A stretch of DNA of 39,044 nucleotides from Lachnospiraceae bacterium (GTDB lineage: Bacteria > Bacillota > Clostridia > Lachnospirales > Lachnospiraceae), in assembly GCA_021202235.1 (NCBI GenBank), contig JAJQDL010000084.1:394-39437 (forward strand). The letters are read 5' to 3'. Positions 1 through 39,044 of this stretch are shown here, piece after piece. How positions within the stretch are numbered: the first letter of the stretch is position 1; each line of letters opens with the position of its first letter. The translations under genes were made by a program, and so were the position numbers. The notes beneath the pieces are model-generated. The model was given only the letters and a program-made list of their open reading frames with translations. It was not told the DNA's origin and did no database searches.

Positions 1-624
1 CACGACGCCGACTCCCCATCCGACCAGACCCACCTGACCGCCAGCCCCAGCCAGGACTTCGCCGCGGACACCCGCCACACCGGCGGCAAGACCTCTGTTC
101 CTTCCCGCGAGGAAGCCATTCAGGACGGCGAGAACATGCTCGGCCCCGGCAGTGGTGAGGAATATCTGGCCTCCATCCATTATGACGATGATCCGGAGAT
201 CGCGGCGGAGATGTACCGCAAGTTTGTCCGTATGACCGGAGGCACGCTGGCTGCGGATCTGGCCTGGTGCCAGAATCAGAATGAGAAGGGCAAGCGCCCC
301 TGCTATCAGTATTATCTGACGCTGGTGCCGCCCGGCGCCACCAGTGCGCACCACTCTGCGGAGCATCACTATGTCTTCCAGACCCTGACGAAGAGCAGCC
401 GTCCCTATACGGGCCGCGACTGGGATCTCTCCAATCAGCTGGCAAGCTACTGGGCCAACTTCATTAAAACCGGCGATCCCAACGGAGAAGGACTTCCTGA
501 ATGGACGCCCAACACGGCAGAGAGCCCGCAGGCCATGGATATTGACTATGATCTGCACATGATTGACGTTCCGGTTAACGATTTCGTCGCGCTTCTGGTT
601 CGTCACAATCGCAAACAGAGATAA
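1..624 (+). CDS. Type-B carboxylesterase, C-terminal part, truncated by window start
   Basis: ORF open from position 1; residues from about nt 100 on align with the two downstream esterases (EEYLASIHYDDDPE..., HHSAEHHYVFQTLTKSSRPYTGRDWDLSNQLASYWANFIKTGDPNGEGLPEWTP). Confidence 0.85.
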   Translation, partial: HDADSPSDQTHLTASPSQDFAADTRHTGGKTSVPSREEAIQDGENMLGPGSGEEYLASIHYDDDPEIAAEMYRKFVRMTGGTLAADLAWCQNQNEKGKRPCYQYYLTLVPPGATSAHHSAEHHYVFQTLTKSSRPYTGRDWDLSNQLASYWANFIKTGDPNGEGLPEWTPNTAESPQAMDIDYDLHMIDVPVNDFVALLVRHNRKQR

Positions 625-645
625 CTTTTCTTCCTCTTTTATAAC

Positions 646-673
646 GGTGCCCCCGCCGCCTGGCCCGGGCACC
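646..673 (+). terminator. Possible stem-loop terminator after esterase fragment
   Basis: GGTGCCC...GGGCACC inverted repeat just after the stop codon; weak T tract. Confidence 0.35.
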
Positions 674-865
674 ATTTCATCGGAAAACCATAAAGGTTTT
701 CTTATTTTTCATTCCCCCGGAAATCTAAATATAACTTTTCTTTATATCTCGAAAAATTTTTATATTTTCTTTATTATTTGTTTTGATTTATGATAAACAT
801 GCTGAGGCACCGGGCGTTCTTTGCCCTGTTCCGACGCCTTCATGAATGAAAGGAGAAGATCTGTC

Positions 866-2398
866 ATGGCATTATTACAAGTACAAACCAGGAGCGGACT
901 CGTAGAAGGTCTTCCGGCCTGGAATCAGGCGGTCACTGTCTTCCGCGGCATCCCTTATGCGGCGCCCCCCGTGGGCGACCTGCGCTGGAAGGCTCCGCAG
1001 CCGGTTGAGCCCTGGGAGGGCGTCCGCGGCTGCTATAAATTCCCTACCATCTCCTACCAGGAGCGCCGCGCCTCCGAGGGCGGCGGAGATATCATCGGCA
1101 ACGAATTCTACTGCCTGGACTGGCCGCGGGGAGAAGACTGCCTCTATCTGAACGTCTGGACTCCGGCAAAGAGTGCGGATGAGAAGCTTCCTGTCGGCGT
1201 GTATTTCCACGGCGGCGGCTATTCGCAGGGCTACGGCCATCTGAACTGCTACGACGGCGAAGGCTTCGCCAAGCGCGGCTGCATCACCGTCACGCTGAAT
1301 CACCGTCTCGGCATTTTCGGCTATCTGGCGCATCCGGAGCTGACCGCGGAGGATGAGCACCACACCTCCGGCAACTTCGGCGTCCTCGATCTCATCGCCG
1401 CTCTGGAGTGGGTGCGCGACAACATCGCCGCCTTCGGCGGAGATCCCGAAAAGGTCACCGTCTTCGGACAGTCCGGCGGCGGCATGAAGGTCATGACCAT
1501 GATTGCCTCCCCGCTGGCCAAAGGCCTAATCCGCGGCGGCATCATGCAGTCCTGCGGCGGCATCGACCGCACCCGCGGCGGCTGCTCCGATCTGGCGACG
1601 GCCGAGAAGCTGGGCGCACAGGTCCTGGCCGACATGGGATACTCCTCCATCGCCGAAGCGCGCGCCGCTTCCCAGGAAGAGCTTCTTGAGGGGACAAAGA
1701 AATTCATGAGTGCACATCCAGAGATCGACCGTATGATGATGTTCGCTCCCGTGACCGACGGATATGTATTCCCGGAGAGCTGGAACGATCTGTTCCTCTC
1801 CGGCCAGTACCCCGACATCCCCACGATGATCGGCTGCACGGCGGATGAGATGGAGATGAAGAACGCGACGCTTCCCACGGAGGAAGAGGCCCGCGCGAAG
1901 GCAGATTACCTGTTCGGCCCAGGCTACCAGGAAGCTTTCCTGAAGGCCATCCATTTCGGGGAGGACCCCGAGACGACGCTGCGCATGTTCCGCAAATATG
2001 TCAATATGACCGGCGGCACGCAGGCAGCGGCGGTCGCCTGGTGCGACAACCAGATCGCGCAGGGGAAGACACCCGCATACCGCTACTACCTGACGCTGGT
2101 TCCGCCCGCGGCGGAGAACGCGCACCACTCTGCCGAGCACCAGTATGTGTTCCAGACCCTGCCGAAGAGCAGCCGTCCCTACACCGGCCGCGACTGGGAT
2201 CTCTCCAATCAGCTGGCCGACTACTGGGCGAATTTCATCAAGTACGGCAATCCCAACGGTGAGAATGTCCCCGAGTGGACGCCTCACACCGCGGAGAGCC
2301 CCCTGGCCATGGACATCGACTACGATCTCCACATGTTCAAGGAGCCGGTCAATGACCTGGTGCAGATGATGACAGATTATGATCTGAAGAAGATCTGA
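866..2398 (+). CDS. Type-B carboxylesterase (PnbA-like)
   Basis: ATG at 866 after AAAGGAGAAG; VFRGIPYAAPPVGDLRW, EDCLYLNVWTP, VTVFGQSGGG nucleophile motif, HHSAEHQYVF His motif. Confidence 0.93.
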   Translation: MALLQVQTRSGLVEGLPAWNQAVTVFRGIPYAAPPVGDLRWKAPQPVEPWEGVRGCYKFPTISYQERRASEGGGDIIGNEFYCLDWPRGEDCLYLNVWTPAKSADEKLPVGVYFHGGGYSQGYGHLNCYDGEGFAKRGCITVTLNHRLGIFGYLAHPELTAEDEHHTSGNFGVLDLIAALEWVRDNIAAFGGDPEKVTVFGQSGGGMKVMTMIASPLAKGLIRGGIMQSCGGIDRTRGGCSDLATAEKLGAQVLADMGYSSIAEARAASQEELLEGTKKFMSAHPEIDRMMMFAPVTDGYVFPESWNDLFLSGQYPDIPTMIGCTADEMEMKNATLPTEEEARAKADYLFGPGYQEAFLKAIHFGEDPETTLRMFRKYVNMTGGTQAAAVAWCDNQIAQGKTPAYRYYLTLVPPAAENAHHSAEHQYVFQTLPKSSRPYTGRDWDLSNQLADYWANFIKYGNPNGENVPEWTPHTAESPLAMDIDYDLHMFKEPVNDLVQMMTDYDLKKI

Positions 2399-2433
2399 GG
2401 ATATCAACAAATCCCTACACGAAAGGAGAAGAC

Positions 2434-3960
2434 ATGGCACTCTTACAAGTCAGAACCGAGGGCGGCCTCGTTGAAGGGCTTCCCGGCTGGAATCAGGCCG
2501 TCAGCGTCTTCCGGGGCATCCCCTACGCGGCGCCCCCCGTGGGCGATCTCCGCTGGAAGGCTCCGCAGCCGGTCATTCCGTGGGAGGGCGTTCGCCCCGC
2601 CTACAAGTACGGCAACATTTCCTATCAGGCCCGCTATGCCTCCGAGGGCGGCGGCGATCTCATCGGCACCGAATTCTACTGCCTGGACTGGCCCCGGGAT
2701 GAGGACTGCCTGTACCTGAACGTCTGGACGCCGGCCAAGAGCGCCGACGAGAAGCTGCCCGTCGGCGTCTATCTGCACGGCGGCGGCTGGGCGCAGGGCT
2801 ACGGCCATCTGAACTGCTACGACGGCGAGGGCTTTGCCAAGAGAGGCTGCGTCCTCGTCACCGTCAACCACCGGCTTGGCGTCTTCGGCTATATGGCGCA
2901 TCCGGAGCTGACCGCAGAAGATGAACACCACACCTCCGGCAACTACGGCGTGCAGGATCTGATCGCTGCGTTGGCTTGGGTGAAACGCAACATCGCCGCG
3001 TTCGGCGGCGACCCCGATCAGGTCACCACCTTCGGGCAGTCCGGCGGCGGCGAGAAGTCGCGCAGCATGATTCTCTCTCCCCTGGCAAAAGGCCTGATTC
3101 AGGGAGCCATCATGCAGTCCGGCGGCGGCCTGGAGCGCACCCGCGGCGGCGGACGCCCTCTGGCGGCGGCCGAGCAGGAGGGGGTAAAGTTCCTGGAGTA
3201 CCTCGGCATCAAAGATATAGCGGAGGCCCGTCAGGTCCCGCAGGAGAAGCTGCTGGAAGCCTCCCGCGCTTTCCAGGATCCCGCCGCCCCGCCCATGTCC
3301 CAGTTCTCACCGAACATCGACGGATATGTGTTCCAGAAGCCCTGGGATGAGACCTGTCTCGCCGGAGATTATCCGGACATCCCCGTGATGATCGGCTGCA
3401 CGGCGCAGGAATTCGCCCGCAGAATTGATGCACTCCCTTCTCGTGAGCAGGCTCTGGCCGACGGAGAAAAGATCTTCGGCGGCGGCCACGGAGAAGAGTT
3501 CCTCGCGGCAATTCACTACGACGATGACCCGGGGACGGCTCTCGACATGTATCAGCATTCAATGGGTCTGACAGGACCGACGCAGGCACAGTGCGTAGCC
3601 TGGTGTGAGAATCAGGCGGCGCTGGGCAAGGCTCCCAGCTACCGCTACTATCTCACCATCGTCCCGCCCGGCGCCGACAGCGCGCATCACTCCGCCGAGC
3701 ATCACTACGTGTTCCAGACCCTGCCGAAGAGCAGCCGTCCCTACACCGGCCGCGACTGGGATCTTTCCAATCAGCTGGCCGACTACTGGGCCAACTTCAT
3801 CAAGACCGGCAATCCCAACGGCGAAGGGCTTCCTGAATGGACGCCTCACACCGCGGAGAGCCCTCTCGCGATGGACATTGATTACGATCCGCATATGTTC
3901 CAGGAGCCTGTCAACGACCTGGTTCAGATGATGATCCGCTATGATCTGAAGAAGCTGTAA
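2434..3960 (+). CDS. Type-B carboxylesterase (PnbA-like), tandem paralogue of preceding gene
   Basis: AAAGGAGAAG ribosome binding site; same motifs, TTFGQSGGGEKS; high similarity to 866..2398. Confidence 0.93.
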   Translation: MALLQVRTEGGLVEGLPGWNQAVSVFRGIPYAAPPVGDLRWKAPQPVIPWEGVRPAYKYGNISYQARYASEGGGDLIGTEFYCLDWPRDEDCLYLNVWTPAKSADEKLPVGVYLHGGGWAQGYGHLNCYDGEGFAKRGCVLVTVNHRLGVFGYMAHPELTAEDEHHTSGNYGVQDLIAALAWVKRNIAAFGGDPDQVTTFGQSGGGEKSRSMILSPLAKGLIQGAIMQSGGGLERTRGGGRPLAAAEQEGVKFLEYLGIKDIAEARQVPQEKLLEASRAFQDPAAPPMSQFSPNIDGYVFQKPWDETCLAGDYPDIPVMIGCTAQEFARRIDALPSREQALADGEKIFGGGHGEEFLAAIHYDDDPGTALDMYQHSMGLTGPTQAQCVAWCENQAALGKAPSYRYYLTIVPPGADSAHHSAEHHYVFQTLPKSSRPYTGRDWDLSNQLADYWANFIKTGNPNGEGLPEWTPHTAESPLAMDIDYDPHMFQEPVNDLVQMMIRYDLKKL

Positions 3961-4029
3961 GCCCTTTCGTATCATAAAGCGGTTCCCTGTTACCCTTAAA
4001 CCACCACTCTAAAACGAAGGAAAGGAGAA

Positions 4030-4063
4030 GCGCCGTCACGGCGGAAGAATCCACTGACGGCGC
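4030..4063 (+). promoter_or_regulatory. Stem-loop between Shine-Dalgarno and start codon of DASS carrier
   Basis: GCGCCGTCA (4030-4038) pairs perfectly with TGACGGCGC (4055-4063); SD-like AAAGGAGAAG at 4021-4030, ATG at 4074. Confidence 0.5.
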
Positions 4064-4073
4064 CAAAAAAAGT

Positions 4074-5351
4074 ATGAGTGCATTAACGATCACTGTCATC
4101 ATCACAGTCATCATGTCTCTGCTGTTCCTGGTGAACAAGTTCCCCTTTGGCCTGGTCACGCTGAGCTGTTGCGTGGCTCTGGCTGCCACAGGCGTGCTCT
4201 CCATCTCGGAGGCCTTCAGCGGATTCAGCAACCAGACCATCATCCTGGTCTCCTGTATGTTCTGCCTGAGCGCCGGCCTGCAGCGCACCAATCTGGCCTT
4301 CGCCCTGAAAGGCCTGCTGGGCAGCATGGGCGGCAAGCAGGATCTGGCGCTGGTCGCCGTCCTCTTCGCCATCTACTGGCTGATGCTGCTGGCCATGCCC
4401 GGCATCGTCGCCATGGCCATCATCATCACCTTCCTCGATGCGCTGCCCGAGACCGGTGAGGTCACTCCCTCCCGGGTCATCATGCCGCTGCTGATGTTCA
4501 ACGTCGTGTGGGAGGGCGTCGTCCCCATCGGCATGGGCGCCACCATCGACTTCACGACCAACGCCTATATGGAGAGCATCGTGGCGGAGGATCAGCTGCT
4601 GACCTTCCTGAACACCTTCTCCGTGCGTATCGTGCCCGGCCTCATCATGATCCCGATCTGCCTGTTCATCTGGAGACTCTTCCCCAAGAAGCAGCTGAAC
4701 CTGGACAACGTAGAAGCCAAGAAGATCGACAAGAGCGACCTGCCCGCCTGGAAGCAGTATCTGATCTATGGCTGCTTCATCCTGGTTATCCTGGTCATGA
4801 TCTTCAACTCCTACTTCGGCAGCCTGATGTATGTCATGCCCGCCATCTGTGTCGCCGTCCTCGGCTTCACAAAGACGTTGACTCCACATGAGATGATTAC
4901 TTCACTATTCTCTGACACGGTTCTGATGCTCGCCGGTATCATGGGCGTCACCGCGGCCCTGACGGCTTCCGGCGCCGCTGACCTCATCGGCAACCTGCTT
5001 CTGCAGCTGGTCAGCTGGACGGACAGCAGCTTCATGGTGCTGTGGATCACCACCCTGTTTACAGCAGTCATGACCACCTTCCTGTCCAACTCGGGCGTGA
5101 AGTCGGTGCTGACTCCCCTGGTCGCCTCTATGGCGGTCGCCGGAGGAATGAACGTCGCCGGTCTCGCAATCTGCGTCACCGCCGGTTCCGCACTTTCCTT
5201 CTGCTTCCCCACCGGTTCCACAACCTGCGCCCTGGCGTATGCCTCCGGCGAGTACAACCCCTTCAAGATCCTGCACATCACCATCCCGCTGCTTCTCGTG
5301 ATGACGCTGGTGATTGCCTTCATGGCCAACCTGCTGTTCCCGGTCTGGTAA
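4074..5351 (+). CDS. SLC13/DASS-like (ion transporter superfamily) anion permease
   Basis: Multi-TM ORF, two-fold repeat style sequence, LSNSGVKSVLTPLVASMAVAGG; full-length similarity with 12606..13886. Confidence 0.85.
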   Translation: MSALTITVIITVIMSLLFLVNKFPFGLVTLSCCVALAATGVLSISEAFSGFSNQTIILVSCMFCLSAGLQRTNLAFALKGLLGSMGGKQDLALVAVLFAIYWLMLLAMPGIVAMAIIITFLDALPETGEVTPSRVIMPLLMFNVVWEGVVPIGMGATIDFTTNAYMESIVAEDQLLTFLNTFSVRIVPGLIMIPICLFIWRLFPKKQLNLDNVEAKKIDKSDLPAWKQYLIYGCFILVILVMIFNSYFGSLMYVMPAICVAVLGFTKTLTPHEMITSLFSDTVLMLAGIMGVTAALTASGAADLIGNLLLQLVSWTDSSFMVLWITTLFTAVMTTFLSNSGVKSVLTPLVASMAVAGGMNVAGLAICVTAGSALSFCFPTGSTTCALAYASGEYNPFKILHITIPLLLVMTLVIAFMANLLFPVW

Positions 5352-5393
5352 GAGATTTCCTTTCAGAGATCATTTCCAGTCCGTTATCTCCTC

Positions 5394-5431
5394 AAAGAGG
5401 GCGCTGCCGCAACCGCGGTAGCGCCCTCTTT
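5394..5431. terminator. Bidirectional rho-independent terminator between convergent genes
   Basis: AAAGAGGGCGCT...AGCGCCCTCTTT 12-bp perfect stem with flanking A/T tract. Confidence 0.8.
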
Positions 5432-5511
5432 TCCATCCGTTTGCTTTTTTGCCCTCTGTCTTCCACAGCTTCTCTGTCTCACAGATCCGCTTGGCCAGAC
5501 GCCTGACAGAT

Positions 5512-6414
5512 TTATCGTTCCAGAGATCGGATATAGTCAATAAACATCTTTTTGTTGGTGTATCGCTCCGTGTCCTTCTTCCAGTACACATGAACCTCCG
5601 AGCGTCCCACCCACAGTTTCTTCCCCTCCTGCTCCGGGAGCGGGATCCTGCGGAAGCATTCGATATCCTGACAGAAATCTCCCGCAAGAAAGGCCATGGC
5701 GATGTTGTTGTAGACAAAATTCATCAGCCCTGTCATCTGCGGCATGACACCCACCACATTCATCTTGAGTCCATATTCCGCCAGCACGTCGCCCATCGAC
5801 GCCATCATCACACTGTGCCCGTCCCAAAAAACAATCGGATAACGGCAGAAATCCTCGAAGGATACATGTGTCTGGCTAGCCAGCGGATGATCCTTATGGC
5901 AGTACAGGCTGGGCTCCTGCACGCCCAGCAGCTGAGATTCGTAGCGCTCCTTCCAGTTCATCGGCATAATGCCATTCCCGGCCACCAGAAAGTCGACGAC
6001 ATCATCATCCAGATAGCTGGCCGGAACATAATTCGACGTCTCATGCGCGTACAGGACAGCTTCCGGATGCATCTTCTCGAAATCCCTGTAGATCCGGAAG
6101 AATAAATGCTCTCCCCCATAGGGCCGGAACCCCACCTTGAGCAGGTTCTGATTCTGCGAGATCCGCGGAATCTCCCTCTGCATCAGATTAAAACGCTTGA
6201 CAACAGCTTCCGCATGCTTCAACAGCAGCAATCCCTCCTCCGTCGGATAGACGCCCTTGCTCTTCCGATGAAACAGCTTGAAGCCGACCTCCTCCTCCAG
6301 TTCCGCCAGGGACGCTGACAGGGCCGGCTGAGAGATATAGAGCATCTTCGCTGCCAGAGAAATGTTCTGATACTGGCACACCTCGATAAAATACTGCATC
6401 TGTACGATCGTCAT
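5512..6414 (-). CDS. LysR family transcriptional regulator
   Basis: N-terminal wHTH MQYFIEVCQYQNISLAAKMLYISQPALSASLAELEEEVGFKLFHR; divergent from TRAP genes. Confidence 0.93.
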   Translation of the reverse strand: MTIVQMQYFIEVCQYQNISLAAKMLYISQPALSASLAELEEEVGFKLFHRKSKGVYPTEEGLLLLKHAEAVVKRFNLMQREIPRISQNQNLLKVGFRPYGGEHLFFRIYRDFEKMHPEAVLYAHETSNYVPASYLDDDVVDFLVAGNGIMPMNWKERYESQLLGVQEPSLYCHKDHPLASQTHVSFEDFCRYPIVFWDGHSVMMASMGDVLAEYGLKMNVVGVMPQMTGLMNFVYNNIAMAFLAGDFCQDIECFRRIPLPEQEGKKLWVGRSEVHVYWKKDTERYTNKKMFIDYIRSLER

Positions 6415-6627
6415 CTTCTGTTCGCCTCCTGCGTACGTCGGTGCCTTCTAATTATTATAGCCATCGCATAAAAGGTTGTCAAGCAATGCAAGATATGATG
6501 AGTTTTTGAACATTGACTGTTTCTTAATTTTCGATAAACTATTTATAAACTCTGAGTCTCAGACATCTGTCACTGTTCACGTCTCCGCGCCCTGCTGTGC
6601 GGAACAGCCAAGAAAAGAGGTTAGCAA

Positions 6628-7098
6628 ATGAAAGAAGAGAAGAAAGGCTTCCTTGCCAATCTGGAAGAGTATCTGATGCTGATTCCTCTCGCCATCGCCT
6701 GCGTTTTTACGCTGCTCGGATTCATCCTGCAATTCATTAACGCGGATACCGCGAGTGTCCTCAATCAGTACTCTTACTACGCCTATACCTGGATCGCCGC
6801 TCTGGCGTTTTCCTATTGTGCGCGGGAAGGCACACATCTGAGCGTCAACTTTGTGGAAAACAAATATCCGGAATCCATTCGAAATGCCTGGAAACTGTTC
6901 AACGAAATTATTGGCCTTATTATCTCCATCGCCATTTTCATCGGCAGCTTCATGGTTATATCAAGCGCCATGGGAGCCACCGGCGAGGAAGCCGTCACGC
7001 TTCCCCTGATGATCACTTACTTCGCACCCTTGGTCGGCTTCGGCCTCGGCACCGTACGCACCGTGCAGCACTTCATTGCGGAGAGGAGGACGAAATGA
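6628..7098 (+). CDS. TRAP transporter small permease (DctQ-like)
   Basis: 156 aa, four TM-like segments, directly overlapping DctM-like gene (ATGA). Confidence 0.85.
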   Translation: MKEEKKGFLANLEEYLMLIPLAIACVFTLLGFILQFINADTASVLNQYSYYAYTWIAALAFSYCAREGTHLSVNFVENKYPESIRNAWKLFNEIIGLIISIAIFIGSFMVISSAMGATGEEAVTLPLMITYFAPLVGFGLGTVRTVQHFIAERRTK

Positions 7099-8432
7099 CA
7101 CAAGCAACAGCGATTCTCATATTTTTTCTGATTTATCTGATCACCATGATGCTGGGCTTCACCCCCATGATTTTCTCCATGGGCGCCGCGGCTCTGGCTG
7201 TCCCGCTGTTCTTCAGCGGCATCTCCAGCTTCAGTGTGGCCGATATCGCCTCTGCCTTCATGACGGGCGCCTACGGCACCAACACCGGTATGACGATCAT
7301 CCTGTTCGTGCTCTCCGGCGATATCATGAGCAGCGGGAAGATCTCTGAGAAGATCTTCAACATCTTTGCCTATTTCCTTGGGAAGAGAAAAGGCTTCATG
7401 CCCATCCTCTGCATCCTGACTGCCATGTTCTACGGAGCCATCTCCGGTTCCGGTCCGGCCACCACCGCGGCAGTCGGCGCCATGTGCTTCCCGGTGCTGG
7501 TCTCCCTCGGCTATGACAAATTCTTCAGTGCAGCCATCCTGGTTGCGGCCGGCTGCCTCGGCGTCGTCATCCCGCCCAGCGTGCCGGTGACCGGCGTCTC
7601 CGCCCTGAGCGGCGGCCTGGATCTGGTGGTGCTGTACAAGCTGTCTGCCGTCGTCGTCGGCGTCATCTGCGGCCTGATGATGATCATCTACTGCTTCTTC
7701 TACTGCCTGCGCAACGGTAACGGCGACACTATGAAAATTAACGCCTGGGTCGACGATCTGCGTTCCCGCGGCTTCGGTGCCATCCTGAAGGACAGCATCT
7801 GGGCCATCCTGATGCCGGTCATCATCCTGGGAAGTATCTTCTCCGGACTGGCCGACACTGCACAGGCTGCCATGCTCTCACTGATCTACGCAATCATTGT
7901 CAGTGTATTCATCTACAAGTCCATCAAGCCCAGTGAGATCGTGCCGTTGATCATTAAGAGTCTGCGCGGCGGCGCCGGAATGCTTGTGCTGATCGCCTTC
8001 TCCACGGTCTTCAGCAATGCCCTGACCGCACTGGATGTCAGCACGCTGATCACAAACTTCGTAAACAACGCACAGATTCAGCCAGTGATCATCATTGTCA
8101 TCATTATCTTCTATCAGCTGTTCATGGGTATGGTCGGCGGCCCCGCCGGTGTCACGGTGGTTGTTCCTCTGACGTTCCCGATTATTCTGGCCACCGGCAT
8201 CGAGCCCTTCACGGCCGGCATCGCCATGGTGCTCATGCATGCCGCCGGTATGGTCACGCCTCCTGTCGGCCTCTGCCTGTTCGTCATGACCGGTATGGCC
8301 AAGTGCGACGTAACGGATCTGATTAAACCGCTGATTCCCTATGTCGTGATCATGGTGGCAATCGCCCTGGTCCTGGTTCTGTTCCCCGGCCTCTTCTCCG
8401 GCATCGTCGCCGGCGGCTACATCCCTTCGTAA
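7095..8432 (+). CDS. TRAP transporter large permease (DctM-like)
   Basis: ATGA overlap start at 7095; GAISGSGPATTAAVGAMCFPVL, AAGCLGVVIPPSVPV, HAAGMVTPPVGLCLFV motifs. Confidence 0.92.
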   Translation: MTQATAILIFFLIYLITMMLGFTPMIFSMGAAALAVPLFFSGISSFSVADIASAFMTGAYGTNTGMTIILFVLSGDIMSSGKISEKIFNIFAYFLGKRKGFMPILCILTAMFYGAISGSGPATTAAVGAMCFPVLVSLGYDKFFSAAILVAAGCLGVVIPPSVPVTGVSALSGGLDLVVLYKLSAVVVGVICGLMMIIYCFFYCLRNGNGDTMKINAWVDDLRSRGFGAILKDSIWAILMPVIILGSIFSGLADTAQAAMLSLIYAIIVSVFIYKSIKPSEIVPLIIKSLRGGAGMLVLIAFSTVFSNALTALDVSTLITNFVNNAQIQPVIIIVIIIFYQLFMGMVGGPAGVTVVVPLTFPIILATGIEPFTAGIAMVLMHAAGMVTPPVGLCLFVMTGMAKCDVTDLIKPLIPYVVIMVAIALVLVLFPGLFSGIVAGGYIPS

Positions 8433-8465
8433 GCCGGAACAAACAGCGTTCAGGAAGGAGAAGCT

Positions 8466-9402
8466 ATGATTTTAAAACCATGCCCCGGATATGAACAGCA
8501 TATCCAGGCGATGTCCGACAAAACCGCAGGGAGGGGAGAAGGAGGGGAAAGGAAAAAAAGAAACAGACCGCCCTTCGTCCCCCCCCCAAGGGGATGAAGG
8601 TGGAAAACCGGATCATCCCCGGCTATCAGGAAGGAACCGAACAGATGCTGCGCATCTACCGCCCTCAGGGCATTTCGGACGCGGCGCCGGGCATCCTGGC
8701 CAATCACGGCGGCGGATTCACCGGCGGAGATCTGGATATTGATGACACACGGTGCGCGTTCCTCGCGGAGCATACCCCCTGCGTCGTTGTCAGCGCGGAA
8801 TACAGCCTGTGCAGTGAGACCGTGCATTATCCGACACCGCTCCTCGATGTTGTCAATGCCTGGAAGTATCTGTGTGAACACGCACAGGAATGGAATCTCG
8901 ACTCACAGCGCATGGGGCTTCACGGCACCAGCGCCGGAGGCAACCTGGCTGCCGGACTGTCCCTATACATCCGCAACCATCGCCTTCCTGCGCCGCTTTT
9001 GACGGCTCTGAACTGCCCGATCCTGACGGATGAGAAGATGCACAGTACACAGCAGATCGACTTCGGTCCCATGACCGGAGAGGAAGCGTACATGAACCAG
9101 GCGGAGCATCTGTACTACCCCGGCGAAGATGGGCGGGAACCCCCGTACTATGCGATGCCTCTTTACTGCCGCGACCTGACAGGATTGAATCCCCACTATA
9201 TCGTGACCGCATACTCGACTCCCTGCGGGATCAGGGAGTCGAGTATGCGAGACGGCTTCTGCAGGTCGGCGTTCCCTGCGAGTTGGTCGTGGCCGGCCGC
9301 GTAGCACATGCGTTCTGCATCCTGCCGACCGAGTACAGCAGCCTGATCCAGGAGGGCGTTGCCTTCGCCTTCCGCCGGGAATTCGGTTTGCTGCAGAGTT
9401 AA
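8466..9402 (+). pseudogene. Alpha/beta hydrolase (acetyl hydrolase/HSL-type), frameshifted at two places
   Basis: N-term MILKPCPGYEQHIQAMSDKT in frame of 8466, core in frame of 8594 (NHGGGFTGGDLD, LHGTSAGGNLAAGL), C-term DSLRDQGVEYARRLLQVGVPCELVVAGRVAHAFCILPTEYSSLIQEGVAFAFRREFGLLQS* in a third frame ending at 9402. Confidence 0.85.
9208..9249. repeat. Perfect 18-bp inverted repeat, 6-nt loop, at frameshift site
   Basis: CGCATACTCGACTCCCTG CGGGAT CAGGGAGTCGAGTATGCG. Confidence 0.95.
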
Positions 9403-9416
9403 AGAAAAGGAACATT

Positions 9417-10367
9417 TCAGGAAAGAGTGTCTGGGGGCGTGAAGAACTCTCTCAGGCATTCTTTTGTCACCCGCAGCAGTTCCTGCATCTGTCCCGCGGG
9501 AAGCATATCCCGGTTGTACGTAAACAGGATATAGTAGCTTTCTATCTGCGGAGCCATCCGCGCCAGAGAAAACCCTGCCTCCTGTGCCTGCCAGAGAGCC
9601 ACCATCGTATCCATGAGAATCGCCTTCTTACGGCGCACCGCGGTCAGAGCCAGACCTGTATCCAGAGAGCTTCTGTGTATATTCCGGGCCTCCACGCCGT
9701 ACTTCTGCGGAAGCCTCTCGGTATAGAAGACCTGCCTCGTCTGCAGCGCCATGTTGCTGCGGATATAAACCTCACAGGCACGCAGGTCCTTACTGCGCAC
9801 AGAGAGATGGCCCTCCTCATCCGTAAAGCACCGCTCCAGCAGCGGATGTCCATCGGGAATCGCCACGACATCCGGATCGTCCATCAGATAGACGGCTTCC
9901 AGGGGCGCCGGCGGCGTCAGATAGGAATTCCTCAGGGAGAAATGTGCTTCTCCCGCCTGCAGCAGCTCCATCGCCTGCGGCGAGCTAATCGAGATCGGTT
10001 CAATCTCCACGCCCGGGAAGGCCTCCATTAGTGCTGCTTCCAACGCGTCATAGTAGGTGGCCGAATTGATAGTATTCAGGACAACACGCAGAGGCGACGG
10101 CAGCTGATGCTCCCATATCCGGACCTGCTCACGGAATTCCTCCTCCAGAACCAGAATCCGCCTGGCATACTCCAGGTAGATCTTCCCATACGCCGTCGGG
10201 ATCAATGTCTTGTTCTGCCGAAAAAAGAGCCTGTATCCCAGCTGCTCCTCCTGCGCCTTGAGATAGCTGCTCAGCGCCGGCTGAGAGATGTACAGCTCCT
10301 TCGCAGCCTTCGTAATACTTCCGCATTCCGCGATCGTCGCGATATACTGCATTTCCTTTACATTCAT
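9417..10367 (-). CDS. LysR family transcriptional regulator
   Basis: MNVKEMQYIATIAECGSITKAAKELYISQPALSSYLKAQEEQLGYRLFFR. Confidence 0.93.
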   Translation of the reverse strand: MNVKEMQYIATIAECGSITKAAKELYISQPALSSYLKAQEEQLGYRLFFRQNKTLIPTAYGKIYLEYARRILVLEEEFREQVRIWEHQLPSPLRVVLNTINSATYYDALEAALMEAFPGVEIEPISISSPQAMELLQAGEAHFSLRNSYLTPPAPLEAVYLMDDPDVVAIPDGHPLLERCFTDEEGHLSVRSKDLRACEVYIRSNMALQTRQVFYTERLPQKYGVEARNIHRSSLDTGLALTAVRRKKAILMDTMVALWQAQEAGFSLARMAPQIESYYILFTYNRDMLPAGQMQELLRVTKECLREFFTPPDTLS

Positions 10368-10639
10368 ACGACACTTCTCCCCTCAGAGTCCTTTTAATTA
10401 CGCCCAAGATCATTATACCACGTCTTTCGTCTAAAAGACAGAGGTGCATAAGAAAAAGTTATTCTTAGTTCTTCTTTTCTTTTTTGTATAACGTAATTTG
10501 GTAAAAAACCACTTTCCCTTCTCACCCATAAAAATCAAAAAGTGTAAATTTCCTGAGGTTTCTGTTACAATCTTCATGGTGAATTCATAATGGTGAAGAA
10601 TTTCCCATGAATACAGCAGAAAAAGGGGAGGCAGGATCC

Positions 10640-11575
10640 TTGAAGTTACAGCAAATCAACCATTTTCTGATACTTGCCCGGTATGAACACATGGCGGTCG
10701 CTGCCGATGAGCTGGGAATCACGCAGTCGGCACTCAGCCGAAGCATCTCCACGCTTGAGGCGGAGCTTGGCTGCAAGCTGTTCGACCGCATCGGGAACCG
10801 CATCCTTCTGAACCATAATGGCGAATCCTTCTTCTCTTATGCCGGGAACGCACTGGAATCACTGAATCAGGGGCAGGCTGCTCTGCGGCGCAATACCTAT
10901 GAGGTCTCAGGAAAAATCCGGATCGCCTGCAACGCGCCCTTTCTGGGGACGCTGCCCTGCTTCCAGGAATACTCCTTTCTGAATCCTCTGGTCAGCTTCC
11001 GCATCACACAGAACCACACCGACCAGAGGGATTCCCGGAGTGAGGTCTCCAACGATTTTATTCTTGATATGAAATGCTCCGGCTCCTCCTGCTCCTCAAA
11101 CCGACAGTTCTGGGTGGAACAGGAACTGTATCGATCCGAGTACTGCTTTGTCGTCTCTCCGCAGTATCCAGGCTATAAGAATCTTCGCTTCCGGGGCGGC
11201 CGCATCGAGCTTCCCTCAGCCAGCGGGGAACGCTTTGTCACACCGCAGGAGACGGGACCGGGCGCCCGCTCGGCCACCCGCGCCATCTGCACCAATGCGG
11301 GGTTCCTGCCGAAGTCCTACTATCAGACCGACGATCTGATGGTTACGCTTTCACTGATCGAGCGGGGCATGGCGGTGGGCCTCCTTCCCGCTCTGAGTCT
11401 GCCTTCTGATTCCGGCTTATGCCGGAACATTCAGGAATACCGCATCGCCGACTACGATGCCTCCTTCTCACTGTATATCATGCGCAAGAAAAAAGAGCTG
11501 CTGAAGGAGGCTGCGCTGGATTTCTGGGAGTTTTTACTGAATTACTACAACCTGCCTGCAGATACGAATTGTTAA
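10640..11575 (+). CDS. LysR family transcriptional regulator (probable TTG start)
   Basis: TTG at 10640 preceded by GGGGAGG; MKLQQINHFLILARYEHMAVAADELGITQSALSRSISTLEAELGCKLFDR; ORF can extend to ATG 10607. Confidence 0.88.
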   Translation: MKLQQINHFLILARYEHMAVAADELGITQSALSRSISTLEAELGCKLFDRIGNRILLNHNGESFFSYAGNALESLNQGQAALRRNTYEVSGKIRIACNAPFLGTLPCFQEYSFLNPLVSFRITQNHTDQRDSRSEVSNDFILDMKCSGSSCSSNRQFWVEQELYRSEYCFVVSPQYPGYKNLRFRGGRIELPSASGERFVTPQETGPGARSATRAICTNAGFLPKSYYQTDDLMVTLSLIERGMAVGLLPALSLPSDSGLCRNIQEYRIADYDASFSLYIMRKKKELLKEAALDFWEFLLNYYNLPADTNC

Positions 11576-11579
11576 AAAA

Positions 11580-11602
11580 CGCCGGCCTTCATGCGGTCGG
11601 CG
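11580..11602. terminator. Terminator hairpin between convergent genes
   Basis: CGCCGGCC...GGTCGGCG with flanking A and T tracts. Confidence 0.6.
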
Positions 11603-11621
11603 CTTTCTCTATTTCACTTTG

Positions 11622-12581
11622 TCAGGCAGACAGAGGCTCAATCAGAGTCTTTGTCAGTACCTGCTTGAACTCCGGAAGTCTCGCCCCCACTCTGGCGTTG
11701 ATTCCGATCACCAGACCCCGGTGTGGCAGAACGATGCTGTTCTGTCCGCCGGCGCCGGCGAAGCGGTATCCGTCATCCACAGGGAATTTCCAGATCAGAT
11801 AGCCGTACCCACAGTCCCAAGGGTCGCGTACCGGCGTGTCGATCTGTTTTCCGGTCGATTCGTGAATCCAGGAAGCATCGAGAAGCGTATTACCCTTCCA
11901 GTCTCCTTCCTGGCAGTACAGCAACCCCAGCTTCACCATATCGGAGGTTCGCAGGAACAGCCCGGCATCCCCATAGGTATGCCCCCGCAGATCAGACTGC
12001 CAGAACGGTTCTTCAATGTCAAGAGGCCGGAAAAGCCGGTCATAAAGATAATTCTTCACCGTCAGTCCCACCGCCTGCTCCACACAACGCGCGGCGATAT
12101 CCGCGTCCGAATTGGCGTAGGAGAAGGAGGTTCCCGGCTCCTCCACGAAGGGTTCCTCTAAAATCCGCTCGAGAAGGTCCTTCGTCCGCTTTCCCTCACA
12201 CTCTCTGAGCTCGGAGAGCTGGCAGGCCGGATCATCCCGCAGCGGCCCGAAGAGGAGTTTGCTCTGCTGTCCGGAAGACATCGTGAGCACGTGGCGCAGC
12301 GTCAGCCGGGACAGGCGTCCCTCCGCACTCGGCAGCTCTGCGAACTCCGGGAACCAGTCCACGATACGGTCCTCCAGGGAAAGGAGGCCGTCTGCGACCG
12401 CCAGACCGACGGCCGCGCTGGTAAAGCATTTCGTATGAGACCAGATATTGACCGGCGTATCCTCCTGCCACCGGTGACGAGCCCGCAGTTCACCATCCCT
12501 GTAGATCTCGATGCCCAGCACCTCTAGCCCGGCGGCATCAATTTCCTGCGCGCATCCTTCCAGAAGACGTTCGTAATTCAT
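11622..12581 (-). CDS. Class-C beta-lactamase family serine hydrolase
   Basis: WSHTKCFTSAAVGLAVADG (SxxK), SFSYANSD (YxN), GYGYLIWKFP; typical EstB/AmpC-like architecture. Confidence 0.85.
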   Translation of the reverse strand: MNYERLLEGCAQEIDAAGLEVLGIEIYRDGELRARHRWQEDTPVNIWSHTKCFTSAAVGLAVADGLLSLEDRIVDWFPEFAELPSAEGRLSRLTLRHVLTMSSGQQSKLLFGPLRDDPACQLSELRECEGKRTKDLLERILEEPFVEEPGTSFSYANSDADIAARCVEQAVGLTVKNYLYDRLFRPLDIEEPFWQSDLRGHTYGDAGLFLRTSDMVKLGLLYCQEGDWKGNTLLDASWIHESTGKQIDTPVRDPWDCGYGYLIWKFPVDDGYRFAGAGGQNSIVLPHRGLVIGINARVGARLPEFKQVLTKTLIEPLSA

Positions 12582-12605
12582 CCGTATCCTCCCTTCAAGT
12601 GCTCA

Positions 12606-13886
12606 TCACCCATACACAGGGAAGACAATATTACAGCAGATAGCTGTGACAACACAGAGAATCACCAGGAGCGGCAATGTGTATTTCAGGACCTTCGCCG
12701 GGTTGTACTCTCCCAGTGCGAAGGCAAAGGCACAGGTCGTACTTCCGGTCGGGAAGCAGAACGCATATCCCGCAGAAATCGACACGCAACAGACCAGACC
12801 CCGGGGATCCATTCCCGCAGAGACCGCCATAGCCGCCACCAGAGGAAGCAGCACACCGCGGCAGCCGGAGTTGGAGAGAAAGGTCGTCATCAACGCTGTG
12901 AACAGACTGATGATCAGCATGATGACAAATCCATTGTCGGTCCAGCTGACCAGGGAATACATGACATTGCCGATCAGATCCGCCGCGCCGGAATTCGTCA
13001 GGGCTGCGGTCATTCCCATGATACCGGCCAGCATCCAGATCGTATCTGAGCAGACATTCTGCGTGATCTCCTTCGGCGACAGCACCCCGGCGAAGCCCAG
13101 AATCACAAGACCCAGGCCGGGAATGACATACATCAGCGATCCGAAGTAGGAATTGAAGACCAGAACCAGCACCACGCAGATGAACACGATGTAGACCAGC
13201 CACTCTTTCCACTTGGCCAGATCTCCCCGCCGAATGTTCGAGCTCATCTCATCGTTGATATTGAGCTCCCGCTTGGGCAGCTTCTTCCACACCCAGCAGG
13301 CATAGATCACAACCAGGATCGCCGGGATGATACGCACCTTGAACATATCACCGTAGACCAGAAGCTGCTCAGCGGCTACGATGTTCTCGATATAGGCATT
13401 CGCCTGGAAGTCCTGCGTCGCGCCCATGCCCAGAGGGATGCAGGTCTCCCAGCACACATTGATCATCAGCATGGGAAGAATAACACGGGAGGGAGTCACC
13501 TCACTCTTATCTCCCAAGGCACCCAGAAAACTGGCGAACATGACCATCAGCACCATGCCGGGAAGAACCAGCAGCATGACGATAAAGAGCACGGACAGGG
13601 TGATCATAAGGGCCATGTCACTCTTTCCGGACATAATCCCGATGAGGTCCTTCAACCTAAAGGCGAGACTCGTCTTTTGCAGTGCCGCGCTCAGGCCGAA
13701 CATCGAGGCGACCATGATCACGGTCTGGTTGGAGAGGCCGCTGAAAGCCTCACTGATGTCCGAGACACCGGTTACGACCAACAGGAAGCAGCAGAACATC
13801 GCTGCCAGTCCGAAGGGAACCTTCGGCATCATAAACAGGATCGCCATCAGAATTGTAATGGCGATAACAATTTGGATTGATGACAT
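12606..13886 (-). CDS. SLC13/DASS-like anion permease, paralogue of 4074..5351
   Basis: MSSIQIVIAITILMAILFMMPKVPFGLAAMF...GVSDISEAFSGLSNQTVIMVASMFGLSAALQKTSLAF; FLSNSGCRGVLLPLVAAMAVSAG. Confidence 0.86.
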   Translation of the reverse strand: MSSIQIVIAITILMAILFMMPKVPFGLAAMFCCFLLVVTGVSDISEAFSGLSNQTVIMVASMFGLSAALQKTSLAFRLKDLIGIMSGKSDMALMITLSVLFIVMLLVLPGMVLMVMFASFLGALGDKSEVTPSRVILPMLMINVCWETCIPLGMGATQDFQANAYIENIVAAEQLLVYGDMFKVRIIPAILVVIYACWVWKKLPKRELNINDEMSSNIRRGDLAKWKEWLVYIVFICVVLVLVFNSYFGSLMYVIPGLGLVILGFAGVLSPKEITQNVCSDTIWMLAGIMGMTAALTNSGAADLIGNVMYSLVSWTDNGFVIMLIISLFTALMTTFLSNSGCRGVLLPLVAAMAVSAGMDPRGLVCCVSISAGYAFCFPTGSTTCAFAFALGEYNPAKVLKYTLPLLVILCVVTAICCNIVFPVYG

Positions 13887-14045
13887 TTTTGTATCCTCCT
13901 TCTGTTTTTTGTGTTATTATTGTATCAGTTCCCAACGCTTCCTGTCAGTAGACTTTCCTGCTCATTTTGAGCCTTTTTTCGACCAAAAACAATAAAAAAG
14001 ACAGGCCATTTACCTGCCAATCCTGCTTTTTATGAGGTGATTTCC

Positions 14046-14900
14046 ATGACAACCGCTTACTCCTGCCCCGCTTCCTTTCTGGTAAGATCCATCTCCTATA
14101 AGCCCTCCCCCATCACCTGGGGAAGCCGAATACACTGCCACAGTTCCCATGAGTTCTGCTTTATCGTCTCCGGGGAGGGGTATTTTACCGACAACACTCA
14201 CACGATCGAGGTGCATGCCGGCGACATGACGCTGACCCCGTCCAGGCAGTATCACTGTCTCTATCCCTCTGCAGGCGGGGACCTGACCTATGCCGCCATT
14301 AATTTTCAAGTGACGCAGCCCGGTTTTTTCGCAAAAGAGCTTCAGCGTCCCAATATCTCTCTGCGCAAGAGCGGCGAATACGCTTCTTACATCCGGCAGA
14401 TGATCCTTTGCCTCCTCGCCACGCGAAGGGACTCTCCTTCCAGCTCCCTGGAGGCGGCGCTCTCGCTGACGGACGCCATTCTGGTTCTGGCCGAGTGGCT
14501 CTTCACCAAAGGTTCCCAGCCGATTCTTCACAACGCCGTCTTCCATGAAAATATGAATCTGGCGCACCAGATCTTCCACTATATCAATAGCCACTATCTG
14601 GAACCAGTCTCACTGGAATCGCTGGGGCAACGCTTTCACATCAGTCCGTCGCACCTGAGCCATATTTTCCAAGCGGAGTTCGGCATCTCCCCAATCTATC
14701 TGGTGCTGCAGTCCCGGCTGATCTACAGCACGACGCTGCTGATCACAACAACTCTGACCATTGATGAGATCGCTCAGCGGGCGGGGTTTTCCACGACGAC
14801 AAACTATCTGCGGCAGTTTAAAAAACACATCGGTAATACTCCAACAGACTTCCGCCGGGAGAACCAGTTCAATCTGACCGTGTTTCGTCCCGAACTGTAG
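14046..14900 (+). CDS. AraC family transcriptional regulator with cupin-type N-terminus
   Basis: C-terminal double HTH: YINSHYLEPVSLESLGQRFHISPSHLSHIFQAEFGISPIYLVLQSRL...EIAQRAGFSTTTNYLRQFKKHIGNTPTDFRRE; start 14037 also possible. Confidence 0.92.
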   Translation: MTTAYSCPASFLVRSISYKPSPITWGSRIHCHSSHEFCFIVSGEGYFTDNTHTIEVHAGDMTLTPSRQYHCLYPSAGGDLTYAAINFQVTQPGFFAKELQRPNISLRKSGEYASYIRQMILCLLATRRDSPSSSLEAALSLTDAILVLAEWLFTKGSQPILHNAVFHENMNLAHQIFHYINSHYLEPVSLESLGQRFHISPSHLSHIFQAEFGISPIYLVLQSRLIYSTTLLITTTLTIDEIAQRAGFSTTTNYLRQFKKHIGNTPTDFRRENQFNLTVFRPEL

Positions 14901-14914
14901 GAGTCCCATTACAA

Positions 14915-14946
14915 AAAGTCCTTCATGCCATCTACTGGAGGACTTT
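14915..14946 (+). terminator. Possible terminator after AraC gene
   Basis: AAAGTCCT...AGGACTTT inverted repeat. Confidence 0.45.
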
Positions 14947-15112
14947 CCCTGTATCTTACAAATCCGATTGTAATTCTCTGAAACATTCCATCTGAACAAA
15001 TGCTCTGTATCACAAACGGGGAATGCCCATGCTGCCCCAGCACCGGCATCCCCAGCTGGAATGACTACAATACGCATAAAAATCATTCCTGGCGGGAAAC
15101 CCCGGCCTCCCG

Positions 15113-16015
15113 TCATTTCACCGGTATCTCAGCCTCCCGGAACACCTCCCGCAGTACCTCCATCTCGTCCTCCTCCGGACGGCGGAAGCGGGTTCCTTCC
15201 GTCTCCAGCTGCTCCCTCTTGCTCTCCCCCAGCGGATGATAGGGCAGGAGATTCACCTCCTGACAGGTGGGAACCTTCTTCTTGATAAAATCCACCATCG
15301 CCTCCATGTTGGCCTTCATGTCGTTAAACCCCGGGATAATCGGCGTCCGCACGATGACAGGAATTCCTCTCTCCCCGGATAGCCGGGACAGGTTTTCCAA
15401 GATCCTTTCGTTTCCTACGCCGGTTCCGCGGCGGTGCGCTTCCGAATCCATATGCTTCACGTCATACAGAACGATGTCCGAATGATTGAGAAGTCCCGCC
15501 AGAGATTCCCAGCTCCCGTAGCCGCAGGTTTCGATGGCGGTGTGCAGTCCGCCTTCCTGGCAGCGGGCCAGCACCGCCGCTGCGAAGTCCGGCTGTGCCA
15601 GGACCTCTCCTCCGGTCAGGGTCACACCACCGCCGGAACCTTCATAGAAAAGCCGGTCCTGCTCTGCCTCCGCATAGACCTCCTCCACCGTCATGACACG
15701 TCCCGTGATCTCCCGAGCCTTCACTGCACAGACAGCCACACAGGCTCCGCAGCTCTCACACAACTGACGATCTGTCCTCGTTTTCCCTTCCTCCAGCCGC
15801 ACCGCCCCCCGCGGACAGGCAGCCACACAGGCTCCACAGCCCACGCAGCTGTCATGGCGCACCATCAGCTGAGCCTGCCGCGCCTGAGACTCCGGATTCT
15901 GACACCAGAGACAGCGGAGAGGGCATCCCTTGACAAACACGTTGGTCCGAATTCCCGGTCCGTCATGGATACTGTAATGCTGAATATCAAAAACGACTCC
16001 CGTCACTTCATTCAT
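15113..16015 (-). CDS. Glycyl-radical enzyme activating enzyme (radical SAM, PflA-like with 2x[4Fe-4S] ferredoxin insert)
   Basis: IHDGPGIRTNVFVKGCPLRCLWCQNPES (CxxxCxxC), CVGCGACVAACP and CESCGACVAVC clusters, GGGVTLTGGEVLAQPDF. Confidence 0.93.
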   Translation of the reverse strand: MNEVTGVVFDIQHYSIHDGPGIRTNVFVKGCPLRCLWCQNPESQARQAQLMVRHDSCVGCGACVAACPRGAVRLEEGKTRTDRQLCESCGACVAVCAVKAREITGRVMTVEEVYAEAEQDRLFYEGSGGGVTLTGGEVLAQPDFAAAVLARCQEGGLHTAIETCGYGSWESLAGLLNHSDIVLYDVKHMDSEAHRRGTGVGNERILENLSRLSGERGIPVIVRTPIIPGFNDMKANMEAMVDFIKKKVPTCQEVNLLPYHPLGESKREQLETEGTRFRRPEEDEMEVLREVFREAEIPVK

Positions 16016-16170
16016 GGAAATGCGCCTCCTTCTCCTGTTCCTTTTACCTTAGCAGATATCTACTTCCATATACAAGAATCGTCCACATAACAAGATGATT
16101 TTTGTGCAGATTTCCACCTTGTGGCTCCCAAACTGTGAAAACCTGCACAGCAGACATTTACTTCCTTCGA

Positions 16171-16199
16171 TTGAGCTTTGATTTGTCATCGTGTATAAT
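16171..16199 (+). promoter_or_regulatory. Sigma-70/A-type promoter for PucR-type regulator
   Basis: TTGAGC - 17 nt - TATAAT. Confidence 0.7.
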
Positions 16200-16300
16200 G
16201 GTGGTATCTGTTTAAATCAATGATCGAAAACAGCAAGCCAAATTTGTGCCTGCGTCACCAACACAATTCGTAATAGACATCAAAGGGAGGACTCCAGCCC

Positions 16301-17920
16301 ATGTGTGACCTCAACTACCTGATCGAAACGCTCCGTCCCCACGAACTGTATTTTCACCAGTCCCACTCGCTCTTCTCTCCGGAGAACCCTCCGGAATTGT
16401 TAGACGAGGAAACGGTTCCCGTCCCCGCAGCGGGCATTCTGTACCTCGGAGAGACCGAACAAACCATCTCCGCCCTGCGCGATGCCCGCTTCTCTCAAAC
16501 AGCTTCCGCTACTTTTCTGGTCGCAAAGGGCGCTGATTTTCCCATGTCCTCCTTTTATGACTCTCCCCACAATATCCTCGTGACCGATCTGTCCCTGGCG
16601 GACCTCTTCCGCCGGGTGGCCAATGTACTGGCCGGGTACGCCGGATGGGAGAGGCACCTGAATGATCTGCTGGGACGCGGACTTCCCCTTCCGGATCTTC
16701 TGAAGCAGGCTGCAGGGCAGCTGGGAGCCTCCCTTCTGCTTTTCACACCGGGCTTCCATCTTCTGGCCTGCGGAGAGGCAGCGGATGCCCCTCTCTCCGA
16801 CATCATGCCGATGAAAGAGGCGGTGGAAAACAGATTTTTATCCCGTGATATACAAAAAAAGCTCCCCCCTCTGTGGGAAGCCATGATCGATTTGCCCATA
16901 TCCTGCCGTCTGGCCGACCGTGAACTGCTCCTGCTCCCTCTCCGGGACCGAGATTTCCCCGCTGCCCTCCTGCTCTGCCTTCCGCCAGCCCGGCGGCCGG
17001 AAAAGGATCTCCGATACGCGCTCCGGCGGCTGGGCGACTGCCTTGCATCCCGCCTCTCCGGCTACACGGTACCCTCTGCAAAAGAAGCCTCCCCCTTTCA
17101 GGAGCTGGTAAACGACTTAAGCGGCCCTTCCTCCGTCAGCGATGCAGAATGTGAAGAACGCATTTCTGCTCTGCTGCCTCCGAATCGCTACATTCGCTGC
17201 CTCCTGGTCACGCTTCCTGGCGGGACAGAGCCTTCCGGAAAACAGGCACCGTCTGCGAACGAGAAATATTTTGCTGCCTCCGGGCTGCTCCAGGCTCTCG
17301 CAGAACTCTTCCCGGACTGCCCTGTCGCACTCTTCGGCCATCAGATTGTGCTGCTCTACTCCAACGAAGAGCAATCATTCACACTGCCGGAAGAGTTCCA
17401 CTCTGCGGCATTCCTGCGCCTTCTGGAGGAATATCAGGCACAGGCCATCCTCTCCAACGGCTCCAGCCGCTATCACCATTTTCGCACCTTCTATGAACTG
17501 TGCCGGAGACTCAGCCCCATCCTGGCAGCACTTCATCCCCGTGAAAGAATCTGTCATTTCACAGAATATGCGGATTATCTGGTAATCGATCTGGCCTGCC
17601 GCCGTTTCCGGGAGGACCTGGGACACAGCGACATCATCACGCTGACCGATCCCTGCCTCATCACCCTGACACGGTACGATTATGCCCACGGCACCAACCT
17701 GCGGGAAGTGCTCTACTCTTACCTGCGAAACGGCCGCAACATTGCGCGAACCGGAGAAGAAATGTACATGCACCGCAACACGGTGCAGAACAAAATCCAC
17801 CGTATCACTGAGATTCTGAATGTTGATCTCACAGACGGCAGTATTCAGCAGCGCCTCCTGTTCGCCTGTCGGCTGATTCGTTACTATGAGGGGTATCTCC
17901 ATCGGAGGCTGGAGCTCTGA
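16301..17920 (+). CDS. PucR/CdaR-type helix-turn-helix transcriptional regulator
   Basis: C-terminal YLRNGRNIARTGEEMYMHRNTVQNKIHRITEILNVDLTDGSIQQRLLFACRLIRYY typical of PucR HTH_30. Confidence 0.85.
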   Translation: MCDLNYLIETLRPHELYFHQSHSLFSPENPPELLDEETVPVPAAGILYLGETEQTISALRDARFSQTASATFLVAKGADFPMSSFYDSPHNILVTDLSLADLFRRVANVLAGYAGWERHLNDLLGRGLPLPDLLKQAAGQLGASLLLFTPGFHLLACGEAADAPLSDIMPMKEAVENRFLSRDIQKKLPPLWEAMIDLPISCRLADRELLLLPLRDRDFPAALLLCLPPARRPEKDLRYALRRLGDCLASRLSGYTVPSAKEASPFQELVNDLSGPSSVSDAECEERISALLPPNRYIRCLLVTLPGGTEPSGKQAPSANEKYFAASGLLQALAELFPDCPVALFGHQIVLLYSNEEQSFTLPEEFHSAAFLRLLEEYQAQAILSNGSSRYHHFRTFYELCRRLSPILAALHPRERICHFTEYADYLVIDLACRRFREDLGHSDIITLTDPCLITLTRYDYAHGTNLREVLYSYLRNGRNIARTGEEMYMHRNTVQNKIHRITEILNVDLTDGSIQQRLLFACRLIRYYEGYLHRRLEL

Positions 17921-17953
17921 GAGCAGGGGATTCTCTTTCAGAGCCCCCTGCTC
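17921..17953. terminator. Possible terminator hairpin between convergent genes
   Basis: GAGCAGGGG...CCCCTGCTC. Confidence 0.4.
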
Positions 17954-17972
17954 CCCCCTCACCCATCGCTTC

Positions 17973-19493
17973 TCAGACCCCTTCCAGGCCGCAGTCCGCC
18001 AGGAATTGCACGAAGGCTGAGATCGGGATCTCCATCATCTGGTTGCCGCCGCCAAATTCCATCGCCAGAGGCTGCTCGTCCGTGAAGGACTCCCATGTCG
18101 GCAGTTCCTCGCCATTTGGATTCCCGGTCTTCATAAAATTGCACCAGTAACCGCACATCTTCTGCGACAGTTCGAAGTCTTCTCCACGATACGGGCGATC
18201 CATGCGAAACAGGGTTTCATTGATATAAGGATGCTCTGCCGAGTGATAGGCGCCGCCCTCTCCCTCCAACCCCGGAGGTACCTGGCTGAACCAATATTGA
18301 TAGGCCGGACGCCGTCCCAGCCGCTGCTGATTCACACAAAAAGCATAGGAACCTGCCAGCATATAGTTGCGGATGTAATGGCGGTTGTGCCGCACCAGTC
18401 CAGACACATCGCGGATATCTGCCAGTTCCATATAGGCATCTGCCTGATCCCCGTAAATGCTCAAAAGCGACTGACAGAACCCCGCATAATCCGGATTTGG
18501 GTTCAGGTCATACGCCCAGTCCTCATCGGCACAGCTTCCTATTATATATGGAATATCATGGTGGTGCCCTCCCCGGATCGCATCCACGGGAGACTCCGGA
18601 TGCAGATAACCGTCTACCAACGGTGCAAAAGTCACCATCGCGCCCATGACAGATTTAAAGTACTGATCAAAAATCTCCAGCAGACGATCCGGTGAGAGCT
18701 CTCTCGCTTCCGCAATGGAGGATACTCCGGCAAATTTCAGAAGAGCCTCTCCGTCCCGTTCTCCCTCCTCCAATGTCTTCCTCATGCCGCCGTGGAGATA
18801 ACTGAGACCGCTGCCGCTCTGCAAAATAGCCCCACGAATCATTCCCTTCGTTAAGGGAGTCGTTATCATACTTCTCACACAGTCCGCACCGGCAGACTGA
18901 CCGAAGAGCGTAATATGGTCCGGATCTCCGCCAAAAGCGGCGATATTCCGAACCACCCACTGAATCGCCGCCACCTGATCCAATGTGCCGTAAGATCCGG
19001 AGACATGGTGCGGGGATTCTTTGGACAGCTCCGGATGCGCGAAATAGCCGAACAGATTGACCCGGTAATTGATGCTGACATAGACAATCCCCCGTCTGGC
19101 GAAAGCCTCCCCGTCATAGGTCTGCTTATGCGCATATCCCTGGCGCATCCCGCCGCCGAAAATATAGATTGCTACCGGCAGCTTCTCTCCGGCAGCTTCC
19201 GCCGGCGTCCATATATTCAAATACAGGCAGTCCTCGCTCATCGGCCAGTCGATCGGGTCGGATTCCTTCTGATAGAATGTGCCTTTCCGGCTCCGGGGCT
19301 GATAGGGAATCGCTGCAAAGCGGTACGCCGGACGCACTCCTTCCCAGGGTTCCACCGGCTGCGGCTCCCGCCAGCGGTTCTCTCCCGTAGGCGGCGCTGC
19401 ATAGGGTATTCCACGAAAAACGCTGATTCTCTGCATTCCGGCAGGCATTCCCTCCACAAAACCGCTTTCTGTCTTCGCCAGTAACATTGCCAT
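17973..19493 (-). CDS. Type-B carboxylesterase (PnbA-like)
   Basis: Probable start MAMLLAKTESGFVEGMP at 19493; ITLFGQSAGADC, EDCLYLNIWTP, YHSAEHPYINETLFRMDRPYRGEDFELS. Confidence 0.92.
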   Translation of the reverse strand: MAMLLAKTESGFVEGMPAGMQRISVFRGIPYAAPPTGENRWREPQPVEPWEGVRPAYRFAAIPYQPRSRKGTFYQKESDPIDWPMSEDCLYLNIWTPAEAAGEKLPVAIYIFGGGMRQGYAHKQTYDGEAFARRGIVYVSINYRVNLFGYFAHPELSKESPHHVSGSYGTLDQVAAIQWVVRNIAAFGGDPDHITLFGQSAGADCVRSMITTPLTKGMIRGAILQSGSGLSYLHGGMRKTLEEGERDGEALLKFAGVSSIAEARELSPDRLLEIFDQYFKSVMGAMVTFAPLVDGYLHPESPVDAIRGGHHHDIPYIIGSCADEDWAYDLNPNPDYAGFCQSLLSIYGDQADAYMELADIRDVSGLVRHNRHYIRNYMLAGSYAFCVNQQRLGRRPAYQYWFSQVPPGLEGEGGAYHSAEHPYINETLFRMDRPYRGEDFELSQKMCGYWCNFMKTGNPNGEELPTWESFTDEQPLAMEFGGGNQMMEIPISAFVQFLADCGLEGV

Positions 19494-19549
19494 AAACGCT
19501 GTTCCCCCTCTCGATAAACTCAGAAACATCTCTCTTTTAGTTAATAAGA

Positions 19550-19568
19550 CAGCAAATATCATGCCAAA
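19550..19568 (-). promoter_or_regulatory. Sigma-54 (-24/-12) promoter A, for esterase 17973..19493
   Basis: Minus strand TTGGCATGATATTTGCTG: GG (19565-19564) - N10 - GC (19553-19552). Confidence 0.82.
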
Positions 19569-19607
19569 AAAATCACAGCAGATTTTTCGGTTTTTGTCCG
19601 TTTTTCG

Positions 19608-19650
19608 TTACTCTGATCGAGTAAAAGGCCGTTTTTTCGCCTCTTACTCG
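19608..19650. repeat. Nested inverted repeats upstream of promoter A
   Basis: TTACTC-TGATC-GAGTAA (19608-19624) and CGAGTAAAAGGC (19618-19629) / GCCTCTTACTCG (19639-19650), 11 of 12 pairs. Confidence 0.7.
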
Positions 19651-19708
19651 CCTGCGCGGGGCGCATATAACGTAAACCATTAAAAACCCTGTGCGCCCTT
19701 ACGTATTC

Positions 19709-19746
19709 AAAAAAGGTTTCATCTGTACGTAGATGAAACCTTTTTT
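19709..19746. terminator. Terminator of the sigma-54 activator gene (strong 16-bp palindrome)
   Basis: AAAAAAGGTTTCATCT GTACGT AGATGAAACCTTTTTT, perfect. Confidence 0.75.
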
Positions 19747-19820
19747 TCACATGAAACCCTTTCGTGCTTATTTCCCCGGAGGCAGCCAGTTTTCCTGCTC
19801 CCCGGCCTTGCTGTCCAGCC

Positions 19821-21839
19821 TTAAAATTTCTCCCCGATCTCGTATTTTTTCATTTTCCGCCACAGCGTCGATTTACTGATCCCCAGCTTCTCCGCAGCCG
19901 CCTTCCGATTGCCCTGGGAGCGATTCAGTGCCGCCAGGATTCTCTTTTTTTCATCATTCTCCTCCGGCGCTGCATCCTCAGTCTGACTGTCTTCCTGACT
20001 CTTTTCACGCTCCGCTTCACCCGCTTCCTGCAGCTTCTCCGCCTCCGGCTGTGTTTCTTCGGGTAACAGCATAAAACTCTGCGCTAACTGCTTCGCTACG
20101 AAGTCTCCTTCCAGAATGCTGCTGTTGGCCACTACAACCAGCTTCTCACAGAAATTACGAAGCTGACGAATATTGCCCGGCCAGCTGTAAGAGCAAAGCA
20201 CAGCCTCTGCTTCCGGAGACAGGGAGACCAGCTTACGATATTTTTTCCCATGGCTCTTAAAAAAGTAATTCGCCAGAAGGATCACATCCCTCCCCCGCTC
20301 TCTAAGCGGCGGCAGGTTCAGCGTCAGGACATTCAGCCGATAATAAAGATCCTCGCGGAATTTCCCCTCCTCCACAGCCTGTCTCAGATTCCGGTTGCTG
20401 GCCGCAATGACCCGGACATCAATGGGAATCATCTTGTCATCTCCCACCTTGTGAATGACCCGCTCCTCCAGCACACGGAGAAGCTGTACCTGTTCCCCCA
20501 GGTCCATCTCCGAGATCTCATCCAGGAAGATCGTTCCTCCGTCCGCAATCTCAAACAGCCCCTTCTTTCCCCGGCGCGAAGCGCCGGTGAAGGCACCATC
20601 CGCATAACCGAAGAGCTCACTTTCCAGGAGGTTCTGCGGGATGGCGCCGCAGTTGATTGCCACAAAGGGCTTTCCGCTGCGCAGACTGGCATTGTGAATG
20701 CTCTGCGCGAAGAGCTCCTTGCCGATTCCCGTCTCCCCGAGGATCAATACATTGGAATGATACTTGGCAAACTGCGCGGCAAACCGTTTCGCTTCCTGGA
20801 TGCCCTGCGATTCTCCCACGATGGAATCGAAGGTATACTTGGCCACATGTCCCTTCGAGTAGAGCTCCTTGCGAACAACTTCCGACATCTGCTCGATTCG
20901 CTGCAGCTCTGTAAACTGTACGATCGCTCCGCCGTTTCCGTTGCGGCTCTGAACGGCACTGACATTGACCGTGGCAGAAAAGTCTTCAATCTGGACGATC
21001 GTCCCGAAAATATTGCGGCCGGTTTCCAGTACGTTCCGGATATCCGTCTCAGCGATCTGAGGAATCACATTCCAGATATATTCTCCCACCATGATCCGGC
21101 GCTCCCGGTTCAGTCTCAGTTCTGCTCTCTGATTCAGCAGAGTAATCTTCCCATCCCCATCCAGCAGAAGAATCGCCTCAAAAGCATTGTCCATCATCGT
21201 GCGGAGGTTCTGCACACTGGTCTTCATCTCCGCCGTAGAAGCCGCCACGACCGCCGCCGTACGCAGGCCATCGATGATGGCATCTTCCGCCATCTCATGG
21301 AAATCACAGAAGGCCGACAGACCGACCATCTCGGCGATGGGCTTGATGCTCCGTCCGCAGGCCACACAGTCGTACCCTTCCTCCCGGATATTCCGCAGGA
21401 ACGGCTCCATCCGCGTCAGGCTGTCCTGGGGGATCACCACATTATGAACCTCCATTTCGAACACCTGACTGTAAATTCTTTCATTAATAAAAAGCGGCTG
21501 ATGCGTCAGCAGGCACACCTTGCGGGAAGGATCCCCCTCCCCGCGCTCCCGGTAGTATTTTCGGATGTTCCAGAGAATGGACATCGTCTCCTTTCCCGAA
21601 AAATAATTGGGAACGATGGGAATCGTACAACGAATATCCCGCAGGAAAGCCCGAATTCTCCCCCGGCTGAGGATCGCTTCTACATTGGACTCGTAGGCAT
21701 CCGTCACAAGCTTCTGGCAGTGCGCAGCCTCATCGTTCGATGCGAGGTATGGAAGCAGATCTACCTGCAGCTGTTCTGCGATCCGGATCGCCGTATCCAG
21801 TTCCTGCTGTTCCATAGTGCAATACATCACTCTGGCCAT
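19821..21839 (-). CDS. Sigma-54-dependent activator: PrpR-N-like sensor, PAS, AAA+ and Fis-type HTH
   Basis: GETGIGKE Walker A, DGAFTGASRRG (GAFTGA), GGTIFLDEISEM Walker B, C-terminal RKAAAEKLGISKSTLWRKMKKYEI. Confidence 0.95.
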   Translation of the reverse strand: MARVMYCTMEQQELDTAIRIAEQLQVDLLPYLASNDEAAHCQKLVTDAYESNVEAILSRGRIRAFLRDIRCTIPIVPNYFSGKETMSILWNIRKYYRERGEGDPSRKVCLLTHQPLFINERIYSQVFEMEVHNVVIPQDSLTRMEPFLRNIREEGYDCVACGRSIKPIAEMVGLSAFCDFHEMAEDAIIDGLRTAAVVAASTAEMKTSVQNLRTMMDNAFEAILLLDGDGKITLLNQRAELRLNRERRIMVGEYIWNVIPQIAETDIRNVLETGRNIFGTIVQIEDFSATVNVSAVQSRNGNGGAIVQFTELQRIEQMSEVVRKELYSKGHVAKYTFDSIVGESQGIQEAKRFAAQFAKYHSNVLILGETGIGKELFAQSIHNASLRSGKPFVAINCGAIPQNLLESELFGYADGAFTGASRRGKKGLFEIADGGTIFLDEISEMDLGEQVQLLRVLEERVIHKVGDDKMIPIDVRVIAASNRNLRQAVEEGKFREDLYYRLNVLTLNLPPLRERGRDVILLANYFFKSHGKKYRKLVSLSPEAEAVLCSYSWPGNIRQLRNFCEKLVVVANSSILEGDFVAKQLAQSFMLLPEETQPEAEKLQEAGEAEREKSQEDSQTEDAAPEENDEKKRILAALNRSQGNRKAAAEKLGISKSTLWRKMKKYEIGEKF

Positions 21840-21960
21840 CCGCCTTCACCCTCCATCCACGTATCAAAACGGCAAAATACCTTTTATCCCTTGTATCATA
21901 CTATAACAGATTTTCAGGAATAGTTCCAGTACGGCACAGACGAGAGGCGCACCTGAAAAA

Positions 21961-21984
21961 CGGGCACGGCGTTCGCCGTGCCCG
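21961..21984 (-). terminator. Rho-independent terminator of ABC operon
   Basis: CGGGCACGGCG TT CGCCGTGCCCG followed on minus strand by TTTTT. Confidence 0.85.
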
Positions 21985-22020
21985 AATCTCACTGATTACA
22001 GAGATTTCTCCGTTTTCTTC

Positions 22021-23664
22021 TTACTGATTGCTCAGCCAGATTTTCTCGCAGGAATATCCGTACGCGACATCCTGACGATTCAGTCCCTGCACGTAGTCCT
22101 GCACAAAATAGTTGGTATCAACCGCCCAGCTGGCGAACATCAGAGCCTCATCATAGCTCAGCAGACGAGAGCACTTCTGCAGAAGTTCCTTCTTCTCATC
22201 CAGCGTAGAAGCCGACATTGCAGCTGCCAATGTCTCCTCGTATTCATCAGAGTAATTGATAATCTTTCCAGATGAACTTTCTCTTGAGTAGACACGTTTC
22301 ATCGTAGAGGCAATATCCAGATAGCCCGGTGTCAGGCCCAGCAGAATGCCAGGAATCGTTCCCGACTCACGGATGTCATTGAGGGTCGTCACAACCTCCA
22401 CCTCAGCGGTAATGCCAATTTCCTGCAGACAAGCCTGAATAGCCGTAGCATCGTTGGTCATACTAGATGTCGTATATATTGTCGTTTCAAATCCGTCGGG
22501 GTAACCAGCCTCCGCCAGCATCTCCATCGCCTTATCGGGATCATATTCGGTGTATTCCAGATCCTCGTCATAGTGATATGAACCGGAAATACCAATTTGG
22601 TTGGTACGGTAAGCGATAGCACCCTGTGAAGCGTTGCCCACGCCTTCCCAGTCAATACCGTAGAGGAACACCGCCTGACGAACCGCTACATCATAGAAAG
22701 GATCATCTTCGATAGTGCTAACAGGATAGCAAAGACCCAATGACACATCCGCCGGATATCCCTTTGAGGTATCCTCATAACCGGCCTCGGTAAGGGTTTC
22801 GATCTGGTTTGCATTGGTGCTCATCAGGAAATCTACTTCTTTATTCAGGAAGGAAGAAGTAGAAGTCGTCGTATCCGTGATGCAATAAATCTCCATGCCG
22901 TCCAGATACGGCGTTCCCTGCCAATAGTCATCATTTCTTACGAAGGTCAGCTTTGTATCCTGCACATACTCCTCAAGGATATACGGGCCGGTTCCGACCA
23001 TGTTGATCTGGCACCACTCCTCACCGTTCTCTTCATAAGCCTGTTTGGAGTGCATATACATCTTGCCGATCAGGGTCTCCCACTCCAGAGAGTAGGTCTC
23101 GAACTGGATAGTGACCGTATAATCATCTACGATCTCATATCCGGTAGGACTTCCCAGGGAAGCAGAACGCCCAGCCTCCAATGCCGTGTCGATAGTCCAG
23201 GCCAGGACCTCCGCATTCAGCTCAGAACCATCCGTGAAATAAATCCCCTCGCGCAGCTTCACGGTCAGCGTCAGATTCTCATCATCACGGGTCATGGACT
23301 CAGCCAACAGGTAATCATAGGTACCATCCTTGTAGATACGCAGCAGGGGCTCCACTGCGGGCGTGATGAACAGATCCGCGTTAGTGGAGGAAGCGGTTAC
23401 GGTAAAGAAGGACATGGGAACCACATTCTCCGCCGTCCGGTAAATACCGCCTGTCGTCACCTCTCCGGTCTCCTCACTCGCTGTTTCATCCGTCCCGGTT
23501 TCCTCACTTCCGGTTTCGGCACTCTCCGTGCCATCCGCCGTCGTCTCCGCCGCGGTAGTCTCTGCCGCCGTCGTCCCCGAATCAGAGGAGCTGCCGCAGG
23601 CCGCCAGAGATGCCGCCATGGCGAGCGCCAGCATCAGAGCAACCAGTTTCTTCATTCGCTTCAT
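22021..23664 (-). CDS. ABC transporter substrate-binding lipoprotein, family 5 (peptide/nickel type)
   Basis: Signal MKRMKKLVALMLALAMAASLAACGSS (lipobox), T/E-rich linker, LTVKLREGIYFTDGSELNAEVLAWTID. Confidence 0.92.
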   Translation of the reverse strand: MKRMKKLVALMLALAMAASLAACGSSSDSGTTAAETTAAETTADGTESAETGSEETGTDETASEETGEVTTGGIYRTAENVVPMSFFTVTASSTNADLFITPAVEPLLRIYKDGTYDYLLAESMTRDDENLTLTVKLREGIYFTDGSELNAEVLAWTIDTALEAGRSASLGSPTGYEIVDDYTVTIQFETYSLEWETLIGKMYMHSKQAYEENGEEWCQINMVGTGPYILEEYVQDTKLTFVRNDDYWQGTPYLDGMEIYCITDTTTSTSSFLNKEVDFLMSTNANQIETLTEAGYEDTSKGYPADVSLGLCYPVSTIEDDPFYDVAVRQAVFLYGIDWEGVGNASQGAIAYRTNQIGISGSYHYDEDLEYTEYDPDKAMEMLAEAGYPDGFETTIYTTSSMTNDATAIQACLQEIGITAEVEVVTTLNDIRESGTIPGILLGLTPGYLDIASTMKRVYSRESSSGKIINYSDEYEETLAAAMSASTLDEKKELLQKCSRLLSYDEALMFASWAVDTNYFVQDYVQGLNRQDVAYGYSCEKIWLSNQ

Positions 23665-25712
23665 ACTTCTTGAACCTCACTTTCCTTTTTTTGATATAAG
23701 AAACACGCGACCTGATGCGTTGCGCCAACCTGCATCAGCTGCGGAATCTCCTGTTTACACCGCTCGCCCGCATAGGAGCAGCGGTCGCTGAAGGGACAGC
23801 CCTTCGGCCGGTTTAAGATACTGGGCACCTCGCCCTGAAGATGGATTCGCTCCTTTACTCCGTCCACCGCCGAATCAATGGTCGGAACCGCTGAGAGCAG
23901 CGCCTGCGTATACGGATGCAGAGGATTCTCATACAGACTGTCACAGTCCGCCAGCTCGACGACCCGCCCCAGATACATCACCAGAATCTTGTCACTGATG
24001 TGCTTCACCACCGCCAGATCATGCGCGATGAAAAGATAGGTGATGCCCAGCTTGCTCTGCAGTTCCTCCAGCAAATTGATAATCTGCGCCTGAATCGACA
24101 CATCCAGCGCCGAGATCGGCTCATCGCAGATAATCATGGACGGATTGGAGGACAGCGCCCGGGCGATACCGAGTCTCTGTCTCTGTCCGCCGGAGAATTC
24201 ATGAGCGACACGATCCTTCAGATTCGGATTGAGTCCCACCAACTCGAAAAGCTCATCCACCCGACGGTCATATTCCTCCTGCGTCTTTGTCAGCTTATGA
24301 ATCCGCAGAGACTCTCCCACGATTGAACCGGCGCTTTGCCTCGGATCCAGAGACGAGAAGGGATCCTGAAAGATCATCTGCATCTTCGGACGGAAGGGAC
24401 GCAGGTCCTTTTCCTTCAGATTCGCAATGTCTTCTCCCTCAAAGCGGATGCTTCCATCATCCGGGTGATACACCCGCATGATGCATCGAGCCAGCGTCGT
24501 CTTACCGCAGCCGCTCTCTCCGACGATGCCAAGGGTCTCTCCCTTATTCACCTGGAAGCAGATCTCTTCAATGGCCTTGACGTCTGCCACCTTTCTTCGC
24601 ATGATTCCCTTGTAGACCGGGAAATATTTCCGCACGTTGCGGACATCCAGGAAAACCTCCGGGGAAATGTGCTTCTCCGGCGCGGCGGGAAGCTCTCTTC
24701 CTTCCACTTCCTCCACCTTCGCCTGCATCTCCTCGCGTGTCAGGCAGCAGCGGATCCGATGCTCCGGCTCCACCTCCACGACCGGAGTGTCCTCGATCTC
24801 ACGGCATTTGTCCATACGATAAGGACACCGGTTATAGAAGGGACAGTAATCCGGCCGTTCCGCAGGACTGGGCGGCAGCCCGTCGATCGGCACCAGGATC
24901 CTTCCCTTGGGATCGCTGAGCCGTGGGATGGCCCGCAGCAATCCACGGGTATACGGATGTTCTGGGTGGGAGAAGAGGTCTTTCGCACTGGCTGTCTCCA
25001 TCAGCATCCCCGCATACATGACATAGATACGCTGTGCATACTGCGCCACGATGCCCAGGTTATGCGTAACGATGATGATGGACGTCCCCTTCTTCTCCGA
25101 GATCTCCTTCAGCAGCTCCAGCAGCTGCGCCTGCGTCGTCACGTCCAGAGCGGTCGTTGCCTCATCGGCAATGAGAATATCGGGCTCGGCCGCTAATGCC
25201 ATGGCGATCATGATCCTCTGGCGCATTCCTCCGGAGAACTGCTGCGCATAATAGTTATAGCGGCTCTCCGCATCCGGGATATTCACCAGCTTCAGCATCT
25301 CGATGGCCTTCTCCTTCGCGGCCTCCTTGCCGAGCCCCAGATGCAGCATGATCGTCTCCTGAATCTGATATCCCACGGTCAGCACCGGGTTCAAAGAGGT
25401 CATCGGCTCCTGAAAGATCATGCCGATGGTGCCTCCGCGGATGGAGCACATCTGCTCTCCGTTCTGCGGATACTTGAGGATATTGTCCTTCGATTCCTTC
25501 AGATATACCTCCCCGCCGGCCACCCTGCCGGGAGAGGCGATGAGCTGAAGGATACTCATCATCGTCACCGATTTGCCGCTGCCGGACTCTCCCACCACGC
25601 CGATGATCTCACCGGGCTTCAGATAGAAGGAGACATCCTTAACCGTCGTGACTGTCTTTCCCTCCACGACAAACTCTGTATTCAGATTTTTAACTTCCAG
25701 TATTTTTTCCAT
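23661..25712 (-). CDS. Fused double ABC ATPase of Dpp/Opp type (DppD-DppF in one polypeptide)
   Basis: Two Walker A (GESGSGKS, GESGCGKT) and two signature motifs (QFSGGMRQR, EFSGGQRQR); two C-terminal oligopeptide cysteine regions. Confidence 0.95.
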   Translation of the reverse strand: MEKILEVKNLNTEFVVEGKTVTTVKDVSFYLKPGEIIGVVGESGSGKSVTMMSILQLIASPGRVAGGEVYLKESKDNILKYPQNGEQMCSIRGGTIGMIFQEPMTSLNPVLTVGYQIQETIMLHLGLGKEAAKEKAIEMLKLVNIPDAESRYNYYAQQFSGGMRQRIMIAMALAAEPDILIADEATTALDVTTQAQLLELLKEISEKKGTSIIIVTHNLGIVAQYAQRIYVMYAGMLMETASAKDLFSHPEHPYTRGLLRAIPRLSDPKGRILVPIDGLPPSPAERPDYCPFYNRCPYRMDKCREIEDTPVVEVEPEHRIRCCLTREEMQAKVEEVEGRELPAAPEKHISPEVFLDVRNVRKYFPVYKGIMRRKVADVKAIEEICFQVNKGETLGIVGESGCGKTTLARCIMRVYHPDDGSIRFEGEDIANLKEKDLRPFRPKMQMIFQDPFSSLDPRQSAGSIVGESLRIHKLTKTQEEYDRRVDELFELVGLNPNLKDRVAHEFSGGQRQRLGIARALSSNPSMIICDEPISALDVSIQAQIINLLEELQSKLGITYLFIAHDLAVVKHISDKILVMYLGRVVELADCDSLYENPLHPYTQALLSAVPTIDSAVDGVKERIHLQGEVPSILNRPKGCPFSDRCSYAGERCKQEIPQLMQVGATHQVACFLYQKKESEVQEV

Positions 25713-25729
25713 GGCGTCTCTCCTCCTCT

Positions 25730-26614
25730 CTACGACTCACCGCGAAGCCGGGGATCCAGAGCATCCCGGATTCCGTCTCCGAACAGATTCAGACAGATTA
25801 CCAGGATGGCAATGCAGGCGCCCGGCGCTATGGCGAACACGGGATTGGTCAGAAGATAGGCCTTTCCGTCGCTGACCATGGATCCCCAGGAAGCGGTCGG
25901 CACGCTGATGCCAATACCCAGGAAGCTTAAACCTGCTTCCACCAGAATCGTCTGTCCCACCTGCTGTGTCATCATAACGATGATCGGGGACAAGCAGTTG
26001 GGAAGAATATGAGTATACATCAGACGGAAATTCCCGCTCCCCTGCAGCCGTCCCGCCATGACATAGTCGGCGCCTTTGGTCTTGAGAGCTTCCGCCCGCA
26101 TCATTCTCACATATCCCGGAATCGTCGAAACGCCGAGGATGATGGCCAGGTTCCTCAGGCCGCCGCCGAACACGGCGATCAGCGCCATCGCCAGCACCGT
26201 ACTGGGAATCGACATAACCGCCTCGCAGACACGCATGATCACCGCATCCACGGCGCCGCCAAAGTAGGCCGCCAGTAATCCGAAGAAGGTTCCAATGATA
26301 CAGGCGATAGCCACGGCCAGAACACCGACCATCAGAGAGACCCGCGCGCCGTAGATGATCCGGCTCAGCACATCCCGCCCGAAGTTGTCTGTCCCCAGCC
26401 AGTGCTCCCAGCTGGGATCATTGAGCGTATCCCGCAGGGATACGGCGTTGGGATCATAGGGTGCAAGAACCGGAGCCAGGATTGCCACCAGAATAAAGAA
26501 CAGAACGCCCACTGCGCCTATGATAACGACCTTTCTTTTAAACAGTGCCCGGAGGAATTTCCTCCGATTTTCCGCCTTACGATTGACTGTTTTTTTCTCA
26601 CCCACGCTCGTCAC
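25730..26614 (-). CDS. Dpp/Opp-type ABC permease (DppC-like)
   Basis: LGTDNFGRDVLSRIIYGARVSLMVG; EAGLSFLGIGISVPTASWGSM. Confidence 0.95.
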   Translation of the reverse strand: MTSVGEKKTVNRKAENRRKFLRALFKRKVVIIGAVGVLFFILVAILAPVLAPYDPNAVSLRDTLNDPSWEHWLGTDNFGRDVLSRIIYGARVSLMVGVLAVAIACIIGTFFGLLAAYFGGAVDAVIMRVCEAVMSIPSTVLAMALIAVFGGGLRNLAIILGVSTIPGYVRMMRAEALKTKGADYVMAGRLQGSGNFRLMYTHILPNCLSPIIVMMTQQVGQTILVEAGLSFLGIGISVPTASWGSMVSDGKAYLLTNPVFAIAPGACIAILVICLNLFGDGIRDALDPRLRGES

Positions 26615-26617
26615 CCC

Positions 26618-27571
26618 CTATTCCGACTCGACCAGGCTGATTCTGGGGTCTACGACCATATACATGATATCCGTGACGATGTAAGCCACACAGGAGACAA
26701 GGGCGGTCAGGAGAACACAGGCCTGAATCAGCTGGATGTCCTTCCCGGAGACCGCTTTAACAAACAGGGAACCCATGCCGGGAATGTTGAAGACCTCCTC
26801 CACGAACATGGAGCCGCCAATCATAAATGCCAGCCGGTTGCCCAGCATCGTGATGATGGGAATCAGACCGTTCTTCATAACATGCACCGAAATGACCTTA
26901 TTCTCATGCAGTCCCTTGGAACGGGCGGTTCTCACATAATCCTGCCGGATCACCTCCAGCATACTGGAACGGGTCTGGCGGGTAATCCCGGCGATACTTC
27001 CCAGAGACAGACAGGTCAGCGGCATGATGAGCTGCCGGATATGCGTTCCGAGGTCCACCCATGGCCAGGTAAATCCGCTGGACGGCAGCAGACCGGTCCT
27101 CAGCGCCAGTGCATACATCAGGCAGATGCCGATCCAGAACTGCGGCAGACAGGCGCAGATATTGGCGATCAGCGTCACCACCGTATCCGCCGCCTTTCCC
27201 CGCTTCACGGCGGTCAGGATTCCGAACAGAATGCCGATCGGGAAGCTAACCAGCGTCGACAGAATCGCCAGATACAGAGTCACCGGCACCCGCTCCATCA
27301 GGACCGACACCACGCTGGTATGATACTGCGTGGAGGAGCCGAAATCTCCATGAAGCACACCGATCAGCCAGTCCACATATCGCTCAGCCACCGGCTTGTC
27401 CAGTCCGAGCTTCAGATACTGCACCTCATATTCCTCCGGAGTGATATCATCGCCCAGCATTGCGTAGACCGGATCACCCGGGATCATGGAAACAAGGAAA
27501 AAAACCAGCGTCGAGACAAGAAACATAACCAGTACCGTCTGTCCCAGACGCTTTAACAGGTACTTTCCCAT
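26618..27571 (-). CDS. Dpp/Opp-type ABC permease (DppB-like)
   Basis: Start MGKYLLKRLGQTVLVMFLVSTLVFFLV at 27571; TRQTRSSMLEVIRQDYVRTARSKGLHENKVI. Confidence 0.95.
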   Translation of the reverse strand: MGKYLLKRLGQTVLVMFLVSTLVFFLVSMIPGDPVYAMLGDDITPEEYEVQYLKLGLDKPVAERYVDWLIGVLHGDFGSSTQYHTSVVSVLMERVPVTLYLAILSTLVSFPIGILFGILTAVKRGKAADTVVTLIANICACLPQFWIGICLMYALALRTGLLPSSGFTWPWVDLGTHIRQLIMPLTCLSLGSIAGITRQTRSSMLEVIRQDYVRTARSKGLHENKVISVHVMKNGLIPIITMLGNRLAFMIGGSMFVEEVFNIPGMGSLFVKAVSGKDIQLIQACVLLTALVSCVAYIVTDIMYMVVDPRISLVESE

Positions 27572-27608
27572 AGCAGCAACCTCCTCCTCTTTAGATACTC
27601 TTATAAAG

Positions 27609-27626
27609 AGCAAATCTCATGCCAAT
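27609..27626 (-). promoter_or_regulatory. Sigma-54 (-24/-12) promoter B, for ABC operon
   Basis: Minus strand TTGGCATGAGATTTGCTC: GG (27623-27622) - N10 - GC (27611-27610). Confidence 0.85.
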
Positions 27627-27689
27627 TTATATTTTCGGATTTTATATGACAATATGCCGGATTTATATGTTCCACCGGGTCTCGATAGC

Positions 27690-27722
27690 GAAACTATGGT
27701 TTCACTCTGAAATAATGGTTTC
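27690..27722. repeat. Two 14-bp dyads GAAAY-N4-GTTTC spaced 19 bp; candidate activator binding sites
   Basis: GAAACTATGGTTTC (27690-27703) and GAAATAATGGTTTC (27709-27722), 67-113 bp upstream of promoter B. Confidence 0.6.
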
Positions 27723-28938
27723 ATCCGTCCATACGAACTCTGGCGCAGGCGGGTTTCACTGCCAGAAGCACAACTCCGCAAAGAATTGCCGCCAGAAGAT
27801 AGATCACACCCGTCCCAGCCGCATCGGCAGCAACTCCAAACAGCGCCGCACCCAGACCAAGTCCTCCGTCCTGTGCCAGATAAAACGTCGCATTCGCCGC
27901 ACCGCGCCGATGAGCCGGTGTATTGAGCACCGCCGCCGCATTCAGCACTACCATGGCAAGACCAACTCCCATTGCGTAGACCACGCCGATGATCAACAGC
28001 GGATAAATACCGGGAGAAAGGCGAATCCCCACGAAAGCCACCATCATGCCGACGAGTCCCCACATCAGACACCGTTTACTGCCAAACCGTGTGGTCAGTT
28101 TTCCCGCGAAAGCCCGGGAGACAGCCAGTCCGGCCGCCTGCACCGTGAAGAAAAGTCCGATGTTTTCAATTCCCTTTTCACTGCCATAGGTTGCCAGGAA
28201 GGTCGTCACGGAGGAAGAGGCAAAGGAAACACCCACCATTAAAAGGCTGGGAATCAATGCCGTCGGCTCCACGATTCGATGCCACCACCGTGCGGGACGT
28301 TCCTCTGTCTGCGGTTCCGACGTTTTTTCTGCTTCTGCCGCTCTCTGTTGCAGCTCCTGAATGCGCCGCTTCTCATACCGGATCAACGGCATCAGCGCCA
28401 GAGCCAGCAGACAAAAGCACCCACCTGCGGCAAAGTCGATCCCATATCCGACGACTCCTGCCATCCAGAGAGCCAGCGCCGGTCCTACGGCCTGAGAAAT
28501 CGTGGAAGTCAGGCCATAATACCCCAGTCCCTCCGTCAGTCTTTTTTCAGGAACCAGATCGGTGGTCATCGTCGACAGCGAGACCGACTGAATAGAGAAG
28601 CCAATGCCGCTGACGATCTGCAGAGCATACATACAGGGCAATGCCGTCAGGAAACAGAAGGGAAACATCGTGACAGCCACCAGCGTTGCTCCCACGATCA
28701 GAAGCCGTTTCCGTCCCTGCGTATCAATGAGATTTCCCACCACCGGACGAAACACCAGTGCTGCCAGCGTATACGCCGTGGTCGTCAGTCCCGCCGCCGA
28801 CTTGGAGAATCCCAGTTCCACCACATACAGCGGGAGTACAGAGCTCTTGAACTGCATGCAGATTCGCAGCAGTGTCGCCACGACGCAGACGATCAGAAAA
28901 TCTCTCGTCCAGAGTCTCTGTTTCTTTTCATCCTTCAT
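27721..28938 (-). CDS. MFS transporter
   Basis: 12-TM-like ORF; VFRPVVGNLIDTQGRKRLLIVGA (motif A-like); overlaps preceding esterase stop. Confidence 0.88.
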   Translation of the reverse strand: MKDEKKQRLWTRDFLIVCVVATLLRICMQFKSSVLPLYVVELGFSKSAAGLTTTAYTLAALVFRPVVGNLIDTQGRKRLLIVGATLVAVTMFPFCFLTALPCMYALQIVSGIGFSIQSVSLSTMTTDLVPEKRLTEGLGYYGLTSTISQAVGPALALWMAGVVGYGIDFAAGGCFCLLALALMPLIRYEKRRIQELQQRAAEAEKTSEPQTEERPARWWHRIVEPTALIPSLLMVGVSFASSSVTTFLATYGSEKGIENIGLFFTVQAAGLAVSRAFAGKLTTRFGSKRCLMWGLVGMMVAFVGIRLSPGIYPLLIIGVVYAMGVGLAMVVLNAAAVLNTPAHRRGAANATFYLAQDGGLGLGAALFGVAADAAGTGVIYLLAAILCGVVLLAVKPACARVRMDG

Positions 28939-30535
28939 CCGGATCCTCCTCCAGGCGATCTAATACATAATCCCGGCGGAATGCGGACATCTCTGTCTCC
29001 GGCATGGAACGCATCTGTCCCTCACCCCCGAATTCCTTCACCAGAGGGGACGCCGCCGTATAGGGCGTCCAACGCACAAGCCCCTCTCCGTTCGGATCCC
29101 CGTTTTTTATAAAATTCGTCCAGTAAGCACAGATTTCATTCGACAGGTCAAAATCCCGTCCGTCATACGGGCGATCCATGCGCAGGAGCGTCTGAAACAC
29201 ATAGGCATGCTCCCCCGAATGGAACGCGCCCCGATGATCCTCCCCGGGCGCCGGTTTGGAGAAATAATACATATACGCCGGTTTCCGGCCAAGCTCTGCC
29301 TGCTTCTCCGCAAAGGCCTGGGCGGAGGCCCACATCATATCCGACGAAGAACTCTGTTCCGTCGCCTCTGCCCCCTCTCGGGTATCCGCATGCGCTGCCC
29401 GCAGATATTGTTCAGCGTAGCGGCCGAATTTCGCCCGGATATCCCGACAGTAAGCCTCCAGATCGATCGAACGGGGAGGCATGACATAGCGGAATTCATC
29501 CGCCATGGCGCCCGTCAGATAATCCGCGTCCGCATACTGCCCCGTTTTCACACGATGAACTGTACTGTCCGAGAACAGCCAGCCGTCCAGATTCATGCCG
29601 AACGGCGAGTAAGAATCGCCTTCCTTCCGGGGTCTCTGGCGACAGAAATCATAATAAAACTCCACCATCTTCTGCCCGGGAATCTCCCGGGCCTCGGCCA
29701 CATGGCTTACCCCCATATAGGAGAAGAATTCGTCGCCGATGGCCTCCGCCTCTGCCAGCGTCACGCCGACTTCGCCGGTGATGCCTCCCAGACCTCCGCC
29801 GCTCTGCATCACACAGCGATGAAACAGTCCCTGCGCCGCGTCCATGGCCGCCAGATCCATCACAGCGCCCGCTCCGCCTGATTGTCCCATGATGGTAACA
29901 TTCTCCGGATCTCCGCCAAAGGCAGCAATGTTGCGCTGCACCCAGCGCAAAGCCGCCAGAATGTCCTGATACGCATAATTGCCGGAAGAGGCCACCCCAG
30001 TCTTCGAGGACCGCACAGAGCAGAGTTCCCATTAATACAGGAATCCTCACAAGAATAACCAGGACCCGAAAGACAAAAAAACCATGCCGCCGAACACGTT
30101 TAACCGGACCCCGAATCTCAGAAACACAATGCCCCGCTTCGCAACAGCCTCCCCCTCATAGGCCATATTGATGCAATCCCCGTGCTGCATGCCGCCGCCG
30201 TGAATCCACACAGCCACCGGCTGCTTCTCCCCGGGCTCTTTGGCTGATGTCCAGATATTTGCCGTCAGGCAGTCTTCACTGAACGTTCGGTCCGCATAGA
30301 ATTCCTTCTGATAAAAATCTCCGCCGCCCAGAACTCTCTTCTGAAAGCAGGCATCTCCCCACACATACGCGGTTCGTTCTCCCTCCCAGGGCTCCACCGG
30401 CTGCGGTTCTCTCCAGCGATACGCACCCACCGGCGACGCCGCATAAGGAACCCCTTTGAAGACGGCCACGCGCTGATTTCCCGCCAGCGCCCCCCGGAGT
30501 ACTCCGCTCTCCACCGTCACTCTCGTCAAAGCCAT
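28928..30535 (-). pseudogene. Type-B carboxylesterase interrupted by in-frame stops
   Basis: N-part 30535-30047 (MALTRVTVESGVLRGALAGNQRVAVFKGVPYAA...) and C-part up to 28928 (SSGNYAYQDILAALRW..., IMGQSGGAG, FHSGEHAYVF) lie in the same frame, separated by TGA and TAA. Confidence 0.8.
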
Positions 30536-30538
30536 CTC

Positions 30539-32035
30539 CTACACATCCTTCCTCTTAAAACGAATGCAGGGTGTCTCCTGTACCTGAGCCATCTCCGGAT
30601 GCGGCCGAAGAAGCATAACCTGGGGGTTTTCCTTTGTATAAGGTGTCCACGTCGGTAAATCTTCCCCATTGGGATCGCCGTTTTTGATAAAATTGGTCCA
30701 ATAGTCACAGCAAATATTGGAGAGCTCCCAGTCTTCCCCTTTATAGGGACGCCAGATTCGGTTCAGCGTCTGAAAGACATAAGGATGCTCCGCGGAATGA
30801 AACGCACCGGGATGATCTTCTCCGGGCGGCTCATGTGTAAACAGATACTGATATACAGGAGGCCTTCCCTGTTCCTCCTGCAGCTCACTCCAAGCACAAC
30901 AGCCGGCCACATGCCTCTTCGGCATATCAGCCGCGACCAATCTGTCTACGTCCAGAATATCCAGATAGGCCTCACATCCGGCACCCATTCTGGCGCGCAC
31001 AATGTCTGCTGCGGAAGCGTCCTCCGGCAGCACCGGTTCTTTCATGAAGCCGTCCCGCTCCATCTCATCCAGCGTGCAGCCGATCATATAGGAAATGTTG
31101 TGATGCTCGTTCTTCAGTACATTGTTCAGCATATCCTCACGCAGCACATATCCGTCCACATTGACCTTCAGCGGAATCTGCGGCGGTATCTTATCTCCTT
31201 TAAAACGCAGATAGCAGTCCAGCAGCTCCTCCGTACTGAGCGTCCGGCCCTTCTCTACCGTGCCGATCCCGGTCTCTTCCAGAAATCTCTCTCCGAAAGC
31301 TTCCGCCTCTGCCAGCGGTTTATTAATAGCACCGTTCAGCGGCGTCAGGGTGATCGAGCTCTGAATGATCGCCTGATGGATATCTCCCCGCGTCAGCGGT
31401 GAACCACAAAGCATCTGTACGCTCCCGCCTCCGGCTGACTGTCCGAAGATGGTGATGCGATCCGGGTCGCCTCCGAAGGCGGCAATATTCCGTCTTACCC
31501 ATTTCAGCGCCGCAATCTGATCCATGAATCCATAATTTCCTGAAGAATGGTGCGCACTCTCCGCGGTCAGTTCCCGCGTCGCCAGGAATCCGAAGACGCC
31601 AACACGGTAATTGAAGGTCACCATGATCACGCCGCGTTTGGCAAATCCCTCCCCGTCATAGCTTTTATTGCATCCCATTCCGGCCGTAAAACCACCGCCG
31701 TGAATATAAAAAGCCACGGGAAGCCGTTCCCCGGGATCGTTCGCCGGAGTCCAGATATTCAGAGTCAGACAATCCTCGCTCATCGGGAAAGGAACTCCGT
31801 AAAATTCTTTATTATAAAATGTTCCCGTCCGAAACTGCTCCTGCGGACAGATTGGGGAAAAGGTATAGGCGGTACGAACCCCCTCCCACGGTGTCGGCGG
31901 CTGCGGCTCCCGCCAGCGCAGTTCTCCCACCGGAGCCGCCGCGTAAGGAACTCCCTTAAATACACTGATGCGGTCATTTCCCGCATAGGTTCCACGGAGA
32001 CGTCCACTCTCTACATTCACTTCCAATAAGGCCAT
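30539..32035 (-). CDS. Type-B carboxylesterase (PnbA-like)
   Basis: Start MALLEVNVESGRLRG at 32035 after AAAGGAGG; ITIFGQSAGGGS, EDCLTLNIWTPAND, FHSAEHPYVFQTL. Confidence 0.93.
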   Translation of the reverse strand: MALLEVNVESGRLRGTYAGNDRISVFKGVPYAAAPVGELRWREPQPPTPWEGVRTAYTFSPICPQEQFRTGTFYNKEFYGVPFPMSEDCLTLNIWTPANDPGERLPVAFYIHGGGFTAGMGCNKSYDGEGFAKRGVIMVTFNYRVGVFGFLATRELTAESAHHSSGNYGFMDQIAALKWVRRNIAAFGGDPDRITIFGQSAGGGSVQMLCGSPLTRGDIHQAIIQSSITLTPLNGAINKPLAEAEAFGERFLEETGIGTVEKGRTLSTEELLDCYLRFKGDKIPPQIPLKVNVDGYVLREDMLNNVLKNEHHNISYMIGCTLDEMERDGFMKEPVLPEDASAADIVRARMGAGCEAYLDILDVDRLVAADMPKRHVAGCCAWSELQEEQGRPPVYQYLFTHEPPGEDHPGAFHSAEHPYVFQTLNRIWRPYKGEDWELSNICCDYWTNFIKNGDPNGEDLPTWTPYTKENPQVMLLRPHPEMAQVQETPCIRFKRKDV

Positions 32036-32105
32036 ACTGGTTCCTCCTTTGGGGTCGGCCGCTCTGCCGACATGTTTCTGTTTCAATGCGCTCTATTTTA
32101 TGTTT

Positions 32106-32123
32106 TAGCAATATCCATGCCAT
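32106..32123 (-). promoter_or_regulatory. Sigma-54 (-24/-12) promoter C, for esterase-esterase-MFS operon
   Basis: Minus strand ATGGCATGGATATTGCTA: GG (32121-32120) - N10 - GC (32109-32108). Confidence 0.78.
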
Positions 32124-32259
32124 TTTTCGTATTTTTTTGCCAGTTTTGCCTTCTCATCTTTCATTTCTCTGTTTTCACCAAAATTTGTATCAACGGATTC
32201 CTGCGCATTTTCACTCATTTTCCACCTCTTATCTTTTTCTGCAATCTACAGGAAACTTT

Positions 32260-32277
32260 CTGGCATATATTTTGCTT
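32260..32277 (+). promoter_or_regulatory. Sigma-54 (-24/-12) promoter D, for double hydrolase gene
   Basis: CTGGCATATATTTTGCTT: GG (32262-32263) - N10 - GC (32274-32275). Confidence 0.8.
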
Positions 32278-32370
32278 CATTTATATATAGGGATGATTCT
32301 TGTCCCTTTCCTGAATCATTCATTTCAAAATGAACGATATGTATCATAATCATCATTGAAGGAGTCGCCT

Positions 32371-35300
32371 ATGTGCCAGTCAAACCCTTTATATCCCTGC
32401 CAGGTCAAACGTTCTTTTTATTTCACGGCCGAAGACGAAACCCGCCTCGCCGCTGATCTGATTTTCCCTGCGGAGAAGGCTGAGGAACCGGCTTCCGGAC
32501 CTTTTCCTGCCGTACTCATCGTCTCCCGCGGCGGACGATATACCCCGGAGACGGGAAATGGAGATGTTTTTCTCAACTACCTGATTCCCCGTGGCTATGT
32601 CGGCGCCATCCTGGAATCCCGCGGCTGCGGCGCTTCCTACGGTACCTGCGACAGCTTTGCCAGCCTTTCTGACCGCAGAGACGCAACGGCTTTTATCGAA
32701 TGGCTCTCTGCTCAGCCGTGGTGCTCCGGCCGTGTGGGCATGGTAGGCATCTCCAACCGCGCCTACATCCAGCTGGCGACAGCTACCGAGCAGCCGTCCG
32801 CACTGAAAGCCATCACACCCACAGTAGCTATCACGGATTTTTATTATCAGAATTACCCCAACGGCGTATCTGCCATGCCCTTCCTCAAGAATCCCGCGCT
32901 GCCCGCCCGGATGACAAAGGAAGAATTTCTCAAGAAGGTAACACCGGTGGACGAGGATCAGGACGGTGAGATGGCCTATCAGGCCTACTGTCAGGATCAG
33001 TTCGGAAAGAATCGCTTTTTTGTTGGTCACCTCATCTATGCCAATATGAACCGGGACACAGAAAATCCGCATTTCGGTGGCGAAAAGACCAATCTCACGC
33101 TTCCACCTCTGACACGCCGGGATCGACTGGTCTCCTCGGGCATCCGACAGCATCAGTTCATCGGTCAGCTGGAATCCGGCGCCCTGGGCCAACTTGCGAA
33201 CTACCGGGATATGGGCGGCAGCTTTACGCTGGGGCCGTGGACGCATTTCCAGTCCCGCTGGGGGAATCCCGATGTACCGGAGGGCATGTTCCCATTCAAT
33301 GAAACCTATCTGGCCTATATGGATGCCGTCCTCAAGAACAAGGACAACGGTTTCCTCTCCGCACCCCCTGTCACCTACTACGCCTTCCACGCACCGGACG
33401 GAGAGCACTGGCGCTGCGCGGATTCCTGGCCTCTGGAAGGAGAGCGCCGGGCCATTCTCTACCTGTCCCCGAAGAAATCCGGGACCGCCGCTTCCGCCAA
33501 TGACGGCAGTCTAACGCTGGAGAAGCCCGCCGCTTCCACCGGCACACCCTACCAGGTGGATACCTCGATCTCCGTCTTCGACAATCACGATGGAAAGGGA
33601 GCCACCTACAACCGGATGACCATGTGCTGGGACGGCGACATGGAACCCGATGTGGACAGCAATGGGCTGACCTTTACCTCGCAGCCGTTCTTCCCTGTCT
33701 ATGAAAACCTCCTGGCAGGCTGCGTTTCTGTCGACCTCTGGGTCACTTCCACCGCCCGGGACGGGGATTTCATTGCCTACCTGGAAGAGGTTCTGGCCGA
33801 CGGGACCTCCCACTTCATCAAGGACGGCGTCATCCGCGCCTCCCACCGCACGGCCGGGAAGAACAAGGCCTGGGAGGCGATGGGCGCCACCTGGCATACC
33901 AGCATGACAGAAGACGTCGAGCGCTGCCTGGCTGAAGGCATGGAGGAGCCGGTTCATCTGCAGTTCGCGATCGAACCGATCGTGTACCAGTTCCGCAAGG
34001 GAAGCCGTCTGCGGCTGACGATCACCTGTGCCGACACGCACACCTACCAGCACCCTATGTACGAGGAAGGGCTTCCCACTATCACGCTGTACCAGGGCGG
34101 TGAGCACGCTTCGTTTATCAGCGTTCCCTTTGTGGAACATGAAGAGAATGTTTATAACGGCACCGTCACCACAGAGAGCTATACCGGCCCCGGAACGCTG
34201 TATTTCTTCGAAAAACACGTGTACCTCTATGCAAACGGCGTCTGGAGAAAACTGTCCGTGGCCGACGGCGAAGCCGACTATACAGTAAAGGGATACGACG
34301 CGGTCTTTTCCCGTGCCGGTTTCACCTTCCGGATGGAAGGGAAGCCGATCCGGGACGGCATCCTGCAGCACTATGAGGGCGGCCAGACGACCGAACAGCC
34401 CCTCCCCGCCTTCCGCCATCTGTTCCTGGATCAGGTTCCCGTCCGAGCCAGCGCCCACTCTCTCTTCGTCCCCACGGTGAAGACGCTGAAGCTGGATGTC
34501 TTCGACGCCGGAGGAGAAGCGGGCCGCCCCTGTGTTGTGAGCATTCATGGCTATGGAACCAGTTATTCCATCCTCCAGGAGCAGCAGAAACTGCTTTATG
34601 ACAACGGTTATATCGTCGTGGGAATCGATCTGAGAAATTATCCTTCCAATCCCTTCCCGGATTATCTGATGGACGTAAAGGGAGCCATCCGCTATGTACG
34701 TGCCCACGCTGACGAGCTTGGCATCGACCCGAACCGCATCGGCTGTTACGGCCTGTCCCTGGGAGGGAACTCTACCCTCATGGCCGCAGTCACCGGTGAA
34801 AACGCAGAGCTTGAAGGAAATGTCGGCGGCAATCCCGGTGTCTCCAGCCGTCTGCAGGCCGCGGTCGCCGGGTTCGCCTGGAGCGATCTGCTGTACATGG
34901 GAGCGGACATCCTGGAAGAATACACCGGAGAGCCGGACATACAGGAACAGAAACGGGCCCGCACCGACGGCGCCTTCGCCCCCTGCGCTGAGGCTATTGA
35001 TTTCGCCGGAAAGGATCGGGGCATCGGCGTACTGCGCCATTATCTGGAGGAAGGGCTGGAAGGAACCGACCCGGAACTGGATCAGAAGCTGGCACAGGCC
35101 CGTCAGGCTTCCCCGGTCAACCACATCGGTCCTGACTGTCCGCCCATCGCCCTTTTCGGCGGCTACGGAGCCAGACAGGTGGACATCGCCATGAATCAGA
35201 CGCTGCGTTCCTTCCGCCGCTTCCACGATTATGACGTGACCTGTTTCCTCTTCGCCAATACGCAGGGAAACTATGGGAGGAAGCCGGAGGTTCTCCATGC

Positions 35301-35604
35301 TGTACTGGACTTCCTCGACCACTACCTGCGGGATGGCGGTGCAGACCGCAAGCTGGTACTGCGCCATGACGGCGGCGTCATGATCGTCAACGGTCTCCCT
35401 GAGGAGGAGGCGACGCGGGTACTGCACCGCGACGGTGCTCTCTATCTGAACACACTGTTCTTCCACGAGCTCTTCGACATAGAGGTATCCGCAGACCTGA
35501 TTGAAAATGAGCGAAGCTACGTCCGCCTGGATGCCCACGCCACACTTCCCGGCATCACCGTGCGGGATTTCCCGGACCGGGGCATGATAACATTGACAAA
35601 GTAA
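32371..35604 (+). CDS. Double alpha/beta hydrolase: N-terminal CocE/NonD (peptidase S15-like) plus C-terminal S9/prolyl-oligopeptidase-like domain
   Basis: GAAGGAG then ATG 32371; N-part DLIFPAEKA...ESRGCGASYG...GRVGMVGISNRAYIQLA and jelly-roll-like AGCVSVDLWVTSTARDGDFIAYLEEV; C-part VVSIHGYG...IGCYGLSLGGNSTLMAAV. Confidence 0.88.
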   Translation: MCQSNPLYPCQVKRSFYFTAEDETRLAADLIFPAEKAEEPASGPFPAVLIVSRGGRYTPETGNGDVFLNYLIPRGYVGAILESRGCGASYGTCDSFASLSDRRDATAFIEWLSAQPWCSGRVGMVGISNRAYIQLATATEQPSALKAITPTVAITDFYYQNYPNGVSAMPFLKNPALPARMTKEEFLKKVTPVDEDQDGEMAYQAYCQDQFGKNRFFVGHLIYANMNRDTENPHFGGEKTNLTLPPLTRRDRLVSSGIRQHQFIGQLESGALGQLANYRDMGGSFTLGPWTHFQSRWGNPDVPEGMFPFNETYLAYMDAVLKNKDNGFLSAPPVTYYAFHAPDGEHWRCADSWPLEGERRAILYLSPKKSGTAASANDGSLTLEKPAASTGTPYQVDTSISVFDNHDGKGATYNRMTMCWDGDMEPDVDSNGLTFTSQPFFPVYENLLAGCVSVDLWVTSTARDGDFIAYLEEVLADGTSHFIKDGVIRASHRTAGKNKAWEAMGATWHTSMTEDVERCLAEGMEEPVHLQFAIEPIVYQFRKGSRLRLTITCADTHTYQHPMYEEGLPTITLYQGGEHASFISVPFVEHEENVYNGTVTTESYTGPGTLYFFEKHVYLYANGVWRKLSVADGEADYTVKGYDAVFSRAGFTFRMEGKPIRDGILQHYEGGQTTEQPLPAFRHLFLDQVPVRASAHSLFVPTVKTLKLDVFDAGGEAGRPCVVSIHGYGTSYSILQEQQKLLYDNGYIVVGIDLRNYPSNPFPDYLMDVKGAIRYVRAHADELGIDPNRIGCYGLSLGGNSTLMAAVTGENAELEGNVGGNPGVSSRLQAAVAGFAWSDLLYMGADILEEYTGEPDIQEQKRARTDGAFAPCAEAIDFAGKDRGIGVLRHYLEEGLEGTDPELDQKLAQARQASPVNHIGPDCPPIALFGGYGARQVDIAMNQTLRSFRRFHDYDVTCFLFANTQGNYGRKPEVLHAVLDFLDHYLRDGGADRKLVLRHDGGVMIVNGLPEEEATRVLHRDGALYLNTLFFHELFDIEVSADLIENERSYVRLDAHATLPGITVRDFPDRGMITLTK

Positions 35605-35660
35605 TAAACCGACAAACAGATACCAAAACCGGGCATTCTGTATAAATTTGAAAAATAAGC

Positions 35661-35698
35661 AAAAAAGTTCTCAACCTGTTACGGTTGAGAACTTTTTT
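35661..35698. terminator. Bidirectional terminator
   Basis: AAAAAAGTTCTCAACC TGTTAC GGTTGAGAACTTTTTT. Confidence 0.9.
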
Positions 35699-35739
35699 TG
35701 CTCATTTGCAATCAAAAGCTATTCCCTTGTAATTAGCAG

Positions 35740-36985
35740 TTAAGGATTCTGCACAGTCAATTTATTTTCCAGAGCAACTTCTTCCGCCAGTGAGCCGGAA
35801 GGGGTTACGATCACAACATTCGGGCAGGATGCCGGGTAGGTAATCACCGCTTTTCCGCTGCTGTCTTGTCCAATGTCAGTTACACTGGCAGGAATGTAAA
35901 CCTCAACCAAGGCACCTGCGCCACTAAAGGAGCAGGCCCCCATCGACTCCATGCCATCCGGGAAGGTCAGGGAGGTCAATTCGTTGCAACTCAAAATTCC
36001 AGACTCCTCAATCTTTTTCAGCCCGCTTCCCAGATTGAGCGTCTCCATATCGCACATATAGAACGCCTTTTCGCTGATATACTCCACCGTGTCAGGCAAG
36101 GTGATTTCCTTTGCAATGTTGTTCACAAACGCACCGCTTCCAATACCAATAACTGTCAAACCATTGATTGTATCCGGAACAATCAGGCTATCAATAGCCT
36201 CACTGTAACCCAGAATACAGCCTACAATCTCACAGCTGTCGTTGCTCAGTTGTGCAATAGTAAACCCATCTGCTTCGCTGGTTTCCGGAACCGCTTCTTC
36301 ACTTTCTTCTTCGCCGCTGCCTCCAACCTCTTCATAATAGGAACGGTTATTAATAAAATTATATGGAGCGCCATATTCCTGTATATAGCTGTACTGCCAG
36401 GATGCCAAATCCAGATAAGCATTCAATACCTGTGCTGCTTCCTCCTGGTTTTCGACTGATTTGATAGCGCTGACCACAGAATCCGCAATAGCTTCTTTGA
36501 AATTTTCTATACTTCCGAAGTAATAATCGTATCTCTCAACATAAATTCCCCATGCAAATTCCAGATAAGTTTCCTGATAGAGAAAGCGCTCATAATAGCT
36601 CATAGAGTCCCAATCTTCTTCAGCCGCTCCTTCGACGAGACAAGCATATCTTTCGGCCCGTTGGTCTGAATTAATCCGATAGCCATCGATAAATACTTCC
36701 CAATCGCTGTCGTTTTCAATAAAGCTAACTGCATCCAGGAATGTCTGATACGCAGACTCCGGATCATCCGTAGAGACTATCTTTATCTCATAGTCACCTT
36801 CGGTAATATCTGCAACACCCTCTGTCTCTTCACTGTTTTCCTGATTTTCAGTTTCCTCTGTTACCGTACCTGAACCGCTTTCATTTGCATTCTCTGTACT
36901 TTCCTCCGTCTTAGTGGTACACGCTGTCAGGGAACACAAAAGAACCAGAACCAATGCTGCTGAAAATAATTTTTTTCCCTCTCAT
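35740..36985 (-). CDS. Lipoprotein with BspA-type leucine-rich repeats (start region frameshifted in A7 tract, or alternative TTG start at 36954)
   Basis: ATG at 36985 with SD GAGGGAG; LVLVLLCSLTAC lipobox in the frame of 36954; LRR_5 style ITLPDTVEYISEKAFYMCDMETLNLGSGLKKIEESGI. Confidence 0.75.
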
Positions 36986-37266
36986 ATAAATCTCCCTCTC
37001 TTCAGAACGTATTTCGCAGGAACTGCGTTTTTCTCCATACTGAAAAATCATAACATGTCAAGAACAATTTTGCAATAGACTCTTCACTGCGTCCTTCAGC
37101 ATGTTCCTCTATAACTCATCACATAAAATGCACCCAAAATTTACAGGTTCTCACCTGATCAAAAATCTTCCATTTACGCCCTCTCCAAAAACTGCTATAA
37201 TGAAAATATCTGATTTTTTGCTTGCGGTGTTCCGAAGCTCTGTTCAGGGAGAGTCAGGAGGATACC

Positions 37267-38286
37267 ATGAAAGCAGATGTTATCTTGAAGGAATTCTGGC
37301 AGTCCAACGAACGATTTGCTGATCTTTTCAACACTGTTCTGTTCAACGGCCAGACGATTTTGCATGCGGAGTCTCTCCTCGAAGCAGACACCGACATGTC
37401 CGGCCTTATTCGGCTCAAGGGCTATGAAAAACCGCTTGCACGTACAAGAGACGTGGTGAAAAAGACCGCTTACGGCGTAGATTTTGTTGTCTGCGGTCTG
37501 GAAAACCAGCAGCGTGCCCACTATGCCATGCCTCTCCGAACGCTCCTGTACGACGGATTGGGGTACCTGAAAGAATATCGGGAACTCACCGGGAAGCGTC
37601 GAAAGGAATCTGGCAAACAGACGGAAGAGGAATTTCTGTCCGGATTACATCGGGAAGATCGCCTTCACCCGATTCTTACCCTTGTCGTCTACTATGGAGA
37701 GAATCCATGGGACGGTCCGCTCTGTCTCAGGGATATGATCACGGAGATGCCGAAGCCTATCGGGGATATTTTTTCCGATTACCGGATGAATCTTGTGCAG
37801 ATCTGTGACAGCGAGCGCTACGAGTTCTGTAATGAAGAGGTTCGCACGGTATTTGAAATATCCCGGGAGCTTCAGCGTGGTCATGTAGACTATGTTCTGG
37901 AGCAATACAAGGACAAAGATGTCACAGAAGAGATTCTCACTGTGATCGGAACCATCCTCGGTTCACAGCAATTTATACAGCCCGGGAAGAAAAGGAGGTC
38001 AGAACATATGCAATTATGCACAGCACTTGAGAACTGGAGACAGGAAGAAATCAAAAAAGGATATTCGCAGGGCATATCAGAAGGTATTTCCCAGGGAATC
38101 TCTCAGGGCATTTCCCAAGGTATTTCTCAAGGGATTTCTCAGGGTATCTCCCAGGGTATCTCCCAGGGTATCTCCCAAAGAAATCGTACTCTGGCCACAA
38201 AATGGTTCGCAGATGGTCGAAGCACAGCGGAGATCGCTCTGCTTCTGGGACTCCCTGAGGCAGAAGTTCGTGAAATGTTGATGTAA
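37267..38286 (+). CDS. Rpn family recombination-promoting nuclease / PD-(D/E)XK transposase-like protein
   Basis: FADLFNTVLFNGQTIL, GLENQQRAHYAMPLRTLLYDGLGY, HPILTLVVYYGENPWDGP, C-terminal GISQ repeats and TAEIALLLGLPEAEVREML. Confidence 0.9.
   Translation: MKADVILKEFWQSNERFADLFNTVLFNGQTILHAESLLEADTDMSGLIRLKGYEKPLARTRDVVKKTAYGVDFVVCGLENQQRAHYAMPLRTLLYDGLGYLKEYRELTGKRRKESGKQTEEEFLSGLHREDRLHPILTLVVYYGENPWDGPLCLRDMITEMPKPIGDIFSDYRMNLVQICDSERYEFCNEEVRTVFEISRELQRGHVDYVLEQYKDKDVTEEILTVIGTILGSQQFIQPGKKRRSEHMQLCTALENWRQEEIKKGYSQGISEGISQGISQGISQGISQGISQGISQGISQGISQRNRTLATKWFADGRSTAEIALLLGLPEAEVREMLM
38008..38286 (+). CDS. Candidate intragenic in-frame small protein (RpnS-like), 92 aa
   Basis: Internal AGGAGGT (37993-37999), 8-nt spacer, ATG 38008 in the rpn frame: MQLCTALENWRQEEIKKGYSQGISEGISQ... 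Confidence 0.65.
   Translation: MQLCTALENWRQEEIKKGYSQGISEGISQGISQGISQGISQGISQGISQGISQGISQRNRTLATKWFADGRSTAEIALLLGLPEAEVREMLM
38071..38178 (+). repeat. In-frame 12-bp tandem repeat, 9 units encoding GIS(E/Q)
   Basis: GGC ATA TCA GAA then eight GGN ATH TCY CAR units. Confidence 0.95.
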
Positions 38287-38290
38287 CAAA

Positions 38291-38336
38291 GATCTGCCGC
38301 ATTCACGGTTCGTTTTCATCGTGAATGCGGCAGATC
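38291..38336. terminator. Long perfect hairpin between convergent rpn and rhomboid genes
   Basis: GATCTGCCGCATTCACG...CGTGAATGCGGCAGATC, 17-bp arms, 12-nt loop. Confidence 0.7.
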
Positions 38337-38357
38337 TGCACATTTTTCAAATTTCAT

Positions 38358-38951
38358 TCACCCCAACACCAGCCCCAGCAGGAAACCGAACACCAGCCCG
38401 CTGATATGCGCAGCATTGTTCGTCGTCCCGCTGATAAAGCCCGAATACAGAGTGATCACAATAAGAACCAGCACCTGCCTTCGGCCGACTCCTCCCACGG
38501 TTCCCCGCCGCCGGAGCAGCACCGCGAGAAACGCGCCGATGACACCCATCAGAGCACCGGACGCTCCGGCGCTGATCGCATCTGTCCCGGTCGCCGTGTA
38601 AAAAAACACCGTGAACACATTAGCAGCCACCGCGCTGAACAGATAGATGATCAGCATCCGCGCACTTCCCACCGCACGCTCCAGCCGCTCTCCCATGATA
38701 TACAGCATCAGCATATTGTTCATGAGGTGAGAGGCGCCAAAATGCAGAAACGCCGCCGTGAGCAGGCGGTAATACTCCCCGTCCACGAGGACGGAGGGCG
38801 CATACAGCGCCCCGTGAAGCCACATATAATATCCATTCTCCGTGGAACCAAACAGCTCCAGGAGGACATAGACAAGAACATTGACCGCAATCAGTATACA
38901 GGTAACAGGGGGCAGCGACCGTGTCCGCTCCCGCATTGGCCGGTTCTCCAT
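38358..38951 (-). CDS. Rhomboid family intramembrane serine protease
   Basis: FLHFGASHLMNNMLMLYIMG, SAGASGALMGVIGAF (GxSG), AHISGLVFGFLLG catalytic His region. Confidence 0.93.
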   Translation of the reverse strand: MENRPMRERTRSLPPVTCILIAVNVLVYVLLELFGSTENGYYMWLHGALYAPSVLVDGEYYRLLTAAFLHFGASHLMNNMLMLYIMGERLERAVGSARMLIIYLFSAVAANVFTVFFYTATGTDAISAGASGALMGVIGAFLAVLLRRRGTVGGVGRRQVLVLIVITLYSGFISGTTNNAAHISGLVFGFLLGLVLG

Positions 38952-39044
38952 GGACTCTTCCTCCGATCATTCACCCCACAAAGATACCACCCCCGCCCGC
39001 CCACAGTCCAACGGCCCAATGTTGGCTCGGTATCAAGTCGGCAG

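Follow-up and report, generated by a model that had tools for sequence, protein, structure and literature searches.

The window is the whole 39,044-nt stretch of Lachnospiraceae DNA that was analyzed. Toward its 3' end lies an rpnL-like open reading frame (ORF) with a candidate second start inside it and in the same frame, ATG 38008 being 741 nt (247 codons) from ATG 37267. The locus comprises:

37173–37201, + strand: candidate sigma-70-type promoter for the whole gene (TTTACG-17-TATAAT, extended -10; consensus match only)
37256–37261, + strand: Shine-Dalgarno (SD) sequence of the full-length frame, AGGAGG (duplex -10.3)
37267–38286, + strand: rpnL-like ORF, 339 aa, with a predicted PD-(D/E)XK-type nuclease domain, a linker (241–249), and a repeat-bearing helical tail
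37990–37999, + strand: internal SD AAAAGGAGGT (codons AAA AGG AGG T), based on sequence, duplex energy, and a synonymous null
38008–38286, + strand: rpnS-like ORF within rpnL, ATG start, 92 aa, predicted to form a long helix followed by two short HTH-like helices
38068–38177, + strand: array of nine GIS[QE] four-residue (12-nt) repeats, which extends the first helix of the predicted small protein
38290–38337, + strand: perfect 18-bp inverted repeat followed by a T-rich tail, located between rpn and the convergent rhomboid gene

The sigma-70 consensus scan found two candidates, with 1.9 expected in shuffled sequence. Within the gene, it found no sigma-70-like promoter for a short transcript, although such a scan cannot exclude one. 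The inverted repeat at 38290–38337, of which no further copy was found in the genome, is by its sequence probably a terminator common to rpn and the convergent rhomboid gene. Besides the rhomboid gene, the neighbors encode an ABC peptide transporter, an MFS protein, esterases, and a BspA-type leucine-rich repeat protein. Ten neighboring genes were scanned without finding a convincing defense gene, and the only PADLOC matches nearby were generic ATPase matches of the ABC protein. The surroundings of this gene are not a defense island.

The original prediction described an rpn gene, probably from the Firmicutes. The taxonomic guess was right, the relatives being Lachnospiraceae metagenome-assembled genomes (MAGs); the gene assignment holds for the family and is remote for this protein taken alone. 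On its own, the protein misses the Pfam and NCBIfam cut-offs (PF04754, E = 0.09; TIGR01784, below cut-off), and the gene is not among the PF12784 matches in its genome. For the family, PF04754 matches 26 of 54 members (best E 3.2e-10) and TIGR01784 matches 14 of 54, and a family profile aligns with Escherichia coli RpnA over 259 columns (hhalign; probability 93%, P 3e-7, about 16% identity). The RpnA residues D63, E82, Q84, and R94, which were mutated in an earlier study (PMC5350276), correspond in this alignment to D62, E79, Q81, and R91 of the window protein, and the family retains D62 in 53/54, E/D79 in 53/54, Q81 in 54/54, and R91 in 53/54. RpnA D11 aligns with D4 (43/54), and D19 is conserved as well (51/54). 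The Transposase_31-type nuclease core with the D...E-x-Q...R active site that marks Rpn proteins (COG5464/PF04754/TIGR01784) is present.

An AlphaFold2 model of the full-length protein (pLDDT 92) has a beta-rich core, a low-confidence linker at residues 241–249, a helix at 250–315, and two short helices. The internal start falls in that linker, just ahead of helix 250–315, and is in this model at a predicted domain boundary. The best PDB matches of the full-length model (Foldseek) include the PD-(D/E)XK enzymes BspD6I, BamHI, and AddB, all at E values of at least 0.5; neither this model nor that of the 92-aa product has a significant PDB fold match, and RpnA-S (7TH0) is absent among the 50 best matches listed. 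Sequence searches with the family and the tail found no Rpn entry in the PDB. NCBIfam matches to FliH were rejected: they arise from the repeat helix.

The predicted 92-aa C-terminal product begins MQLCTALENWRQEEIKKGYSQGISEGISQ, with its stop codon ending at 38286. Its predicted helices span residues 5–68, 73–80, and 84–91 (pLDDT 80), with non-significant HTH-like PDB matches; this is, by prediction, the three-helix short domain with a long first helix that is expected of an RpnS. A profile of the tail aligns with RpnA-S over 38 columns (probability 89%, P 2.4e-6), a similarity seen by profile only, as BLASTP of the tail against RpnA-S gave nothing. Across the family, the four-residue repeats begin 12–20 residues after the internal start; RpnS repeats lie 8–20 residues after the start according to PMC10327210. 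Repeat number is nine in the window gene vs. one in a 91%-identical relative, while a copy at a contig end in the same genus (L040) has about as many as the window gene or more, and just a few are present in the other rpn copy of the window's genome. Repeats soon after the start that vary in number between close relatives, as in RpnL/RpnS genes, are thus found here.

At the internal start, re-reading the sequence reproduced the predicted SD, 8-nt spacing, in-frame ATG 38008, and 92-aa peptide exactly; the spacer between AAAAGGAGGT (37990–37999) and the ATG (38008–38010) is CAGAACAT. The anti-SD duplex of this site with 16S rRNA is -13.0 kcal/mol, calculated over the 17 nt ending 3 nt before each start with optimal spacing not enforced. 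Against a null drawn from the window's own genes and ATGs, this value is matched by three of 27 crude gene starts (median -11.1; -10.3 for the rpnL-like gene itself), in line with the earlier claim that the SD is stronger than those of most genes in the window. It is also matched by three of 278 internal in-frame ATGs, the site itself included. The other two, 27954 and 29014 on the minus strand, lie in MFS transporter and carboxylesterase genes, and the one at 29014, in the carboxylesterase gene, is near the start of the downstream gene.

The codons of the internal SD, AAA AGG AGG TCA, encode K-R-R-S, and AGG is rare, accounting for 5.8% of the arginine codons counted in eleven genes of the window. 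Purines are to be expected in any linker with many K, E, and G residues, so we used a synonymous-codon test; resampling of the window site gave a null mean of -5.2 vs. the observed -13.0 (p = 0.01). RNA structure around the internal start is ordinary (fold z = +0.8). The strong internal SD and its start are not a chance occurrence.

Whether the internal SD and ATG recur in homologs was named at the outset as a check, and the family passes it. We searched for the protein in the window's own genome and those of relatives, 98 in all, and obtained matches in 42 of them; in a genome-contig collection, which was searched as well, the matches were named Lachnospiraceae MAGs. Further stretches were extracted from these genomes. 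Several source genomes are MAGs, and some copies are cut by contig ends. Sixty distinct family ORFs of near-full length, the window's included, make up the resulting conservation set; they come from Lachnospiraceae-type genomes and form 31 clusters at 45% identity. A start codon stands at the corresponding place in all 60 (58 ATG, 2 GTG), each with a duplex of -8 or below. These ORFs contain 560 other internal Met codons, and only 8.9% of those reach this level. The SD beats the mean of its own synonymous null in 51 of the 60 ORFs; the family members are related, so these counts are non-independent events. Taking one representative per 45% cluster, the duplex is -8 or below in 31/31 and stronger than the synonymous mean in 26/31 (sign test p = 2e-4).

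These data bear on the simplest alternative, that the purine stretch is incidental to codon bias and to a linker rich in Lys, Glu, Gly, and Arg, and that no translation starts there. K, E, G, and R are indeed frequent in the linkers of most members, and those with EKGG or KEGG have a synonymous mean of about -11. We nonetheless consider a by-product very unlikely, given that every cluster carries the signal, that 26 exceed what synonymous choice would give, and that the window gene uses the rare pair AGG AGG. An ATG or GTG is also always at the right distance, and the signal stays while the phase and the residues of its core vary: GGAGG is found in each of the three codon phases (10, 3, and 21 cases), over RR, GG, EE, or KEV.

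The window gene adds a relocated start. Most of the family starts at the Met in "MC(k/q/t)A" (M in 48/54 at that column), whereas the window gene has Leu at the "MC" column and its Met two codons further upstream. The distance from the SD to the Cys codon is 17 nt in the window gene vs. 10 nt in the relative L039, and the spacing from SD to start is 8 vs. 7 nt. By these sequences, the SD and the start have moved together, which constraint on the protein can hardly account for by itself. A core found in three phases and over varied residues, together with an SD that moved with its start, indicates that the nucleotide signal itself is kept; at the level of sequence comparison, the internal start is maintained beyond the amino-acid requirement.

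Shine-Dalgarno-like sequences within genes have been proposed as ribosome pause sites, and this one sits at a domain boundary, so the internal SD could be a programmed pause or another form of ribosome regulation on the long frame that yields no new protein. For a pause, a start codon 8 nt further on would be superfluous, but all 60 ORFs retain an ATG or GTG there, and SD and start have shifted together in the window gene. This makes a pause the least credible of the readings considered, with hardly any probability attached to it.

The second rpn copy in the window's own genome (L046, minus strand, at the end of contig G000:C5) keeps the SD and ATG and has a TAG stop at the 12th codon of the small protein that would remove the tail of both products; the copy lies at a contig end, and strain mixing in the MAG is possible. 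At another locus (L052, 1256–3060, minus strand), an IS3-like orfA/orfB pair is inserted in the rpn gene, and the leftover C-terminal piece keeps the small-protein coding sequence and the internal Met, making it a candidate solo rpnS. What looked like a stand-alone rpnS in another genome of the same genus (G007:C46) was dismissed, as the match stops at the contig end.

In E. coli, internal translation of Rpn genes, inhibition, repeat-length specificity, and phage protection have been shown (Zhong et al. 2023; PMC10327210). The E. coli genes (RpnA-E and RpnP2) and the window gene have in common a nuclease of PD-(D/E)XK type and a separate C-terminal product initiated in frame inside the gene, both of which are predicted in our case, as well as four-residue repeats soon after that start, an HTH-like helical tail, and multiple divergent copies. 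They differ in that the GISQ repeats of the window protein are uncharged, in contrast to the charged units described for E. coli Rpn proteins; in that the internal SD is much stronger (-13.0 vs. -8.5 for rpnA M244); and in that E. coli rpn genes have an internal promoter, whereas the sigma-70 consensus scan found none in the window gene. A Clostridioides difficile rpn gene, likewise clostridial, gave a short product on a blot when expressed in E. coli, and this was lost when the RBS and start were mutated; the antitoxin tests in the text consulted (PMC10327210) concern E. coli genes. Our search of the open-access literature found no other paper on RpnS function. The proposal that this is the same arrangement as in E. 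coli Rpn is supported by the internal SD and start in all 60 ORFs and by the profile similarity to RpnA and RpnA-S. By these sequence relationships, the window gene is a divergent Lachnospiraceae member of the published RpnL/RpnS gene-within-a-gene kind.

We therefore propose, with good though not full confidence, that this is an Rpn-type toxin-antitoxin gene-within-a-gene in which an RpnL nuclease is restrained by an internally started RpnS. Ribosomes starting at 37267 would make the full-length nuclease (RpnL, 339 aa), and those starting at 38008 would make the C-terminal domain alone (RpnS, 92 aa). The long repeat helix of RpnS would pair with the same helix of RpnL and keep the nuclease inactive, and the nuclease would plausibly be freed from RpnS upon phage attack. 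That both products are translated, that RpnS inhibits RpnL, that the two match by repeat number, and that they serve in phage defense are all carried over here from the E. coli system.

Alternatively, the internal start may be real while the short protein serves as an obligate partner or assembly subunit of the nuclease and not as its inhibitor, like Cas11d inside Cas10d, a precedent named in PMC10327210. The sequence anatomy would be identical, and the short product retains the whole predicted oligomerization tail. We regard such a subunit as improbable, though less so than either reading without a second protein: in E. coli, the homologous short proteins are inhibitors of the long ones, both in vivo and in vitro (PMC10327210), and the tail of the window protein is homologous to RpnA-S.

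Returning to the antitoxin reading, we screened related nuclease genes for tail starts; these counts are a screen and not proof, as related genes were not thinned. In 14 of 16 PF04754 genes of the same class, the strongest internal SD-start of the entire frame falls 40–125 aa before the end, whereas a uniform spread along the frame would put about 32% there. The same is true for 21 of 27 PF12784 (PDDEXK_2) genes of the same bacterial family (34% expected), where the tail start is often directly ahead of G-x-x-x repeats; these genes resemble the window gene in having a tail SD-start and differ in Pfam family and tail sequences. Two PF12784 genes (L001 and L002, on G000:C198) score identically and face opposite ways at a distance of about 13 kb; both have an internal SD-ATG ahead of the tail. 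With tail starts at these frequencies in both families, the gene-within-a-gene design looks general in these bacteria. We lean toward the broader reading that internal antitoxin starts are general and under selection in the clostridial Rpn/PDDEXK superfamily (the sub-cut-off clade, PF04754, and PF12784), with start and SD able to relocate together while the design is retained.

PMC10327210 proposes broad conservation of RpnL/RpnS, its experiments in the text consulted being on E. coli genes and one C. difficile gene. Our analysis extends that suggestion by carrying the Rpn gene-within-a-gene design to a branch of the Lachnospiraceae that is divergent and escapes standard family models, and by providing sequence-level evidence for selection on the internal start itself, whose nucleotide signal persists in different codon phases, over different residues, and where the start has been relocated. 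If the broader reading is true, many genes annotated as transposases would be self-inhibiting toxin-antitoxin genes.
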